The notes beneath the pieces were generated by a model. The model saw nothing but the letters and a program-made list of their open reading frames with translations, was not told where the DNA came from and made no database searches. 64,000 nt of DNA from Verrucomicrobiaceae bacterium. Lineage in GTDB: Bacteria > Verrucomicrobiota > Verrucomicrobiia > Verrucomicrobiales > Verrucomicrobiaceae. Location: positions 62,001 to 126,000 of the forward strand of contig JAIXOU010000141.1 in the NCBI GenBank assembly GCA_027486585.1, written 5' to 3'. The translations under genes and the position numbers were made by a program. Positions within the stretch are counted from its first letter, which is position 1; every line of letters starts with the position of its first letter. Of the stretch, positions 1 to 64,000 are shown piece by piece.

Positions 1-537
1 AAAGGCAAGGGCGTGACTGTTGATAACAAAGTTGTCGGTGGAACGATCCCGAAAGAGTTCATCAATCCAGCGAAAGCCGGTTGTATCGAAGCAACGCTCA
101 ATGGCATCATCGCTGGCTATCCGGTCATCGATATTCATATCGACCTGGTCGATGGATCCAGCCATGACGTTGACTCCAACGAAAACGCTTTCAAGATGGC
201 AGCCATCTTCGCGATGAAGGACGCCCTAAAGAAGGCCAAGTGCATTCTTCTTGAGCCGATCATGGCCGTTGAAGCCTCCACGCCTGAAGATTATCAGGGT
301 GACATCATGGGTGACCTTAACCGTCGCCGGGGTAAGATCCAAGGCATCGACACCCGTGGCACCACCGCCATCATTCGCACAGAAGTTCCTTTGGCAGAAA
401 TGTTTGGCTACTCGACCGCCATCCGCACTCTCTCCTCAGGCCGTGCTTCCTACTCCATGCAACCTTCTCACTTCGAGCAGGTGCCAAACAACATCGTTGA
501 GCAGATCTCTGAGCAGCGCGGCACGAAGAACGCCTAA
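1..537 (+). CDS. fusA: Elongation factor G, C-terminal part
   Basis: Partial gene: the reading frame is open from base 1 and gives 178 residues before the stop. EF-G is the ribosomal translocase GTPase. What is seen here is domains IV and V: the VGGTIPKE and AGYPVIDI segments, then DGSSHDVDSNENAFKMA and the domain V start ILLEPIMAVE, all typical of bacterial EF-G. The GTPase domain lies before the window. It is directly followed, 36 bases later, by rpsJ in the same direction, the usual fusA-rpsJ neighbourhood when tuf is not between them. Codon use is strongly biased, as in the ribosomal genes downstream. Confidence 0.95.
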   Translation, partial: KGKGVTVDNKVVGGTIPKEFINPAKAGCIEATLNGIIAGYPVIDIHIDLVDGSSHDVDSNENAFKMAAIFAMKDALKKAKCILLEPIMAVEASTPEDYQGDIMGDLNRRRGKIQGIDTRGTTAIIRTEVPLAEMFGYSTAIRTLSSGRASYSMQPSHFEQVPNNIVEQISEQRGTKNA

Positions 538-573
538 TTTTTTGAAGTAAACCATTCACGCTGGACTAACGAC

Positions 574-882
574 ATGAGCAATCAACGAATCAGAATCCGC
601 CTCCGCGCTTACGATTACCGCGTCCTCGACAAGAGCACCGCAGACATCGTAGAGACCGCCAAGCGCACCGGAGCTAAAGTTGCTGGGCCGATCCCGCTTC
701 CTACCCGAATTGAAAAATTCACCGTCAACCGCTCTCCGCACGTTGACAAAAAGTCGATGGATCAGTTCGAAATCCGCACTCACAAGCGTTTGCTCGACAT
801 CGTTGACCCAACTTCCCGCACCGTGGACGAGCTGAAGAAGCTCAACCTCCCATCCGGCGTGGACATCACGATCAAAATTTAG
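574..882 (+). CDS. rpsJ: 30S ribosomal protein S10
   Basis: Full-length S10 (102 aa, the usual size). S10 sits in the head of the 30S subunit and, as NusE, also takes part in transcription antitermination. The sequence starts with [14 protein letters not shown] and carries the conserved [21 protein letters not shown] segment with the long loop that reaches into the 30S core. It is the first gene of the S10-type operon here. There is no clear Shine-Dalgarno sequence in the bases before the ATG, a feature shared by several genes of this operon. Confidence 0.97.
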
Positions 883-921
883 TTTCCACCCCCGAAACGA
901 TCTCAACTGGAGGAACACATT

Positions 922-1572
922 ATGGCTATTGGCTTAATTGGAAAAAAACTTGGAATGACGAAGGTATACACCGATAAGGGTGAAGCCATCGCCGTGACCG
1001 TCGTGGACGTCAGCGGGAACGCTGTGATCCAGACCAAACTAACTTCTGGCAAGGACGGCTATAGCGCCATCCAGTTAGGTTACGAAGACCGTAAGGAATC
1101 AAGAATGACCAAGCCTTTGCTTGGCCACTTCAAAAAACACGGCGTCGCTCCAAAGCGTATCGTGAAAGAGTTCCGCGTTGCCTCTGACGATCAGCTCCCG
1201 ACTGCCGAAACTAAGATTGACGCCAGCTTGTTCAGCAACGGTCAATGGGTTGACGTCATCGGCACCACCAAAGGTAAAGGCTTCCAAGGTGTTGTGAAAC
1301 GCTGGAACTTCGCCGGTCAGCCAGCAACTCATGGTCACATGATGCATCGTCGCCCAGGTTCCATCGGTTGCCGCTTGACTCCTGGTCTGGTTTGGAAAAA
1401 CCAAAAGATGCCTGGTCAAGATGGTGTTGATCGTCGCACGACTCAAAATCTCAAGATCATCCAGAGCCGTCCAGAAGATGGATTGCTTCTTATCAGTGGC
1501 TCTATTCCTGGCAACAAAGGTAGCATCGTCGTGGTGCGTCCGGCCAAGAAGAAGCTCGCACCCGCCAAGTAA
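922..1572 (+). CDS. rplC: 50S ribosomal protein L3
   Basis: L3 (216 aa) is an early 50S assembly protein whose loop reaches towards the peptidyl transferase centre. The start AIGLIGKKLGMTKVY, the central KGKGFQGVVKRW and the loop HGHMMHRRPGSIG are diagnostic. The start is supported by a good Shine-Dalgarno sequence (GGAGG about 10 bases before the ATG). The loop carries GCRLTPG where E. coli has a methylated glutamine region, so the PrmB-type target residue appears absent. Next gene rplD follows after 20 bases. Confidence 0.97.
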   Translation: MAIGLIGKKLGMTKVYTDKGEAIAVTVVDVSGNAVIQTKLTSGKDGYSAIQLGYEDRKESRMTKPLLGHFKKHGVAPKRIVKEFRVASDDQLPTAETKIDASLFSNGQWVDVIGTTKGKGFQGVVKRWNFAGQPATHGHMMHRRPGSIGCRLTPGLVWKNQKMPGQDGVDRRTTQNLKIIQSRPEDGLLLISGSIPGNKGSIVVVRPAKKKLAPAK

Positions 1573-1592
1573 ATCCCAGAGGAACTTGAATC

Positions 1593-2201
1593 ATGTCAGC
1601 TACTATTTTATCCACTGAAAGCGCTAAGCAAGCCAATGTGAACCTCGTCGAAGGTCACCACGGCAAGCAAGCTCTCAATGACACTCTCGTTGCCTATCGT
1701 GCGAACCGTCGCCAAGGTAATGCCAACACCAAGAATCGCTCCGAAGTCCGCGGAAGTGGCAAGAAGCTCTGGGGTCAAAAAGGTACCGGTAATGCTCGTA
1801 TGGGCAGTAAGCGCTCTCCTGTTTGGTCTGGTGGTGGTGTGGTTTTCGGACCTCGCACCCGTGACTACAGCGTCAAGATCCCTCGTGCGATCAAGAAGCT
1901 TGCTCTTCGCACTGCTTTGACAGCTCGCATCACTGATGGTGCTGTATTGACCATCCCTACTTTCGCAGTGGCTGATGGCAAAACCAAGTCTTTCATCGCG
2001 GCAGTTGAAGCTCTCTCAACCGCCAAGAAGATTCTCATCGTCGGTCAAACTTTCGACGAACTGACTTTCCGCTCAGCACGCAACGTCCAAAATGTTCAAC
2101 TCGTCTCCGCTGATGATGTGAACGCCGAACACCTTCTGCTTTACCCGCAGGTGATCGTAACGACTGAAGCTCTCGAAACCATTGCTCGGAGGACAGCCTG
2201 A
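1593..2201 (+). CDS. rplD: 50S ribosomal protein L4
   Basis: L4 (202 aa), a 23S rRNA-binding protein lining the nascent peptide exit tunnel. The extended-loop segment GSGKKLWGQKGTGNARMGSKRSP followed by a V-F-G-P motif identifies it. In E. coli L4 also represses its own S10 operon; whether that applies here cannot be seen. The stop codon lies one base before the rplW start, so the two genes are probably translationally coupled. Confidence 0.97.
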   Translation: MSATILSTESAKQANVNLVEGHHGKQALNDTLVAYRANRRQGNANTKNRSEVRGSGKKLWGQKGTGNARMGSKRSPVWSGGGVVFGPRTRDYSVKIPRAIKKLALRTALTARITDGAVLTIPTFAVADGKTKSFIAAVEALSTAKKILIVGQTFDELTFRSARNVQNVQLVSADDVNAEHLLLYPQVIVTTEALETIARRTA

Positions 2202-2202
2202 T

Positions 2203-2487
2203 ATGAAAGACCCACATTCCGTCATCCACACCATTCGTCTGACTGAAAAGGCGACTCGGCTCGGCGAAGAAAACAATGAATTTGTTTTCATCGTGAACCG
2301 CAAATCTACGAAGATCGAAATCAAGATGGCTGTCGAAAAGCATTTCGGCAAAAAGGTCGTCGGAGTTCGCACTCTTAATACCGATGGCAAAGCTCGCCGT
2401 GAAAAGCGTGCTGATGCAGGTCGCACTAATCATTACAAAAAGGCTATCGTGCGTCTCAAAGACGGCGAAACCATCGAGCTCGTATAA
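2203..2487 (+). CDS. rplW: 50S ribosomal protein L23
   Basis: L23 (94 aa) binds 23S rRNA domain III at the tunnel exit and is the docking site for trigger factor and SRP. The start was chosen at the ATG giving MKDPHSVIHT because it follows the GGAGGA Shine-Dalgarno at 2188-2193 and comes one base after the rplD stop; a longer frame from 2182 would run into rplD. The sequence shows EKATRLGEENNEFVFIV and the conserved AVEKHFGKKVVGVRTLN segment. Confidence 0.95.
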   Translation: MKDPHSVIHTIRLTEKATRLGEENNEFVFIVNRKSTKIEIKMAVEKHFGKKVVGVRTLNTDGKARREKRADAGRTNHYKKAIVRLKDGETIELV

Positions 2488-2531
2488 GGGCAATTCCGGT
2501 TCACAACCTCTTAATCTGAAGGACGCACACC

Positions 2532-3371
2532 ATGGCGCTGAAAACATTCAAGCCTAACACCCCATCAAACCGTTATAAAGAGTGGAACTCCTTTGAGGAG
2601 ATCACTAAGGACACGCCACAGCGCAGCCTCACGGTTGCACTTCGCAAGTCCGGCGGACGCAACAACACGGGTCGTATTACCTGCCGTCATATCGGTGGTG
2701 GACACGAGCGCCGTTACCGTCTGATCGACTTCAAGCGCGCTCGTCGTGATGAAGCGGCCAAGGTCATCGCCATCGAGTATGATCCGAACCGTTCGGCACG
2801 CATCGCACTGATCGAATACAAAGACGGTGAACGAGCTTACATCCTCGCCCCACTCAACCTGGGCGTCGGAGCCTCAGTCATGGCCGGTGAAAAGGCCGCC
2901 CCTGAACTTGGTAACGCTCTTCCACTGCGTAAAATTCCTCTTGGAACCAATATTCACAATATTGAGCTCGTCGTTGGTCGTGGTGGTGTTGCCGCCCGTG
3001 CCGCTGGTCAAGCTGCTGTTCTCTCTAACCGTGAAGGTGAATATGCCCTGGTGCGTATGCCTTCTGGTGAAATCCGCAAGATTCACGCTGAGTGCTACGC
3101 AACCATCGGTCAGGTCGGTAATACCGAACATATGAACGTGGTTTCAGGTAAAGCTGGACGCACCCGCTGGCAGGGCACCCGCCCGACAGTGCGTGGTATG
3201 TGTATGAACCCGATTGACCATCCGAATGGTGGTGGTGAAGGTCGTTCCAAATCTGGTGGTGGTCGTCAGCATCTTCTCAGCCCATGGGGTCATGCGAAGG
3301 GTGAAAAGACACGCAATAAGAAGAAGTCCACGAACAAACTTATTGTTCAGACTCGTCACGCTAAGAAGTAA
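2532..3371 (+). CDS. rplB: 50S ribosomal protein L2
   Basis: L2 (279 aa, normal length) is a core 50S protein needed for subunit association and peptidyl transferase function. The conserved segments [37 protein letters not shown] and the C-terminal [11 protein letters not shown] with the catalytically important histidine ([11 protein letters not shown]) are all present. The ATG follows the AAGGA-type Shine-Dalgarno of CTGAAGGACG. Confidence 0.97.
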
Positions 3372-3399
3372 TCCTTTCCTAATCTGAATCACTGATACT

Positions 3400-3678
3400 A
3401 TGGCACGCTCACTCAAAAAGGGACCTTTTGTCCAGCAGGCTCTGCTCGACAAAGTGGACAAGCTCAACGACGCAGGACAAAAGCGTCCGGTGAAGACTTG
3501 GGCCCGCAGCTCAATGATCACTCCTGATCTGGTCGGTCACACTTTCCTCGTTCATAACGGTAAAGATTTCGTGAGCGTCTATGCTACGGAAAACATGGTC
3601 GGTCACCGCCTCGGTGAGTTTGCCATGACCCGTATCTTCAAAGGTCACGGTGCTCACACAGTTAAAGCTGCTAAATAA
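3400..3678 (+). CDS. rpsS: 30S ribosomal protein S19
   Basis: S19 (92 aa) is a 30S head protein that contacts S13 and the decoding-site region. The start ARSLKKGPF and the segments [20 protein letters not shown] and [10 protein letters not shown] are typical. In almost all bacteria the next gene is rplV; here a gene for a secreted protein intervenes, starting 28 bases after this stop. Confidence 0.97.
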
Positions 3679-3706
3679 TTACCTTCGTCACTTTTCTTTC
3701 TATTCT

Positions 3707-4498
3707 ATGATTTCAAGCCTGTTCCAACGCTTCAACCAGTGCGCTCTGCTTCTTGCAGCGGTGGCCCTGTGTGCTGGCGTGCAGGCTCAGACATCCTTTG
3801 AATTGCAGGAATTAAATATGACGTTGCAGGTAGCAGCGCAAAAGATCCAAACTTTGGAGACAGCCTTAGCTGCCTCTAAGGACAAAAACGCGGCGCTCGC
3901 TCAGAGCGCTGCCGCTTCAAACCAGGAAGCAATCGATCTCAAGGATCGTTATGATCGTCTTCGTGGCCTTTTGGAAGGTCTCGGTATTTCGGCGATTGAA
4001 ACCAATCCTGAAAAAACTCAGGAACGTCTCCTTTCCTCGCTCAGCGATCTGCGTATTGCTGAAACATCACGTCAGAAGTTGGCTGATAGCCTGATGGAGC
4101 TTGCTGAATCGTCTCTTGCTTTCGCTAAGACAGTTGCGACTCCTGATGCAGTCACTGGCGACCGTCTTCAGAAGTCTCTTTTGAATGCAGAATCTAATTT
4201 GGCTGCAGCTTCGGCTCGCCCATTAGAAAGCACCGCACCTGCCGCTGATTTGCAGGATGCACGCATCGTTAGTTTGAAAAATGAGCTCGGCATTGCTGTC
4301 TTGAGCGTCGGGGCCCGCGACGGCGTGAAGCCAGGGATGCCCTTTGAAATTTACCGCGAAGATAAACCCATCGCGAAGGTTCTTGTCACCGAAGTCCGCA
4401 ACTCTGTGAGTGGCGCTGTGGTGCAAGAATTGGCAAACATCGCTGACCCTGTCCAGGTTGGTGATAAAGGCAAAGTTGATACAAACCGGTCACTCTAA
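3707..4498 (+). CDS. Secreted coiled-coil protein inserted in the ribosomal operon
   Basis: Function unknown. The start chosen gives 263 aa beginning MISSLFQRFNQ, because an upstream ATG in frame (3650) would overlap rpsS. Residues about 12-28 form a signal peptide (CALLLAAVALCAGVQA) with a likely cleavage site at AQA-Q. A long Ala/Gln/Leu/Lys-rich alpha-helical, probably coiled-coil, part covers roughly residues 30-190. The last 75 residues look like a small beta domain (LSVGARDGVKPGMPFEIYR, then IAKVLVTEVR), reminiscent of the beta domains of MreC-like or envelope adaptor proteins. It lies between rpsS and rplV with only 28 and 4 bases of spacing, so it must be transcribed with ribosomal genes. 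Placement suggests strong constitutive expression of an envelope protein; this is inference. Confidence 0.85.
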   Translation: MISSLFQRFNQCALLLAAVALCAGVQAQTSFELQELNMTLQVAAQKIQTLETALAASKDKNAALAQSAAASNQEAIDLKDRYDRLRGLLEGLGISAIETNPEKTQERLLSSLSDLRIAETSRQKLADSLMELAESSLAFAKTVATPDAVTGDRLQKSLLNAESNLAAASARPLESTAPAADLQDARIVSLKNELGIAVLSVGARDGVKPGMPFEIYREDKPIAKVLVTEVRNSVSGAVVQELANIADPVQVGDKGKVDTNRSL

Positions 4499-4502
4499 GT
4501 TT

Positions 4503-4898
4503 ATGGAAGTTCGTTCAATCCTTAAATACGCTCGTATTTCTTCACAGAAAGCGCGTCAGGTCACACGTGCCATCACAGGCATGCCAGTGTCACAGGCGCT
4601 AAGCGTTCTCGATTTCACCCCAAAGAAAGCCGCCTTCTTGGTTGGCAAAGTCCTCCGCTCTGCTGTTGCAAATGCTGAGAATAACCACGAGCTCGATGCT
4701 GAAGACCTCATCGTCGCCAGCGCTGTGGCCACTCCTGGGCCTTCTTTGAAGCGCATCATGCCACGTGCTCGTGGATCAGCCTCCCCAATCATCAAGCGCA
4801 TGACACACATCACTGTCGTTCTCGGCAATAAGCCTGAAGAAGCTGCTAAACCAGCCAAGCGCATCAATAAGTCCAAGGCCAAGGCCTCTGCTGAATAA
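4503..4898 (+). CDS. rplV: 50S ribosomal protein L22
   Basis: L22 (131 aa) lines the exit tunnel and binds all 23S domains. The start MEVRSILKYARISSQKARQV was chosen because it begins four bases after the previous stop. The beta-hairpin loop region GPSLKRIMPRARGSASPI is typical and is the site of macrolide-resistance changes in other bacteria. The C-terminus has an extra Lys/Ala-rich tail of about 20 residues compared with E. coli L22 (110 aa). Confidence 0.96.
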   Translation: MEVRSILKYARISSQKARQVTRAITGMPVSQALSVLDFTPKKAAFLVGKVLRSAVANAENNHELDAEDLIVASAVATPGPSLKRIMPRARGSASPIIKRMTHITVVLGNKPEEAAKPAKRINKSKAKASAE

Positions 4899-4918
4899 TC
4901 TCCACACACCACGCATTT

Positions 4919-5692
4919 ATGGGACAGAAAGTTAATCCGATCGGCTTCCGCCTCGCAGTCACAAAAGACTGGCGCTCCAAGTGGTACGCTCCTGAGAAAG
5001 AATACGCTGATGCTCTGCACAGTGACCTTGCCATCCGTAGCTATCTCAAAGAGAAGCTCATGCAGGCAGCACTGTCCAAGATCATCATCGAGCGTGCCTG
5101 GAACCAAGTTCGTGTGACTCTTCATACAGCTCGTCCTGGTCTGGTCATTGGCCGTAAAGGTCAAGAGATCGAGGTGATGAGCCAGAAAGTCTCCGAAATG
5201 TGCGGTGGCAAACAGGTAAAAATCGACATCTTCGAAATCAAACAACCTGAGCTTGATGCTCAGCTTGTTGCAGAAGGCGTCGCCGTTCAGCTTGAGCGTC
5301 GAATTTCTTTCCGCCGTGCTATGAAGCGCTCCGTGCAGACCGCTATGGACATGGGTGCTGATGGCATTCGTATCCGCGTCGCTGGTCGTCTTGGTGGTGC
5401 TGACATTGCTCGCGACGAACAGTATCGTCAGGGTAAAGTGCCTCTTCAAACGCTTCGTATTCCGATTGATTATGGCTTTGCTGAAGCCCGCACCGTTTAC
5501 GGTATCATCGGTGTTAAAGTTTGGCTCAATCGCGGTAACGCCCCTGAGAACAGCCAACCTCGTCAAGAACGTCGTCCACGTCGTGACGGTGATCGTGGCG
5601 GTCCACCACGTCGTGGTGAGCGTGCAGGCGGTGGCTATCCAGCTGCCCCTAGCGCAGATGCCCCAGCCCCAGCTCCAGTAGCTGCAGAGTAG
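4919..5692 (+). CDS. rpsC: 30S ribosomal protein S3 with disordered tail
   Basis: S3 (257 aa) is at the mRNA entry channel of the 30S subunit. The KH domain is recognised by VIGRKGQEIEVM (GxxG loop), and the C-terminal domain by RRAMKRSVQTAMDMGADGIRI and DYGFAEARTVYGIIGVKVW. The last 45 residues are an Arg/Gly/Pro/Ala-rich tail (RPRRDGDRGGPPRRGE) ending in APAPAPVAAE, longer than in E. coli (233 aa) and probably disordered. No Shine-Dalgarno is visible before the ATG. Confidence 0.97.
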   Translation: MGQKVNPIGFRLAVTKDWRSKWYAPEKEYADALHSDLAIRSYLKEKLMQAALSKIIIERAWNQVRVTLHTARPGLVIGRKGQEIEVMSQKVSEMCGGKQVKIDIFEIKQPELDAQLVAEGVAVQLERRISFRRAMKRSVQTAMDMGADGIRIRVAGRLGGADIARDEQYRQGKVPLQTLRIPIDYGFAEARTVYGIIGVKVWLNRGNAPENSQPRQERRPRRDGDRGGPPRRGERAGGGYPAAPSADAPAPAPVAAE

Positions 5693-5737
5693 TTTTTCAC
5701 CCCTTTCTAGAACAACAGGTAATCAGGAGTTTGACCC

Positions 5738-6157
5738 ATGGCCCTTCTTCCAAGTCGAGTAAAATATCGTAAAACCCAGCGCGGCAGCCGCTCTGGCATT
5801 GCCACCAGCGCAAACAAGCTGGACTTCGGTGATTTTGGTCTTCAGACGCTTGATCGCGGCTGGATCAAAAATAACCAAATCGAAGCCTGCCGTGTTGCCA
5901 TCAACCGCTTCCTCAAGCGTAAGGGCAAGGTTTTCATCCGCATCTTCCCCCACAAGCCAGTTACGGCTCGTCCACCTGAAACTCGAATGGGTAAAGGTAA
6001 AGGCTCTCCAGAATTCTGGGTAGCTGTGGTTCTTCCAGGTCACATGCTTTTTGAAGTGTCTGGCGTGACTGAAGCCATTGCGCGTGAAGCTTGCCGCCTC
6101 GCTGCAAACAAACTGGGTCTTCGCACTCGCTTTGTGACCCGCACTATCTCCCATTAA
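5738..6157 (+). CDS. rplP: 50S ribosomal protein L16
   Basis: L16 (139 aa) organises the A-site side of the 50S subunit. The sequence begins [16 protein letters not shown], and shows [29 protein letters not shown] and [16 protein letters not shown], all hallmark segments. The ATG follows CAGGAG with good spacing. Confidence 0.97.
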
Positions 6158-6176
6158 TTCTATTTTCTGATCCGCC

Positions 6177-6380
6177 ATGCTGACTAAACAACTCCGTGAA
6201 ATGACCGTCGAAGAGCTCGGTGCTCGCCGCCGCGAATTGCGCCAGGAAATGCTGAACCTCCGTGTTCAACAGCAGATCGGCCAACTTGAAAACCCTTCCC
6301 GCCTTCACATCCTCCGTCGTGAGGTGGCTCGTATCGAGACCATCGTGAATGAGCGCAGCCGCACTGCCAAGGCCGCTTAA
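6177..6380 (+). CDS. rpmC: 50S ribosomal protein L29
   Basis: L29 (67 aa) is a small two-helix protein beside L23 at the tunnel exit. ELRQEMLNLRVQQQIGQLENPSR and IARIETI-type helix 2 (VARIETIVNER) match the family. It starts 19 bases after rplP, in the standard order rplP-rpmC-rpsQ. Confidence 0.95.
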   Translation: MLTKQLREMTVEELGARRRELRQEMLNLRVQQQIGQLENPSRLHILRREVARIETIVNERSRTAKAA

Positions 6381-6414
6381 TTGATTCAAACCCTGCTGAA
6401 CTGATTCCCATTCC

Positions 6415-6696
6415 ATGAGCGATACTGCAACCGCCACACCAGACCAAGTCAAAGCCGCTGTGCGTAAAACGCGCGTCGGTAAGGTTGTGTCTGACAAAAT
6501 GAACAAGACCATCGTGGTCGAGGTGGAGCGCCGCGTGCCGCATCCACAATTCAAAAAGATCATCCGCCGCACTTCCAAATTCTATGCTCATGACGAGCAG
6601 GAACAGGCCAAAATTGGCGACAAGGTTCTCATTTCCGAAACCCGTCCGCTGAGCAAACTGAAGCGCTGGAACCTTGAGGAAGTGCTCAAGCACTAA
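6415..6696 (+). CDS. rpsQ: 30S ribosomal protein S17
   Basis: S17 (93 aa) is a primary 16S rRNA-binding OB-fold protein. The core [20 protein letters not shown] and [18 protein letters not shown] are typical. The first 15 residues ([15 protein letters not shown]) are an N-terminal extension relative to E. coli S17 (84 aa). Confidence 0.95.
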
Positions 6697-6738
6697 TCCA
6701 CTGGAGCGATTAACCCAATCAACTGAGGAAAAAAAGCT

Positions 6739-7107
6739 ATGTTGCAAATGGAGTCATCAATCCCGGTGGCAGATAACACCGGAGCCCGCCTGGCCACTAT
6801 GATTGGCGTGTTGGGAAAGAAAAACAGCCGCTTCGCCTACATTGGCGACATCATCACCGCGCATATTCGTGAGTCCACACCGACTGCGAACGTTAAAAAA
6901 GGTGAAGTCGTCCGTGCCGTAGTCGTTCGCACCGCTCATCCAATCCGTCGTAATGATGGTTCGATCCTGCGCTTCGACAGAAATGCCATCGTCATCATCG
7001 ATAAAGACAACAATCCAAAAGGAACTCGTATCTTCGGTCCTGTAGCTCGTGAGCTGCGTGACAAGAACTTCATGAAGATCGTTTCCCTTGCCCCAGAAGT
7101 GCTATGA
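6739..7107 (+). CDS. rplN: 50S ribosomal protein L14
   Basis: L14 (122 aa, standard length) lies at the subunit interface and is the target of RsfS silencing in other bacteria. [17 protein letters not shown] and [29 protein letters not shown] are hallmark segments. The ATG follows GAGGAAAAAA. The stop overlaps the rplX start by four bases (ATGA), indicating translational coupling. Confidence 0.97.
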
Positions 7108-7388
7108 GCCGAGTCAAAACCCACGTCAACACTGGCGACAATGTCGTCGTCATCTCCGGTGCCCATAAAGGTGCCCAAGGAATCATCAAAGAAGTTCAGA
7201 CTTCCAAGAACCGCGTTCTGATCGAAGGCGTTCGGATGATCAAGAAAACTGTTCGCCCAAGCCAACAAAATCAGGCCGGTGGGATCATCGAAATCGAAGG
7301 TCCAATCCATATTTCCAACGTGAAGCTTGCTGCTGCAGATGCCCCTAAGGCAAAAACAGCCAAGAAGAAGGTTGCTAAAAAGAAGTAG
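7104..7388 (+). CDS. rplX: 50S ribosomal protein L24
   Basis: L24 (94 aa) initiates 50S assembly. A KOW motif is visible ([20 protein letters not shown]), followed by [21 protein letters not shown] and ISNVKL. The C-terminus is a short Lys/Ala tail. It overlaps rplN by four bases. An 83-base gap follows before rplE, containing a G+C-rich stretch with a run of eight C at 7404-7411. Confidence 0.95.
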
Positions 7389-7471
7389 TCCACTAACATG
7401 TGCCCCCCCCTGCGCCCCGTCTTTTAACGAAGGCGCCCAGAGGAAAGGCCACGCAGCACTAAAACTGATAC

Positions 7472-8068
7472 ATGATCCCAGCATTACAGACTCTCTACAA
7501 AGAGAAACTCCGCGACTCGCTCAAAACGCAACTCGCTCTTAGCAACGTACACCAAGTGCCGAAGCTCGAAAAAATCGTCATCAACTGCTCTGTAGGCTCC
7601 CAAGGTGAGCGCAAGCAGGCCATCGAAGATGCCGTCAACGAAGTCACTCTGATCACTGGTCAAAAGCCAGTCATCACCAAGAGCAAAAAGGCTATCGCTA
7701 ACTTCAAACTCCGTGAGGGTGAAAACGTCGGTGTGAAGATCACTCTTCGTGGTCCTCGCATGTATGATTTCCTCATGCGTCTCGTCCGCACCGCTCTCCC
7801 TCGCGTTCGTGACTTCCGTGGTGTTGCTCCTCGTGCCTTCGATGGTCGTGGTAACTACACCCTCGGTGTCAACGATCAGTCCATCTTCCCAGAAATCGAG
7901 CTCGATAAAATCAAGCGCACTCTGGGCTTTGACATTACTTTCGTTACCTCCACAAATAACGACGATCATGCGCGTGAATTACTTCGTGCGCTCGGCATGC
8001 CCTTCCGTGGTAAGGGGAACCTCCTGCAAAAGGCTGATGGATCTGAATCCGAAGCTGCTGCTGCATAA
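7472..8068 (+). CDS. rplE: 50S ribosomal protein L5
   Basis: L5 (198 aa) binds 5S rRNA and contacts P-site tRNA. KLEKIVINCSVG, GQKPVITKSKKAIANFKLREG and VTLRGPRMYDFL-type residues (ITLRGPRMYDFLMRLV) are diagnostic. It is about 19 residues longer than E. coli L5, with an Ala/Glu-rich tail. The normal next gene, rpsN, is missing: rpsH begins only 31 bases later. Confidence 0.97.
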   Translation: MIPALQTLYKEKLRDSLKTQLALSNVHQVPKLEKIVINCSVGSQGERKQAIEDAVNEVTLITGQKPVITKSKKAIANFKLREGENVGVKITLRGPRMYDFLMRLVRTALPRVRDFRGVAPRAFDGRGNYTLGVNDQSIFPEIELDKIKRTLGFDITFVTSTNNDDHARELLRALGMPFRGKGNLLQKADGSESEAAAA

Positions 8069-8099
8069 CCTTAACTGAAGCGTCCGACTCCACCGAGCC

Positions 8100-8489
8100 A
8101 TGACTGATCCTATTTCCGATTTCCTCACCCGCATCCGCAACGCCGCAAACGCTGGCCAGCAGGAAGTGTTCATTCCTTTCTCTAAGATGAAGAGTGAACT
8201 TTCCCGCATCCTTCAAGAAGAAGGATATTTGTGGAGCTACGAAGTTGATACCAGTGCAGCGTTCCCACGCTTGAAGCTGAAAATCAAATATCAGGGTAAA
8301 GCCCCTGTTGTTCGTCACCTGTCCCGCGTCAGCAAGCCAGGTCTGCGTAAATACGTTTCTTGTGACCAAATTCCTCGTGTTCTCGGTGGACTTGGTATCT
8401 CAATCCTCTCCACTTCCCGTGGTATCATGACAGGTTCACGCGCCAAGAGAACTAAGGTCGGCGGCGAACTTCTGGCACAAGTCTGGTAA
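8100..8489 (+). CDS. rpsH: 30S ribosomal protein S8
   Basis: S8 (129 aa) binds helix 21 of 16S rRNA; in E. coli it represses the spc operon. DPISDFLTRIRNAANAGQQ, LSRVSKPGLRKYV and the C-terminal ISILSTSRGIMTGSRAKRTKVGGELLAQVW agree with the family over the whole length. It follows rplE directly, with no S14 gene in between. Confidence 0.97.
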   Translation: MTDPISDFLTRIRNAANAGQQEVFIPFSKMKSELSRILQEEGYLWSYEVDTSAAFPRLKLKIKYQGKAPVVRHLSRVSKPGLRKYVSCDQIPRVLGGLGISILSTSRGIMTGSRAKRTKVGGELLAQVW

Positions 8490-8507
8490 CCCAAGAAGCA
8501 CTTTATT

Positions 8508-9047
8508 ATGTCACGCGTCGGCAAACAACCCATCACACTTCCAGAGAAAGTCTCTGTGAAAATCGGAGAGGACCGCAGTGTTCTCGTCGAAGGTCCAAAA
8601 GGAAAACTTAACTGGACTCTCCCTATTGGCATCAGCGTCGCCTTTGAGGGCAAAGACGTTAATGTTACTCGCACTAGCGAAGACCGTCGTGTTCGTGCCA
8701 TGCATGGCACTTCACAGCGCCTCATTGGTAACATGGTAGAAGGTGTCAGCAAAGGCTACACTCGCAACCTTGAAATCCACGGCGTCGGTTTCCGTGCTGC
8801 TGTTAAAGGTAACGTCATCGACCTAAATCTTGGTCAGTCACATCCTCGTCTTCACCCGATCCCAGAAGGTGTTAAAGTGGTTGTTACCGACAACACTAAG
8901 ATCGCCATTGAAGGCATCGACAAACAAATCGTCGGTCAGCTCGCTGCTGACATTCGGGCCTACTATCCGCCAGAACCTTACAAGGCTAAGGGTGTGCGTT
9001 ATGTAGGTGAACAGATCCGCCGCAAGGCTGGTAAGAGCGTTAAATAA
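8508..9047 (+). CDS. rplF: 50S ribosomal protein L6
   Basis: L6 (179 aa) is located near the factor-binding site of the 50S subunit. SRVGKQPITLPEKV at the start, LIGNMVEGVSKGYTRNLEI in the middle and the C-terminal PPEPYKAKGVRYVGEQIRRK are the family signature. Spacing to rplR is 21 bases. Confidence 0.97.
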   Translation: MSRVGKQPITLPEKVSVKIGEDRSVLVEGPKGKLNWTLPIGISVAFEGKDVNVTRTSEDRRVRAMHGTSQRLIGNMVEGVSKGYTRNLEIHGVGFRAAVKGNVIDLNLGQSHPRLHPIPEGVKVVVTDNTKIAIEGIDKQIVGQLAADIRAYYPPEPYKAKGVRYVGEQIRRKAGKSVK

Positions 9048-9068
9048 CCTTTTTGGAGATCAGTCATT

Positions 9069-9425
9069 ATGGCAGCGAAAAATCGCAAACTCACTCGCAC
9101 GCGTATTCATACGCGTATCCGCAAGACCCTCAAGGGCACTTCCGCCCGTCCACGTCTGGCCGTTTACTTTTCCAACACCAATGTGTATGCCCAGCTCATC
9201 GATGATGAAGCCGGTAAGACCATTGTTTCCGCTTCTACAAAAGAAAAGGGCTTCGGTGAAGGCAAAGCTAACATTGCTAACGCTACTAAGGTCGGACAGA
9301 CCGTCGCCGAACGTGCGATCGCAGCAAACGTTACCCAAGTGGTCTTTGACCGCGGTGGTTTCATCTATCATGGTAAAGTGAAAGCACTTGCCGATGCCGC
9401 CCGTGAAAAGGGTCTGAAGTTCTAA
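9069..9425 (+). CDS. rplR: 50S ribosomal protein L18
   Basis: L18 (118 aa) binds 5S rRNA together with L5. [24 protein letters not shown]-type [10 protein letters not shown] and the ending [28 protein letters not shown] are typical. The ATG follows TTGGAGATCAG. Confidence 0.97.
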
Positions 9426-9444
9426 TCCCTTATTATACTCATTT

Positions 9445-9966
9445 ATGGCAGCAGAAAATAGTCGTCCAGGTGCTGAGCGTGATAGCTCTGATTCCGTCGA
9501 GAAAGTCGTTCACATCAACCGATGCGCAAAGGTCGTTAAAGGTGGTCGTCGCTTCAGTTTCTCCGCACTCGTTGTCTCTGGTGATCGCCAGGGCAAAGTG
9601 GGTTGGGGTTTCGGCAAAGCGAATGAAGTCTCCGACGCCATCAAAAAGGCAACGGAAGCCAGCCGCAAGAAGATGAATCGCGTTCATCTCTTCAACAACA
9701 CCATCCCTCATGAAGTGATCGGTGAACATGGTGGTGGTGCCATCATGCTGAAGCCAGCTTCCCCTGGTACAGGAATCATCGCCGGTGGCGGTGCTCGTGC
9801 TGTTCTTGAAGCCGCTGGTGTTAAAGACGTTATCGGTAAGTCCCTTGGTTCTAGCAACCACGCGAATGTCGTTAAAGCGACTCTTGCTGCACTTGGCGCT
9901 CTTCGTCCGAAAGACGAAATCATGCGTGCTCGCGGTAAGGAACTCAAAGAGCGTGCAGCTCTCTAA
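9445..9966 (+). CDS. rpsE: 30S ribosomal protein S5
   Basis: S5 (173 aa) lies at the mRNA entry channel and affects decoding fidelity. The S5 N-terminal domain shows KVVKGGRRFSFSALVV and GKVGWGFGKANEV; the C-terminal domain shows GIIAGGGARAVLEAAGVKDV and LGSSNHANVVKATL. The usual next gene rpmD (L30) is absent: rplO starts 29 bases downstream. Confidence 0.97.
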   Translation: MAAENSRPGAERDSSDSVEKVVHINRCAKVVKGGRRFSFSALVVSGDRQGKVGWGFGKANEVSDAIKKATEASRKKMNRVHLFNNTIPHEVIGEHGGGAIMLKPASPGTGIIAGGGARAVLEAAGVKDVIGKSLGSSNHANVVKATLAALGALRPKDEIMRARGKELKERAAL

Positions 9967-9995
9967 TTGACCCCTAATTTTAAATCTACATTTCC

Positions 9996-10439
9996 ATGCA
10001 ACTTCAAGATGTGAAACCCCGCCCAGGTGCTAAAAAGCGCCGCAAGCGTATCGGCTGTGGTGAAAGCTCCGGTCACGGCAAAACCTCTGGTAAAGGGAAC
10101 AAAGGTCAGAAAGCCCGTGCAGGTGCCGGCATTCGTCCTGGATTCGAAGGTGGTCAGATGCCACTCTTCCGTCGTCTTCCCAAGAAAGGCTTTAGCAACG
10201 TTCAATTCCGTGATGTTTACGAAGTCGTTAACGTCGGTTGTCTCAATGACGCCTTCGAAGACGGTGCCGTCATCAACGAAACAACTCTCCGTGAGAGCGG
10301 TCTCGTGAACCGTAACTGTGACGCTATCAAGATCCTCGGTTCAGGTGATCTGAGCCGTAAGTTGACCATCGAGATCAAGAACGTGAGTGCATCTGCCCGC
10401 GAGAAGATCGAGAAGGCTGGCGGTTCAGTAGCTGCCTGA
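9996..10439 (+). CDS. rplO: 50S ribosomal protein L15
   Basis: L15 (147 aa) is a late-assembling 23S-binding protein. The glycine/lysine-rich N-terminus (KKRRKRIGCGESSGHGKT, then GNKGQKARAGAGIRPGFEGGQ) and PLFRRLPKKGF are the family hallmark. It is the last ribosomal gene of the operon in this window and is followed by a structured intergenic region before secY. Confidence 0.97.
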   Translation: MQLQDVKPRPGAKKRRKRIGCGESSGHGKTSGKGNKGQKARAGAGIRPGFEGGQMPLFRRLPKKGFSNVQFRDVYEVVNVGCLNDAFEDGAVINETTLRESGLVNRNCDAIKILGSGDLSRKLTIEIKNVSASAREKIEKAGGSVAA

Positions 10440-10458
10440 TACATTCCCAGAAACTTTG

Positions 10459-10509
10459 AGCGGGCCGGTCTGAGCTCAACCGAAAGGTTGTAACAAGACA
10501 CGGCCCGCT
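10459..10509 (+). promoter_or_regulatory. Nested hairpin between rplO and secY (attenuator or protein-binding leader)
   Basis: An outer 9-bp perfect stem (AGCGGGCCG at 10459-10467 with CGGCCCGCT at 10501-10509) encloses a second perfect hairpin (CAACC-GAAA-GGTTG, 10477-10490) with a GNRA-type loop. A T-rich stretch (TTCCTTTTA) follows the outer stem. The shape fits either a partial rho-independent terminator that lowers secY transcription, or an RNA leader recognised by a ribosomal protein. Which of these applies cannot be decided from sequence alone. Confidence 0.6.
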
Positions 10510-10538
10510 TTCCTTTTACCCGATTAAGACAACCGACT

Positions 10539-12044
10539 ATGATTTCCGCCTTCTACGATAGCTTTAAGATCCCTGATCTTCGCTCACGCATCCTCTTCAC
10601 TTTGGCGATGATCGTCATCGTCCGCATTGGTACCGCTGTCACCCTTCCGGGTGTGGACATGTCGGTGCTCGACGAGTGGATCAAAATTCGCACCGCTGAT
10701 TCTGCTGGTGCGGGAGCCCAGGTCGCAGCCCTTCTGAACGTGTTCAGTGGTGGTGGATTGCAAAATTGTGCCATCTTTGCTCTCGGTATCATGCCTTACA
10801 TTAGTGCCAGCATCATGCTGCAGCTTCTCACGGCCGTGGTTCCATCGCTCAGCAAGATGGCTCGTGAAGATGGCGGTCGTCAAAAGATCACCCAATTCAC
10901 GCGCTTGGCTACCATCGCGCTTTGCCTTTTCCAAGGCTACTTGTTGGCTAAATCGCTTGCTTCACCTGGCCAGAATATTTTCCTGGGTGGACTTCAGGAA
11001 GTCATTGATCGTCTGGGTCGTCCCTTGGTTCCAGATTATGGCTTTGGTTTCATCTTTACCACAGTCATCACCATCACAGCTGGCACCATGCTCATGATGT
11101 GGTTGGGTGAAATGATCACCGAGCGTGGCATCGGCAACGGTGTTTCCATCCTGATCTGCGTGAACATCGTTTCCGATCTTCCAGGTGCCTTGGTTCAAGT
11201 ATGGCAGACCTATGTCGGTCCAAATGTCAAAAGCATGGGTGAACCAGCAAAGTTGGTCATGTTGCTTGCTTTCATGATCATCGTGATCGCTGGCGTCATT
11301 GCCTTGACTCAAGCGACACGTCGCATCGTGATTCAATATGCCAAGCGTGTGGTTGGTCGTAAAGTTTATGGCGGCCAGACTCAGTATCTGCCTTTGAAAG
11401 TGAACTATTCCGGTGTCATGCCGATCATCTTTGCTCAAGCCATCCTTCTTTTCCCGGCCCAGATTCTCAGCTCCATGTTCCCTGACGTGCGCTGGGTGCA
11501 GACTTTCTCCACTTGGGTCAGCTCTGGCTGGATCTACTACGGTATCTCTGCGGCTTTGATCTTCTTCTTCAGCTACTTCTGGGTGGCCACGATGTTCCAA
11601 CCCACACAGATCTCTGAAGATCTCAAAAAGAGTGGTGGTTACCTTCCAGGCATCCGCCCAGGCAAGCCGACAGCAGACTTCCTCGACTTCACCATGAGTC
11701 GCCTTACCTTCGCTGGTGCGATTTTCCTGACCGCTCTTTATGTCATGCCGGCCATCATCAGCCGCTTGATGGGCATTGCTCCACAGACGGCTCAATTCTT
11801 CGGTGGCACCAGCCTTCTTATCCTTGTGGGTGTCGTGCTCGACGTGATGCGTCAGATTGAAACGCACCTCCTTCAAAGTCACTATGACGGCTTCCTCAAG
11901 AAGGGTCGTATCCGTGGACGTTTTGATCGTATGGCTCAGACTGGTCAGGTTGCAGACTCCACGACTGTAGTTTGGCTCTGGGTCGGTATCTCGATCATCG
12001 CCATTCTGGGTGTGGCATACTACATCTCGACAGGCGGGAAGTGA
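10539..12044 (+). CDS. secY: Protein translocase subunit SecY
   Basis: SecY is the channel subunit of the SecYEG translocon in the inner membrane. The 501-aa protein starts with the typical ISAFYDSFKIPDLRSRILFTL and has about ten membrane segments. Hallmarks include GGGLQNCAIFALGIMPYISASIM and the cytoplasmic GERGIGNGVS-type loop (ITERGIGNGVSILI). The last part QTGQVADSTTVVWLWVGI precedes the final membrane helix. It is longer than E. coli SecY (443 aa), mainly in the loop regions. adk, usually next, is absent and map follows after 6 bases. Confidence 0.97.
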   Translation: MISAFYDSFKIPDLRSRILFTLAMIVIVRIGTAVTLPGVDMSVLDEWIKIRTADSAGAGAQVAALLNVFSGGGLQNCAIFALGIMPYISASIMLQLLTAVVPSLSKMAREDGGRQKITQFTRLATIALCLFQGYLLAKSLASPGQNIFLGGLQEVIDRLGRPLVPDYGFGFIFTTVITITAGTMLMMWLGEMITERGIGNGVSILICVNIVSDLPGALVQVWQTYVGPNVKSMGEPAKLVMLLAFMIIVIAGVIALTQATRRIVIQYAKRVVGRKVYGGQTQYLPLKVNYSGVMPIIFAQAILLFPAQILSSMFPDVRWVQTFSTWVSSGWIYYGISAALIFFFSYFWVATMFQPTQISEDLKKSGGYLPGIRPGKPTADFLDFTMSRLTFAGAIFLTALYVMPAIISRLMGIAPQTAQFFGGTSLLILVGVVLDVMRQIETHLLQSHYDGFLKKGRIRGRFDRMAQTGQVADSTTVVWLWVGISIIAILGVAYYISTGGK

Positions 12045-12050
12045 GCCGAC

Positions 12051-12875
12051 ATGGGACTTCTTTCCAACAAGATCCCCGTTCGACATGCTTCCCAACAAAA
12101 CGGGATGCGTGTCGCTAACGGCATCGCCAGAGATATCCTTTTAAAAACAGCGGCTCAAGCAGCCGCTGGCATCACGACTGGTGAGGTAGATCGCTATGCA
12201 GCTGCCGAGATGAAAGCTCGCGGCTGCAAAAGTGCCTTTCTAGGTTATCGCAAGTTTCCAGGTCATATCTGCATCTCCATCAACGAAGAAGTCGTTCATG
12301 GCATCGGTGGGCCTCGCGTCATTCAAGACGGTGACATCGTCAAGATCGACGTTGGCATCGAGTATGATGGTTGGATCGGAGACAATGCTCTGACCGTTCC
12401 CATCGGCAACGTCGCCAAAGAAACCCTGCATCTGCTTGCAGCCACAGAAGAGTCCCTTCACTGCGCCATTCGCCATGCGCGCGATGGCTGGATGCTGGGA
12501 GACCTCTGTGCATCGGTTGAAGAACATGTGATTCAATACGGTTATACCGTCGTTCGTGAATTTGTGGGGCATGGCGTTGGCCGTAAGCTTCACGAAGAAC
12601 CGCAGGTGCCCAATTACGGGAAAAAAGGTGAGCGCCCCCGTCTCAAAGCTGGCATGACCATTGCCATCGAACCCATGGTGAATATGGGTACCGCCAAGAC
12701 ACGAGTCTTGAGCGATAACTGGACCGCCATCACTCAGGATCGTGCGCCGAGTGCCCACTATGAGCACGTCGTCCTGATCACCGATAAGGACCCCGAGATC
12801 CTCACCTATCGTAAGCGTATGTTCCCCAAAGGCGTCAATGATCTGACACCTCTCCCCATCTCAGCTTTGTTATAA
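12051..12875 (+). CDS. map: Methionine aminopeptidase, type I
   Basis: Removes the initiator methionine from nascent proteins in the cytoplasm. The 274-aa protein carries the pita-bread fold ligands: two aspartates in VKIDVGIEYDGWIGDNA, the histidine of VGHGVGRKLHEEP, a glutamate in AIEPMVNMG and the last glutamate in SAHYEHVVLIT. It has no N-terminal zinc-finger extension but a C-terminal extension of about 20 residues. It is the last gene of the long operon; a small hairpin follows the stop. Confidence 0.96.
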   Translation: MGLLSNKIPVRHASQQNGMRVANGIARDILLKTAAQAAAGITTGEVDRYAAAEMKARGCKSAFLGYRKFPGHICISINEEVVHGIGGPRVIQDGDIVKIDVGIEYDGWIGDNALTVPIGNVAKETLHLLAATEESLHCAIRHARDGWMLGDLCASVEEHVIQYGYTVVREFVGHGVGRKLHEEPQVPNYGKKGERPRLKAGMTIAIEPMVNMGTAKTRVLSDNWTAITQDRAPSAHYEHVVLITDKDPEILTYRKRMFPKGVNDLTPLPISALL

Positions 12876-12880
12876 GCTTT

Positions 12881-12897
12881 CAAGTTTGGAAACTTGG
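12881..12897 (+). terminator. Hairpin after map, possible terminator
   Basis: CAAGTTT (12881-12887) and AAACTTG (12890-12896) form a perfect 7-bp stem six bases after the map stop codon. There is no run of T after it, so it is not a canonical rho-independent terminator. Position at the end of the long operon, facing a convergent gene, supports a role in ending transcription. Confidence 0.35.
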
Positions 12898-12978
12898 CTG
12901 GGAGCCCGTTGTAATCAATCGTCTGTTACCTGGTGAGTGTTCCGTTAAGCGTTTACAGACGTCGGATGATTTGAGTCA

Positions 12979-14145
12979 TTACCTCAGTGCCTTTGCTGCC
13001 GCCTTTTGAAAGGCTTCTCGCACGGGGCTGGCATCGCTATTCGGGAAGTTGGCGCGTTGGACGATCAGCAGATAGATGATTTCTTTTTTCGGATCGATCC
13101 ATGCTTGTGTGCCCCAGGCACCGCCGTGGCCAAAGGTGCCGGGTGAAAGCATATCGGCGAGGCCTTCATGGGGTTCCTTCAGCACACAGGTGCCGATGCC
13201 CCAGCCGTAGTTCTTGCCGTGATTGCCGAATGCTTCTTGTTGAAAAAAGCCGCACGGTAGATCGCCAGTGTGCACAGAGGAAAGCACCTTCACGGCCTCG
13301 GGACTGAGCAGGCGATTGCCATCAAACGTGCCCTCATTGAGAAGCATCTGGCAGAAGCGTGTGTAATCCTTGGCGCAGGAATAAAGGCCGCCATTGCCTT
13401 GCGGAGGAAGCCCACGCTTGCCGAATTCGCGACGCGGTGGCGCGACTTCGAGTTTACCTGTTTCCTTGTTCTTTGCATAACCCGTGGCCACCTTTGCCCA
13501 TTGCGCATCGCTGAGATAAAAGGTCGTGTTTGTCATGCCTAGTGGATCAAAGAGACGTTTTTGTAGAAACTCGTCGAAGCTAATGCCGCTGATCACTTCG
13601 ACGATGCGAGCGGCTGCATTGATTCCTGACTGGCAGTACTTCCATTGAGTACTCGGTTCAAACTGCATCGGTGTCGCGAGCCAAATGGGGACCAGATCAG
13701 CCAGGGTCTGGGCTTCTTGAGCCTTTGGACCGTTTGCCTCACCCAGACCCGAGGTGTGCGTGAGGATTTGTGTGATCGTGAGATTGGCGGGCTTGCCCGA
13801 AGGCGTCTTTAGCGCTGCAAACTCGGGCAGGTATTTGGCCACTGGGTCAGCGATGTTCAGTTTTCCTTCGTCCTGCAGCATGAGGATCGCTGCTCCAGTG
13901 ATGGGCTTGGTCATCGACGCGATCCAGACCATTGCGTCCACACTCATCGGCTGCTGTTTGCCGATGTCTGCCATGCCGTTCGCTTCCAAGTGCAGCATGC
14001 CGTTCTTGTTTGCCACCACCGTGACGACTCCAGCGACCTCATTTTGGGCGATCATCTGCTTCATCGACGCGCCAATGCCGGGTAGGATCGGTGTGTCTGA
14101 GAAAGCGAGCGATGAGAAGACGAAAGAAAGGAGGAGCGGGCGCAT
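12979..14145 (-). CDS. Serine hydrolase, beta-lactamase family, secreted
   Basis: A 388-aa member of the class C beta-lactamase/D-Ala-D-Ala carboxypeptidase/esterase fold. A signal peptide is seen (RPLLLSFVFSSLAFS). The catalytic SxxK motif is SMTK in VWIASMTKPITGAAIL. The second motif is YCQ in WKYCQSGINAAARIV, deviating from the Tyr-x-Asn of true class C enzymes; HGG in FGHGGAWGTQAWID is in the third-motif position. Many such proteins in Verrucomicrobiota and Planctomycetes are esterases of unknown substrate, so antibiotic resistance should not be assumed. Convergent to map. Confidence 0.85.
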   Translation of the reverse strand: MRPLLLSFVFSSLAFSDTPILPGIGASMKQMIAQNEVAGVVTVVANKNGMLHLEANGMADIGKQQPMSVDAMVWIASMTKPITGAAILMLQDEGKLNIADPVAKYLPEFAALKTPSGKPANLTITQILTHTSGLGEANGPKAQEAQTLADLVPIWLATPMQFEPSTQWKYCQSGINAAARIVEVISGISFDEFLQKRLFDPLGMTNTTFYLSDAQWAKVATGYAKNKETGKLEVAPPRREFGKRGLPPQGNGGLYSCAKDYTRFCQMLLNEGTFDGNRLLSPEAVKVLSSVHTGDLPCGFFQQEAFGNHGKNYGWGIGTCVLKEPHEGLADMLSPGTFGHGGAWGTQAWIDPKKEIIYLLIVQRANFPNSDASPVREAFQKAAAKALR

Positions 14146-14165
14146 GGTGGTGGTTTGGGCTGATG

Positions 14166-16937
<2,772 letters not shown>

Positions 16938-17086
16938 GGGGAAAGACTGAAGGATGAAGACTGAAGGATGAAATGAGGCCGCGCACTATGAGCGGAGGAT
17001 GCCAGTGGTAAAGTCCTCAGTGCAACTAGCTGCGTTCGTGAATGCAGAGTCGGGCTAGAAAGGGAACGGTGGGATTCTAATGCTCC

Positions 17087-17353
17087 TCAGACTAGACGCA
17101 GTGTGCCACTATGGCCTTCGGCAAGACCAGCTGGCACTTGGCCAACGATTCGTGGGATGAGGCCGATATTGGTGAAGGCTTCGTTTAAAAAACGGAGAGT
17201 CACTCCAGAGCCGGGCTCGATCTCAAAATAGACCAAGTCGTGATGTGTATCGACCTTATAATGAATGGCTGGCATGAGATCCATCTGGCTATGGAACTCC
17301 ATGAGAGCAGACTCAGAACGCAGGCCTTTGGCATAAACTTCGAGTTCGATCAT
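17087..17353 (-). CDS. Small hypothetical protein
   Basis: An 88-aa protein with no signal peptide or membrane segment; I do not recognise a family. It has alternating beta/alpha character (MIELEVYAKGL, then HDLVYFEIEPGSGVTLRFL, then GLIPRIVGQVP), consistent with a small alpha/beta fold. It lies 68 bases after smpB in the same direction and may share its transcript. The frame is free of stops and the start overlaps nothing. Confidence 0.6.
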   Translation of the reverse strand: MIELEVYAKGLRSESALMEFHSQMDLMPAIHYKVDTHHDLVYFEIEPGSGVTLRFLNEAFTNIGLIPRIVGQVPAGLAEGHSGTLRLV

Positions 17354-17421
17354 GGTGGGTGATTTACAGATGACACTGTTTTACTCAGAACAGTGGGCCC
17401 ACGACGAGCAAAAAATGCGGC

Positions 17422-17889
17422 TTATTCTCGGGCACGCTGATTGAAGCTGGCGACGACGCGCTGGGCTTCCCTTTTGACGGCCTTTTCTTTGAGATCTTCC
17501 CGCTGATCTCCCTTGGTCTTGCCTTTGCCGACGCCGATCTCCATTTTGACCTTACCGTTTTTCCAGTAAGCCTGGAGCACGGGCAAAGAATTGCCTTTTT
17601 GCTGGGTGAGAACGAAGAGTTTCAGGATTTCCCGCTTGTGTAAAAGCAGCCGACGGGTGCGGCGTGGCTCGTGCTGGGACCAGCCATTGGCCTTTTCATA
17701 GGTCTGGATGTCCATGTTATAGAGCCAGATTTGGCCCCGTTCGACTCGGGCAAAGGCGTCGCTGATGTTCAGCTTGCCGAGGCGGATGGATTTGACCTCA
17801 CTGCCTCTGAGTTCGACGCCAGCTTCATATCGCTCAAGGATATGGTAATCCCTGAGAGCTTTGCGATTGGTGGCGATTTCGTCGGACAT
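17422..17889 (-). CDS. smpB: SsrA-binding protein SmpB
   Basis: SmpB (155 aa) binds tmRNA and brings it to stalled ribosomes for trans-translation. The sequence shows ATNRKALRDYHILERYEAGVEL-type N-terminus, RGSEVKSIR, the WSQHEPRRTRRLLLHKREI segment and the C-terminal GKGKTKGDQREDLKEKAVKR, all typical. It is 36 bases downstream of rpoZ. No ssrA (tmRNA) gene was seen nearby. Confidence 0.96.
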   Translation of the reverse strand: MSDEIATNRKALRDYHILERYEAGVELRGSEVKSIRLGKLNISDAFARVERGQIWLYNMDIQTYEKANGWSQHEPRRTRRLLLHKREILKLFVLTQQKGNSLPVLQAYWKNGKVKMEIGVGKGKTKGDQREDLKEKAVKREAQRVVASFNQRARE

Positions 17890-17925
17890 GCGGCGGCGGT
17901 GTTGCTGCCGCCCTGTGAACGCTGA

Positions 17926-18129
17926 TTAAGCGTCCGTCGGGAATTCGGCTTTGATCTTGCCCTGGATGATTTCCATGAGAGCGATGTCTGCCTCACGCAT
18001 ACCATGACGACGCTCGACGAGAGGAGCACGTCCGCTGGTGAGTTGTTTGACGCGCTTGGAGACCATGTTGATCAGGACGGGCGTGTCTTTAACGACCAGG
18101 GCAGCTTGTTCAACGAGTTCGGCTTTCAT
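17926..18129 (-). CDS. rpoZ: DNA-directed RNA polymerase omega subunit
   Basis: Small polymerase subunit (67 aa) that helps fold and hold the beta-prime subunit. The segment VLINMVSKRVKQLTSGRAPLVE followed by a glutamate/aspartate-rich helix (EADIALMEIIQGKI) matches the omega helices 1-3. The order rpoZ-smpB in one operon supports a housekeeping information-processing unit. Confidence 0.85.
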   Translation of the reverse strand: MKAELVEQAALVVKDTPVLINMVSKRVKQLTSGRAPLVERRHGMREADIALMEIIQGKIKAEFPTDA

Positions 18130-18238
18130 CGGGGTAGGGCAAATGGATCACTCCGACTGAGTCGGGTAAGGGGGGTGGATTGTAATAGGTGATTGCTATC
18201 TGGCAAGGGGGAATTTCATTTCTGATCTTCCTGCACAC

Positions 18239-19642
18239 TCAAAGCTGGCTCAGGACATCCCGCTCATGCAGATCTGATGGGCTGAGGTTTTCAGGGTCGA
18301 TTGAGTGGTAGATCCGCAGGGCCAAGTCTGGCTGGCGGGCTTGTAAATGAGCCTGGATGAGGCGGCGTTGGGCTGGCATATCTCCTGGGAATTTACGCAA
18401 ATAGGACTGCCATAAGGCCGTCGTGCTGCCGGGCTTGGCCACAGCTTCTGCTAAAGTTGCCGCAAAGTGCAGGGACTGATCTTTTGGAGCGGTGCGCAGG
18501 GCTTCGGCGACGACACGAAGGGTTAACGGGGAAGTCTGGGCTAGATCTAAAAGAACAGGCCGCAGCGCTGCGTGAGCGAGGGCAAGAGTGAGAAAGCGTT
18601 CGGCTTGCGGGACTTGTTTAGCAGGTTCCGCTAAGGCACAAAGTCGCACGAGGGCGCATCTTTCACCCGTTGCCGCTAATCGCAGATAAGCGTCAAAGGC
18701 ATTGGCTGGCGGCAGATCATGCTCAGCAATGGCTGCGTAGGCGCTGAGCCAGTGCAGATAATCGGGATCAATGGCCGCTTGGTTGAGCAAGTCTTTCGGC
18801 TCGGTTTGATGCTCAGGAAAATTAGCAAGTTGGCGTTCCAGCCAAGGGAGAACTTTGCTGAGCTGTTCTGCGGCGCGTGCGCTGACTAGAGCGCGATCAA
18901 GATCAGGATTGGGAAGTGGGCCCGTGGGTGGAGCGTCTTTGAGATAACGAAGTTGCAGTTCCAAAGAGTCGTCTGCGCGTTTTAAGCGATGCAAGAGGTT
19001 CACCTGTAGTTCACGAGCTTCCATCAAATGACTGGTGGCCTTGTGGTCTGGATGGGCACTGATCCAATGATTGATGGCGTGTAATGCAGCTAAATGTTGG
19101 CCCTGACTCTGAGCCGCTTGAGTGTAGCTCGTGAGTGTCTGCCAGGTTGCATTGGGTAGCTCTGAAGCACGTAATAAAATGGGTAAAGCAGTGACGATAT
19201 CACCGTCTTTTTGGGCGCGGGAAGCCAACACTTGATAGGTGTAAAGCTTGGTTTGATTATCAAATCGGTCTCCAGCAGCCGTCATCATCGGGAAGCTTAG
19301 GCTGGGTGCGCCTAGGTCTGGCTGACCGAGCCACGCTAACAGAAGAGAGTCACGCAGAGAGCCAGAGTTTTTCAGCATTGGCGTATCCTGCACGGTGAGT
19401 TCACGCAGTTGCTGGAGGGGTGGGCGGGAAAGCCACACATCAATGAGTGCCAGGGTTTCATCAGAAACTGCGGCGACGCTCATCAAAATGGGTTGCACCA
19501 CGGATGGCGGAGCTTTCACCAGATAGCGACTCAGCTTTTCTAATCTCGGGATACGTTGCGCATCCATGACGGGTTCTGGCTCTGGGCGGAGGCGCCAGGC
19601 CCAGACACCACCTAGGACGAGATAAAGCAGAAGAAGACGCAT
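18239..19642 (-). CDS. TPR-like helical repeat protein, membrane-anchored
   Basis: A 467-aa protein with one N-terminal hydrophobic segment (LLLLYLVLGGVWAW) and then an all-helical Ala/Leu-rich body. Patterns such as LPILLRASELPNATWQTL, AQSQGQHLAALHAINHWI and AHLQARQPDLALRIYHSI are typical of degenerate tetratricopeptide repeats. It starts 39 bases after the PelA-like gene stop and is therefore probably co-transcribed with it. In Pel loci TPR proteins (PelE, PelB) accompany PelA, so a scaffold role in polysaccharide export is a reasonable inference; the sequence itself is not recognisably PelE. Confidence 0.7.
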   Translation of the reverse strand: MRLLLLYLVLGGVWAWRLRPEPEPVMDAQRIPRLEKLSRYLVKAPPSVVQPILMSVAAVSDETLALIDVWLSRPPLQQLRELTVQDTPMLKNSGSLRDSLLLAWLGQPDLGAPSLSFPMMTAAGDRFDNQTKLYTYQVLASRAQKDGDIVTALPILLRASELPNATWQTLTSYTQAAQSQGQHLAALHAINHWISAHPDHKATSHLMEARELQVNLLHRLKRADDSLELQLRYLKDAPPTGPLPNPDLDRALVSARAAEQLSKVLPWLERQLANFPEHQTEPKDLLNQAAIDPDYLHWLSAYAAIAEHDLPPANAFDAYLRLAATGERCALVRLCALAEPAKQVPQAERFLTLALAHAALRPVLLDLAQTSPLTLRVVAEALRTAPKDQSLHFAATLAEAVAKPGSTTALWQSYLRKFPGDMPAQRRLIQAHLQARQPDLALRIYHSIDPENLSPSDLHERDVLSQL

Positions 19643-19681
19643 GATTGAGGGCTGTGGGAAATGGGTAAATGAGTGGACGGT

Positions 19682-22405
19682 TTAGCGCATCGCAGATTGA
19701 TGCGCGGGTAGAATGCGAAGCTGAACGGTGGCCTGCCCCGGAACAATGAAGTCGATACTTCCACGGGTATCTGCCATGAGGTAATCAGGCTTTCCGTTGG
19801 CGATCATTTGGATGATGCTTCCTGGAAGGATTCCATCAAAGCTGAGCTCGACTGGACGGCTGTTGGAGACTTGAAGGAGAGCACGGCTACTCGCGGCCTC
19901 CAGATAGCGGATGCTGGAGCTGGAGCTGGTGAGGCGTAAGTGATCTATGGCGGGTTTCTCCCGCATAACCAATTCTGTACGGCGCTGGCCCAGTGTATGA
20001 ATGTAGATCTGATCTCCCTGTTGCATGTAACCTGACACGCCTGTGCAAAGAGAGAGGTCGGGCACCCCCGCATTGGCGGGAAGGCGCAAGGTGCGGGCCT
20101 GACCCGCATTGACGATGATCCAGCTCTTTGAGCTGGTCTGAAAAATTCGTGTGCGGGCAGCATCTCTAGCAAGACTTGCGTAGTTACCCACGGTGATGGC
20201 TTGCAGAGGTTGAGACGCACACCAGTCTAAGACGCGCTCTACTTGTTTGAGGGAAGCTTCCGTTTTGACATCTGTGAAATTCAGGGTGACCTGAACGGGG
20301 CTAAGCCATCGGTCTTGACCCTGCTTCTGGGCTTCTGCAATGAAAGCAGCAGCATCCAGATTGTCTCCCGAGCGGGATGACTTTAACAGTGTTTGAAACG
20401 TGTTTTCGTGTCCCCATGTCCTCGGTGCAAGGGCTGGACTGCGACCTGCCATGATGGACTGCTCAAGCAGTTCCGCATTCTCCACTCCCATACTCCTGGA
20501 AAATGCCACGGCTTCTGGGGTGGGTATAGCACCTTTAGGCCAGCTCATGACCGCGAGGCGATCTGTGCGGTCAAGGAATTCCCGATGAATGTAGGCCAGC
20601 GAGCCCATGATCTCTCGCTCAAAACCTTTTTTCTCACTGGGTGCCGAAGCATTCAGAAGGCCAGACAAAGTGGGTGAGGCGTCCCAGTTTTCTGGTCGGC
20701 TGTAGCTATTGGAGGCGCTTTCCACTTCCGCTAGATTGAGCATCGTGCGTGCAGCCTCCTTCAGACGCAGGGCCTCACGTGGTTCATGCCCAGGGGTTCT
20801 GCCGCGCAGATCGCCCTCACAGAGAGCAATCGTGAAGGGCAATGCATAGCGCTTTAAAATGCGGTCTGTCATCGCTTCAGCTGCAATTGGCATTTCTGGC
20901 AGGCTGGTATTGTCAGCGAAACCTTCTGAAGAAATTTGGCTCACCAGCAAGCGTCGGCCATCAAGGCTCGTGGTATCCGCTACCGGAGCCGTGGCATGAG
21001 CGGAGAGCCAACTTTCTAGAAACGTCAGCGGATTGACCTGGGGGCCGGCCTCAGCGGCAAGGGGGTCTAGCCAGACACCTCCCCACTTGCTGAGAAAAAC
21101 CTGATCGTGGGTGCTACCACTGTCTGCGCCATTGTGCACAGACACTAGCACTTGAGCGTCAGCAGATGCTTGTAAGTCACGCAGATCATCGATTCGGGCA
21201 CTGAGGTTGCCTTGATCCATGAGGAAGACCCTGTCAGCATAGCGGATGGCGGCGTTTTCTACCAGTTTGGTTTTTTGGCCTGTACCTCGCAGTCCTAGCG
21301 CTGGTAAGACCTTTAAAATATCGGCCTCGTTCTGCCAAGGCATGCCGGTCAGTAGCAGCGGCACCTTTTGTCCCACCAAAGTCACCACCATTGCTGCCAG
21401 ATTCTTTTGCCGATCTTCTGCCAGCTTTAAGCTCTGATCTAAGATGACACCACTGACTCCAATATGTGCTGGGAGCAGATCTTGTGAGGTCGCTAAACCT
21501 GCATCTTGATAGATCATCTCATAGCCGAGCCATTCCAGGGAACCGTGAAGAACTTTCGCGGTGAAGCTCTCCCGTGCAGCGCCTGAATGCAGAACCAGGA
21601 TACGGCGAGTGATCTCTTGAAGCGGACCTAGATTCACGCCGTCCAGAGCAGGTGTCGTGAAAAAGGGGATCCCGCCCATCTCACGGAACTGACTCGTGCG
21701 CAGTGCGATTTCGCTAAGATTTTCAGGATCGGCAAAAGCCACGACATAGGGCTGCACACCAAGACGATTGGCACCGCGCACACGGCGTGCTGTGCGCTCG
21801 ATTTCACCCTCTTCGGTTGCTTCGATCAAGAGGATACCATCCAATGAGCGGCGGCCTTCACTGAGAAGGTCAAAGCCATTTTCAATGAAGAGTAACTTGT
21901 CTGGATAGGCCGATTTCAGAAGCTCTAAAACGTGAAGAACCGCCGCACGCTCAGCATCTTGACTGATCGTGTTTAATTCCGTTAAGACCACACCATCAAA
22001 ACCACGCTCAGCAGCATCTTCGACCAATTCATGGATCACCACAGAAGGCCAGCGTGGGTGCGTCGCGTCCAGGCGCGACATGCCTTTGGTACTGCCGTCC
22101 AGAAGTGGCACACCCAGACTTTGTGCCCGCAAAGCAACAGCGGAATTCGTTGGCACCTCAAAGATCGGAACGCGTGCCAGGCACTTATTGCCAAGGGCAT
22201 GGGCTGCTTCCAGATCCACAGCAGCATCGATACGTAAGACACAGAGGTCAAAGGCGCTCAGTCCCCAGACCGCAGGTTTGGCTGAGAGGTCCACCAAGAG
22301 GCGCGTCTGGGGGGTCGACTGCACTCGCTGCGCGGTCATCGCTCCCAGAATGCTGATTAAAAAGCAGATCCGACGGAGGGAGGCGAGAGTCGATGAAGTG
22401 ATCAT
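19682..22405 (-). CDS. PelA-like exopolysaccharide-processing protein with altered active sites
   Basis: A 907-aa secreted protein (signal segment ICFLISILGAMTAQRV) resembling PelA in domain order: a GH114-like barrel (about residues 35-270, with RGFDGVVLTELNT and LFIENGFDLL), a Rossmann/flavodoxin-like part (from VLHSGAARESFTAKVLHG), a deacetylase-like domain (about 510-720) and a C-terminal beta domain. In PelA the deacetylase uses an Asp and an HxxxH pair; here the matching places read CEGD (529-532) and ASNSYSR with N566 and R570, so metal binding is probably lost. In the barrel, T142 stands where PelA-type proteins have an Asp. It may thus be a binding or structural relative. The PelA assignment is from memory of the family, not from a search. 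Confidence 0.6.
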   Translation of the reverse strand: MITSSTLASLRRICFLISILGAMTAQRVQSTPQTRLLVDLSAKPAVWGLSAFDLCVLRIDAAVDLEAAHALGNKCLARVPIFEVPTNSAVALRAQSLGVPLLDGSTKGMSRLDATHPRWPSVVIHELVEDAAERGFDGVVLTELNTISQDAERAAVLHVLELLKSAYPDKLLFIENGFDLLSEGRRSLDGILLIEATEEGEIERTARRVRGANRLGVQPYVVAFADPENLSEIALRTSQFREMGGIPFFTTPALDGVNLGPLQEITRRILVLHSGAARESFTAKVLHGSLEWLGYEMIYQDAGLATSQDLLPAHIGVSGVILDQSLKLAEDRQKNLAAMVVTLVGQKVPLLLTGMPWQNEADILKVLPALGLRGTGQKTKLVENAAIRYADRVFLMDQGNLSARIDDLRDLQASADAQVLVSVHNGADSGSTHDQVFLSKWGGVWLDPLAAEAGPQVNPLTFLESWLSAHATAPVADTTSLDGRRLLVSQISSEGFADNTSLPEMPIAAEAMTDRILKRYALPFTIALCEGDLRGRTPGHEPREALRLKEAARTMLNLAEVESASNSYSRPENWDASPTLSGLLNASAPSEKKGFEREIMGSLAYIHREFLDRTDRLAVMSWPKGAIPTPEAVAFSRSMGVENAELLEQSIMAGRSPALAPRTWGHENTFQTLLKSSRSGDNLDAAAFIAEAQKQGQDRWLSPVQVTLNFTDVKTEASLKQVERVLDWCASQPLQAITVGNYASLARDAARTRIFQTSSKSWIIVNAGQARTLRLPANAGVPDLSLCTGVSGYMQQGDQIYIHTLGQRRTELVMREKPAIDHLRLTSSSSSIRYLEAASSRALLQVSNSRPVELSFDGILPGSIIQMIANGKPDYLMADTRGSIDFIVPGQATVQLRILPAHQSAMR

Positions 22406-22717
22406 GTATCAAAAATGAGAACATGTGCATTCTAGCGTCTCGATTTATAATAGCAATAATTTAGGGGCCTAGTTACAATAATCTTAACTCTGTCACCAAA
22501 TGACTTTTTGGGGGTATTTGCAAAGTATTCAAATGTCCTTGCGTTAGTTGTAATGATTTCATTTTGATCAGTTTATAAAAATGCTCCTGATATAATAAAT
22601 GAGGTTACAAATTTCTGACTTTGCAGCAACGCAGAGCAGGTTCGGGGCGTCTGCAAAATTGGCTAAATTACAACACCGACACTTGCCGCCAAAGGACCGT
22701 CAAGGTATTAGGATTTT
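22406..22717. other. A+T-rich divergent intergenic region
   Basis: About 310 bases between two divergent genes, clearly richer in A+T than its surroundings. A TATAAT hexamer occurs at 22591-22596 on the plus strand, but I see no properly spaced -35 box. No small gene is supported. It probably holds both promoters. Confidence 0.5.
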
Positions 22718-23125
22718 ATGAAGCGCTTTCTCATTCCTCTTCTAGCCACTTTTGCGGTGATCTTTGTGACTGACATGGTCATTCATGGCATGATTCTGAA
22801 GCCGGATTATGAAGCGTCCAAAGCCCTCTGGCGCTCCGATGCCGAGATGCAGCAGTGCATGGGGTCGATGATGTTAGGGCAGTTCATGCTGGCCCTGGGA
22901 ATGGTGCTCTTTTGGCTGCGTGGCTCTGTAGAAAAGGCCAATTGGCAATCTGCCTTCACCTTTGGATTAACGGCAGGCTTGCTGGGGTTGGCTTACATCC
23001 CGATCTTTTATGCGGTGCAACCGTTGCCTAGCACACTCTGTGTGAAATGGGTGGTGTTTGGCCTATCTCAGACCTTGGTGACTTCGGTTGTGCTCTTTTT
23101 GGTGACCCGCTCAAAGAAAGCGTAG
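22718..23125 (+). CDS. Small four-helix membrane protein
   Basis: A 135-aa protein with four predicted membrane helices (RFLIPLLATFAVIFVTDMV; GQFMLALGMVLFWL; FGLTAGLLGLAYIPIFYAV; VFGLSQTLVTSVVLFLV). The pattern, with a charged cytoplasmic end RSKKA, is that of small integral inner-membrane proteins of the DUF1761/DUF2177 type, but I cannot place it firmly. Convergent with the MMPL gene, with 18 bases between. Confidence 0.7.
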   Translation: MKRFLIPLLATFAVIFVTDMVIHGMILKPDYEASKALWRSDAEMQQCMGSMMLGQFMLALGMVLFWLRGSVEKANWQSAFTFGLTAGLLGLAYIPIFYAVQPLPSTLCVKWVVFGLSQTLVTSVVLFLVTRSKKA

Positions 23126-23143
23126 TTTTTAAAGCCAATGTCT

Positions 23144-25540
23144 TCAGGCTTTGAGCCAAGCGCGCCAGTGAGGCAGTAGCCAGAGCACGATGAGCAAGAT
23201 CCAGAGGGTGCCGACGCAGCAGGCTAGGCCAAGGCTGGAGATGCCGCGATTCCCGGCAAAGAAGAGGCTGGAGAAGCCGATCACTGTCGTCATGCCAGAG
23301 AAAAAGACGGCTCGTCCAGTCGTCGCCTGTACTTGGCGGATGTCATTGTCGGTGCGCTTCAGGGCGAGCAGGAGATGAATGCCATAATCAATACCAGTGC
23401 CCAAAAGCAGGGGAATGGCCGCCAAACTGGCAAGGTTCCAGCCGATACCGAGGGCACTCATTGTGGCGGCCAAGGCGCCGAGTCCGCCACCTAACAGCAA
23501 GATGGAAAGCAGCAGGTCTTTGACATTCCTAAACGTAATCAACAAGGTCAGCGCCAGAACCAGGCAGATTGGAATCAATTGCCGATTTAAATCCCGCTGA
23601 ACCAAAGAGGAAAGAGCGCCACCAAGGGTTTCCCAGCCCGCCACCCAGGCACCGGTTTCAGGGCTGAGGATGGCTTGAAGTTCGGCCAACTTCGCACGGT
23701 CGGGCAGTCCTGGTTTGCCTGGAATATTCACGGAGGCCAGTACCACGCCTTCTCCTTCTGGCATGCCTGCTGATTTAGCCCGCTCGCCGGTAGCGATCAG
23801 GCGGCTGAGGATAGGCATGGCGGCGGCGTTTGATTCATCCTGGGGCCAGGTCGAGCGCCCGTCTTTCCAAACGGTTGTCAGCCCCCGAAGCAGCGCGGTG
23901 GAGGAATCGGTAAAACCGGCGGCATCGGCGGCTTTTTCAAAACGGGGCTGCTCCTGAATGATCCAATCCAGAATCTCCCGATTCGCCAACTGTGCCGCTG
24001 GTGATCCGACGAGCATCGTCGGTAAAGCATGGCGCACGACGGTGCCTGCTTTGACTGCGGCGTCCAGCTTCACGGTAAGGGCTTCGGTGCGCTTTTGCAG
24101 CTCGGCCACGGGACCTGTGATCAGCACTGGCAGACTGGCTTCATCATCCCGGCCCATTCGCTCCTGCATCCATTGGAATGTGTCCATGGATTCACTTTGG
24201 GTCGGGCGCAGAGCTTCCGCGCTTGTTTGAAAAGTAGGCAGGCCCTTGGTTGTGAAAATGGCTGTCATGCTGCCAAAAAGCAGCACGGTGCAGATCACGG
24301 CGGCGCGATTTTGCACAGGCTTTGCGGTGATTGTGATGACCGAGTCAGCGGGTTGTTTCCCCGCAGCAAGAGTCGGTGCGAAGGTGAGCATGACGCCGAG
24401 TCCGACCAGCACGCCAAGCGCCACCAGTAAGCCAAGCTCCGCCAAGCCGGGCAATCCACTGAAGAGAAGAGACAGGAACACCGTCGCCGTCGTGCAGGCC
24501 CCAGCAATGATGCCCGGCGCGGCCATTTTCCGCAGACCTTTGGCATCCTCATGCGGATGCTGCCGAGCTTCCTGAATTATGAGCACCGCATAGTCCACGA
24601 TGATGCCGAGCACGATGGCGGCAAAGCCTAGGGACATGATGCTGAGTTTTCCGACCAAAAGCCCGCCGACTCCGAGTGTCATGACCATGCTGAGCATTAA
24701 CAGGCCCTGAATCCACATCAGCGGCTTCAGCCGTCGGAACATGAGCCAAAACAGAATCGCGATCAGCACTTCCGTGAGCCCAATTGTGCTCGACATGTCC
24801 TTTTCGATGCCCGCGCCGATTTCTGCCTGGAAGGCTGGCTCACCCGTGTAGCGCACCGTCGGCATGGGTTGGCCTGCTAGCTTGACGTGCAGTCGTGCCG
24901 CTACTTCCGCTTTGATTTTCTCCAGCCAAGCTGCGGCTGATTTGTAATTGCCCACGCTTTCGGAAGGCGTGACCAGCAACATACGAAAGGCGCCGTCCTC
25001 AGAGACGAGTCCAAATAAGGAACCTTCCAGCGCACTGGCGGCCGAGGTGTCAAGACAGTCTAAAAGACCCAAAGGATCATAGGAAGCGCGCTGTACTTTT
25101 TCTGCGTCCAGCGCCGTTGTGACAGCCTGAAGAGATTTCTGAAATTGAGCTTCGGTGCCTGCACCTTCAAGACGTGTTCTGAGCGCTCTTACTTTGGCTG
25201 GATCTGCATTTTGTAGAGACCAAGCCAGCAGTGCGGCACCGGACTGTGCCTGCTGAGACATGGGTTGTGCCCAGCGCGCCTCTTTGACCAGATCCGTGCG
25301 CTTTTGGAGTCCTTCAGCGATGGCCGTCATGGCCTCTTCTGCACTGAAATCATCCGCCGATTCCAGAGCGATCACCAAATCGCTGCCACCGGCAAAGCCA
25401 TCTCGCAAAAGCTTCAGCGCGCGGACCTCTGGTAGGTCTGATGGAAGAGTCGCTAAGATATCTGTCTCCAGACGCAAGCGCACCCAACCAAAGATCACGA
25501 GTGGCAGAACGATCAGTGCAACGAGCCAAGATTTTTTCAT
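23144..25540 (-). CDS. MMPL/RND-family exporter
   Basis: A 798-aa inner-membrane transporter of the MMPL (RND superfamily) type. The architecture is two repeats of one helix, a large periplasmic loop and five helices. The first loop begins LETDILATLPSDLPEVRAL, the typical start; the helix blocks include IGLTEVLIAILFWLMFRRL, IVLGIIVDYAVLIIQEARQ, LVALTLLITFRNVKDLLLS and LGTGIDYGIHLLLALKR, with the conserved Gly-Asp-Tyr of the proton relay. Family members export lipids, hopanoids or aryl-polyene precursors. It is the last of three co-oriented genes (radical SAM, chorismate-lyase-like, this one), which suggests export of their product; this is inference. Confidence 0.85.
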   Translation of the reverse strand: MKKSWLVALIVLPLVIFGWVRLRLETDILATLPSDLPEVRALKLLRDGFAGGSDLVIALESADDFSAEEAMTAIAEGLQKRTDLVKEARWAQPMSQQAQSGAALLAWSLQNADPAKVRALRTRLEGAGTEAQFQKSLQAVTTALDAEKVQRASYDPLGLLDCLDTSAASALEGSLFGLVSEDGAFRMLLVTPSESVGNYKSAAAWLEKIKAEVAARLHVKLAGQPMPTVRYTGEPAFQAEIGAGIEKDMSSTIGLTEVLIAILFWLMFRRLKPLMWIQGLLMLSMVMTLGVGGLLVGKLSIMSLGFAAIVLGIIVDYAVLIIQEARQHPHEDAKGLRKMAAPGIIAGACTTATVFLSLLFSGLPGLAELGLLVALGVLVGLGVMLTFAPTLAAGKQPADSVITITAKPVQNRAAVICTVLLFGSMTAIFTTKGLPTFQTSAEALRPTQSESMDTFQWMQERMGRDDEASLPVLITGPVAELQKRTEALTVKLDAAVKAGTVVRHALPTMLVGSPAAQLANREILDWIIQEQPRFEKAADAAGFTDSSTALLRGLTTVWKDGRSTWPQDESNAAAMPILSRLIATGERAKSAGMPEGEGVVLASVNIPGKPGLPDRAKLAELQAILSPETGAWVAGWETLGGALSSLVQRDLNRQLIPICLVLALTLLITFRNVKDLLLSILLLGGGLGALAATMSALGIGWNLASLAAIPLLLGTGIDYGIHLLLALKRTDNDIRQVQATTGRAVFFSGMTTVIGFSSLFFAGNRGISSLGLACCVGTLWILLIVLWLLPHWRAWLKA

Positions 25541-25625
25541 GTCAAACGGGGATACAAAGTCAGAACCTCACCCGTGGCGAAGATCAGAGCAATAGGCAAG
25601 CCTGAAGCTAGTAGAAGTCGCGGCA

Positions 25626-26189
25626 CTACGCGCCTCTGGGTAAAACCTCAACCACATCAGCCAGCACGCGGCCACTGCCATGGCGCAGTTCATTGCAGCG
25701 GCCAAAGAGAATCTGACCACTGGTAGCCCCAAGTAACTCGGCGAGACGGGTATCGACAGCGATTCGGAAGTAACCTCGTGGATGGCTGCTGTGGGGTACC
25801 TGATACTTTTCTAGGATGGCTCCAAAAGGCACCAGTCCTTCTAGAACGAGTTGTTGAGCCTCTTCTGGTAATAGATCGAGATGAATGCCGATGGCTCCAA
25901 ATTCAATCGGTTTACCATCGCTTCGGCGGTGCAGGACACTGGCACGAACAAGGTAGTTGCCGATGCGCGCGCGCGCGGCCACGTCGAGATCGATTTCACT
26001 GGCATGAAACTCACGCAGATGCGGCGTCATGTCACGATCATGTACCAGCAGATGCCGCTCCTGATCCGCAAGGGCGTCAGGCTCGACAAAGGTCACCCGT
26101 GGCCGCGTGCTGCCGATGCCATAAAAGAAAATCAAGGGTGCGAGGATGTCCTCGTCTTGCCTCGGTGCGTTATTCATCGCCTGAGTCAT
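25626..26189 (-). CDS. Chorismate lyase-like protein
   Basis: A 187-aa protein resembling the chorismate lyase (UbiC/DUF98) fold. The segments LLVHDRDMTPHLREF, then VLHRRSDGKPIEFGAIGIHL and GLVPFGAILEKYQVPH correspond to the family pattern (drop of the substrate into the barrel, the Arg-x-SDG-x-pv-ygi strand and the PlG-iL loop). True members split chorismate into 4-hydroxybenzoate or 3-hydroxybenzoate and pyruvate. A catalytic assignment is uncertain. It lies 25 bases after the radical SAM gene, so the two are co-transcribed. Confidence 0.55.
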   Translation of the reverse strand: MTQAMNNAPRQDEDILAPLIFFYGIGSTRPRVTFVEPDALADQERHLLVHDRDMTPHLREFHASEIDLDVAARARIGNYLVRASVLHRRSDGKPIEFGAIGIHLDLLPEEAQQLVLEGLVPFGAILEKYQVPHSSHPRGYFRIAVDTRLAELLGATSGQILFGRCNELRHGSGRVLADVVEVLPRGA

Positions 26190-26214
26190 GGATTCTTGAA
26201 TTCAAGGCTTCCGC

Positions 26215-27561
26215 TCAGGTGTAGCGGGCATATTGGCGATGCTGTGGCAGGAAAAACTCATGCAGCAGACGATCCACCTGTAGGAGACCATCCCTCGTGA
26301 GCGTGATGTCTTGATCCGTGAGTGTGGCAAAGCCTTGTTTGGCCAGAGACTCGAGCTGCGGGGCAAAGAACTGTCGGGGGCTCTGATTGAACTTGTTTTG
26401 GTAGTATTCAAAAGCGCTGTGCCCAAGCTTCAACTTCAGGATGAACTCGCGCACGAATCGTTCTTCGGCATTGGTTTGATAGGCACGGAAGATCGGCATT
26501 TGGCCGGCATCCAGCGCCTGCATGTAGGGGCCCACGTCCGCCTGATTTTGGTAATGAACACCGCCGAGATGGCCAAAGGAGGCCACGCCACAGCTCAGTA
26601 GATCGGCACCTTCCCAAAGGGCATCCCGATACACAAACTTGATGCGCTCAGGATCTTTCACCACGGTGTAGGCACTGGTCACCGTGTAGCCAGCTTTGAC
26701 AAATTCGTCAAACGCATAGCTCACCCAATCACGTTTCGTCTGCCAGTCGGCTACGGGAGCAGTCACCTTGCCCTCAGCCTTCATCTGCTGATACATGGTG
26801 GTATTGTAAGGCACTTCCATTTGGTAAATGGTCACGGCATCTGGCCCGAGCTGCACGGCTTTAGCCACCGTATCTTTCCAGTTTGCCTCAGTCTCATTCA
26901 TCATGCCTGCGATGAGGTCGATATTGATGTGCTCAAACCCAAGTGTGCGGGCAAAGCGATAGGCTTTATCAATCTCGCCACTGCGGTGGGCGCGGCCATT
27001 GGTTTCGAGGATATGATCGTCAAAATTTTCGACCCCCAGGCTGAGGCGTGTGACGCCGACTTCGCGGATACCGGTAAGCTTGGTTTCGCTCAGCGTTCCT
27101 GGTTCAGCCTCAAAGGCAACTTCTGCCGCTCCATCCCAGCTGACCAGATCCTTCATGCGATTCGTCAGATCTTTCAGCTGTGGCACACTCAGGTAACTGG
27201 GAGTTCCGCCTCCGAAGTAAACAAAGTGCGCCTTGCGACCTGCCAAATAGGGTTGTTTGGCAAAGCGCTCCATCTCACGCATGCCGGCGTCGATGTAGGC
27301 CTTCACTTCCTGGGCATTCTTATCGGTATAAACTTTGAAGTAGCAGAAGTGGCAGCGTTTCCGGCAAAAAGGGATGTGGAAATACACGCCGAGTGGCACG
27401 TTCTCGGGTGCGGGCGTTTGCAGCATGGCCTCCACGACGGGGACTTGATCGGGTTTCCAAAAAGAGAACGGCGGGTAGTTGGAAACAAAGTAGTTTCCTG
27501 CCTCGGTCTGATCGACCTTCTTTTCGGTGGCGGTTGGGGGGGCTTCCAAAGGGGTGGACAT
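26215..27561 (-). CDS. Radical SAM protein of the HemW/coproporphyrinogen oxidase-like family
   Basis: A 448-aa radical SAM enzyme. The iron-sulfur motif CxxxCxxC is C66-RKR-C70-HF-C73 within GVYFHIPFCRKRCHFCYFK; GGGTPSYLS and the LGVENFDDHILETNGRAH segments are typical of the HemN/HemW group. It has the tyrosine-rich HemW-type start but extra N-terminal residues and differs from true HemN in the C-terminal domain. HemN-like proteins range from heme chaperones to methyltransferases, so the reaction is unknown. First gene of the cassette with a chorismate-lyase-like protein and an MMPL exporter, which hints at a lipid or aromatic product rather than heme. Confidence 0.75.
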   Translation of the reverse strand: MSTPLEAPPTATEKKVDQTEAGNYFVSNYPPFSFWKPDQVPVVEAMLQTPAPENVPLGVYFHIPFCRKRCHFCYFKVYTDKNAQEVKAYIDAGMREMERFAKQPYLAGRKAHFVYFGGGTPSYLSVPQLKDLTNRMKDLVSWDGAAEVAFEAEPGTLSETKLTGIREVGVTRLSLGVENFDDHILETNGRAHRSGEIDKAYRFARTLGFEHINIDLIAGMMNETEANWKDTVAKAVQLGPDAVTIYQMEVPYNTTMYQQMKAEGKVTAPVADWQTKRDWVSYAFDEFVKAGYTVTSAYTVVKDPERIKFVYRDALWEGADLLSCGVASFGHLGGVHYQNQADVGPYMQALDAGQMPIFRAYQTNAEERFVREFILKLKLGHSAFEYYQNKFNQSPRQFFAPQLESLAKQGFATLTDQDITLTRDGLLQVDRLLHEFFLPQHRQYARYT

Positions 27562-27754
27562 GGCTAAGAGTGCAACGTGCCCGATAGCCTAGTCATGCAT
27601 TTAAAAACTGTCAGCAAGGAAAGTGAGAATGAATTCAGCCGAGTTCAGGTCGGAGTCGGCCACCTTTTGCCCACCTGAATTAGATTCGCGGGCCTTGGCG
27701 AGAAGACCTCGGCTTTAAGTTGATTGTCAACGGGACGCTTGGCATGGTCTTGGA

Positions 27755-28648
27755 ATGGCTCTCCTTGAAGTTCGAAATCTCACCAAACGCTGGCGTAATG
27801 ACCGCTTGGCATTGGATGACGTGAGCTTTGACCTGCGTCAGGGGGAAATCCTCGGTTTGTTGGGTCATAATGGGGCAGGGAAGAGCACCGTCCTGGGCAT
27901 CACCCTGGGCATGGTCAGGCCAGATCGTGGAGAGGTGCGTATCTGCGGTGATTCGGTTCAGCAGCACCGGGCGCGGGCGCTGAGCCATGTCGGGGCCATT
28001 TATGAGGCAGCTCATTTCTATGATTACCTCACGGGCTGGCAAAATCTCCGCGTTCTCTGTTCTCTGTCCGGTTGGTGGGATGAAACAGAGGCACGCCGCA
28101 TCTTGAAACTGGTGAATTTGGGGGAGCGAGCGAATCATAAAACCAAGACTTACAGCCATGGCATGAGACAGCGGTTAGCGCTGGCTCAGGCTCTGTTGCC
28201 GATGCCGAAATGCTTGCTGCTCGATGAACCCACCGATGGTCTCGATCCTGAGGGCATTCGTGAGTTTCGTGAATTCGTCATGAAATTGCGCGCCGAGTTT
28301 GGCATGACCATTTTGATCAATTCCCATTTGCTTGGTGAAGTCGAGCTGATGTGTGATCGCTGCGTCATCCTCAAACAAGGTCGAAAAATGTATGAAGGAC
28401 CGGTGCCATCCCAGGAGAAAAGCCAGTCGGCCTTCATCCTGCAAACGCGAGATGTCGTCAAAGCCCGCGAGGTGATTTCTGCTGCGGCTGCTACGATGGA
28501 CTCTGTGACAAGCAAAGTTGAACTGCCTACGCATACCCTTGGACATGAAATGTTGAAGTTGTTGGTGGAGTCGGGAGTGCGAGTGGACTCCTGGCAGCCG
28601 TATCAACCCACGCTGGAAGAATTTTATCGTCAGCAGACCGGTCTATGA
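27755..28648 (+). CDS. ABC transporter ATP-binding protein
   Basis: A 297-aa ATPase of the ABC-2 (drug/lipid/Nat-type) group. Walker A is GHNGAGKST (about residues 37-45), the signature is SHGMRQRLALAQALL, and Walker B is CLLLDEPTDGLDPEG; the H-loop follows in NSHLLGEVE. The C-terminal 80 residues are the usual regulatory extension. Its stop overlaps the permease start by four bases. Confidence 0.93.
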   Translation: MALLEVRNLTKRWRNDRLALDDVSFDLRQGEILGLLGHNGAGKSTVLGITLGMVRPDRGEVRICGDSVQQHRARALSHVGAIYEAAHFYDYLTGWQNLRVLCSLSGWWDETEARRILKLVNLGERANHKTKTYSHGMRQRLALAQALLPMPKCLLLDEPTDGLDPEGIREFREFVMKLRAEFGMTILINSHLLGEVELMCDRCVILKQGRKMYEGPVPSQEKSQSAFILQTRDVVKAREVISAAAATMDSVTSKVELPTHTLGHEMLKLLVESGVRVDSWQPYQPTLEEFYRQQTGL

Positions 28649-29493
28649 GTCTCTTTTTTCAGCAATGGCAGGGGGAACTGCTCAAACTCTTCGCACGTCG
28701 GCGCACTTACATTGGTTTTGTTGCCTTTCTGGCCCTGGAGATCGCTATCCTGATCATCTTTCGTCTGAAAGGGGTCGAGCGAGTTTTTGAGCGCATGATT
28801 GCCAGGCAGGGCATGGCTTTTGAACAATACTACTCCGCCCTCACCCTGGCTTTCATGATTCTGGGCATTTCGGTGGTCTTGCTGGGTGCTATTTATTTAG
28901 CTCTCGTCGCTGGGGATATTGTCGCCAAGGAAGGTGAAGATGGTCACTATCGGCTGCTGTTAGTGCGGCCGATCAGTCGTTCACGTCTGCTATTGATCAA
29001 GTATCTGACCTGCATGGGTTACACTTTTGTGTTGATCCAATTCATCACGTGGTCGGCTTTTGGGCTTGGCCTCGCGCTGAAAGGTTGGGGGGGTGGTTTT
29101 TTCGTGATGGCCCCTGAAATTGGATTGTTGTCCTTTTATGACTGGGACTTTGGGTTGCAGCGCTTTGCCCTGGCGTCTCTTTTCCTTTCATGCAGCATGA
29201 TGACGATCAGTAGCATCGCCTTTTTATTCTCCTGTTTGCCCATTAAACCGGCTGCGGCCACGATTGGCGCGCTTTCCTACTTCATCATTGATCGTATTTT
29301 AAAAGAGACGGGCTTCATGGAAAACTACGATCATCTGCTGCTCACGAAGCACATTGTTAGTTGGACCCGGCTACTCGTGGAAGACATTCCTTGGCCAATC
29401 ATCATCCGTGATTACACAGCCCTGGCTGCGGTCTGTCTGACGTGTCTCATCCTGGGCATTGCCATTTTTGAATCGCGCGACCTCAAATCATGA
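28645..29493 (+). CDS. ABC-2 type transporter permease
   Basis: A 282-aa integral membrane subunit with about six helices (for example FVAFLALEIAILIIF; ALTLAFMILGISVVLLGAIYLALV; FALASLFLSCSMMTISSIAFLFSC). The cytoplasmic loop DIVAKEGEDGHYRLLLVRPISRSRLLLIKY is typical of NatB/ABC-2 permeases. It forms a two-subunit exporter with the preceding ATPase. The stop overlaps the panC start by four bases (ATGA), so all three genes form one coupled operon. Confidence 0.9.
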   Translation: MSLFFQQWQGELLKLFARRRTYIGFVAFLALEIAILIIFRLKGVERVFERMIARQGMAFEQYYSALTLAFMILGISVVLLGAIYLALVAGDIVAKEGEDGHYRLLLVRPISRSRLLLIKYLTCMGYTFVLIQFITWSAFGLGLALKGWGGGFFVMAPEIGLLSFYDWDFGLQRFALASLFLSCSMMTISSIAFLFSCLPIKPAAATIGALSYFIIDRILKETGFMENYDHLLLTKHIVSWTRLLVEDIPWPIIIRDYTALAAVCLTCLILGIAIFESRDLKS

Positions 29494-30335
29494 CCTTAAT
29501 CGAAACTGTTCAAGACCTTCGCGCCTGGAGAAAAAGTGCCGGCCATCTCGTTTTTGTGCCAACCATGGGCGCTCTTCATGACGGACATGCAACCCTTGTT
29601 CGGGAAGCTCGTCAGCTGGCTGGACCGCAGTCGAAAGTCGCCGCCAGCATTTTTGTCAACCCGTTGCAGTTCGGACCTAACGAGGACTTTGATCGTTATC
29701 CACGCACCTTAGAAAAGGATCTTTCCATGTGCGCAGAGGCCGGTGCCGACATGGTCTTTGCCCCGAGTGTGCAGGAGGTCTATCACGCGAACCGCAGCAT
29801 TCAAATTCGTGAGAGTCGTCTCTCCAATGTTCTCTGCGGCGCTAGTCGGCCTGGCCACTTCGACGGCGTCTGCACCGTGGTGGCAAAGCTCTTCAATCTG
29901 TTACAGCCGGATGAGGCTGTCTTTGGCAAAAAAGATTACCAGCAGCTCGCCATCATTCGCCGCCTCGTGCGTGATCTAGACATTCCTGTGATCGTTCATG
30001 GGATTGAAACCGTGCGTGAGTCCGACGGTTTAGCCATGAGTTCGAGGAATCGTTACCTCAGCGCAGCTGAGCGTGCTCAGGCTCCAGCTCTACGTCTAGC
30101 TTTGACACAAGCTCGTGAGGCATGGCTGAGCGGTGTTACAGGCTCTCAGAAACTCATCGAGCTGATCCGAAACGTATTGGCCAATGAGGCCAGTCTTGGC
30201 CGTCCTGACTACATCAGCTTGGTGGATCAAGAGACCCTACAACCGCAACAAATAGCGCATGAGCACAGCCTCATCGCTCTGGCTGTTTTCTTTGATCAAG
30301 CCAGACTGATCGATAATATCGAGCTCTCTCATTAA
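29490..30335 (+). CDS. panC: Pantothenate synthetase
   Basis: Joins pantoate and beta-alanine with ATP to give pantothenate, the precursor of coenzyme A, in the cytoplasm. The 281-aa protein has the HIGH-type loop FVPTMGALHDGH, FVNPLQFGPNEDFDRYPRT, the motif VFGKKDYQQL and the KMSKS-type MSSRNRYLS. Length is normal. Unusually it is translationally coupled to an ABC exporter rather than to panB. Confidence 0.96.
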   Translation: MTLIETVQDLRAWRKSAGHLVFVPTMGALHDGHATLVREARQLAGPQSKVAASIFVNPLQFGPNEDFDRYPRTLEKDLSMCAEAGADMVFAPSVQEVYHANRSIQIRESRLSNVLCGASRPGHFDGVCTVVAKLFNLLQPDEAVFGKKDYQQLAIIRRLVRDLDIPVIVHGIETVRESDGLAMSSRNRYLSAAERAQAPALRLALTQAREAWLSGVTGSQKLIELIRNVLANEASLGRPDYISLVDQETLQPQQIAHEHSLIALAVFFDQARLIDNIELSH

Positions 30336-30360
30336 AATTCACCCGCCACCACGTGGGGAA

Positions 30361-31002
30361 TCAGGCAGCCACTTCGAGGACTTGCTGAAGCTTCAGACGC
30401 TGCTCCTCGAACTCTTCTTCCGTCATCTTGCGCGGCACAACCATCGTCGGTTCAAAGATCATCGTCACCTTTGAGAAAGGCAGCGGTAGCATGAACTCGT
30501 CCCACGTCTTAAACCGCAGTGCATGGCTGTAAAGAACGCGCACTGGCACAATGGTGCCGCCAGTAAGTTGACCCAGTTTAATGATGCCCGGCTGCAGTTG
30601 GTATTTGGGTCCACGTGGCCCATCGGGCGTGATGCCGACATCACGACCTTCTTTGACCTTATCAGCCATCATGATCAGCGCGCTCAGGCCCTTCATCGGC
30701 TTTGAGCTGGATCCGCGTGCGGCTTCAAAACCAAAGGTAGCGCATACATCGGCAATGATCTGGCCATCGCCACTGGGACTGCTTAAAATGGCGCCTGGGA
30801 TGTGGGCAAACCACTGATCATGGATGTAGGGGATCACAAACATCCGATTATGCCAAAACGCCCAAATCCAGCCCGGGCGCGCGTGATTAAAAGCCCCTGC
30901 ATGATCTTGTACCTCAAAACGCAGTGTCGCCCCAATCACGCGCATGATGAGTGCGATGACTTTGCCGATGTTTTTAATCCGAATCTTTGCCATGGAGCCC
31001 AA
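30361..31002 (-). CDS. DUF374 lysophospholipid acyltransferase-like protein
   Basis: A 213-aa protein with the DUF374 pattern: WIWAFWHNRMFVIPY (the acyltransferase histidine region), SPSGDGQIIADV and DVGITPDGPRGPKYQLQPG with the conserved Gly-Pro-x-Gly. Such proteins are thought to add acyl chains to lipid A-like or phospholipid acceptors. The N-terminal helix (IGKVIALIMRVIGATLRF) would hold it at the inner membrane. The ATG at 30993 is an alternative start three codons later. Divergent from holA. Confidence 0.85.
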   Translation of the reverse strand: MGSMAKIRIKNIGKVIALIMRVIGATLRFEVQDHAGAFNHARPGWIWAFWHNRMFVIPYIHDQWFAHIPGAILSSPSGDGQIIADVCATFGFEAARGSSSKPMKGLSALIMMADKVKEGRDVGITPDGPRGPKYQLQPGIIKLGQLTGGTIVPVRVLYSHALRFKTWDEFMLPLPFSKVTMIFEPTMVVPRKMTEEEFEEQRLKLQQVLEVAA

Positions 31003-31087
31003 TTCATAGCGGCGGGCTACGATGGGTGCAAGCCTGCGCAGACGATCACTTGCTCACTGCCGCGTTCTGGTTCAAACATGGGCCGTT

Positions 31088-32227
31088 ATGCCCCCGCCCA
31101 AAAAAGCCTCCGCTCCCACCTCCAGCCAGGTCCATGTCGTCCTCGGCACGGATGATGCACGGGTGAAAGAGGCGGCCATGCGCATCGTCCAGCGCATCAC
31201 GCCCCCAGAGGCAGGGGACTTTGCCAATGAGATCATTGAGGGGCAGGCGGATAATGCTGAGCATGCGGGGCAAATTTGCTCCAATGTGATTCAGGCCCTG
31301 CAAACGATGCCCTTTTTCGGTGGGGCTAAGATTGTCTGGTTAAAAGCCGCTAACTTTCTGGGGGATAGCCAGACGGGTAAGGCCCAGGCTGCCGTGCAAG
31401 GCTTTGAAAACATCCTGGATGTCCTGGAATCCGGCTTGGGAGCTGAGGTGCAGTTTGTTCTCAGCACCAACGTGATCGATAAACGCCGCACTTCCTACAA
31501 GCGCTTATCAAAGCTGGCTAACTTCGAGATCTTTGATAAGCCCGACACCAGCAAAGCAGGCTGGGAAGGTGCCGTCATGGCCCAGGCCACGGCAAAAGCA
31601 CGCGAGCTTGGCCTTAGCTTTGAGACTGGGGCTTTAGACCTGCTCGTGCAAATGGCCGGCGACGATACCCGCCAACTGGAAAATGAGATCGAAAAGATCG
31701 ATCTCTATCTCGGTGAGCGTCGCCGCTGTGGCATCAATACCGTGCGTGGTCTTGTCTCCATGAGTCGCGCTGGCGTCATTTGGGAGATCGGCAATGCCAT
31801 TGGCACGCGTGATCTCCAGCGTGCTTTAGAGTTGCTGAGTGTGCTGATGTATCAGGGACAAAACGCCATCGGCATCCTTCTCGGTGCCATCGTGCCACGA
31901 GTTCGCAGCCTACTCATCGTGAAAGAGCTGGCCAGTAAGCACCGCGTGAGCAGTAGCAGCTACAGCAGTTTTAATCTGAGCCTGGATAACCTGCCGCCCA
32001 GCGCTACCTCCCACTTACCACGTAAAAAAGACGGCAGCGGTTTTAATGCCTATCCGCTGTTCCTCGCTCTGGGTGAAGCAGGTCGCTTCACGCTGGATGA
32101 ACTGCACGACAGCCTTGCGGCCTGTCTTCAGGCCAATTCAAAGCTCGTTACCTCCCAGCTCGATTCCAAAGTCGTACTGGAGCGGCTACTCGTCGGCATG
32201 CTCTGTCCGCGCAAGCGCAAGGCCTGA
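31088..32227 (+). CDS. holA: DNA polymerase III delta subunit
   Basis: Clamp-loader wrench that opens the beta clamp. The start at 31088 (PPPKKASAPTSSQVHVVLGTDD) was chosen over an upstream ATG (31022) because that would run into the promoter of the divergent gene and adds 22 residues of unlike composition. GTDDARVKEAAMRI, TMPFFGGAKIVWLKAANF, GDDTRQLENEIEKIDLYLG and ISRAGVIWEIGNAIGTRD follow the family over 379 aa. fdhD follows after 14 bases. Confidence 0.9.
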   Translation: MPPPKKASAPTSSQVHVVLGTDDARVKEAAMRIVQRITPPEAGDFANEIIEGQADNAEHAGQICSNVIQALQTMPFFGGAKIVWLKAANFLGDSQTGKAQAAVQGFENILDVLESGLGAEVQFVLSTNVIDKRRTSYKRLSKLANFEIFDKPDTSKAGWEGAVMAQATAKARELGLSFETGALDLLVQMAGDDTRQLENEIEKIDLYLGERRRCGINTVRGLVSMSRAGVIWEIGNAIGTRDLQRALELLSVLMYQGQNAIGILLGAIVPRVRSLLIVKELASKHRVSSSSYSSFNLSLDNLPPSATSHLPRKKDGSGFNAYPLFLALGEAGRFTLDELHDSLAACLQANSKLVTSQLDSKVVLERLLVGMLCPRKRKA

Positions 32228-32241
32228 GTGGAGCCATCCCT

Positions 32242-33120
32242 ATGAGTGATAGCGCTATCCATCCTGTGACCGTGCGGCGCATCCGTCTGCCTGACGATGT
32301 GACGACGTTGACAGATGTCACTGCCAGTGAAGAGCCGCTGGAAATCCGTGTCGAAGGCCGCAGCGTCGCCGTCGTCATGCGCACGCCTGGCCATGATGAG
32401 GAGCTCGTTGCGGGCTTTCTGGTCAGTGAAGGCATCATCAAAAACGCCCGCGACATTTTAGAAATCAGCCAATGCCCCAGCACGGGTAATGTTCATGGCA
32501 ACGTCGTCGATGTCCTGCTCGGTGCCGTCGTGGTGAATTGGGATCATCTCACCCGCCATGTCTTCAGCGCCTCCAGTTGCGGTATCTGTGGGAAGACGAG
32601 CATTGAGAGTGTGTTCATGAGCTTTCCACCCGTGACATCGGAATTGTGGGTGAATGCGGAGCTACTGACCACGCTGCCGGCCAAGCTCCGCGCTGCCCAG
32701 GAAACCTTCTCCCAAACCGGCGGTCTGCACGCCAGCGCCATCTTTGATGAACAGGGAGAAATGCTCGTCCTGCGAGAGGATGTGGGCCGTCACAATGCGT
32801 TGGATAAAGTTCTTGGTCACGGCTTAAAAGCGGGCCTGCTTCCCTATAGCCGACACATCCTGCTTGTCAGTGGCCGTGTCTCCTTTGAGCTCATGCAAAA
32901 AGCGCTGGCAGCAGGTGTTCCCATCGTTGCGGCCATTTCAGCCCCTAGCAGTCTCGCGGTTCAGTTCGCTGAAAGTAGCGGTCAGACCTTGGTGGGTTTT
33001 TTGCGTGGTCAGACGATGAATGTCTACACGCATCCTGAGCGCGTGAGTTGTGCTTTAGCCACTTCAGTCCACAAAGAGGAACTCATTGGAGTTGAGCAAA
33101 GCCAGACAGTAATCGGCTAG
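32242..33120 (+). CDS. fdhD: Formate dehydrogenase accessory sulfurtransferase FdhD
   Basis: Transfers sulfur from IscS to the molybdenum cofactor of formate dehydrogenase-type enzymes. The 292-aa protein has the active-site loop C113-GI-C116-GKTSIES, the TGGLHASAIFD segment, the VLREDVGRHNALDKVLG motif and SGRVSFELMQKALAAGVPI. Length is normal. No formate dehydrogenase is in the window. Its last 57 bases overlap the 3' end of the convergent DUF1549/DUF1553 gene. Confidence 0.96.
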   Translation: MSDSAIHPVTVRRIRLPDDVTTLTDVTASEEPLEIRVEGRSVAVVMRTPGHDEELVAGFLVSEGIIKNARDILEISQCPSTGNVHGNVVDVLLGAVVVNWDHLTRHVFSASSCGICGKTSIESVFMSFPPVTSELWVNAELLTTLPAKLRAAQETFSQTGGLHASAIFDEQGEMLVLREDVGRHNALDKVLGHGLKAGLLPYSRHILLVSGRVSFELMQKALAAGVPIVAAISAPSSLAVQFAESSGQTLVGFLRGQTMNVYTHPERVSCALATSVHKEELIGVEQSQTVIG

Positions 33121-34806
33121 GGCAGCATTCAAACTGCCGGTTAGCTTGGTCTGCTGCTCTATGAAAGTAGAACCTGTCGTGATCTCGATTTCCGTGGGTA
33201 TTCGGGAAAGGCAGAGACGTGTGGCGGCGGTCATCAGCTCAGGAATGTCTGAGCCATGCGTTTGAGTGAGGCTCTTGGCTAGCTTCGCAGCCGTGTCATG
33301 GGCAAATTCGGAGTTGAGCAATGCGAGCGCTTGTGGGGCCGTGGTGGATTCATTTCGGCGTGCGCAACTGATCTGCGCATCCGGCCGATCAAAGAGATCA
33401 AAGAGTGGGTGACGGACGTTACGGCGGGCAAAGATGTAGATGCTGCGGCGGGTGTGCTCGCTGATATCTGGGGTGACTTTGTACTGATCTTTGAGAAGGG
33501 TATCACGGATCTCCTTTGGCATGGGTAGCCGAACGCTTGGGCCGCCGGTTTTGAGATTCAGCTGACCTGAAACCGCCAGCATGGCATCACGTAGCATCTC
33601 GCCTGTGAGTCGGCGTTGCGGGAGTTTGGCTTGCCGATAGGTCGGTGATAGGACGATGAGTCGATGAAGCTTTTTGAGGCTCCATCCCGTCTTCGGAAGT
33701 TGAGTGGCGAGCCAGTCAAGCAGGGCAGGATTTGTGGGAGCTTCTCCCTGATGTCCCAGATCCCCGGGCACTGCGGAGAGAGGTTTTCCCAGATGCTGCT
33801 GCCAGATCCGGTTTACAATGGCACGCAGAAAGAGTGCGTTATCTTCATTGGCGAGCCACCGGGCAAAAGCAGCCCGATTAGGTTGAGCCGTGCTGCCAAA
33901 GAGGCGCGGTATGGCCGCTTGGATCTCAGGGCCAGGGCGCTTGAAATCACCGCGAATGAAGACCGTGCTGGCGGGTACGCCTTCGGTGAAAACACGCACG
34001 CTGGGGCCCAGAGGCTTGCGTTCTTTGGGCATGACGGTGTTATCAAAAAAGGCGCGCAGGCGATAAAAGTCGGCCTGACTGATGGGATCATACGGATGAT
34101 CATGACACTGCGCGCATCCGATCGTGAGCCCCAGTCCGACACTGCCGACGGTGGTGGTGATGTCATTCAACAGAACGTGCCGACGCTCGGATTGGTTATT
34201 CAGATCGGGCATGTCTGGCACGGCAAACAAAAACCCGGTGGCCGTTTCATGAGCCTTTGAAAGCTGATCGCCGGCGATCTGAAATTGTACGAATTGATCA
34301 AAGGGCATATCGTCATTCAGCGCTTGGATGATCCAGTCGCGATACTGCCAGGCGCGGCTGCGTTCGGTGTCGTACTCATAGCCATCAGTTTCGGCAAATC
34401 GGGCTAGATCGAGCCACCACTGCGCCCAGTGTTCGCCATAGCGTGGGGAACTCAGGAGTCGATCTACCAGCGCTGCATAGCTGGTCTCTGTTAGCTCCGT
34501 CAGCGTGTTCGGATCAGGCGGCAGACCCGTGAGGTCAAAGGTCACTCGGCGGATGAGCGTGGCCGCATCCGCAGGAGCTGACTCCGGTGGTAAAAGTTCT
34601 TCGAGGCGTGTCTCGACATCAGCTTTTGCCAGCGGCTGAAAGGCCCAGTGCTCGCGGTCTTTCGCCGTGATGGGTGGCTCGTTTTTGACGGGATCCGACG
34701 AGGCGTGAATGGCGACGGCATGAGCTTCCACTGCGCAGATCAGCACGACGAGACAGGTCAAGAGGCTACACAAGCCCTGCACTCTTGGGGGCTCGGTCTT
34801 GCTCAT
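33064..34806 (-). CDS. DUF1549/DUF1553 protein
   Basis: A 580-aa secreted protein of the type common in Planctomycetes and Verrucomicrobia. Start at 34806 (MSKTEPPRVQ) is supported by the ATGA overlap with the upstream DUF1501 stop; a frame start 27 bases earlier is less likely. A signal segment (LLTCLVVLICAVEAHAVA) is followed by WAFQPLAKADV, the DUF1549 part (FDLTGLPPDP, IGCAQCHDHPYDPISQADFYRLRAFF) and the DUF1553 part (NRIWQQHLGKPLSAVPGDLG, ALLDWLATQL). The CAQCH is the family's internal motif; the N-terminal cytochrome domain found in many relatives is absent. Function unknown; often paired with DUF1501. Confidence 0.88.
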   Translation of the reverse strand: MSKTEPPRVQGLCSLLTCLVVLICAVEAHAVAIHASSDPVKNEPPITAKDREHWAFQPLAKADVETRLEELLPPESAPADAATLIRRVTFDLTGLPPDPNTLTELTETSYAALVDRLLSSPRYGEHWAQWWLDLARFAETDGYEYDTERSRAWQYRDWIIQALNDDMPFDQFVQFQIAGDQLSKAHETATGFLFAVPDMPDLNNQSERRHVLLNDITTTVGSVGLGLTIGCAQCHDHPYDPISQADFYRLRAFFDNTVMPKERKPLGPSVRVFTEGVPASTVFIRGDFKRPGPEIQAAIPRLFGSTAQPNRAAFARWLANEDNALFLRAIVNRIWQQHLGKPLSAVPGDLGHQGEAPTNPALLDWLATQLPKTGWSLKKLHRLIVLSPTYRQAKLPQRRLTGEMLRDAMLAVSGQLNLKTGGPSVRLPMPKEIRDTLLKDQYKVTPDISEHTRRSIYIFARRNVRHPLFDLFDRPDAQISCARRNESTTAPQALALLNSEFAHDTAAKLAKSLTQTHGSDIPELMTAATRLCLSRIPTEIEITTGSTFIEQQTKLTGSLNAALADYCLALLNSNEFLFVD

Positions 34807-36191
34807 GCCAGGATGCCTTTCACCACGCGGCATTCGTCCACGCCGGTGAGTTTTTGATCCAGCCCATTGAGCCGGAAGGTGAGCCGCTCATGGTCCAGCC
34901 CCAGCAGATGCAGGATTGTGGCATGCAGATCATGCACATGGACTTTATCCTGCGTCGCACGCAGGCCAAAGGCATCGGTGGCTCCATGGACATGGCCATG
35001 CTTCACACCCGCACCAAAAAGCACCGTGGTGAAGCCCCAGGGATTGTGATCACGCCCGACGCCCTTTTCACTCATGGGCATCCGGCCGAATTCGCCACCC
35101 CAGATCACGAGGGTTTCCTCCAGCAGGCCGCGCTGCTTCAAATCACGAAGCAGTCCCGCTACTGGGATGTCGGTGCGGGCACAGTAGTCGCTGTGATTTT
35201 TGAGGACGTTCTCGTGTGCATCCCAACCATTGGTATCGCCGGAGTAAACCTGCACAAAACGCACGCCGCGCTCAATCATGCGCCTAGCTAGCAGGCAGCG
35301 TGTGCCAAACTCCTGAGTCTTCGGCTGATCGATCCCGTAGAGATGCTTGGTGGCCTCTGATTCACCAGTCAGGTCCACCGCTTCTGGTGCCGCGCTCTGC
35401 ATGCGGAAAGCCAGCTCGTAGGCCCGAATGCGTGCGTCCAGCACAGGATCGCCTGCATGGCGGGCGAGGTGGCCTGCATTCATTTGTTGGATGAGATTCA
35501 GCGTGGCGCGTTGACGGGCACTGCTCTGCGGACTTTGCAAATCCAGGATGGGGTGTTGGCCTGCACGCATGGTGGTGCCTTGATAAGTCGCCGGTAAATA
35601 GCCGCTACCCCAGGCCGCCGGACCGCCCTTCAGACCACCACTGGGATCAGGCATGACGACAAAGGCAGGCATGTCGGCATTCTCTGTGCCGAGTCCATAC
35701 GATACCCAGCTGCCCAGGCTTGGCTTGCCCATTTGGATGGAGCCTGTGTTCATCTGATACACCGATTGCGGATGGTTGACGCTGTCGCCATGGCAACTGC
35801 GGATCACACACATTTCATCGGCCAGTTCGGCCATGTGAGGTAGGAAATCGCTGATCTCGATGCCGCTCTGACCATGCTTCCGAAAAGGTTTCACGGGCGC
35901 GAGCAACGGATTTTGCGCCACTTTCCGACGTGTCTCCACGGCTCCGTAACTGTCAGGCAAAGGCTGGCCCGCATAGCGGATGAGGTCGGGTTTTGGATCG
36001 AAGAGATCGAGATGACTCGGCCCGCCATGCATGAAAAGCCAGATCACGCGCTTGGCCTTTGCTGGGAAATGGCTGCGGACATCGGCCCCCAAACCGTCCG
36101 TTTGCAACAGGTGTGAGGCAGCGATGCTGGACAAACCAACGCCCGCGCTACCGATAAAACGGCGGCGAGAGAAGGTGTCTGAGGTGTCCAT
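34803..36191 (-). CDS. DUF1501 protein, Tat-exported
   Basis: A 462-aa protein with a twin-arginine signal (DTFSRRRFIGSAGVGLSSIA) and the DUF1501 fold (alkaline phosphatase/sulfatase-like superfamily). Hallmarks are RVIWLFMHGGPSHLDLFDPKP, GLPSLGSWVSYGLGTE-type residues, GTRCLLARRMIERGVRFVQVY and VIWGGEFGRMPMSEKGVGRDHNPWGFT. It precedes the DUF1549/DUF1553 gene and overlaps it by four bases, so they are translationally coupled. In most relatives the order is the reverse. Confidence 0.9.
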   Translation of the reverse strand: MDTSDTFSRRRFIGSAGVGLSSIAASHLLQTDGLGADVRSHFPAKAKRVIWLFMHGGPSHLDLFDPKPDLIRYAGQPLPDSYGAVETRRKVAQNPLLAPVKPFRKHGQSGIEISDFLPHMAELADEMCVIRSCHGDSVNHPQSVYQMNTGSIQMGKPSLGSWVSYGLGTENADMPAFVVMPDPSGGLKGGPAAWGSGYLPATYQGTTMRAGQHPILDLQSPQSSARQRATLNLIQQMNAGHLARHAGDPVLDARIRAYELAFRMQSAAPEAVDLTGESEATKHLYGIDQPKTQEFGTRCLLARRMIERGVRFVQVYSGDTNGWDAHENVLKNHSDYCARTDIPVAGLLRDLKQRGLLEETLVIWGGEFGRMPMSEKGVGRDHNPWGFTTVLFGAGVKHGHVHGATDAFGLRATQDKVHVHDLHATILHLLGLDHERLTFRLNGLDQKLTGVDECRVVKGILA

Positions 36192-36333
36192 GGCGTAGAA
36201 ACGGCAGCAGGCGGATGTATCGTTCAGGCTTCCGTGTTTTTAGGCCCTTTGATTCATTCTCTGAGCGAACAGCCCACACGCTCTCCTTGCTACGTCGCTC
36301 TGCCGCGCTAGTCTCCATGCTCCATTTTCCATC

Positions 36334-39135
36334 ATGAGCGCCGAGACCCCTGCCAAGAAGAACTACAAAGACACCGTCCGCCTGCCGAAGACCGACTTCC
36401 CCATGAAGGCGGATCTCGTGACTCGCGAGCCCCAGCGCTTGGCCAAATGGGAAGCGGGTGGCCTTTATCAGCGCATCATGAAGCAGGCCGCCGGACGCCC
36501 GAAGTTCGTCCTGCATGACGGTCCTCCTTTTGCCAATGGCGATGTCCACATGGGCACCGCGCTGAACAAAGTGCTCAAGGACCTGATCGTGAAGTCCAAG
36601 ACCATGGCAGGCTTCCACGCCCCCTATATCCCCGGCTGGGATTGCCACGGCCTGCCCATCGAGTTCAAAGTCGTGAAGGAAGCCAAGGACCTCGCCCCTG
36701 CGGAAGTCCGCACGCGCTCGGAAGCCTACGCCCGCAAGTTCATCGACATCCAGCGCCAGTCCTTCAAGCGCCTCGGCGTCTTCGGCGACTGGGAGAACCC
36801 CTACCTCACGCTCGCGCCGACCTATGAGGCCGACATCATGCGCACCTTTGCCAAGTTCCTGGAGAAAGGCCTCGTCTATCGTGCCAAGCGCCCCGTGCTC
36901 TGGAGCTACGGCGCCCAGACCGCCCTCGCGGAAGCCGAGGTCGAGTATAAAGAAAAGACCTCGCCGGCGATCTATGTGAAGTTTGCTCTGCCTGATGGCA
37001 ATAACCTCGTCATCTGGACCACCACGCCCTGGACCCTGCCTGCCAATCTCGGCATCGCCCTGCACCCCGACTTCGACTACACCGCCGCCACCTTCACCCA
37101 TGAAGATGGCCGCAGTGAGAAACTCATGCTCGCGAACTCCCGCATCGAGGCCTTCAGCGCCAGCACCGGTTTCAAGCTGGATGCCGCCCAGCCGACCTCG
37201 AAGCTCAAAGGCAAAGATCTCCTGGGTAGCGAAGCTCAGCATCCCTTCTTGCCGCGCACGTCGAAGATCATCAACGCCCTTTTCGTCACTGACGACGCCG
37301 GCACCGGCGCTGTCCACATGGCCCCTGGCCACGGCGCGGACGACTACATCGCTGGCAAAGAAAACGGCCTCGACATCCTGTCTCCCGTCGATGACGCCGG
37401 CTGCTTCACCGCCGAGTGCGGCTTGCCCGAGTTCGTCGGTCAGCACGTCTTCAAGAGCAACGAAGGCATCATCGCCATCCTTGAGGGCAAAGGCGCACTC
37501 CTGGGCAACGAAAAATACGTCCATCAGTATCCTCATTGCTGGCGCTCCAAGACCCCCATCATCTTCCGTGCCGTCCCGCAGTTCTTCATTCGCATCGCCG
37601 CCTTCCGCGACGAAGCCCTGAAGGCTATCGACACCGTGAACTGGCTGCCTGCTTGGGGCCGCAACCGCATCTACGGCACTGTCGAAAGCCGTCCCGACTG
37701 GTGCATCTCCCGCCAGCGCACCTGGGGCGTCCCGCTGCCTATCTTCTACGATGCCGAAGGCCAGGCCATCATGGATCACACGATTTCCCTGAAGGTCGCC
37801 GACGCTGTCGAGACGCACGGCACCAACCTCTGGTTCGAAAAAGACGACGCCTTCTGGAGCGACCTCGTCGGCCTGCCTGAGGGCAGTAAGCGCTGCAAAG
37901 ACACCCTCGACGTCTGGATCGACTCCGGTTCCTCTTCCGTCGCCGTATTGGATCGCCACCCCGAGCTCTACTGCCCTGCCGATGTGTATATCGAGGGCAC
38001 CGACCAGCATCGCGGCTGGTTCCAGAGCAGCCTCATGGTCAGCGTCGCCGTCCGTGGCATCGCCCCTTACAAAACCGTCATCACGAATGGCTTCGTCGTT
38101 GATACCAGCGGCAAAAAGATCAGCAAAAGCGACCAGGGCACCGACAAAGCCGCCAAGCCCATGACCGCCGACCACTACTACAACAAGTACGGTGGCGACA
38201 TGGTTCGCCTCTGGGCCGCCAGCGTCGATTACCAAAACGACGTCCCCTTCAGCGAAGAACTCTTCCAGCAAACCGGAGAGAGCTACCGCCGCATCCGCAA
38301 CACCTTCCGCGTGTTGCTGGGCAATCTTCATGACCAGAAAGTGGAACAGGTTTCCAACCTGTCTTCTGATAATGTGGAACAGGTTTCCAACCTGTTTTCC
38401 CAGAACGGACAGGTTACAAACCTGTCCCACTTTACTCTGATCGACCGCTGGATCCTCGAGCGCCTCCACAGCGTTCTCACCGACTGCCTCGCTGGCTACG
38501 CCGCCTACGACTTCCGCAAAGTCGTCACCACCATCACCCAGTTCGTCTCGGGCGATCTCTCCGCGCTCTACATCGACATCACCAAGGACCGGATGTACTG
38601 CGATGCCGCCGACAGCCCCCGCCGTCGCGCCACCCAGGCCACCATCCGCGAGATCACCGAGACACTCACCAAGCTCCTCGCCCCCATCCTCGCCTACACC
38701 GCCGACGAAACCTGGGAGTTCCTCGGCCACTCTGACAGCGTCCACCTTGAGGCCTTCCCGCAGGCGAATTCACTGTTTGCCAACTCCGAGGCCACCGCCG
38801 CCGTCGAAGAACTGCTGAGAGCCCGCGCCGTCATCCAGCAAGCCATCGAAGCTGCCCGTCAGGCCAAAAAGATCGGCTCCAACCTCGAAGCCTCCGTCAA
38901 GCTCACCCTCCCCGAGGCCGGCTTCACCAACCCCGTCTTCCAGGATCTGCCCACCCTCCAAGAATTCTTCATCCTCAGCGACCTCCACATCACCCGTGGT
39001 TCAGAACTCGCTGCCACCGTCGAAGTCTGCACCAACCCCAAATGCGAACGCTGCTGGAAGCTCCTGCCGGATGTCGGAACCATCGAAGCGCATCCGACGC
39101 TCTGCGGAAGGTGTGCTGAGGCTGTTGGAGCATAG
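36334..39135 (+). CDS. ileS: Isoleucyl-tRNA synthetase with inserted repeat element
   Basis: Charges tRNA-Ile (class I synthetase, 933 aa). The HIGH-type motif is HMGT in PFANGDVHMGTALNKVLKD (around residue 72), the editing domain shows TTTPWTLPANLGIAL, the KMSKS motif is ISKS in GKKISKSDQGTDKA (about 595), and the C-terminal zinc finger is CTNPKCERCW...CGRC. Residues 670-699 (VEQVSNLSSDNVEQVSNLFS and GQVTNLSH) are encoded by a 90-bp palindromic repeat and lie in the linker to the anticodon-binding domain; the rest reads normally on both sides (NLHDQK before, FTLIDRWILERL after). Confidence 0.97.
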   Translation: MSAETPAKKNYKDTVRLPKTDFPMKADLVTREPQRLAKWEAGGLYQRIMKQAAGRPKFVLHDGPPFANGDVHMGTALNKVLKDLIVKSKTMAGFHAPYIPGWDCHGLPIEFKVVKEAKDLAPAEVRTRSEAYARKFIDIQRQSFKRLGVFGDWENPYLTLAPTYEADIMRTFAKFLEKGLVYRAKRPVLWSYGAQTALAEAEVEYKEKTSPAIYVKFALPDGNNLVIWTTTPWTLPANLGIALHPDFDYTAATFTHEDGRSEKLMLANSRIEAFSASTGFKLDAAQPTSKLKGKDLLGSEAQHPFLPRTSKIINALFVTDDAGTGAVHMAPGHGADDYIAGKENGLDILSPVDDAGCFTAECGLPEFVGQHVFKSNEGIIAILEGKGALLGNEKYVHQYPHCWRSKTPIIFRAVPQFFIRIAAFRDEALKAIDTVNWLPAWGRNRIYGTVESRPDWCISRQRTWGVPLPIFYDAEGQAIMDHTISLKVADAVETHGTNLWFEKDDAFWSDLVGLPEGSKRCKDTLDVWIDSGSSSVAVLDRHPELYCPADVYIEGTDQHRGWFQSSLMVSVAVRGIAPYKTVITNGFVVDTSGKKISKSDQGTDKAAKPMTADHYYNKYGGDMVRLWAASVDYQNDVPFSEELFQQTGESYRRIRNTFRVLLGNLHDQKVEQVSNLSSDNVEQVSNLFSQNGQVTNLSHFTLIDRWILERLHSVLTDCLAGYAAYDFRKVVTTITQFVSGDLSALYIDITKDRMYCDAADSPRRRATQATIREITETLTKLLAPILAYTADETWEFLGHSDSVHLEAFPQANSLFANSEATAAVEELLRARAVIQQAIEAARQAKKIGSNLEASVKLTLPEAGFTNPVFQDLPTLQEFFILSDLHITRGSELAATVEVCTNPKCERCWKLLPDVGTIEAHPTLCGRCAEAVGA
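38341..38430. repeat. Palindromic repeat element inside ileS
   Basis: Three related palindromes in 90 bp (30 codons). Units at 38341-38362 and 38374-38395 share GTGGAACAGGTTTCCAACCT; the third (38407-38430) reads GGACAGGTTACAAACCTGTC followed by CCAC, so the block is bounded by GTGG and CCAC. Each unit is a near-perfect hairpin (ACAGGTT / AACCTGT). The length is a multiple of three and contains no stop. This is the structure of a REP-like or intergenic palindromic element, here inside a coding gene. Confidence 0.85.
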
Positions 39136-39255
39136 CAAGCGGTCACAAGATTTAGCTTTTACAGGGCTATTCTTGATTCCTGGGTCAAAAGATTAGCTTG
39201 ACCATTTCTCGAAATGGCAAGACTGGTGCGCCACTGACGCATCAGCGGTCACGCT

Positions 39256-39564
39256 ATGATCTTCTCGGAATTGCCAGCATTCACCCATCAGGCAGAAGAG
39301 CATTTGCCCGATGATGAGTTGCTGCGCCTCCAGCTTCATCTCATGGATCGTCCCGATGCAGGAGATGTGATTCCCAGCGGTCGCGGGCTTCGGAAGATTC
39401 GCTGGCGAGGTTCAGGTCGTGGCAAACGCGGCGGCCTGCGAATCATCTACTACTGGGTGACAGAGGATCATGTGATCATTCTCGCCCGCTGTTTTCCCAA
39501 GAACGAACAAGAAAATCTCTCCCCCAATGAACTCAAAGACATCCTCCGCCAGATCAAGCCATGA
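39256..39564 (+). CDS. RelE/HigB-type toxin
   Basis: A 102-aa type II toxin of the RelE/ParE superfamily (HigB-like, DUF1044 type). LQLHLMDRPDAGDVIPSGRG, LRKIRWRGSGRGKRGGLRIIYYW and HVIILARCFPKNEQENLSPNEL are the family pattern, with the basic Arg/Lys cluster expected of a ribosome-dependent mRNA interferase. The gene overlaps the following antitoxin by four bases (toxin-antitoxin order, as in higBA). Confidence 0.85.
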   Translation: MIFSELPAFTHQAEEHLPDDELLRLQLHLMDRPDAGDVIPSGRGLRKIRWRGSGRGKRGGLRIIYYWVTEDHVIILARCFPKNEQENLSPNELKDILRQIKP

Positions 39565-39920
39565 AAACCTCTGAGTTGAACACCATCCATGCCGAAATCG
39601 CCGCGCTACGCAGCGGTAAAACCGCACCTTCTCGTGCCTGGAAGCTCGAAAAGCAGCCAGACGGTAGCGTACGCCGAATCGCCCTGAATCCCGAGGCGGT
39701 GCGCAAAGCTAACTCTGAGAAAGAAGGGATACGCCTAGCCCAGGATGCCCGTGCAGCCCTGAAAGTGACGCAGAAAGACTTTGCCGCTCTGCTTGGCATC
39801 AGCCTGCGGACCCTCCACCAGTGGGAGCAAGGCCGCCGCAAACCAACGGGAGCCGCCTTGACCCTGCTGCGTATCGCCAGTGCGAACCCCAGAGCTGTCA
39901 TGCAGGCAGCACATGCCTGA
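39561..39920 (+). CDS. HigA-type antitoxin with Xre helix-turn-helix
   Basis: A 119-aa DNA-binding antitoxin. The helix-turn-helix is LKVTQKDFAALLGISLRTLHQWEQGRRKP (about residues 68-97), and the first half binds the toxin. Such antitoxins usually repress their own operon. ATGA overlap with the toxin gene gives translational coupling. Confidence 0.87.
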   Translation: MKTSELNTIHAEIAALRSGKTAPSRAWKLEKQPDGSVRRIALNPEAVRKANSEKEGIRLAQDARAALKVTQKDFAALLGISLRTLHQWEQGRRKPTGAALTLLRIASANPRAVMQAAHA

Positions 39921-40214
39921 TCATCCAGCCTGTTCAACCTGCATGAAGACAAACAACATCTAGACCACCCTACTTAGGCTAAAAGAGGGCACACGCCTCC
40001 TTCGACTAACCAAGTCAGAAACTGGTTTGGCATTGGAGCGAGCCTTGAATCCTAATCGCCCCCTGTTACGGCAGAAACAGACGCTAAGGGCACTGTTTGA
40101 TTTTATTCTTCAACGCGCCGAAATTCTCATCAGATGACGAATCGCGAAAGACATTTGAAATGAGCTATTTGTGTTCGTTAGATTTCACAGAAAGCCAGGC
40201 AAATTTTCTTCATT

Positions 40215-40586
40215 ATGTCCAACCCTAAAGGCAACAAACTCAAGGTTCTTTATACCTTAGCTGTAATGGTGACAATCACTTTGGTTGGTGCGTCGCTAAT
40301 GCGTATTTCCCAAACCCGAGAACGTAGAGCTAAGGAAGGTTTCTGGAAGCCTGTGGAATCTCATGTTGAAAAGTCACTTGGTGGTCGAGGTTACGCCTTA
40401 CCTGAAGCCCTAGCATATGACGTTGCCTACTCACTACCGATGGGGCTGTTCTGCCATCTAGTAGCAGTTTTTAACTGTATCGTCCGTATCTGCCAACGTA
40501 GATGGCGTGATGGGATCGTCTGGCTTTGGTCCATTCCTGTTGTCGCAACCATCACCTTGCTGCTTCATCTCTGGCTCCCAGGGTAG
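40215..40586 (+). CDS. Hypothetical membrane protein
   Basis: A 123-aa protein with an N-terminal helix (VLYTLAVMVTITLVGASLM) and two C-terminal helices (LPMGLFCHLVAVFNCIV; WLWSIPVVATITLLLHLWL). No family recognised. A type B repeat starts 21 bases after its stop. Bases 39921-40214 before it hold nothing I can name. Confidence 0.6.
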   Translation: MSNPKGNKLKVLYTLAVMVTITLVGASLMRISQTRERRAKEGFWKPVESHVEKSLGGRGYALPEALAYDVAYSLPMGLFCHLVAVFNCIVRICQRRWRDGIVWLWSIPVVATITLLLHLWLPG

Positions 40587-40606
40587 CCCGGGAAATGCTC
40601 CAGGAC

Positions 40607-40645
40607 TGTCATTCGTGTCTGTCCCTCTATTGGTGACTTTGATGA
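40607..40645 (+). repeat. Type B dispersed repeat (variant)
   Basis: GTCATTCGTGTCTGTCCCTC followed by TATTGGTGAC, matching the type B consensus end (CTGT-CC-TCTATTG) seen at several other places in the accessory region. It lies immediately after the stop codon of the preceding membrane protein. Confidence 0.6.
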
Positions 40646-40666
40646 GTTCAAGTGTCTGCGTCTGCT

Positions 40667-40810
40667 CTAATGAGTCACAGCTGCCTTCAAAACTTCTGCG
40701 GCAGCTGCGGGCTCGTTTATACAGATTATGATCCAGCCTATGAGCGTTAGAATTCCGAGAATGACGGTTCCGTAGAGGGCGATGCGTTCGTTTTCTTTGT
40801 TGAATTTCAT
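40667..40810 (-). CDS. Possible small single-helix membrane protein
   Basis: A 47-aa open frame, too short for usual gene finders: it starts MKFNKENERIALYG, continues with one strongly hydrophobic helix (TVILGILTLIGWIIICI) and ends with a short Ala-rich tail (NEPAAAAEVLKAAVTH). The basic/polar N-terminus and a membrane helix look like a real small membrane protein. There is no Shine-Dalgarno, but many genes here lack one. Confidence 0.4.
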   Translation of the reverse strand: MKFNKENERIALYGTVILGILTLIGWIIICINEPAAAAEVLKAAVTH

Positions 40811-41085
40811 GAGTAGAATGAGGTGCATGCAATGTTTTACACTTTCTGTTCGAGTAGTTGGCGGCGGGGTGGATTGGTGCTAGCGGCTGATGCTTTTTGT
40901 TTCCCGTGGTCCTAAGTTGTCCGCTTGGCGGGCCTAGGCACTTTGGCGAGTGGCTTGTCCAAGCGGGGCCAACGCAGGAAATTATCTCAATAATGAGAAT
41001 GATGCAAATGGAATTCTCATTATTGAGAAAATATAAAGCAAAAGGCTAGGTTTCCGTCCTTCAATTGAGCTTCATTCGAGAGGCA
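40811..41085. other. Intergenic region without recognisable gene
   Basis: No coding frame is supported. A short direct repeat around an inverted sequence is visible at 40991-41030 (AATGAGAATGATG and ATTCTCATTATTGAGAA), a possible protein-binding site. The type B/A repeat array begins at the end. Confidence 0.4.
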
Positions 41086-41443
41086 GACAAAGTGTCGCTT
41101 CCTCTTTTGTGGTCTGCACAGCGAGACAGACTGCAAAAGTCATTTCCACCATGGAAGTTGGCATCTAAAGACATCGAAGGTCATTTCCACACTGGAAGTT
41201 GGCATCTAAAGGCTTCGAAGGTCATTTCCGCCACGGAAGTTAGCATCTAAAGACTTCGAAGGTCATTTCCACCGTGGAAGCTGGCATCTATAGACATTGA
41301 TGGTCGTTTCCACCATGGAAGTTGGCATCTATAGACATTGATGGTCGTTTCCGCCGTGGAAGTTGGCATTTAAAGACATTGATGGTCATTTCCGCCGTGG
41401 AAGTTGGCGTCTATAGACGTTTAGGGTCACTTCCGCCGTGGAT
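41086..41443 (+). repeat. 41-bp tandem repeat array (type A) headed by a type B hairpin
   Basis: A type B hairpin (GACAAAGTGTC, 41086-41096) is followed by tandem units starting at 41139, 41180, 41221, 41262, 41303, 41344, 41385 and 41426: the period is exactly 41 bp, seven full units and one partial. Each unit has GTCATTTCC, a palindromic core (TTCCACCATGGAA or TTCCGCCGTGGAA) and GTTGGCATCTAAAGAC. Units differ by point changes only, never in length. The array has no spacer of unrelated sequence, so it is not CRISPR. Confidence 0.9.
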
Positions 41444-41533
41444 ATGAGGCTAAGCGACAGGACTCTTTATCTCGTTTGGACATGAAGAAGGGAGTGGAGG
41501 GTCTAAAGCAGAAAGAGAAAGCGTCAAAGCGGA

Positions 41534-43171
41534 TTAGCCTAGCAGGTCGGCAATATGACGGCTGTTTTCGATAAGGGCCTGTTTCTTTTGTTCAGGTGTG
41601 AGCTGCTGCTCTTTCGCCGCAAGACCAGCGCGTTTGAGGAAAACCTTCAGGGCTCGTAGCAACCGGCGTTCGGCTTCTTCGTCATCCAAGCAAAAGTTCC
41701 ATTCTTCATCAGGCTCCTGACCATGGATAAAATTTTCCAGCACATCGAACAACTCGTCCCGGTTGAGAGTGTCATTGATTTCGGGCTGCCTGTCATCAAT
41801 CTCCACGAGAAGTGCGTCAAGCCAAGCTGTGGCTTCGGCCAGAGACGCGTTCTTTGGAAGCGGAACAACGGCCTTCCAAGAAGCCTCAGGGGCTGCTGGG
41901 GAGCCGCTGAGGGAAGGATGAAGCGCAGGCGCCTGGGTGCTGTGATCCCAGACTGGATGATGATAGGGGCGTCCTTCATTGTAGCACCAGAAAGACGCAT
42001 CGAACGGCAACTCACCTCGCTTCCACATTTCTGAGGTATGATACAATGCATTGGCGTCATTAAAGTGCGCCCAGACGATCCCATCTCTGCATTCGATACC
42101 AGTCAGCTCACCGCTCTTTTTGTTTTTGACGACTTTAACGATTAAAGCCACCCAAGCCCGCGCCTCTTCTTCAGTCCTTCCCGTTAAGGGAATGCCCACC
42201 GAGCACCGATCATCGTCCTTCACATACCTCGGCCCGCTGCACTGCCGATAAAACTGAGCCAGCTTGATCAGTCCCGAATGGCTCATGAAGTCGCCGTACA
42301 CCCACTGCTCGACACGTTCACCGCTTGTCGCATCCATCGCTGTGCCGAAGAACTTGTCCTGAGTCTCCCACCGTCCGGTGGTCGGAGACTTCTTCCAGGC
42401 CAGCGCGGTCAGTTCGGGCTCCGCATCTCCTTGGCTCCTGAACCAGCCTTCCCAAAACAGATCGCAGTTCGGGCAGTAGGCATGCTGGATACCGCACTCA
42501 TCGTATCCTTCCAGTTTCGAACGAAGGTTGGAATAGGAAAGGTAGGAGACCACCTCTGAGCATTTCAGGCAGTGGGTCACGATCACACCGCTTCGAACGG
42601 AGGCCCGAAGGTCTTTTTGATGGTTGAATCGAGTCACCAAAGCCGACGGAGAGGCCGAGGCAACAGACTTCGGGACGGATGCCACGGAAGATGGTGGCAA
42701 AGGCGGGGGCCGGACCTTGCGTGGCGCTCCGATGCACGTCAGCAGCCACAGGATTAGCCCAATCCCGGAGATAAAGAGCATGAACTTAACTGTCGCTGCT
42801 CCACCTTCAGGGATCGATCCTCCACGTATGATGGCGTTGTTGGGGTCATCTGGAGAATGGACAACGGGCACCGTCGTTTCAAGAGCCCGCTCATCTGTGG
42901 TCACTGTTTTGAAGTAGCTCTCTCTGACTGAGAACTCCTTTGTGATGGGCTGAACCGTATTTTCGGGGAGATAGCGCACTTGCAGCCAGAAGGTGGTTCC
43001 AGACCGCTTGCCGACGCGGGTATGCACCCTGGCACTAAGTAGATCTCCACGCACCTCAGCTCCCTCACTCTCCAGTAGCTTCCATGCTTCGCCTTGACCA
43101 TGTGCCACCCAGGCCAGCACCAGCCCCGCCACCACCAATATCAGCCCACCTAGTCGCAAGTTTTCTCTCAT
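41534..43171 (-). CDS. DUF3592-like membrane protein with cysteine-rich middle
   Basis: A 545-aa protein. Residues 1-150 resemble DUF3592: a helix (GLILVVAGLVLAWVAHG), a beta part (VRGDLLSARVHTRVGKRSG) and a second helix (VKFMLFISGIGLILWLLTCIG). A cysteine pair region follows (HCLKCSEVVSYLSYSN, then AYCPNCDLFWEGW), probably a zinc-binding ribbon. The remainder, including WVALIVKVVKNKKSGELTGI, is not recognised. It lies between the repeat array and a repeat remnant. Confidence 0.65.
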   Translation of the reverse strand: MRENLRLGGLILVVAGLVLAWVAHGQGEAWKLLESEGAEVRGDLLSARVHTRVGKRSGTTFWLQVRYLPENTVQPITKEFSVRESYFKTVTTDERALETTVPVVHSPDDPNNAIIRGGSIPEGGAATVKFMLFISGIGLILWLLTCIGAPRKVRPPPLPPSSVASVPKSVASASPSALVTRFNHQKDLRASVRSGVIVTHCLKCSEVVSYLSYSNLRSKLEGYDECGIQHAYCPNCDLFWEGWFRSQGDAEPELTALAWKKSPTTGRWETQDKFFGTAMDATSGERVEQWVYGDFMSHSGLIKLAQFYRQCSGPRYVKDDDRCSVGIPLTGRTEEEARAWVALIVKVVKNKKSGELTGIECRDGIVWAHFNDANALYHTSEMWKRGELPFDASFWCYNEGRPYHHPVWDHSTQAPALHPSLSGSPAAPEASWKAVVPLPKNASLAEATAWLDALLVEIDDRQPEINDTLNRDELFDVLENFIHGQEPDEEWNFCLDDEEAERRLLRALKVFLKRAGLAAKEQQLTPEQKKQALIENSRHIADLLG

Positions 43172-43504
43172 GTTTAATATGGCACTTGGTTACTAACTCA
43201 TGGGGTAGGGCATCAAGAAAATAGAATAAAAACGCTTAACAGCTTATTGGTTTCAGAGTCAATCACGCCTTAGTCGCCCGTGTCAGAAAAAGCCAGTGTA
43301 CGCATGGAAGATCGGACGCTCATGTGTTGAAAAAAGATGCCGGGCATTTGGTGCATCGATGGTCGTTTCCGCCATGGAAGTTGGCATCTATAGACATTAA
43401 TAGTCATTTCCGCCGTGGCGTGCCATTCGTGCCTGTACTTCTATTCCGGCTCTGAAGAGGATGGATCGCTCATCGGTCATCAAACAATGGATCCCCGTAG
43501 ATAA
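43172..43504. other. Non-coding stretch with repeat remnants
   Basis: No gene is supported in this 333-base region. Its middle holds a short type A/B repeat element (separate entry). The rest shows no structure I recognise. Confidence 0.4.
43362..43457 (+). repeat. Short type A-A-B repeat element
   Basis: Two type A units begin at 43362 and 43403, again 41 bp apart (GTCGTTTCCGCCATGGAAG and GTCATTTCCGCCGTGG); the second stops at the point GTGGCGTGCCATTCGTG where a type B variant (GCCTGTACTTCTATTCC) joins. The same A-to-B joint is seen at 49362. Confidence 0.8.
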
Positions 43505-43672
43505 CGATTAGCCCAGCTTAAAGGAGTTCGACCTGCACCAGAGCAACGAATCCCGCTGGAAACCCTGAGAAGTCCTCTAGGTGACGAACGTATTCTTGTC
43601 CTCGATGCTGCAAAAAATCTTGGCACAGCTGGAAGGAAGGCTATGCTCAGGCGAGTTGAAAATGTACCATGA
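43505..43672 (+). pseudogene. Possible remnant of a gene end
   Basis: A 55-codon open frame without a start codon (after a TAA at 43502-43504), reading RLAQLKGVRPAPEQRIPLET and later GDERILVLDAAKNLGTAGRK. The composition is protein-like, and its TGA overlaps the next gene's ATG as ATGA. It may be the end of a lost gene. I do not recognise a family; chance cannot be excluded. Confidence 0.2.
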
Positions 43673-45912
43673 ATCTCGCCTCAGCTATCTCATGCTGGTT
43701 CAAAACCGGCCTTCAAGCCCTCCATTCGTCCTTCCACGTTCGGATTTCGTCATTTTTCCTCTCCGCTCTCTCCCCAGCCCCCCGCACACCCACGCTCTTG
43801 GGCCATTCCGGCTCGGCCCCTCAAAAGCAATTTCCTAGCAGCCTCTGGCTTTGTCTCCTCACCTTCCTGCCATGCCTCGACTTGCCAGCCCTGGATGTGA
43901 CGCTCGACTCATCCGAAGCAGTGAGTTCGCTGAACACACCGGTCATCCTGACCGTGGCCGACCCCCCAGATGATGGCACGCTGCGCTTCCAGTGGCTGAA
44001 GAACGGGAGGATTATTCCCGGGCAGACCGGTTTCACGCTGGAGATCCTTGAGGCCCGCCCCCAGGATGCCGGCCACTACCAGGCACGTGTCGCGGACGCT
44101 GAAGGGAACTCGGGAATCAGCCGGAAAACACCTGTGGTTATCGTGGAGAGCCAGGAGCAAAAGGATGTCATCATCTCCAGTCATTCACTGGTTCTACAGC
44201 CACGATTTTGGGGACCGGTGGACCGTATCTTCTGGGTGGGTCAAGAACGGTTTGGCCAGCCAAAGGTGCTCAAGGAAACTTGGTGGGTGCGCGGCACTCA
44301 AACCGCCCGCTTGCGCGTCTACTCCTACTTCATGCTTCCCAGGACGATCTACTGCATGGCCAGGGTGGGTGAGTCAGACATACAGCTTGGGAGCTTTGCT
44401 TTTGAATACGACTTTTGGGAGCCGCCTAACGCGGCACCCCGCTTTCACTATGCACCCTGGGATATTGATGCCATGGTGGGCGCGGAGATCGGGCAGTCCA
44501 ACTTTCAAACTGACGGTGGAACGATCATGGTTACCGGCATGCCACCTGGAGTCATTTCTGGGGAGGCTATGCTGGCAGGGACACCCACGAAAGCCGGCAA
44601 CTACCGGCTGCAGTGGAAACTGCTGAATGCGGCGGGACGCGTCACCGACACCTCACAAAGCTGGGTTTTCGTCCGTGATCCCAAAAAACCAGCGCCAGGT
44701 GTCGTTCCTGGTCTGTGGGCCGGCGAAGTGCTGGGCGGCATTGGTCAGATTCCCGTGCCTGGCTTTTCAGCAGGCCTGATCGAAGTCCAGACCTCCGCAC
44801 AGGGTGTCTTCTCAGGTTCGCTGCGGCTGGGGCATTATCGCTGGCCTTTGGCAGGCGCCCTGCGCTGGGATGGTGAGTTCTTCCGAAGCCGGGTGGTACT
44901 CAGGCCTCCCGCGGGAGTCAAACGCTTCGCCTGCGTCCTGCAGGGCTACACAGACAATCCCAGTCTCACGGTCTCGTTTGAAGTCGAGTTCACCCAGCCC
45001 CTGGGTGAAGACGCCGCAGGATGGGAACTTATCGGCGCGCTCTGGAACCCCAGCGCACCAGACTCAGCAGATGTGCTGAGGCCGGCAGGTCTGGGGCGCA
45101 TCACGGCCCTTCTGCAAACCGATGAGATCGCGGATGGATATGTGCTCGGCCATGGATTCATGACCGCCGTGCCCGCGCAAAGGCTTCAGAGGATGAACAT
45201 CATCGGCACGCTGCCGGACGGTAGCGGGATCACGGGCTCCATGCCCGTGGTGTCTGGACAGCCTTTCTCGGTGATCTTTTACCACCCGCTCCAGAAGAAT
45301 GGCGAAAACCTGCAGGGCAGGCTGGAGATGATGGGCGTCCCATGGTCCAGCTTTGACGAGCCTGTTATGCAAGGTAATCTGACTTGGCAGCGCCTGCCCG
45401 TCCAAGGCAAGGGATGGGTGGCAGGAAGGGTCAAAGAGTGGCTGCTGTCCGTTAGAGGTGAGCTGTTCTTCCAGCCAGATACCGGCCCGCTGCTGCCCTC
45501 CACCCTACCAGGAACAGAAGCCTTCGTCCGGTTGAGCGGCGGAAGCGCCTTCGCCAATTTCATCCCCCGGGAAAACATTCCCTTCGATCTCAAGCCAGAT
45601 CATCAGGCGGTGTTTCCGAAGCCAGACCCTCGCAGCTTCAAGCTCGACATCTATGCGCCTACGGGATTTTTCACCGGTAGTTTCAAGCTGCTGGAAGGCG
45701 GCGAGGGTACGGCCATGAAGTCCCGGACCATGAATTTCCGCGGGATGATGGTGCCTGGGCTGAGCCGGGGAGGAGGTTTCTTCCATTTCAAGGCACCGTC
45801 CTCAAGGCCTGATGATGCGTCGGTCTTCTACTCAGGTGCTCTCGATATTTTCAGAGCCGATGATGAGCTTGCTTTCGAACCTCCGGCTTCCACTTCCCCC
45901 CAAGACCGCTAA
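43669..45912 (+). CDS. Large Ig-domain-containing hypothetical protein
   Basis: A 747-aa protein. The ATG start gives an atypical N-terminus; a hydrophobic stretch at about residues 55-72 (PSSLWLCLLTFLPCLDLPAL) looks like a signal peptide, so a TTG or GTG start near 43795 is possible. An immunoglobulin-like domain follows (VILTVADPPDDGTLRFQWLK, then PQDAGHYQARVADAEG), with the Trp and Tyr of the Ig fold but no cysteines. The rest is beta-rich with putative Ig or carbohydrate-binding repeats (AGTPTKAGNYRLQWKLLN). Probably extracellular. A type B hairpin lies 28 bases after the stop. Confidence 0.7.
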   Translation: MNLASAISCWFKTGLQALHSSFHVRISSFFLSALSPAPRTPTLLGHSGSAPQKQFPSSLWLCLLTFLPCLDLPALDVTLDSSEAVSSLNTPVILTVADPPDDGTLRFQWLKNGRIIPGQTGFTLEILEARPQDAGHYQARVADAEGNSGISRKTPVVIVESQEQKDVIISSHSLVLQPRFWGPVDRIFWVGQERFGQPKVLKETWWVRGTQTARLRVYSYFMLPRTIYCMARVGESDIQLGSFAFEYDFWEPPNAAPRFHYAPWDIDAMVGAEIGQSNFQTDGGTIMVTGMPPGVISGEAMLAGTPTKAGNYRLQWKLLNAAGRVTDTSQSWVFVRDPKKPAPGVVPGLWAGEVLGGIGQIPVPGFSAGLIEVQTSAQGVFSGSLRLGHYRWPLAGALRWDGEFFRSRVVLRPPAGVKRFACVLQGYTDNPSLTVSFEVEFTQPLGEDAAGWELIGALWNPSAPDSADVLRPAGLGRITALLQTDEIADGYVLGHGFMTAVPAQRLQRMNIIGTLPDGSGITGSMPVVSGQPFSVIFYHPLQKNGENLQGRLEMMGVPWSSFDEPVMQGNLTWQRLPVQGKGWVAGRVKEWLLSVRGELFFQPDTGPLLPSTLPGTEAFVRLSGGSAFANFIPRENIPFDLKPDHQAVFPKPDPRSFKLDIYAPTGFFTGSFKLLEGGEGTAMKSRTMNFRGMMVPGLSRGGGFFHFKAPSSRPDDASVFYSGALDIFRADDELAFEPPASTSPQDR

Positions 45913-45939
45913 GCCTGGGATTTGCGCTGGTTGAAAATA

Positions 45940-46075
45940 AGACAAAGTGTCTGTCCGTCTATTGGGTTTCCGAAGGTTGTTTCCGCCATGGAAGTTAGCA
46001 TCTAAAGGCTTCGAAGGTCGTTTCCACCACGGAAGTTGGCATTGAAAGACTTCGAAGGGTATTTCCCAAAGGACG
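45940..46075 (+). repeat. Type B hairpin followed by three type A units
   Basis: The hairpin AGACAAAGTGTCT (45940-45952) is followed by CTGTCCGTCTATTG and then type A units at 45976, 46017 and 46058, each 41 bp apart; the third is degenerate (ATTTCCCAAAGG). It begins 28 bases after the large Ig-protein stop. This is the same B-A(n) order as in the array at 41086. Confidence 0.85.
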
Positions 46076-46198
46076 CAAAAAAGATCCCTAGCTTTTAGTG
46101 CAGTATTGCAGCTCATTTTCCTTTTGATCTAAGCAAGGAATTCTACCCAAATCCTTGACCATCAGTTGCTTCTCCACGCCCTATCTTGCCGCGAAAGT

Positions 46199-46312
46199 AT
46201 GGGCACAGAGGCAGTCCCCCTTGAAGGGCATCCGACGCTTTTTGGGCCGTGTGCGGAAGCCGTCTTGTCAATTTCAGCCTACTTTATCCTTGCGAATCAA
46301 CCAAGCGACTAG
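46199..46312 (+). pseudogene. Fragment resembling the 3' end of ileS
   Basis: A short frame reading MGTEAVPLEGHPTLFGPCAE then AVLSISAYF. The part GT-EA-HPTL-G-CAEAV matches the C-terminal zinc-finger end of the window's IleS (GTIEAHPTLCGRCAEAVGA), and the DNA shares CATCCGACGCT with that gene. The CxxC motifs are not intact. It may be a decayed copy of an ileS end. Fragment length makes this uncertain. Confidence 0.35.
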
Positions 46313-46324
46313 CATCGTGTTACC

Positions 46325-46537
46325 ATGACAACGACTGAGGTTCGCCAACAGATTGATGACATGAGCGAGGAAGATCGTTTTTTTGCTTCTGCTTATCTCT
46401 TGCACCTTTCGAACGAGAAAGACGAAGATAGGCAATCTCGTCTGGAGGCGCGGATGAACCGGATGGACTCGGGGCAAAAATTCACCTTAGAGCAGCTAGA
46501 GGATGTTCATCAACGCTTGGAATCTCAAGGGCTATAA
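46325..46537 (+). CDS. Small antitoxin-type protein
   Basis: A 70-aa helical, acidic/charged protein (TTTEVRQQIDDMSEEDRFFA; EARMNRMDSGQKFTLEQLED), typical of small antitoxins encoded just before a RelE-type toxin. The toxin gene starts 2 bases after the stop. No DNA-binding motif is certain. Confidence 0.7.
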   Translation: MTTTEVRQQIDDMSEEDRFFASAYLLHLSNEKDEDRQSRLEARMNRMDSGQKFTLEQLEDVHQRLESQGL

Positions 46538-46539
46538 TC

Positions 46540-46797
46540 ATGGCTGAGAAGCCTCAAATTGTGTTAGATGAAGAAGTGATGCGCTTCGTTTTAGCGGCAC
46601 CTGCTACCAAGAGACGCAGGCTCATGGCTCAGTTAGACCATCTCCGAAACCACAGCTTCGAACCCGCAGATTTTCGTGAGAAAGACCGTTCAGGCCGTTG
46701 GCTTAGCGTCAAAGCGCTTCGCCCATTTCTCATCACCTACTGGCAAGATGATGCTGTAGATGAACTGAGAATCGTGGACATTCAGCATTTGCGTTGA
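46540..46797 (+). CDS. RelE-type toxin
   Basis: An 85-aa protein with the RelE/ParE pattern: LDEEVMRFVLAAPATKRRR, then FREKDRSGRWLSVKALRPFLITYWQDDAVDELRIVDIQHL. The G-R-x-S-x-K strand and the final ELRIVDI strand are typical. Forms a type II pair with the preceding gene. Confidence 0.75.
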   Translation: MAEKPQIVLDEEVMRFVLAAPATKRRRLMAQLDHLRNHSFEPADFREKDRSGRWLSVKALRPFLITYWQDDAVDELRIVDIQHLR

Positions 46798-46805
46798 CTT
46801 GAAAG

Positions 46806-47069
46806 TCAAAGGGCGAACCAGAGCGCGAGATGCAGAGCGCCGATGTAGAGCACCCAGACATGCATGCGGCCGTACATGAGTCCACCGCTTGTTTCGCTGG
46901 GCGTGTCGCCACAGCGGCCAAACCATTCATCCTGTTTTTTCCAGAGGAGAACTCCTGCGGGGATTAGAACGAGCAGGCCGATCACACCGACGGTTCTCAT
47001 GACTAATTGGCCTTCGGGTGTCATCTTGGCCAGGAGGGGGAAGCATTGAATCAGATTCATGTCCGCCAC
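46806..47069 (-). CDS. Small hypothetical membrane protein
   Basis: An 87-aa protein with two helices (MRTVGVIGLLVLIPAGVLLW; VWVLYIGALHLALWF) separated by a polar loop (KKQDEWFGRCGDTPSETSGG). A second ATG three codons in is an alternative start. Convergent with the toxin gene, 8 bases between. Function unknown. Confidence 0.55.
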   Translation of the reverse strand: MADMNLIQCFPLLAKMTPEGQLVMRTVGVIGLLVLIPAGVLLWKKQDEWFGRCGDTPSETSGGLMYGRMHVWVLYIGALHLALWFAL

Positions 47070-47146
47070 GTTCGCCTCAGCACGTGAAGCAGCCAGATAC
47101 AGATGGTCAAATACGTGACCAGTACAGATGCTGACCCCAAGTTTCG

Positions 47147-48367
47147 TTACTCAGCGAGCCGCTTGGCTAGATCGCCGAGAGTACTGATGGCTCCAGCGAT
47201 GCGTGCTGACCAATGTTCACCGCACGAGATGCGGATGCAGTTGGTGTAGCGTTGATCGAGAGAAAACATGTGACCGGGTGCGATGCTGATGCCGCGTGCC
47301 AGCGCCCGTTCATAAAGTTGCAGGGCATCCACCTGGGGCGGCATGGTGACCCAGAGCAGGAAACCACCCTGCGGTGAAGTGACCGTTGTGCCCGCAGGAA
47401 AGGCCCCGAGGATGGCGCGCCGCACTTGCATCACGTTGTTCTTGTAGATCGCGCGCGCTCCCCTCAGCCAGTGGTCGTAGCCGCCCTCGGCTAGGAAGCC
47501 GGCAATTGCGAGTTCCGGCAGAGTCGCCGTCGCCAGCGTGTGAGTCAGCTTGGCCGTTCGAATTTGGTGGTAAAAGCGTCCTGGAGTGACCCAGCCAACT
47601 CGATATCCAGGGGCCAGTGTCTTCGAAAAGGAACTGCAAAACAAGACGATGCCCGAGTCATCATAGGACTTGCAGGTTCGGGATCGCTTGGCCCCGAAAG
47701 GCAGCTCGCCAAAGACGTCATCCTCGATCAGCGGGATCTCGTGCTTTTTGCAAAGGGCCACGAGCTGCTGTTTGGCATCCTCAGGCATCGTGGCTCCGAG
47801 AGGATTGCTGAAGGCTGGAAGCACGATGCAGGCGGCCACCTGCTGATGCTTCAATGCACTCTTCAACAGATCCAGCCTCATACCGTGCTGAGGATCGGTG
47901 GGGATCTCCAGCACACGCAGGGCGAGTGCCTCAAGGACATGCAGCAGGCCAAAGTAGGTGGGGGTCTCCACGACCACCACATCGCCGGGTTGAGTGACAG
48001 CACGCAGGCAGAGCATCAGCGCCTCGGTGGCTCCGCAGGTGGTGATGATCTCTGCGGGCGAGACGACCGCACCGCCCTTGAGCATGCGCTTGCTGATCTG
48101 CCGCCTCAGCGTCTCAGAACCCGGTGGTAGATCATACATGACACCTCGTGATCCCGCGTGGCGCGCTTTTTCAGCGAGCATGCGGTTTAGCTTCACCGTC
48201 GGCAGGATATCTGCGCTCGGCACCGCACCCCCAAGCGCGATTAAGTTCGCCGATGCCACGGCATCAAACAGGCTGGCGTGGAGATTGCCAAGGCTGCCCG
48301 ACATGGGAACATGCGGAGGGTGTTGGTCGCAGGTCCAGGTCTGTCTTGGGGGATGGATGTTTGACAA
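47147..48367 (-). CDS. MocR-type aminotransferase domain (3' part of frameshifted gene)
   Basis: About 400 residues of a PLP-dependent class I aminotransferase domain: GSLGNLHASLFDAVASANLI, LPPGSETLRRQISKRM, CGATEALMLCLRAVTQPGDVVVVE, CIVLPAFSNPLGATMP, the PLP lysine SSFSKTLAPGYRVGW and RISCGEHW at the end. The frame listed starts at a TTG, not a real start: the protein should be preceded by the GntR-like domain encoded at 48264-48569 in another frame. Together they form a MocR/PdxR regulator. Confidence 0.75.
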   Translation of the reverse strand: MSNIHPPRQTWTCDQHPPHVPMSGSLGNLHASLFDAVASANLIALGGAVPSADILPTVKLNRMLAEKARHAGSRGVMYDLPPGSETLRRQISKRMLKGGAVVSPAEIITTCGATEALMLCLRAVTQPGDVVVVETPTYFGLLHVLEALALRVLEIPTDPQHGMRLDLLKSALKHQQVAACIVLPAFSNPLGATMPEDAKQQLVALCKKHEIPLIEDDVFGELPFGAKRSRTCKSYDDSGIVLFCSSFSKTLAPGYRVGWVTPGRFYHQIRTAKLTHTLATATLPELAIAGFLAEGGYDHWLRGARAIYKNNVMQVRRAILGAFPAGTTVTSPQGGFLLWVTMPPQVDALQLYERALARGISIAPGHMFSLDQRYTNCIRISCGEHWSARIAGAISTLGDLAKRLAE

Positions 48368-48569
48368 AAAATCCAGACTTGGGCTGCGGCTCCACCAGCC
48401 CTCGTGATTCGAGTTCTACGAAAGCCTGGACAGCCGTGCTCATGCTGACGCGGTGTTGATCGCAGACAGCACGCAAGGAGGGTGTGCGCTCGCCGGGACG
48501 CAGCACACCATCACTGATCAACTTCGCGACTGCGTTGGCGATTTGGATGTAGAGCGGCAGTCGAGCCAT
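48264..48569 (-). CDS. GntR-type DNA-binding domain (5' part of frameshifted MocR gene)
   Basis: Starts MARLPLYIQIANAVAKLISD and shows the winged helix-turn-helix (LRPGERTPSLRAVCDQHRVSM, then AVQAFVELESRGLVEPQPKSGFFV). This is the N-terminal part of MocR/PdxR regulators. The frame ends within the aminotransferase-coding region, where the correct frame is the other one. The shift must lie between 48264 and 48371; a run of six T on the coding strand (48366-48371) and five C (48348-48352) are candidate sites. No stop is present between the domains in the correct frames. Confidence 0.75.
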   Translation of the reverse strand: MARLPLYIQIANAVAKLISDGVLRPGERTPSLRAVCDQHRVSMSTAVQAFVELESRGLVEPQPKSGFFVKHPSPKTDLDLRPTPSACSHVGQPWQSPRQPV

Positions 48570-48668
48570 GGCAGCAACAAAGAGGGCAGGAAGCGATGTC
48601 TGACAAACGGCAAGGCTATGAATCTATGGGAATGGGAGACAAAGTGGCTTTCCCTCCATAGATATTTC

Positions 48669-48968
48669 CTACAGGTCGGTGAATGAGCCGCGATAGGTTT
48701 CTGGGTGTCTCGCGCTGTGTAGCAGGGCTCCAAAGTAGATCACCTCATCCTCGACCAAATAATAGATGATGTAAGGGAAGCGGGGAATGAGGCAGCGGCG
48801 CACACGCCCATCAAATACTCGCCAGCGCAGCGGGTCAGATTGAATCTCCAAAGCTGCGTTTTCGACCGTCTGCACGAAGCGCCTGCCGAGTGCCTTGTCT
48901 TCGGCGCTGTAGCGCCCGGTAACGCAGCAGAGCTCTGCCTGGAACTGCTCCGAATAGACGATCTTCAT
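48669..48968 (-). CDS. ParE/RelE-type toxin
   Basis: A 99-aa toxin: VYSEQFQAELCCVTGRYSAE, LGRRFVQTVENAALEIQSDPLRWR, VRRCLIPRFPYIIYYLVEDEVIYFGALLHSARHP match the ParE family, with the basic helix and final HSARxP segment. It overlaps the upstream antitoxin gene by four bases. Confidence 0.88.
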   Translation of the reverse strand: MKIVYSEQFQAELCCVTGRYSAEDKALGRRFVQTVENAALEIQSDPLRWRVFDGRVRRCLIPRFPYIIYYLVEDEVIYFGALLHSARHPETYRGSFTDL

Positions 48969-49195
48969 GCAGCCAGGGCCTTGGCGGCAGCAAAGACCTC
49001 GTCGTGGCTCAAGCCTTTTTCACGCCCGGCTTTAAAGGCCTCAAACCTTCTCTCGACCTCAGCAGCGATGGTGGCGTCGTTTTCCCATTGGGCCGGTAAA
49101 TCGGCATCTACCGTCTCCCAGATGATTTCAGCCAAAAAACGCCGCTCTTCAGAGGGGAGACGCGAGACTTGAGCAAAGAGTTCGTGGGTTGCCAT
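48965..49195 (-). CDS. Antitoxin of the addiction-module component type
   Basis: A 76-aa protein resembling the putative addiction module component family (TIGR02574-type): LFAQVSRLPSEERRFLAEIIW, then WENDATIAAEVERRFEAFKAGREKGLSHDEVFAAAKAL. It precedes and overlaps the toxin gene (ATGA), the classical order. Confidence 0.85.
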   Translation of the reverse strand: MATHELFAQVSRLPSEERRFLAEIIWETVDADLPAQWENDATIAAEVERRFEAFKAGREKGLSHDEVFAAAKALAA

Positions 49196-49759
49196 GATGA
49201 AGCAAAGTAACGGATAGCGCCTGCAAAGCCAAGCGTAGATTTTGTTGTAGCACTAAGTTTCACAACGACAGGAGGCCATTCATTTTCTGCCAGTTGGTTT
49301 TTTGAAATCTTTCCCAGGCTGATGACGGATGGCGTGAAGTTGGCAGCGAAAGGCTTCAAAGGTCATTCCCACCATGGCGTGTCATTCGGAACAGACAAAG
49401 TGCCTGTTCCTCTATTGCGGTCTCTGACCTTTAGCGCGGTTCAGCGTTGGGAATTATGGTTCACCTACAATGCTGTTGCTGCCCAAGATGCAATGCAATG
49501 CAAAGCTGATCCAGCTCCCGAAGTATGCATTTCAGAAATAATATTTGGGTTAACCTAATTAAGGTGTCGGTAAAAGTAGGTTAGGCGGATGACACTCCAC
49601 CGTGAAAAACCAAGGCGAACTTCTCGATCTTTCACTTTGGATGATTCCTGAAAGCTTTGAACTCAGATAACCAATTATGTTGATTCGGACCGCCAAAAAT
49701 CTGCGTCCCTTCCATAGCTAAAGCGGCTCGTTCCTAGAACACAATTTTCCATTTTAAAC
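49196..49759. other. 564-base intergenic region with one repeat element
   Basis: No gene is supported on either strand. An A/B repeat lies at about 49338-49420 (separate entry). The rest is unstructured and A+T-rich towards the downstream gene. Confidence 0.4.
49338..49420 (+). repeat. Type A unit joined to a type B hairpin
   Basis: The end of a type A unit (GAAGTTGGCAGCGAAAGGC) continues into a second unit (GTCATTCCCACCATGG from 49362) that breaks at CATGGCGTGTCATTCGG and joins a complete type B hairpin AACAGACAAAGTGCCTGTT (49390-49408) and CCTCTATTG. The joint A-to-B is at the same place as in the element at 43362. Confidence 0.8.
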
Positions 49760-50629
49760 ATGAAGAAACCATATCCACACGCCCTTCTGGTTTTTCTCGT
49801 TGGAATTCTCCCAGCTTTTGGTCAGGTCGACCCATTGCAAACCGTGCCTGGTTTTGCCCCGACATTCAAACTAAACGAATCCATCACGGAAAGCGTCGAG
49901 ACGACTGTGGACACCAAAATTGGTGGCTGTGGAGAGTATGACCCAGTGACGCGTGAACAGTTAACTTCAGATTCAAGTTCGATCAGCATCACCGCTAACA
50001 TCTCTGGAGTCAGTCTTGCGAGTATTAATCCCGAGACGCCTTTCGCGGTCAAGGTTGGAGAGTTGAGCTTCAAAGGAACTCTCGGACAAGACCCCTCCTA
50101 CACCGAAGCAAACAAAGCCACTAGGCGGAGCATTGTTATCTCAAAGAAAGTCGTGGTTCATGAGGATTATGCGATTGGTGGCTACAGTGTGAAGCTTTCT
50201 TGGACGGCTACGCGATTGATCATCGAAATTAGCGGTTATCGCAGTCTTAAGCCTCTGCTTAGTGAGGAATTAATTAAAGAACTATTAGACCCTGCTGCTG
50301 CTACTTTGTATGCTGGCAAGGCCAAAGTTGGAACAACGAAATCCATCAAAAATGTCATTTCTGTTTCAGTGCAGTTTGCCGAGTTTGCATCAGCGCCACG
50401 GGATGCCTTCCTCCAGGGGACCTCCTCTGTGAAGATGGAGACATTCGGTTCAAAAGATGACGTGGATTACGAGGAGTTTTTGCTCGATACGGTCGAAATC
50501 ACTGGTGGATTTGATTTGGCTCAATCAAGCGCCACGATCACGGCCCCCGCTATAAACAGCTCCACTGGCGGTAAACTCACCCTCACTGGAAAAGCCTCTG
50601 ATGCCCGCGGTATTGCAGTCATCGAATAA
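49760..50629 (+). CDS. Secreted hypothetical protein, probably truncated
   Basis: A 289-aa protein with a clear signal peptide (PHALLVFLVGILPAFGQ). The body is beta-rich (SITANISGVSLASINPETPF, AVKVGELSFKGTLG) without a recognisable family. The last 31 residues (GKLTLTGKASDARGIAVIE) look like the first strands of a bacterial Ig-like domain and stop abruptly; a type B hairpin begins 12 bases later. The gene is therefore probably cut at its 3' end. Confidence 0.7.
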   Translation: MKKPYPHALLVFLVGILPAFGQVDPLQTVPGFAPTFKLNESITESVETTVDTKIGGCGEYDPVTREQLTSDSSSISITANISGVSLASINPETPFAVKVGELSFKGTLGQDPSYTEANKATRRSIVISKKVVVHEDYAIGGYSVKLSWTATRLIIEISGYRSLKPLLSEELIKELLDPAAATLYAGKAKVGTTKSIKNVISVSVQFAEFASAPRDAFLQGTSSVKMETFGSKDDVDYEEFLLDTVEITGGFDLAQSSATITAPAINSSTGGKLTLTGKASDARGIAVIE

Positions 50630-50640
50630 ACAGAACGAGC

Positions 50641-50676
50641 GAGACAAACTGTCTGTTCCTCTATTTCTCGTCTTTT
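50641..50676 (+). repeat. Type B hairpin repeat
   Basis: AGACAAACTGTCT (50642-50654) followed by GTTCCTCTATTTCTCGTCTT. A 5-bp stem with a short loop and a T-rich tail. It comes 12 bases after the stop of the secreted protein gene. Confidence 0.75.
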
Positions 50677-50791
50677 ATGAACTGAAGTAAGCGTTGTCGA
50701 ACTCCTGGGTGATCACGATGTCTTTGGAAAAGACGGTGAATCCCTGGATGGAGCAGCAAAGGCCACCCTGAATCACTAAAGCATCACGGAC

Positions 50792-51226
50792 TCAGGGATT
50801 TTCGGCATTGTAAACGGCATGCAGGTGTCCTGCGCTGCCTTCGGGCCAATAGGCTCCGTCTTCGATCCACTCGCTGAGGCCGCCGATCTCGTCGTCGGTG
50901 AGGCTGACTTCCAGGCGTGGCATGATTTTGGGGTGGGTGCCTTTCCGTGTGATCGCGGCGACGATTAGGCTGTCGTCGGGATCACCGGGGATCACAAAAG
51001 GTCGCTTTGTGCGTGGGCTGAGTGGCTTCAGCGCCCCATCACGATGGGATAAATCCAGCCCAGCAGGGGAAGCGGGGCCTGAGTGACAGCGCAGACAGCT
51101 ACCCTCCAGCACGGGTTTCACATGCATGGCGAAGTAGCGATCCTGTGCAGAAGGGAAAAGCGGGGATGAGCAGGCGCAGAGGAATGCTGTGGCCAGGAAT
51201 AGAGTTGCGGTGAATTTCATAAACAT
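50792..51226 (-). CDS. Cytochrome c-type lipoprotein
   Basis: A 144-aa protein with a lipoprotein-like signal (ATLFLATAFLCACSS; cysteine 19 as likely lipid site) and one heme-binding motif C44-LR-C47-H48. The pattern HVKPVLEGSCLRCHSGPASPAGLDLS, then KPFVIPGDPDDSLIVAAIT-type and PPRLEVSLTDDEIGGLSEWIEDGAYWP is the planctomycete cytochrome C family. It may act as an electron carrier with a separate oxidoreductase; no partner adjoins it. The alternative ATG two codons later is possible. Confidence 0.82.
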   Translation of the reverse strand: MFMKFTATLFLATAFLCACSSPLFPSAQDRYFAMHVKPVLEGSCLRCHSGPASPAGLDLSHRDGALKPLSPRTKRPFVIPGDPDDSLIVAAITRKGTHPKIMPRLEVSLTDDEIGGLSEWIEDGAYWPEGSAGHLHAVYNAENP

Positions 51227-51336
51227 GAGTTTAACACAGTCAGCCAGCTATAGACGCAGCCTATCTTGCGCGGGTATGGCATGATCCTGTTTTTGCGGGG
51301 GTTGACGCTTCACTCATTGCTCTGGCAAATAGGGGC

Positions 51337-51951
51337 ATGATCGAAATCTCCAACGAACACTTCCGAATCGTCCTGACAGGTGGCCCTGGTGGCGGCAAAA
51401 CCACTGCTGCCGATCTTTTCCGCCGAGAGATGGGTGAAAGCGTGGTGCTGGTGCCAGAAGCGGCCACCATGGTCTTTTCAGGGGGCTTTCCGCGCGTGCA
51501 AGAGCCGCATGCCATTCATGCCGCACAGCGGGCGATTTACCATGTGCAGCGGAATCTAGAAGACGTGCAGGTCGCTCAGTATCCAGACCGCATTCTGCTC
51601 TGTGATCGGGGCACGGTGGATGGTGCTGCCTACTGGCCTGGGGAGCCGGAAGGCTTTTTCACGGAAATGGGAACGACCATGCAGAGTGAATTGGAGCGCT
51701 ACGATGGCGTCATCTTCTTTGAGAGCGCTGCTGTGGGTGGCCTGAGTATCGAGGGCGGGAACCCCATCCGCAATGAGTCGCTGAAGCAGGCCGTGGAGAT
51801 AGATCACAGGTTACGCTCGCTTTGGAGACAGCATCCACACTTTGTCTTGGTCCCGCATCATGCGTCTTTTTTGAAGAAGATCTCTTTTGGTCTGCTCGTG
51901 CTGGAAGAAATGGTCCGAGAGCTGAAGCATAAACAAGGGATGAAATCCTAG
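51337..51951 (+). CDS. P-loop AAA ATPase/kinase-like protein
   Basis: A 204-aa protein of the AAA_28/NadR-kinase-like group. Walker A is GGPGGGKTT (about residues 15-23). A Walker B-type ILLCDRGTVDGAAYWPGE follows, then LERYDGVIFFESAAVG. Such proteins phosphorylate small molecules or act as phosphotransferases; the substrate is unknown. No signal peptide. Confidence 0.78.
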   Translation: MIEISNEHFRIVLTGGPGGGKTTAADLFRREMGESVVLVPEAATMVFSGGFPRVQEPHAIHAAQRAIYHVQRNLEDVQVAQYPDRILLCDRGTVDGAAYWPGEPEGFFTEMGTTMQSELERYDGVIFFESAAVGGLSIEGGNPIRNESLKQAVEIDHRLRSLWRQHPHFVLVPHHASFLKKISFGLLVLEEMVRELKHKQGMKS

Positions 51952-52080
51952 CGTGAAGGGCTGAATGAAGACTAAAGTTCTGTCTCTCTGTCATTCAATG
52001 AACTTTTTGCTCTGCATTCGAAATTATAATTTCTAGACAGAAATAGCTTCGAGATTTAGCGTTAACAAGAGGCTAATTCT

Positions 52081-53052
52081 ATGAAAATTATATTTATTGC
52101 AACTTTTTGTCTGGGTATCGTCATGCAGTGCGCAGGTATCAACCAAGCGATGTCTAGCGATTCCAAAACAGATGGCCTACGCATCGGGAACGGGACGAAT
52201 CCTCTAAATGCGGCTTTGTTGAAAGCCGCAGAACAAGGAGATGAAAAGGCCGTTAAATTACTACTCCAACAGGGGGCAAACGTGGATGCGCAAAATTCTA
52301 AGGGATGGACGCCCTTGATTTTCGCAGGGCTCGCGGGGAACAAAAATATCGTCCATGCATTGATCGAAAAGGGTGCCGACGTGAATCGCAAATCCACGAC
52401 TGAAACTGGAAGCACCGTACTCTGTTTTGCCGTCGAAGGCGGCTCCTTGGAAGCGGTCAAGGATCTGCTGGATCATGGGGCAAACGTCAATGGTAAAAGT
52501 ACAAATGGAATGACGCCACTGGGCTACGCCGCAATCCATGGAAAAATCAAAGAGGCAAAATTTCTGATCGCCAACGGAGCTGATGTTAACCTCCTGGGCC
52601 TAGTTGATAGCCGAGGCGCAGAGTGGAGTCCCTTGACGAGTGCGGCCAAGGAGGAACACTTGGATATGCTTGAACTGCTCCTGAGCAACGGCGCAAACCT
52701 CGAAGCAACCAATAATGAGGGTGATACAGCCTTGATGATAACGGCGAAGGGGCCTCGACCAAAGTCGATCAAGTTTTTTATCTCCAAAGGCGCGAGAGTC
52801 AATGCCCGTGGACCACGCGGCCACACCGCATTGATTTATGCTGCCTACAATGGAATGACGGAAAATCTCAAACTTTTGCTCAGCTCCGGCGCAGATCCAT
52901 TCGCGACTGCTACCGACTCTAATAAACCGGGTGGATGGAGATATGGAGCTGTGCATTTGGCTAAACAACAAGGGCACCCTGAGGTTTTGGCTATTATTCG
53001 TGAGGCACAAACAAAACTGCGGTTACAAACTCAAAGAACGCTGGAACAATAA
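52081..53052 (+). CDS. Secreted ankyrin-repeat protein
   Basis: A 323-aa protein with a signal or lipoprotein peptide (MKIIFIATFCLGIVMQCAGI) and about seven ankyrin repeats from residue 37 to 310 (e.g. GDEKAVKLLLQQGANVDAQN, GWTPLIFAGLAGNKNIVHAL, GMTPLGYAAIHGKIKEAKFL). Ankyrin repeats mediate protein binding; periplasmic ones occur in predatory or host-associated bacteria, but nothing here fixes the role. A type B hairpin variant follows 29 bases after the stop. Confidence 0.88.
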   Translation: MKIIFIATFCLGIVMQCAGINQAMSSDSKTDGLRIGNGTNPLNAALLKAAEQGDEKAVKLLLQQGANVDAQNSKGWTPLIFAGLAGNKNIVHALIEKGADVNRKSTTETGSTVLCFAVEGGSLEAVKDLLDHGANVNGKSTNGMTPLGYAAIHGKIKEAKFLIANGADVNLLGLVDSRGAEWSPLTSAAKEEHLDMLELLLSNGANLEATNNEGDTALMITAKGPRPKSIKFFISKGARVNARGPRGHTALIYAAYNGMTENLKLLLSSGADPFATATDSNKPGGWRYGAVHLAKQQGHPEVLAIIREAQTKLRLQTQRTLEQ

Positions 53053-53080
53053 CCAACGGGTAGGGTATTCATCAAATAGA

Positions 53081-53112
53081 AGTGTGCTTTGAAAGTGCCT
53101 TCCCTCTATTTG
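53081..53112 (+). repeat. Type B repeat (degenerate)
   Basis: GAAGTGTGCTTTGAAAGTGC then CTTCCCTCTATTTGC, a diverged match to the type B consensus (AAAGTGCCTGTTCCTCTATTG). It lies 29 bases after the ankyrin gene stop. Confidence 0.5.
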
Positions 53113-53138
53113 CTAACAACAAAATCTAATCTCTGAGT

Positions 53139-53627
53139 TTGGATAGCAGCACCAATCAAAACTCCGTATGGGTGGATGGCTGCATGATCGAGCGTTGCCC
53201 CAAAATTTGGTTAAACTTGATGCCGACTGAGGGCGAGGATGTTCGATTTTGTGCAGCTTGCTGGAAGAAGGTTCACTTGGCCCATTCACCGGAACAACTT
53301 CACGACTTCGCCGAGAAGGATTTGTGCGTGGCCTACGAACACCCAAAGGGGAGCCTTCTGGGCCGCACGCGTCTGCCCAAGGTCCCGCTGGAACACTCGG
53401 ACCCCGAACTCTTCGCTGCCATTTTTCGCCAGAAAACGGGAGCGGCATCCACGGACGATCTGCGTTTCATCGCGATGCGCTTTCTGAAGCATCTGGATCG
53501 AAATGAATCTCTCCGATACCTTCGCCTCTTGATCGAGGCAGGCGGCAAAGCCGATGCCGAATTGATCATCAGTGCCAACAGACTCGGCATTGATGCGACA
53601 GACCCAGCCCCACCTGCTTCTGTGTAG
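53139..53627 (+). CDS. Hypothetical protein with CxxC motif
   Basis: A 162-aa protein, no signal peptide. The N-terminus CPKIWLNLMPTEGEDVRFCA then CWKKVHLAHSPEQL resembles small zinc-ribbon-like regions of uncharacterised proteins with a C-x-x-C pair; the remainder is alpha-helical (RFIAMRFLKHLDRNESLRYL). A start at 53184 (MIERCPKIW) is equally possible. Family not named. Confidence 0.55.
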   Translation: MDSSTNQNSVWVDGCMIERCPKIWLNLMPTEGEDVRFCAACWKKVHLAHSPEQLHDFAEKDLCVAYEHPKGSLLGRTRLPKVPLEHSDPELFAAIFRQKTGAASTDDLRFIAMRFLKHLDRNESLRYLRLLIEAGGKADAELIISANRLGIDATDPAPPASV

Positions 53628-53664
53628 GGCAGACAGCCAAACAGGCGCTTAAACGGACAACGGT

Positions 53665-53953
53665 ATGTATTACCAGAGCTACATTTCATTCGTTCAAAAT
53701 CCGACCAAGGAAGGCTGGCGCCGAAGGTCCATTTCACACACGAAGCAGTCGAGCAGCATGGCATGAGATTTCCGGTGCAGATTCCATGGTTTACTTTGGA
53801 AGATGTGGCCAGTGGCCAAAGCGTCTGGTGCCGCCGGGGCGATTGGCGAAAGGATGACCCACGTGTGTTTTATATTTCGAACCGTGGCGGTGTTGCCTTC
53901 GAAAAGCCGCTTAACCGAGTGCCATTCGTGTCTGTCCTTTTATTGAGGTTTTC
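53665..53953 (+). pseudogene. Frameshifted fragment of a paralogue of the protein at 55546-56895
   Basis: Reading MYYQSYISFVQ in one frame and SDQGRLAPKVHFTHEAVEQ then WFTLEDVASGQSVW and GDWRKDDPRVFYISNRGG in the next frame, this copies the N-terminus of the neighbouring protein (SENGKLRLRMDLVKKAD, FSLEEVLTGRMLWTREADWR, KGLFISDEGWSVL). It needs a frameshift near 53697 and ends at a type B element (53919), so it is a dead, truncated paralogue. Confidence 0.65.
53919..53953 (+). repeat. Type B repeat that ends the pseudogene
   Basis: GTGCCATTCGTGTCTGTCCT then TTTATTGAGGTTTT, the same end type as at 40607 and 43424. It cuts the pseudogene's homology to its paralogue. Confidence 0.7.
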
Positions 53954-53973
53954 AAACGTGACTGAAGGGCTGC

Positions 53974-55395
53974 TTAGCGGCCGATGAAGCTTTCCACGAT
54001 GGTTGCTTCTGCGACCTCGGAGGAGGCTTGACCGAAACCGTTGAGGAAGATGCCGGCGACTTCGCCCTCCTCATTGATCAGGGGTGCGCCACTGAAGCGT
54101 CTGGCCATCACCTCGGCACTGATCGCCACTCTGAAGCTGCCTAAGCTGGGGTCCACATGATTGACGCGACAGGTATAGACATTCTGTGGGTGCAGCGTGT
54201 CGTAGAAGGGCAGACCAAAGAGGTAAAGAACATCGCCTTCCGCAGCCTTGCGTTTGCTGATTCGGAGAGCTTTCACCGGCAGCGCCTCGACGCTGGAAGG
54301 ATGAAGGCGAACGGCGAGCGTCCCACCGCAGGTCTCGCTGCTCATGCCGCGCGCCAGCCCTTTGGCCGTGATGAACGTCTCCGGGGAGCGCGGTGGGAAT
54401 GCCTTCCATTGATGAAGCGCCCCATCCAGATCCTCCGCAAAGAGGGGCGGTTCGACACCAGCCTCCTCGCTGATGATGCGCTCAGCGGTGATGAGCCAGT
54501 AGCTGCCGTCGTTCGCCATCACGACAAAGCTGCTCCCTCCCGACATGCTTGTGTGGCCCTTGAAGGTGATCTCATTCGTCAGCAATACTTGAGGCCACTC
54601 GCTCACGGGCTTTTGCATCCAGGGCGCGCGAGCCGTTCGAGCGATCTGGGCACTTTTAGGCGTGCCATTTTCGTAAAGCGGCATGCTCCTAGCCACTTCA
54701 GCGAGCACTTCTTCTGTGGCTCCCATCTCACTGTCGAGAGCGGTGATCGTTGAATAGTCCCCACGCTTGGGTTTCACTGATACAGCTCGGTCGGACTCCT
54801 GGAGAGCCTTATTTTGAGGCTCTTCCATGGATGCCGAATTGAGCGCTTCGTTGAACTTCTTCATCGCCTCCTGCTGCGCCACGAAAGCTTGGTTTTGCTG
54901 CTCGTGGGCCCGCTGCCTCATGGCGAGAGCCTCTATGGCTGCTTCGCGTGACTCCTGGATCACCGTGTAACCGTAGGCAAGGGCCGCGAGCAGTAACAGC
55001 AGGGCGACCAATCTAATCCCGTGCTTCGAGTTCTTTTTCGTCTTCCTGGGCGCGTAGGGTCTTGCTTCAGGATACTTCCTATAAGAACCCGTAGGTTCGT
55101 AGCCTGCGTTGTTCGTCATCGTGCCCATCTGCGGATTCATCGGCATCGGCTCGGCTTGACGCATGGGAGCTGCCGACAGCGGAGGTGGTGGTGGAGCAGC
55201 CTCGACAGGCAAGCCAACCGCTGCCACCGCCCCAGTGACCGAGGGAAAGGGAGCTGTGATCGTCTGCCAACACTGCGGGCACGGACCCGTCACACCCGCT
55301 AAGTTGGCCGGGACCGTCATGACAAAGTGGCAGAACCCGCATGAGAACGTGATCGTGTTGTCGAAGGTCAGTCTGTTCTGTGCATCCAGGTTCAT
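53974..55395 (-). CDS. Zinc ribbon, membrane-anchored protein with trypsin-like domain lacking the histidine
   Basis: A 473-aa protein from the start MNLDAQNRLTF at 55395, chosen because the upstream frame extends without plausible coding. Order: a Cys4 zinc ribbon (CGFCHF, CPQC; residues 18-45), a Pro/Met-rich linker, one membrane helix (LVALLLLLAALAYGYTVI, about residue 133), a coiled-coil stretch, and a C-terminal trypsin-like beta barrel. There the expected catalytic histidine region TAAH reads TAER (R306), while the serine region FSGAP (S435) is kept. It looks like a pseudo-protease or a binding domain. Confidence 0.65.
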   Translation of the reverse strand: MNLDAQNRLTFDNTITFSCGFCHFVMTVPANLAGVTGPCPQCWQTITAPFPSVTGAVAAVGLPVEAAPPPPPLSAAPMRQAEPMPMNPQMGTMTNNAGYEPTGSYRKYPEARPYAPRKTKKNSKHGIRLVALLLLLAALAYGYTVIQESREAAIEALAMRQRAHEQQNQAFVAQQEAMKKFNEALNSASMEEPQNKALQESDRAVSVKPKRGDYSTITALDSEMGATEEVLAEVARSMPLYENGTPKSAQIARTARAPWMQKPVSEWPQVLLTNEITFKGHTSMSGGSSFVVMANDGSYWLITAERIISEEAGVEPPLFAEDLDGALHQWKAFPPRSPETFITAKGLARGMSSETCGGTLAVRLHPSSVEALPVKALRISKRKAAEGDVLYLFGLPFYDTLHPQNVYTCRVNHVDPSLGSFRVAISAEVMARRFSGAPLINEEGEVAGIFLNGFGQASSEVAEATIVESFIGR

Positions 55396-55545
55396 AGCGG
55401 GAGTGATCAAGAAACTAAGAAGCCTATGACCCATCGTCGCAACCCTTCTTGTGGAGGCATGGTTAGACAAGGCGTGGGTATCACATTCAGGCGTGGAGGG
55501 CAAAGTGCCCGTTACCCTGTGGCTAGGGGCCTTCGAAAAGATGCT

Positions 55546-56895
55546 TTACATCGGGTGATCTTCTTCACGCATCCGCCGGTAAGCTTCGGTCCATTCAAGT
55601 CGGGTCACCGACACGAGTTCAGGAGAGCATTTATCTGCGGTCATGAATCGAAAGGAATGGCTTGAAGGTCGAGCATTGGAGATGCGGGCAGGTTCACGCA
55701 GTGATTTTCTCCAAAGCACTCTCCACGAGACTAGAACTCCATCCGCACCAAGTTCATCAAAGTCCCATCGCTCGTAGTCGAACTCGTCGTCGCTGGGAAT
55801 CGAATCACCGAGATACCATGATTCTAGGATGGCGTCTGGGGCTCCCGTCCGGCGAAGGACTTCGTGTGGCTTCATGTCTGGCTTCAACGTCTCCAGCATT
55901 TGCATGCGATTAGGAACGCAGTCTGGCAACTCGAGAAATAAAGAGCCTCTGCCGCCTTCGGACTGTGAAAAATAGTTGATCGCATGACCCTTGGATTTAA
56001 GCCCAACGGCGAGCATGGCCAAGTGGATCCATTTCCTGACCTGATCACATTGGAACTCGTCATATTTCCGCACTTGGGCCACCCGTATGGATCCCTCATA
56101 CAGCGGGCCTTGAAAGTCCTGCAGTGCGATCAGGTGCTCGGCCGCCTCCCTGACGCGGTCCTGACGGATGATCTGCAAAGCGATTTCCAAATCATCGTAA
56201 AGTCTGTCCATCTCCGGTGGTGACAAGACAATCCCATCACGATTCTCGATGGCAGTCTCCAGTTCCACCCGTAGGAGGGCAACTTGATCTAGAACTCCCA
56301 AGGCCCACTTTTGATCACTGGGCCGCAGCAGTGCAGACAGCGCAGGTAAAGCCTCTTCTTCTTTAACCACACGTGCCGCAGACAGATCAAGCACCAAGTA
56401 ACGCCCCCACGCCGTCCGGCAGACAAAGAATCTTTCCGACCCAACATTCACGAAGCGTGTCCGCGCATTCATCGTCCAAAAAGTGCCCGCCGTCGTTACC
56501 CGAACATGCTCGTCGGCCCACACTTCCCAGACACCTTTCCGGAGCGGAGGACGCTCGGGTCGAAAGCTCAAGGCATGACGGATGCCCACCATGAAAACCT
56601 CATCGCCATCGGGCGAGATGACGTGCAAACGCGGGCAGTCGCGACCGAGGTGCAGCACAGACCACCCCTCGTCAGAGATAAAAAGACCTTTGGTAAAATC
56701 CACGCGCCAGTCTGCCTCGCGAGTCCAAAGCATTCTGCCAGTGAGCACCTCTTCGAGTGAGAAAACGGGCTGCTTCCGGGGCAAAGCATCACTCGATGAA
56801 GCGTCCGCCTTTTTAACAAGATCCATCCTCAGGCGCAGCTTGCCGTTCTCTGAAGTGACGAAAAAGGATTGGGTGTTAAACAGAGGCCCGCTCAT
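55546..56895 (-). CDS. Hypothetical protein with a paralogous fragment nearby
   Basis: A 449-aa protein, no signal peptide. The first 150 residues are beta-rich with a WD/YncE-like look (RLHVISPDGDEVFMVG), the middle is helical (LLRVELETAIENRDGIVLSP), and the end carries several Trp and acidic residues (YERWDFDELGADGVLVSWRV). I do not recognise a family. A frameshifted fragment of a relative lies at 53665. Confidence 0.6.
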   Translation of the reverse strand: MSGPLFNTQSFFVTSENGKLRLRMDLVKKADASSSDALPRKQPVFSLEEVLTGRMLWTREADWRVDFTKGLFISDEGWSVLHLGRDCPRLHVISPDGDEVFMVGIRHALSFRPERPPLRKGVWEVWADEHVRVTTAGTFWTMNARTRFVNVGSERFFVCRTAWGRYLVLDLSAARVVKEEEALPALSALLRPSDQKWALGVLDQVALLRVELETAIENRDGIVLSPPEMDRLYDDLEIALQIIRQDRVREAAEHLIALQDFQGPLYEGSIRVAQVRKYDEFQCDQVRKWIHLAMLAVGLKSKGHAINYFSQSEGGRGSLFLELPDCVPNRMQMLETLKPDMKPHEVLRRTGAPDAILESWYLGDSIPSDDEFDYERWDFDELGADGVLVSWRVLWRKSLREPARISNARPSSHSFRFMTADKCSPELVSVTRLEWTEAYRRMREEDHPM

Positions 56896-57138
56896 AATAA
56901 AGGTTGGTATTGAGCAATACGGTGTCTGGCAATATGAAGAAGGGAAATCAAGGGTTCCAGAGGTATCCCTTGGATAAAATGTGGTTTGCTAGGTCGGCGG
57001 TGTCATGAGCACACGACCCCATAAACTACCATATATTGTCAACGAAGACCCTACCAATATTGGAATCGAGACGCCGCCAATGGTGGCTAGCAGGAAGTCG
57101 CAGTAGAGATTCGTGAAAAGGTCAGGTTAGAATCATCC

Positions 57139-57966
57139 TCAGTTTCCAAAAGCTCTTGCTCCATCTCGGAGGTAGTTTTCAGAGACTCGCGCTTGGCGTC
57201 TTTCGGATTCATTTTCTTCATAGCAGGCCATGCCAATGACACCTACGTTTCTGGCACCTTTTTCGCCAAAGGTCGTAGCGGCTTTCGAGTTGGCGACACT
57301 TCCGAAACTTAACTCACGTAGTTTGCCGCCCGATTTCATGCCACTGATGGTGACGGTGGTTTTGGCAGGGATCACATAGCCTCGTTTTCTGCTAGAGGCT
57401 GGCTGACCATCGAGCACATCTAAGCCGTCAATGGAGGTGACGACTTCAATGCGTTGTTTCATTAGGTTTTCCAATTGGAGCACATATCGTTGGCCAGATT
57501 TGCCAATGACGAAAATCTTTCCGCCTGCGTTGTAATAATCCAAAGCGTCTCCATAGCCCCAATAGGCTTTACGCACTGTGACTTTGAGTTTGCCAGGTAT
57601 GAGAGTGAAGTCGCCCCCGTGCTTATTCGCACGACCAGACATTTCTGCCATTAAACGCGCTCCTTCTTCGTCATTGTAATGAAACGCCGCCACTGCGTCT
57701 GGTTCACCATGAGGCTTTCGATAAAAATGAACACTTGATGTGGTGTCATGGATTTCATGGCCTAATTGTGTTCCTAGCCCAGGCCTCTCTTCTATCCGAC
57801 GGGCATTGGCAGAATTGGCGACACTTCCTTCTGCCGCACGTGATTGGGGCGGTGCATAAGAGTATCTCACCGTGCTTGTGCACTGACTTAAAGTGACTGC
57901 GGCAATAACTCCAGTTAGGATGGAAGTTAGTAGGGGGTGGCTATTTGTTTTGAAGGAAGTGTCCAT
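57139..57966 (-). CDS. Putative BlaI-controlled lipoprotein
   Basis: A 275-aa protein starting MDTSFKTNSHPLL at 57966; the frame extends upstream into the divergent regulator but without a plausible start. It has a lipobox-like signal (GVIAAVTLSQCTST, C29; the Gln at -1 is not optimal). The remainder is not recognised, with an SH3-like or beta-rich middle (AYWGYGDALDYYNAGGKIFV) and YVIPAKTTVTISGMKSGGKL. Its start codon lies 2 bases from a BlaI-type dyad, so it is probably the regulated target. It is not a beta-lactamase. Confidence 0.7.
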   Translation of the reverse strand: MDTSFKTNSHPLLTSILTGVIAAVTLSQCTSTVRYSYAPPQSRAAEGSVANSANARRIEERPGLGTQLGHEIHDTTSSVHFYRKPHGEPDAVAAFHYNDEEGARLMAEMSGRANKHGGDFTLIPGKLKVTVRKAYWGYGDALDYYNAGGKIFVIGKSGQRYVLQLENLMKQRIEVVTSIDGLDVLDGQPASSRKRGYVIPAKTTVTISGMKSGGKLRELSFGSVANSKAATTFGEKGARNVGVIGMACYEENESERRQARVSENYLRDGARAFGN

Positions 57967-57967
57967 A

Positions 57968-57983
57968 TGCAGATTTTTCTGCA
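57968..57983. promoter_or_regulatory. Operator dyad 1 of the BlaI-type regulator
   Basis: TGCAGATTTTTCTGCA is an inverted repeat with TGCAGA/TCTGCA half sites and four T in between. It overlaps the region where the lipoprotein -10 box (AAAAAT at 57978-57973, minus strand, 17 bases from a TTGACA at 58001-57996) would be. Binding would block that promoter. Confidence 0.6.
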
Positions 57984-58008
57984 TATAATGTAGCGTGTCA
58001 AACACTAG

Positions 58009-58024
58009 TGCAGTTTTTTCTGCA
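58009..58024. promoter_or_regulatory. Operator dyad 2 of the BlaI-type regulator
   Basis: TGCAGTTTTTTCTGCA is an inverted repeat (TGCAG/CTGCA) whose centre is 41 bases from that of dyad 1. Two spaced dyads are typical for BlaI/MecI dimers in a divergent intergenic region. A TATAAT sequence lies at 57984-57989 on the plus strand between the two sites. Confidence 0.6.
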
Positions 58025-58065
58025 TTTGGCCGTTGCGTGTTGATGGAATTGTTGAATGGTAGCTC

Positions 58066-58461
58066 GTGGCACGGACTCAACACGATCCTCTTTCTAAAAA
58101 AGAACGCCAAGCGATGGACCTTATCTATCGCTTGGGAGAGGCCACAGCGGCACAAGTTCAAGCCGGAATGGATGATCAGCCAAATTACTCCGCTGTCCGG
58201 GCCCTTCTGGGTGTGCTCGTGGATAAAGGTCACGTCAAGGTCGCGAAAGTTGAGGGTGCTCGGCATTATGTTTACTCGGCGAAGGAGCCCCTGAAAAAGG
58301 CCAGTAAAGGTGCGCTCATGCGTCTGCTGGCGACATTTTTTGATGACTCTCCTACGGCGCTTGTCGCTAATCTTTTGGATCCAACCGAACGCAAACTGAA
58401 GCCTGCGGATTTAGATCATATTCAGAGTCTAATCGACTCTCACCGTCAGTCGATCAACTAG
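58066..58461 (+). CDS. BlaI/MecI-family transcriptional repressor
   Basis: A 131-aa winged-helix repressor with a GTG start (an in-frame TAG at 58060 excludes a longer version). LSKKERQAMDLIYRLGEATA, VQAGMDDQPNYSAVRALLGVLVDKGHVKV and ARHYVYSAKEPLKKASKGAL are the BlaI pattern. In BlaI systems a membrane peptidase cuts the repressor. Followed by the M56 peptidase gene after 11 bases. Confidence 0.88.
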   Translation: MARTQHDPLSKKERQAMDLIYRLGEATAAQVQAGMDDQPNYSAVRALLGVLVDKGHVKVAKVEGARHYVYSAKEPLKKASKGALMRLLATFFDDSPTALVANLLDPTERKLKPADLDHIQSLIDSHRQSIN

Positions 58462-58472
58462 CCCCTCTACGG

Positions 58473-59456
58473 ATGCTCTGGTATATCCTTTCTTCTTCAT
58501 TGCTGATGACTAGCGCACTGCTGGTGCCATCACGTCTCATTTCGTTCAGACGCCGTGCTTTGGAATGGTCTGTCATAGGAATTGTTTCTCTGCCTTGGCT
58601 CAGCCACTGCCTGCCAGAGTTGACGATTCAAATGGAGCCAACAGTGAACGCAGTAGCTTCCTGGACACCTCCGTTTTTTCTCATTCTCTGGACCCTTGGC
58701 GTTTTGATTGGACTAACAAAGGGCGTAAAACAGTATCAGCAGCTCATTCATTTAAAGGAACAGGCCAGACCACTAGAGCCAGGTGAATTGGACTGCATAC
58801 GCCAAATGCTGCAGCTAGATGAGCACACCATTAGCAGTCGCATTCTGGTCAATCAACGGATCAATACGCCGATGGCACTTCCGAGCAGTCCTGGTAGCGT
58901 TTTGCTACCTGAGAAATGGCGTCATTGGTCGCCCACTCTCCAAAAGGCGGTGCTCAAACACGAATGGCATCATGTTCAGCAACATGACGCGTTGTTGGGG
59001 TGCTTCATGCGCGTTTTCCTCATCCTTTTTTGGTTTAATCCAATCGCCTGGCTGCTAGTATCTTCTTGGGTAGCAACCTGTGAGCATGAGGCTGATCTAG
59101 CAGCCATTTCCGATGAAGGGCCAGTTTCCTATGCCAATGAGCTTCTCGCCTTTGCTAGGGAGCAGTCGCTGCATGACTCGGCGGGATCTCATGATCTGTG
59201 TGTGCCTGCATTCACGCGCTCAAAGTTAGCTGTCCGAATCGAACTCCTGCTGGCGAAGGGCTGCTGTAGTCGCCAGGATCATTGGATAGGTGGATTAAGT
59301 ATCATGGCGCTGATTTTGGGTTTACTCGGCTGTGCTTGGTTTGGCCGCCCTGTCACTTTTTCAGATCAAATGCATGAAGAAGCTGTGACAAGGCTCTCGG
59401 CAAATGCTTTCCCCTCAGATGCAGGTTTATCCGAGACTCGTGCATGGCGTGAATAG
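58473..59456 (+). CDS. M56-family membrane metallopeptidase (BlaR1-like)
   Basis: A 327-aa inner-membrane protein with several helices (WYILSSSLLMTSALLVPSRL; FFLILWTLGVLIGL; FLILFWFNPIAWLLV; GGLSIMALILGLLGCAWF). The zinc motif HExxH is H163-EWHH in LKHEWHHVQQHDALLG and a further glutamate lies in CEHEADLAAI. It should cleave the BlaI-type repressor when stimulated. The C-terminal sensor domain of BlaR1 (penicillin-binding, SxxK) is missing: the protein ends shortly after the last helix. Confidence 0.88.
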   Translation: MLWYILSSSLLMTSALLVPSRLISFRRRALEWSVIGIVSLPWLSHCLPELTIQMEPTVNAVASWTPPFFLILWTLGVLIGLTKGVKQYQQLIHLKEQARPLEPGELDCIRQMLQLDEHTISSRILVNQRINTPMALPSSPGSVLLPEKWRHWSPTLQKAVLKHEWHHVQQHDALLGCFMRVFLILFWFNPIAWLLVSSWVATCEHEADLAAISDEGPVSYANELLAFAREQSLHDSAGSHDLCVPAFTRSKLAVRIELLLAKGCCSRQDHWIGGLSIMALILGLLGCAWFGRPVTFSDQMHEEAVTRLSANAFPSDAGLSETRAWRE

Positions 59457-59662
59457 CCAAGTCGTGAGAAATACGATGGCAAAACAAACCGCCACTTTTT
59501 TCAGTGCCAGGGTAAGAGAATGCATAGGAATAAGGGTCAATTTTGTACTGCATCCGACAATCCAAGCATGAAGTCGGTTGAAATCGTCGTTTATTGTCAG
59601 CTCTGGGCTTGATGAATGGATCATTGTCCCAGATGGTTTTCAGACGATTCCACCAACCCACC

Positions 59663-60832
59663 ATGACTCAATTCACGCTTCACACCCTCACCCTTACTCT
59701 TCTCACTTCGGCGGCTTTGGCCGAGGGTGGTTTTTATGGAGATGCGCCAGATGCCACCCATCCTTGGGCGATTCATGACATGAATCGACCGCAGCCGATG
59801 CGGGTCGAGCCGGGGACATTTAGTTCTCAGGAAAAGCCAGGTTCTCCACCTTCCGACGCGATCATTTTGTTTGGCGGTAAGGCTGACGAGATCGAAAAAT
59901 GGCAGGCAGATAAAACGCCAGCCGAACCGACTAAATGGGAAGTTAAAGATGGCGTCCTGCAATGCGTGCCTGGCAGTGGTTATATTCGTAGCAAAGAAGA
60001 GTTCGCCGATTGCCAACTGCACCTCGAATGGAGTGCTCCGAGCAAGGTGGAAGGCAATAGCCAAGGGCGTGGCAACAGCGGTGTCTTCCTGATGGGACAA
60101 GTGGAAGTGCAGGTGCTGGATAATTATAACAACCCAACTTATGCCGATGGCTTTGCTTCTTCCATTTATGGCATCAATCCACCCATGGCCAATGCCTTGC
60201 ATGCCCCCGGTGAATGGCAGACTTATGACATCGTTTTTCGTCGTCCTCTTTTCAAAGACGGTCAGGAGATCGACCCGGGTTACATCACGGTTTTCGTGAA
60301 TGGAGTTCTGACTCAAGATCACACACCTCTCGAAGGTGGTGGCGGTCATAAATCACGGTCAAAAGCCCGTGCCTTCCCAGAAAAAGGACCGCTGAAACTT
60401 CAGGATCATGGCAATCCAGTTCGTTATCGCAATATCTGGTATCGCCCATTGCCTAAGCGGGTCAGTGAAGGCGGCGAATACAGCCGCATGAGCGAAGAAG
60501 CGACCACTGCCAAGCGTAGTGAGATCGCGAAGAGCATCCGAGAAGATGCTGCCAAACTAGAGGGAAATGCCAGGATGTATCGCCTGCTGGAAAGCCTTTG
60601 TTATGCCGATAACGCACCAGCTCGTGAAGCCGCCATACGCGCTGCCGACGAGTTCACTGCAGAACTCAAATCTACCCCCCAAGACAAACTGGAATCCAAA
60701 AAAGGCGCGGCCCTTCAATTCCACAAAGCCATGGACTACCTCGTAAAGTTCAAAGTTCTGCCAGATGACTTCGCTCCCAAAGCAGCCATCACGGAAATCG
60801 TGAAAGCTCAAGAATGGGATAAGAAGAAGTGA
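59663..60832 (+). CDS. DUF1080 (3-keto-disaccharide hydrolase-like) secreted protein
   Basis: A 389-aa protein. The start at 59663 gives a proper signal peptide (FTLHTLTLTLLTSAALA). Hallmarks of DUF1080 are DAIILFGGKADEIEKWQ, EWKVKDGVLQ-type WEVKDGVLQCVPGSGYI, GNSGVFLMGQVEVQVLDNY and the LQDHGNPVRYRNIWYRPL end. The family comprises concanavalin-like hydrolases acting on 3-keto sugars. The last 110 residues are helical and not part of the domain. An open frame starts earlier but would not give a signal peptide. Confidence 0.85.
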   Translation: MTQFTLHTLTLTLLTSAALAEGGFYGDAPDATHPWAIHDMNRPQPMRVEPGTFSSQEKPGSPPSDAIILFGGKADEIEKWQADKTPAEPTKWEVKDGVLQCVPGSGYIRSKEEFADCQLHLEWSAPSKVEGNSQGRGNSGVFLMGQVEVQVLDNYNNPTYADGFASSIYGINPPMANALHAPGEWQTYDIVFRRPLFKDGQEIDPGYITVFVNGVLTQDHTPLEGGGGHKSRSKARAFPEKGPLKLQDHGNPVRYRNIWYRPLPKRVSEGGEYSRMSEEATTAKRSEIAKSIREDAAKLEGNARMYRLLESLCYADNAPAREAAIRAADEFTAELKSTPQDKLESKKGAALQFHKAMDYLVKFKVLPDDFAPKAAITEIVKAQEWDKKK

Positions 60833-60907
60833 ATGCTGACTCCGATGCGCTCGGGGGCTTTTGAGCCGTTGCATTCAGCTCAGAGGCTCCTGGCCGTGAT
60901 CGTCAAG

Positions 60908-61969
60908 TTAACGACCAAAGATGGGTTTTAAACCTGTGGAGGGTTCAGGCACGGGTGCCGTTTTGGTTGGAGTGGATTCCGTACGTTGTTTGTCGGCGCT
61001 GTTCTTGTAAAAGATCACGCCATTGCGCTTGAGGTTGGAGATAAGGTCTTTGAACTCGGTTTTGAGTTCAGCGTCATTGGTAAGCGCTCCCAGCAGACCT
61101 TTGCCTGTGGTGATGTTTTTGGCGGCAACGGCAAAGCTATCGGCGGCCTTTTTGATGGATTGAAGGGAGTCATCTGCTGTGGTCATGACCTTGTCCACTT
61201 TGCCAATAGCAGGGTCGAGCTTATCAAACATAGGACCTAGACGCTTACTCGATTCTTCAACGTTCTTGGCGCTCGCTTTAAAGCTGGCAGATGCGTCCTT
61301 CAAGTCGGCGAGTGCGGCTTTAAGATTGTTGGCGTTTTCTTCACCGAGCACTTTGTCATCCACCCGAGTCATGGTTTTGTTCAGATGCTCCATGCTTTGT
61401 TTGAAATCATTGATGGTGGAGTCGGAGAGAGCACCTTTGTTGATCTTTTCCATGGCCCCTTTGATGTCCACCAGCGCGGTGCGCACATCATCGAGCACGA
61501 GATCGACTTTTTTGCCCACTTGCTCTGCCTGAGTTTGCAGATCTGACAGACCGCCACCCGTTTGGCCCTTGATGATTTTTTGGTAATCATGTGGGACAAA
61601 CGCCTTGGCCTCTTTTTCAGACGGCTGGATCTCGATCATGGCATCGCCCATGAGGCCGTCTGAGCCGATGGCGATGGCCGATTCCATGGGGATCTCCACA
61701 CTATCAAAGATCTCCAAATCAATGATGACGCCTGAATAGGTGTCATTGAGGCGCGGGTGATAGAGTACTTTACCGACCTTTGATCCGCCCAGATAAACGG
61801 GAGAACCTTCTTTGATGCCAGAGGCTTTGGGGAAGGCTACCTTCAGCACATAAGTGTCGCGGAAGTAACTGCGCAGACTGCCGAATTGCAGAATGAGCGC
61901 ACCAAGTAGCAGCAATCCGACAAAGAGGAACATGCCAACGAGGATGTCAGTTTTACGATTAGAATTCAT
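60908..61969 (-). CDS. MlaD/MCE-family protein
   Basis: A 353-aa substrate-binding component of the Mla lipid transport system. One N-terminal membrane helix (ILVGMFLFVGLLLLGALILQ), then the MCE domain (LKVAFPKASGIKEGSPVYLGGSKVGKV). A long helical C-terminal part (residues 150-320, many Lys/Asp/Leu heptads such as VDDKVLGEENANNLKAAL) extends well beyond E. coli MlaD (183 aa) and may form a periplasmic needle as in PqiB/YebT or Mce1 types. Third gene of the mlaE-mlaF-mlaD operon. Confidence 0.88.
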   Translation of the reverse strand: MNSNRKTDILVGMFLFVGLLLLGALILQFGSLRSYFRDTYVLKVAFPKASGIKEGSPVYLGGSKVGKVLYHPRLNDTYSGVIIDLEIFDSVEIPMESAIAIGSDGLMGDAMIEIQPSEKEAKAFVPHDYQKIIKGQTGGGLSDLQTQAEQVGKKVDLVLDDVRTALVDIKGAMEKINKGALSDSTINDFKQSMEHLNKTMTRVDDKVLGEENANNLKAALADLKDASASFKASAKNVEESSKRLGPMFDKLDPAIGKVDKVMTTADDSLQSIKKAADSFAVAAKNITTGKGLLGALTNDAELKTEFKDLISNLKRNGVIFYKNSADKQRTESTPTKTAPVPEPSTGLKPIFGR

Positions 61970-61975
61970 AAGGTA

Positions 61976-62740
61976 TTAGGCGCACATGCCGGAGCGGCCG
62001 GCGATGAAGTTTTGAATTTCAGGATCAGAGGATTGTTTCAGCTCACCAGGAGTGCCGATGAAATAGATGACACCGTTTTTTAACATGGCCACCCGATCTG
62101 CAATTTTGAACACACTGCCCATGTCATGCGTAATGACAATGCTGGTGACCTGGAAGCGCTTTTGCAGTCGCTGAATCATAAGGTCGATGACATCCGTGAC
62201 AATGGGGTCCAGGCCGGCGGTCGGCTCATCGTAAAGCACGCAGTCAGGCTTGCTAATGATGGCGCGGGCAATGCCGACGCGCTTTCTCATGCCGCCAGAC
62301 AAATTCACGGGCATTTTGTCCTTATGCTCACCCAGTTCGACAAGCTCCAAAGCCTCTTGCACACGTTTGTTTATTTCTGTGCGATCGCGTATTCCTGCTT
62401 CCAGCAAGGGAAAGGCCACGTTTTCGGCAACGGTGAGACTGTCAAAAAGAGCTGCGTTTTGAAATAAGTAACCCATGCGGCGACGCATCTTCAGCAGCTC
62501 GCGCTCTTTCATATGACTGAGGTCAGTTCCCTCTAACTCGACTTTGCCATCATCGGGATTGAGTAGGCCGATGATGTGTTTCAAAAGCACGCTTTTTCCT
62601 TCACCACTCGGACCGATGAGCACCAGCGTCTCACCATGGTAGATGTCTAGATCCACGCCTTGCAGCGTCTTTTGCTCACCAAAACTCTTTTTGAGTCCCG
62701 TGATGCGGATAAAAGGTTTGTCGTAGGAGATGGCGGCCAT
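61976..62740 (-). CDS. mlaF: Mla system ATP-binding protein
   Basis: A 254-aa ABC ATPase. Walker A is GPSGEGKSVLLKH, the signature LSGGMRKRVGIARAI and Walker B CVLYDEPTAGLDPI; all are MlaF-type, as are the neighbours. It drives phospholipid movement between inner and outer membrane. Starts 9 bases after mlaE and ends 6 bases before mlaD. Confidence 0.93.
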   Translation of the reverse strand: MAAISYDKPFIRITGLKKSFGEQKTLQGVDLDIYHGETLVLIGPSGEGKSVLLKHIIGLLNPDDGKVELEGTDLSHMKERELLKMRRRMGYLFQNAALFDSLTVAENVAFPLLEAGIRDRTEINKRVQEALELVELGEHKDKMPVNLSGGMRKRVGIARAIISKPDCVLYDEPTAGLDPIVTDVIDLMIQRLQKRFQVTSIVITHDMGSVFKIADRVAMLKNGVIYFIGTPGELKQSSDPEIQNFIAGRSGMCA

Positions 62741-62749
62741 GGTCTCAGA

Positions 62750-63556
62750 TCACATCGCGCTGCCGAGTGGAAAAAAGTAGTTGAGGAAGAAAGTCAGGAA
62801 AAAGTTACAGACGAGGAGAGACAAAGAAGAATAGACCACCGCACGAGTCGTCCCTAGTCCCACACCGACAGCGCCATTGTTGGCAATGAGCCCCTGATGG
62901 CAGGAAATGAGAACGATGAGGATGCCAAACACAAAGCCTTTGATCATGCCAAAGCCGACATCCTCTAAACCTGTGTGATCCACCACATGCTTCCAATACC
63001 AAGCGTAGGGAATGTTAAAAATGCCCGTGCCGACAAGGAAGGAAGCGCCAAGTCCAAAAGCGATGCACTCCGAAATCAGGAGCGGCATGGAAATGACCAT
63101 GGCTAAAAAACGCGGCAGCACCAGATAGTCCACTGGGTGGGCTCCCATCACACGCAGGGCATCAATTTGCTCACTGACTTTCATCGTGCCGATCTCAGCC
63201 GCCATGGAGGCACCGACACGACCGGTCACCATTAATCCAGCCAGTACAGGTCCTAATTCGCGGCAAAGCGAGACACTGACGATCCCCCCGACCGAGGACT
63301 CGATGCCGAAGTCCTTAAATTTAAAGTAAGACTGCGCGGTGAAAACGGCTCCTGTAAAAGCCCCCGTCACGATGACGACGGCCTGTGAACCATAGCCGAT
63401 GGTGACAATCTGTTGCAGCATCAGTCGCCCACGGATGGCCCCTAGCTTGATCGACTCAACCAGCTGACCACTGAGCGCACCAAGTTCCCCGAGATAAGCA
63501 AGGAAATCGAGAAACCAGCGTCCAGAGATAGCCAAAATTCCAAAAGGAAAGTTCAT
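62750..63556 (-). CDS. mlaE: Mla system permease
   Basis: A 268-aa MlaE-family permease with about five membrane helices. LELGVIPALTALV-like motif is replaced by the family's SLCRELGPVLAGLMVTGRVGASMAAEIGTMKVSEQIDAL, which is diagnostic, followed by PVDYLVLPRFLAMVISMPLL. First gene of the operon; the start is the first ATG, upstream of which the divergent promoter region lies. Confidence 0.93.
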   Translation of the reverse strand: MNFPFGILAISGRWFLDFLAYLGELGALSGQLVESIKLGAIRGRLMLQQIVTIGYGSQAVVIVTGAFTGAVFTAQSYFKFKDFGIESSVGGIVSVSLCRELGPVLAGLMVTGRVGASMAAEIGTMKVSEQIDALRVMGAHPVDYLVLPRFLAMVISMPLLISECIAFGLGASFLVGTGIFNIPYAWYWKHVVDHTGLEDVGFGMIKGFVFGILIVLISCHQGLIANNGAVGVGLGTTRAVVYSSLSLLVCNFFLTFFLNYFFPLGSAM

Positions 63557-63850
63557 GAGTGCCTATCATGACATCAACCTGTCATAAAGGCAATGGCCCT
63601 GCACGATCATTCGACAATTGATTCGTTCGGGTAGTCACGCGTTTCTTTGCAGGAGACTTAACGGCGTTATCGATCTTGCGTAGTCGATTCAGGCTGAATG
63701 CGCCATAACTGAGAAGTTAGAAGCGTGGATTGATCCGGAGGCCAGGTGATTAGAATCTGCCGTTTTCTGATTATCTGGCACATTTTCCCCCTCACGAAAG
63801 TGGGGTGAGCTCAGTGCTGAAAGATGCGGCAAACCGACGTTAATAGTGAG
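63557..63850. other. Divergent promoter region with a hairpin
   Basis: A 294-base region between mlaE and a divergent gene. At 63785-63807 CCCC-CT-CAC-GAAA-GTG-GGG forms a hairpin with a GNRA-type loop. No gene is supported here. Confidence 0.4.
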
Positions 63851-64000
63851 ATGACACGCTCTGTTCTGCTCACTTCTTTGCTTTTGCCAGCCGTTGCCTA
63901 TGCCCAAAATGATTCGGGCGGCAATGACGTCTCTGTTAAGGCCAAGCTAGTGCCCATAATCCAGTGGCACTTTGAGGATGCCAAAGAAGCTGGGCCGCGG
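63851..64000 (+). CDS. Secreted protein, N-terminal part, cut by window end
   Basis: The first 50 residues are MTRSVLLTSLLLPAVAYAQN followed by DSGGNDVSVKAKLVPIIQWH. The signal peptide is clear with cleavage at AYA-Q. Too short to name. The gene continues past base 64000 without a stop. Confidence 0.7.
   Translation, partial: MTRSVLLTSLLLPAVAYAQNDSGGNDVSVKAKLVPIIQWHFEDAKEAGPR

Follow-up and report, generated by a model that had tools for sequence, protein, structure and literature searches.

The isoleucyl-tRNA synthetase gene (ileS) of a Verrucomicrobiaceae bacterium carries, at a domain boundary of the encoded enzyme (IleRS), a cluster of three palindromes that is read in frame. REPs of the same family are dispersed over the genome and flank a transposase gene, and the insert differs between sister species. 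It is very probably a RAYT-associated REP cluster, made up of a doublet of the REPIN or BIME type and an extra direct unit, which landed in the inter-domain linker; this linker would be relaxed in the genus, where at least five families have occupied it with rapid turnover, most likely to neutral effect. The gene lies in the window, a stretch of 64,000 nucleotides (positions 62,001 to 126,000 of contig JAIXOU010000141.1, assembly GCA_027486585.1). The genome of the window (G000) is an assembly of 147 contigs, which is 97% complete.

The ileS product shows the Pfam domains tRNA-synt_1 (residues 35–639), Anticodon_1 (704–856), and zf-FPG_IleRS (903–929), and is the single IleRS match in G000 at E ≤ 1e-100. 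No stop codon interrupts its 933 codons, the REP cluster included. By the Pfam boundaries, the cluster lies past the end of tRNA-synt_1 and before the start of Anticodon_1. The features are as follows:

36334–39135, plus strand: host gene ileS, isoleucyl-tRNA synthetase, 933 amino acids (TIGR00392, 831.6 bits; cut-off 621.4)
38338–38433, no strand assigned: whole REP cluster, AAAGTGG...CCACTTT, 32 codons (residues 669–700); ends taken from 68 copies, and fold
38338–38362, plus strand: REP unit 1, AAAGTGG A ACAGGTT TCC AACCTGT (sequence, repeat and palindrome search)
38374–38395, plus strand: REP unit 2, GTGG A ACAGGTT TCC AACCTGT, which starts 33 nt after unit 1
38409–38433, minus strand: REP unit 3, inverted, reading AAAGTGG G ACAGGTT TGT AACCTGT on the minus strand (sequence, palindrome search)

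The palindrome ACAGGTT-NNN-AACCTGT has three exact matches in the window, at 38346–38362, 38379–38395, and 38409–38425. With up to two mismatches allowed, four matches are found against 0.12 expected, and none of 100 shuffles reaches four; chance is an unlikely source of the three ileS palindromes. Direct-repeat spacing in the cluster is 33 and 30. The outer pair of unit 1 is an A-C mismatch, unlike that of most copies. Units 2 and 3 form a head-to-head doublet of the REPIN/BIME kind, the spacing of its palindromes being 30 in ileS, 30 at another G000 site (C129), and 29 at a third (C83:105.8 kb). As a single strand, positions 38338–38433 (96 bases) fold with z scores of −6.5 (DNA) and −6.7 (RNA), a stability that none of 200 shuffles matched. 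A search of the window against Rfam matched no family.

The original prediction had placed the three in-frame palindromes at 38341–38430. Their presence in ileS stands, while 38338–38433 is the better extent, because the three A residues preceding GTGG are 94–99% conserved across 68 REP copies. The first two units are indeed identical over 22 bases, beginning with GTGG at 38341 and 38374. Codons 670–699 are read through in an unbroken frame as predicted, but the 30 extra residues claimed are more than the net gain of about 20, since the linker has 37 residues in G000 and 17 in most other IleRS. An AlphaFold model based on 36 aligned IleRS sequences has a mean pLDDT of 89.5, with values below 50 confined to residues 1–5, 602–606, and 671–686. 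The last of these segments falls within the insert and is modelled as disordered.

The proposed search of the genome for the palindrome revealed 12 exact palindromes at eight sites in G000, that is, ileS and seven others, where palindromes clustered within 300 nt were counted as one site. The reversed pattern, used as control, had no match. Across the 48 genomes of the genus, 151 family A palindromes are present in 13 genomes, and the control again gave no match in any of the 48. A tag-free search of 47 fetched loci gave 70 palindromes, of which 68 have GTRG, mostly GTGG, at one foot. The consensus of these 68 copies is AAAGTGG-N-ACAGGTT-NNN-AACCTGT-N'. The inner stem is fixed by the search pattern, and covariation can be read at the outer pair N-N', which is A-T in 36 tagged copies, G-C in 23, C-G in eight, and mismatched in one, so that 67 of 68 pair. 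Many of the 47 loci, though not all, contain a plus unit followed by a minus unit, i.e. a head-to-head doublet.

These copies also bear on local tandem duplication or slippage of ileS coding DNA, by which the palindromes would have arisen with no mobile element. In favour of slippage are the 22-nt direct repeat formed by two units and the 33-nt unit that distinguishes G000 from its relative G003; the same REP, however, occurs at seven other sites in G000, two of them beside a RAYT gene, and one unit of the ileS cluster is inverted. Dispersed copies and the inverted unit refute slippage as sole origin, and we regard it as extremely improbable. Repeat-mediated change may nevertheless have modified the cluster. 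The ileS insert of G003 is a plain REP doublet and is 33 nt shorter, one 33-nt step being missing, and at the junction the head of unit 1 is joined to the tail of unit 2. This fits a deletion between the 22-nt repeats, with a gain in G000 as the alternative; in either case a unit would have been lost or gained between direct repeats.

The candidate RAYT of family A is a protein of 215 amino acids encoded at C74:40649–41293 of G000. It matches Pfam Y1_Tnp with 33.5 bits, above the cut-off of 23, and NCBIfam NF047646 (REP-associated tyrosine transposase) with 72.1 bits, below the cut-off of 80. By eye, we recognised what we take to be the catalytic HUH and tyrosine motifs (HVH, Y). The gene is flanked on both sides by family A REPs, with three exact palindromes and one degenerate partner, and two of the G000 REP sites adjoin it. 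In G056, whose genome contains 27 palindromes, an 87% homologue is likewise flanked on both sides by these REPs; the REP-flanked family A RAYT loci are L331 and L332. Further homologues among the matches listed share at most 52%. G003 has no match to this RAYT at E ≤ 1e-30, its three Y1_Tnp matches reaching 9.6e-7 at best, and its ileS insert seems to persist without this RAYT.

Other tagged hairpins accompany other RAYT genes of the genus. The hairpin GTAGTGCAACCG..CGGTTGC, which equals the second half of ileS insert B (see below), adjoins RAYT loci L334, L337, L340, and L341, with GTAGCGCAACCG at L342. Another hairpin, GTAGTTTGGGCTTTAGCCC, adjoins L347 and L348 and resembles ileS insert C. 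At nine of 30 RAYT loci no tagged hairpin was found by our rule (L333, L336, L339, L343, L345, L351, L355, L356, and L358). Pairing of RAYT genes with hairpins is common in the genus, if not seen at every locus. Because of their tag, stem, doublets, and associated transposase, the ileS palindromes are, by sequence, RAYT-linked REPs, and their doublet is of the type termed REPIN or BIME. We infer rather than observe transposition itself: the cognate RAYT at C74 would have moved a single-stranded REP doublet into ileS. Another TnpAREP was reported to process its cognate single-stranded REP in vitro (PMC8266576).

Three properties would have allowed the insertion to survive: a REP consensus that is open in six frames, a frame-keeping length, and a site in a disordered linker. 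The consensus was open in six frames with the common TGC loop, and of 64 possible loops, 3, 8, and 25 create a stop in the three forward frames, respectively. The carB gene of G000 contains a single family A REP in frame, but in a different frame from that in ileS. The encoded peptides differ accordingly, ..YQSGTGLQPVQG.. (SGTGLQPV) in carB versus KVEQVSNL in ileS. This REP occupies the carB loop in one of 35 genus carB genes read there; of the 34 relatives read, 10 likewise have a lengthened loop, but without a family A REP.

Among the 48 genus genomes searched, 42 had an IleRS match at E ≤ 1e-100, and the linker could be read in 38 genomes and in G058; in the other nine, the match was absent or partial. 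Over these 39 genomes, G003 is the only one besides G000 with an ACAGGTT insert, so the alternative that all relatives share the 30 residues with unrelated DNA does not apply. Other linkers contain other elements, to which we gave family letters of our own, assigned by eye from the linker sequences. Family A occupies the linker in G000 and G003; family B (GAGCAAGC..GCTTGC with GCAACC..GGTTGC) in G001, G005, G012, and G042, with remnants in G039 and G046; family C (GTTC-NNGCTTTAGCNN), whose hairpins are short, in G050 and G056; family D (CAGATTCAGGGAGGCC..GGCCTCCCTGAATCTG) in G016, G041, and G044, and partially in G055; and family E (CCGCAGATT..AATCTGCGG) in G008, G009, G043, and G048. Linkers of 13–19 residues without evident element are present in 12 of 38 genomes (G002, G013, G018, G019, G021, G023, G037, G038, G052, G053, G054, and G060), and that of G058 is also short, within the same range, with no evident element. 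Linker length inside the genus ranges from 13 to 64 residues, with 24 or more in 18 of 38.

Families B to E are dispersed as well, with G005 (B) and G016 (D) as exceptions. The strict pattern of family B has 12 matches in five of seven genomes, with no control matches; three of the 12 are ileS copies, and in G005 the ileS copy is the only one. Family C, also free of control matches, is found three times in G050, 27 times in G056, 20 times each in G016 and G044, six times in G048, once in G003, and not in G000; the ileS copy accounts for one match in G050 and for one in G056. Family E has three, six, five, and one matches in G008, G009, G048, and G043, of which one, two, three, and none, respectively, lie in ileS. 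It has one match in G055, none in G016, G041, G044, and G000, and no control matches. Exact family D matches number three in G016, ten in G041, four in G044, and six in G055 (two, two, two, and one of them in ileS, respectively), as well as four in G000, eight in G009, and none in G043. With one mismatch, the numbers are 6 (G016), 16 (G041), 13 (G044), 11 (G055), 10 (G000), 25 (G009), and 4 (G043), but some of these are chance matches, since the controls matched twice in G016 and once in G043. No cognate transposase was identified for families D and E.

The longer linkers of G007, G010, G040, and G049 (F) and of G011, G014, and G059 (F2) were considered as further hairpin elements and rejected on account of low inverted-repeat scores and the lack of a strong palindrome. 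In 400 kb of G010, the F sequence occurs once, in ileS itself. The linker of G020 has a short hairpin with a score of 9 and was left out of families A–E.

Different elements stand between nearly identical flanks. In the 50 codons before and after the linker, DNA identity of G000 (A) is 98.0 and 92.7% with G050 (C), 94.0 and 97.3% with G044 (D), and 96.0 and 97.3% with G048 (E). No empty ileS allele with exactly the flanks of family A was found among the genus genomes. With the linker excluded from an IleRS tree, at least 12 changes among A–E and no element are needed, or six between element and none (40 rows; the eight F, F2, and G020 rows of 48 were dropped); the tree was made by a quick method and leaves 10 forks open, so that the counts are approximate. 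An earlier count of 19, in which remnants and F/G were treated as states, was replaced by the conservative 12. A relaxed linker would have allowed at least five dispersed hairpin families to occupy this place in different species, with rapid turnover.

The same patchwork might result from exchange of ileS linker alleles among congeners by homologous recombination, after few original insertions. We regard this as possible but doubtful for the pattern as a whole. The family D inserts of G016/G041 and of G044 are near-identical, and that of G055 is related to them, in genomes from different parts of the tree, and in some distant pairs identity climbs toward the linker, as between G044 and G016 (81–88% far upstream, 91–95% near), although conserved codons near the linker could alone raise identity there. 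Exchange could spread D or E, but leaves five unlike dispersed families unexplained; of these, A, B, and C are tagged with GTRG/GTTG and are the same as, or similar to, hairpins next to RAYT genes. Part of the turnover, mainly that of family D, may be allele recombination.

Outside the genus, linkers were measured by alignment in all of 90 sequences, namely 80 named loci and 10 order-level relatives; the latter were placed outside by kinship label and the named loci by an identity of at most 64%. After removal of L053 (= genus member G056) and L041 (= L063), 88 distinct IleRS remained. Their linker has 17 residues in 73 of 88 and ranges from 13 to 22, with none longer than 22. Compared with up to 64 residues inside the genus, this implies that tolerance of growth, or exposure to elements, is not a general property of the linker. 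Lengthening of the linker is, as judged from these alignments, peculiar to the genus among those sampled.

The insert could also be kept by selection, if an mRNA hairpin slowed ribosomes or controlled decay of ileS mRNA, or if the longer linker altered the enzyme. The RNA fold is very stable (z −6.7), unlike families form hairpins at one place, as if the hairpin mattered more than its sequence, and the insert sits between domains. However, 12 of 38 genus linkers and that of G058 have no evident element, the linker mostly has 17 residues outside the genus, and the linker holds the strongest inverted repeat of ileS in no more than 10 of 38 cases. We therefore consider selection improbable. The sequence comparisons made gave no sign of a benefit, and the effect of the insert on the enzyme is most likely neutral. 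It is likewise improbable, in our estimation, that the linker is a true hot spot, preferred over equally tolerant loops, where RAYT/REP families succeed one another and the hairpin is advantageous in some lineages through a pause at the domain boundary or changed enzyme output. If so, a place where transposons land would have become, in this genus, a rapidly evolving control element of an enzyme essential for translation.

REP insertion within genes has close precedents. Di Nocera et al. (2013; PMC3733652) described GTAG-tagged REPs, head-to-head dimers, REP-flanked RAYT genes, and insertions in ORFs that encode 20–30 amino acids. The elements studied here resemble them in being short GTRG-tagged palindromes with head-to-head pairs, a flanked RAYT gene, and insertion within ORFs. 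The same paper names Opitutus terrae, a member of the Verrucomicrobia, as having most intragenic GTAG repeats, its GTAG-20 family being mostly tagged GTGG, and lists DNA polymerase I, DNA ligase, and tRNA synthetases among the targets, the latter in X. oryzae, E. lithoralis, and S. alaskensis. It also considers neutral insertion in linkers and loops, and reports different REPs at about one site in recB of X. campestris and X. oryzae (PMC3733652). That pair covers two species, whereas here five dispersed families share a single essential-gene linker across a genus, and the identity of the flanks reaches 98%. The REPINs of Pseudomonas fluorescens (Bertels and Rainey, 2011; PMC3116915) are likewise hairpin-forming REP doublets, each group beside its own RAYT, but are described there as extragenic, whereas the ileS cluster lies in frame in an essential gene and has a third unit. 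Rickettsia palindromic elements (RPE) share the occurrence of palindromic DNA in frame in unrelated functional genes, but are about 150 bp long and encode a conserved peptide (PMC10969869, PMC3733652), as opposed to units of about 25 nt read in at least two frames. Reading of ileS and carB in two frames rules out an RPE-like conserved peptide. The RPE of R. conorii end in CGTC (PMC3733652), the present elements in AAAGTGG with the tag GTGG.

Intragenic REPs are thus a known kind of insertion; new is a single essential-gene linker that several families have colonised repeatedly, with turnover, and no comparable ileS case was found in the open-licence literature searched. Elements seem to have settled time after time at this spot of an essential protein. 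The result is a natural series of ileS alleles with different palindromic elements at one place over nearly identical backgrounds, which permits measuring the rate of REP movement, the neutrality of in-frame insertions, and the effect of hairpins on translation. It is also a warning that what looks like a protein linker in these genomes can be mobile DNA that is translated.

The idea of REP-like DNA inserted in frame into the tolerant linker of an essential gene is supported. Contrary to what had been assumed, such insertion is not rare here: the same REP occurs in carB of G000 and in several genes of relatives, and intragenic REPs in Verrucomicrobia were already described in 2013 (PMC3733652). 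Still, fewer REPs lie in genes than random placement would give, as would be seen if most in-gene insertions were lost. By codon score, five of 18 sites in G016 are in genes versus 0.67 of random positions drawn from the same loci; the corresponding values are 0 of 13 versus 0.59 in G005, one of seven examined (part of its sites) versus 0.67 in G041, and one of seven (ileS excluded) versus 0.45 in G000. In G003 and G011, one of one and none of one site, respectively, are in genes.

Several candidates were not counted. In the 467-residue frame over the C83 doublet (L151), the match to 3-keto-disaccharide hydrolase begins far downstream, and both flanks score as non-coding. A pseudopilin case (L149) was left out due to an uncertain start codon. 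A REP in the open frame of carB in G016 is situated at the very 5' end of that frame, with about 80 nt between it and the first homology-matched codon, and is taken to be upstream of the gene. All 27 palindromes of G016, at 18 sites, were examined. Its five in-gene sites, with codon scores on both sides, are in cysJ, polA, a frame of 1417 amino acids, a gene for a PVC heme-type protein, and a CusA-type efflux gene. By family match, below the cut-off of that family, mobA is a sixth (six of 18). A ligase gene of G005 (L286) also shows a family match on both sides of a REP, though the codon score counts none of the 13 sites in that genome.

Family A REPs, the RAYT-associated palindromes that mostly carry a GTGG tag, also lie within or beside the following genes of the genus:

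L150 (source genome G000, contig C142), 4457-7756, minus strand: carB with one family A REP, in frame
L271 (genome G016), 4016, corresponding to contig C4, 562315: family A REP about 80 nt 5' of carB
L149 (G000, contig C139), 2177-3283, minus strand: REP in frame, directly N-terminal to an FTLMEV pseudopilin motif
L286 (genome G005, contig C58), 3081-5972, minus strand: ATP-dependent DNA ligase gene with a REP in frame, directly ahead of its KYDGIR motif

The carB REP of the source genome is read in a different frame from that of the ileS REP, and only one of the 35 genus carB genes read at this loop contains a family A repeat there. The REP upstream of carB in G016 falls within the open frame of this gene. 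The L149 repeat perhaps encodes part of the cleaved pseudopilin leader; the start codon is uncertain. The ligase of G005 is a fusion with an exonuclease-like part.

Another length-variable stretch of carB, at residues ~474-530, ranged from 46 to 92 residues in the 38 genus genes read (L167-L226) and retained a core resembling KKLGFSD-QIA.

IleRS may also vary beyond the linker between its catalytic and anticodon-binding domains. About 100-200 codons past it, DNA identity fell to ~70-86% in several pairs that are otherwise 90-97% identical; this dip marks either another region of variation or a problem with the alignment. An additional fragment was found separate from ileS:

L391 (G016, contig C2), 1369260-1369391: match to the C-terminal end of IleRS

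This copy of the tail forms the end of a 930-codon open frame, the rest of which is gene-unlike. Similar second C-terminal fragments away from the gene were present in G008, G011, G015, and G020. Some of these second fragments may stem from contig breaks.

The surroundings of ileS in the window include the following features:

33064-36191, minus strand: PSCyt2/PSD1 (DUF1549/DUF1553) gene, then a DUF1501 gene
36148-38745, minus strand: 865-codon open frame antisense to ileS
39256-39920, plus strand: genes for a RelE-like toxin (PF06296) and an HTH_3 protein, directly 3' of ileS

The antisense frame is mechanical, probably a product of codon bias. Pairing of PSCyt2/PSD1 and DUF1501 genes is typical of such bacteria. 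The gene pair 3' of ileS, recognized by profile matches (27.1 bits for the toxin, with a cut-off of 27, and 37.7 bits for HTH_3 in its partner), likely encodes a type II toxin-antitoxin system.
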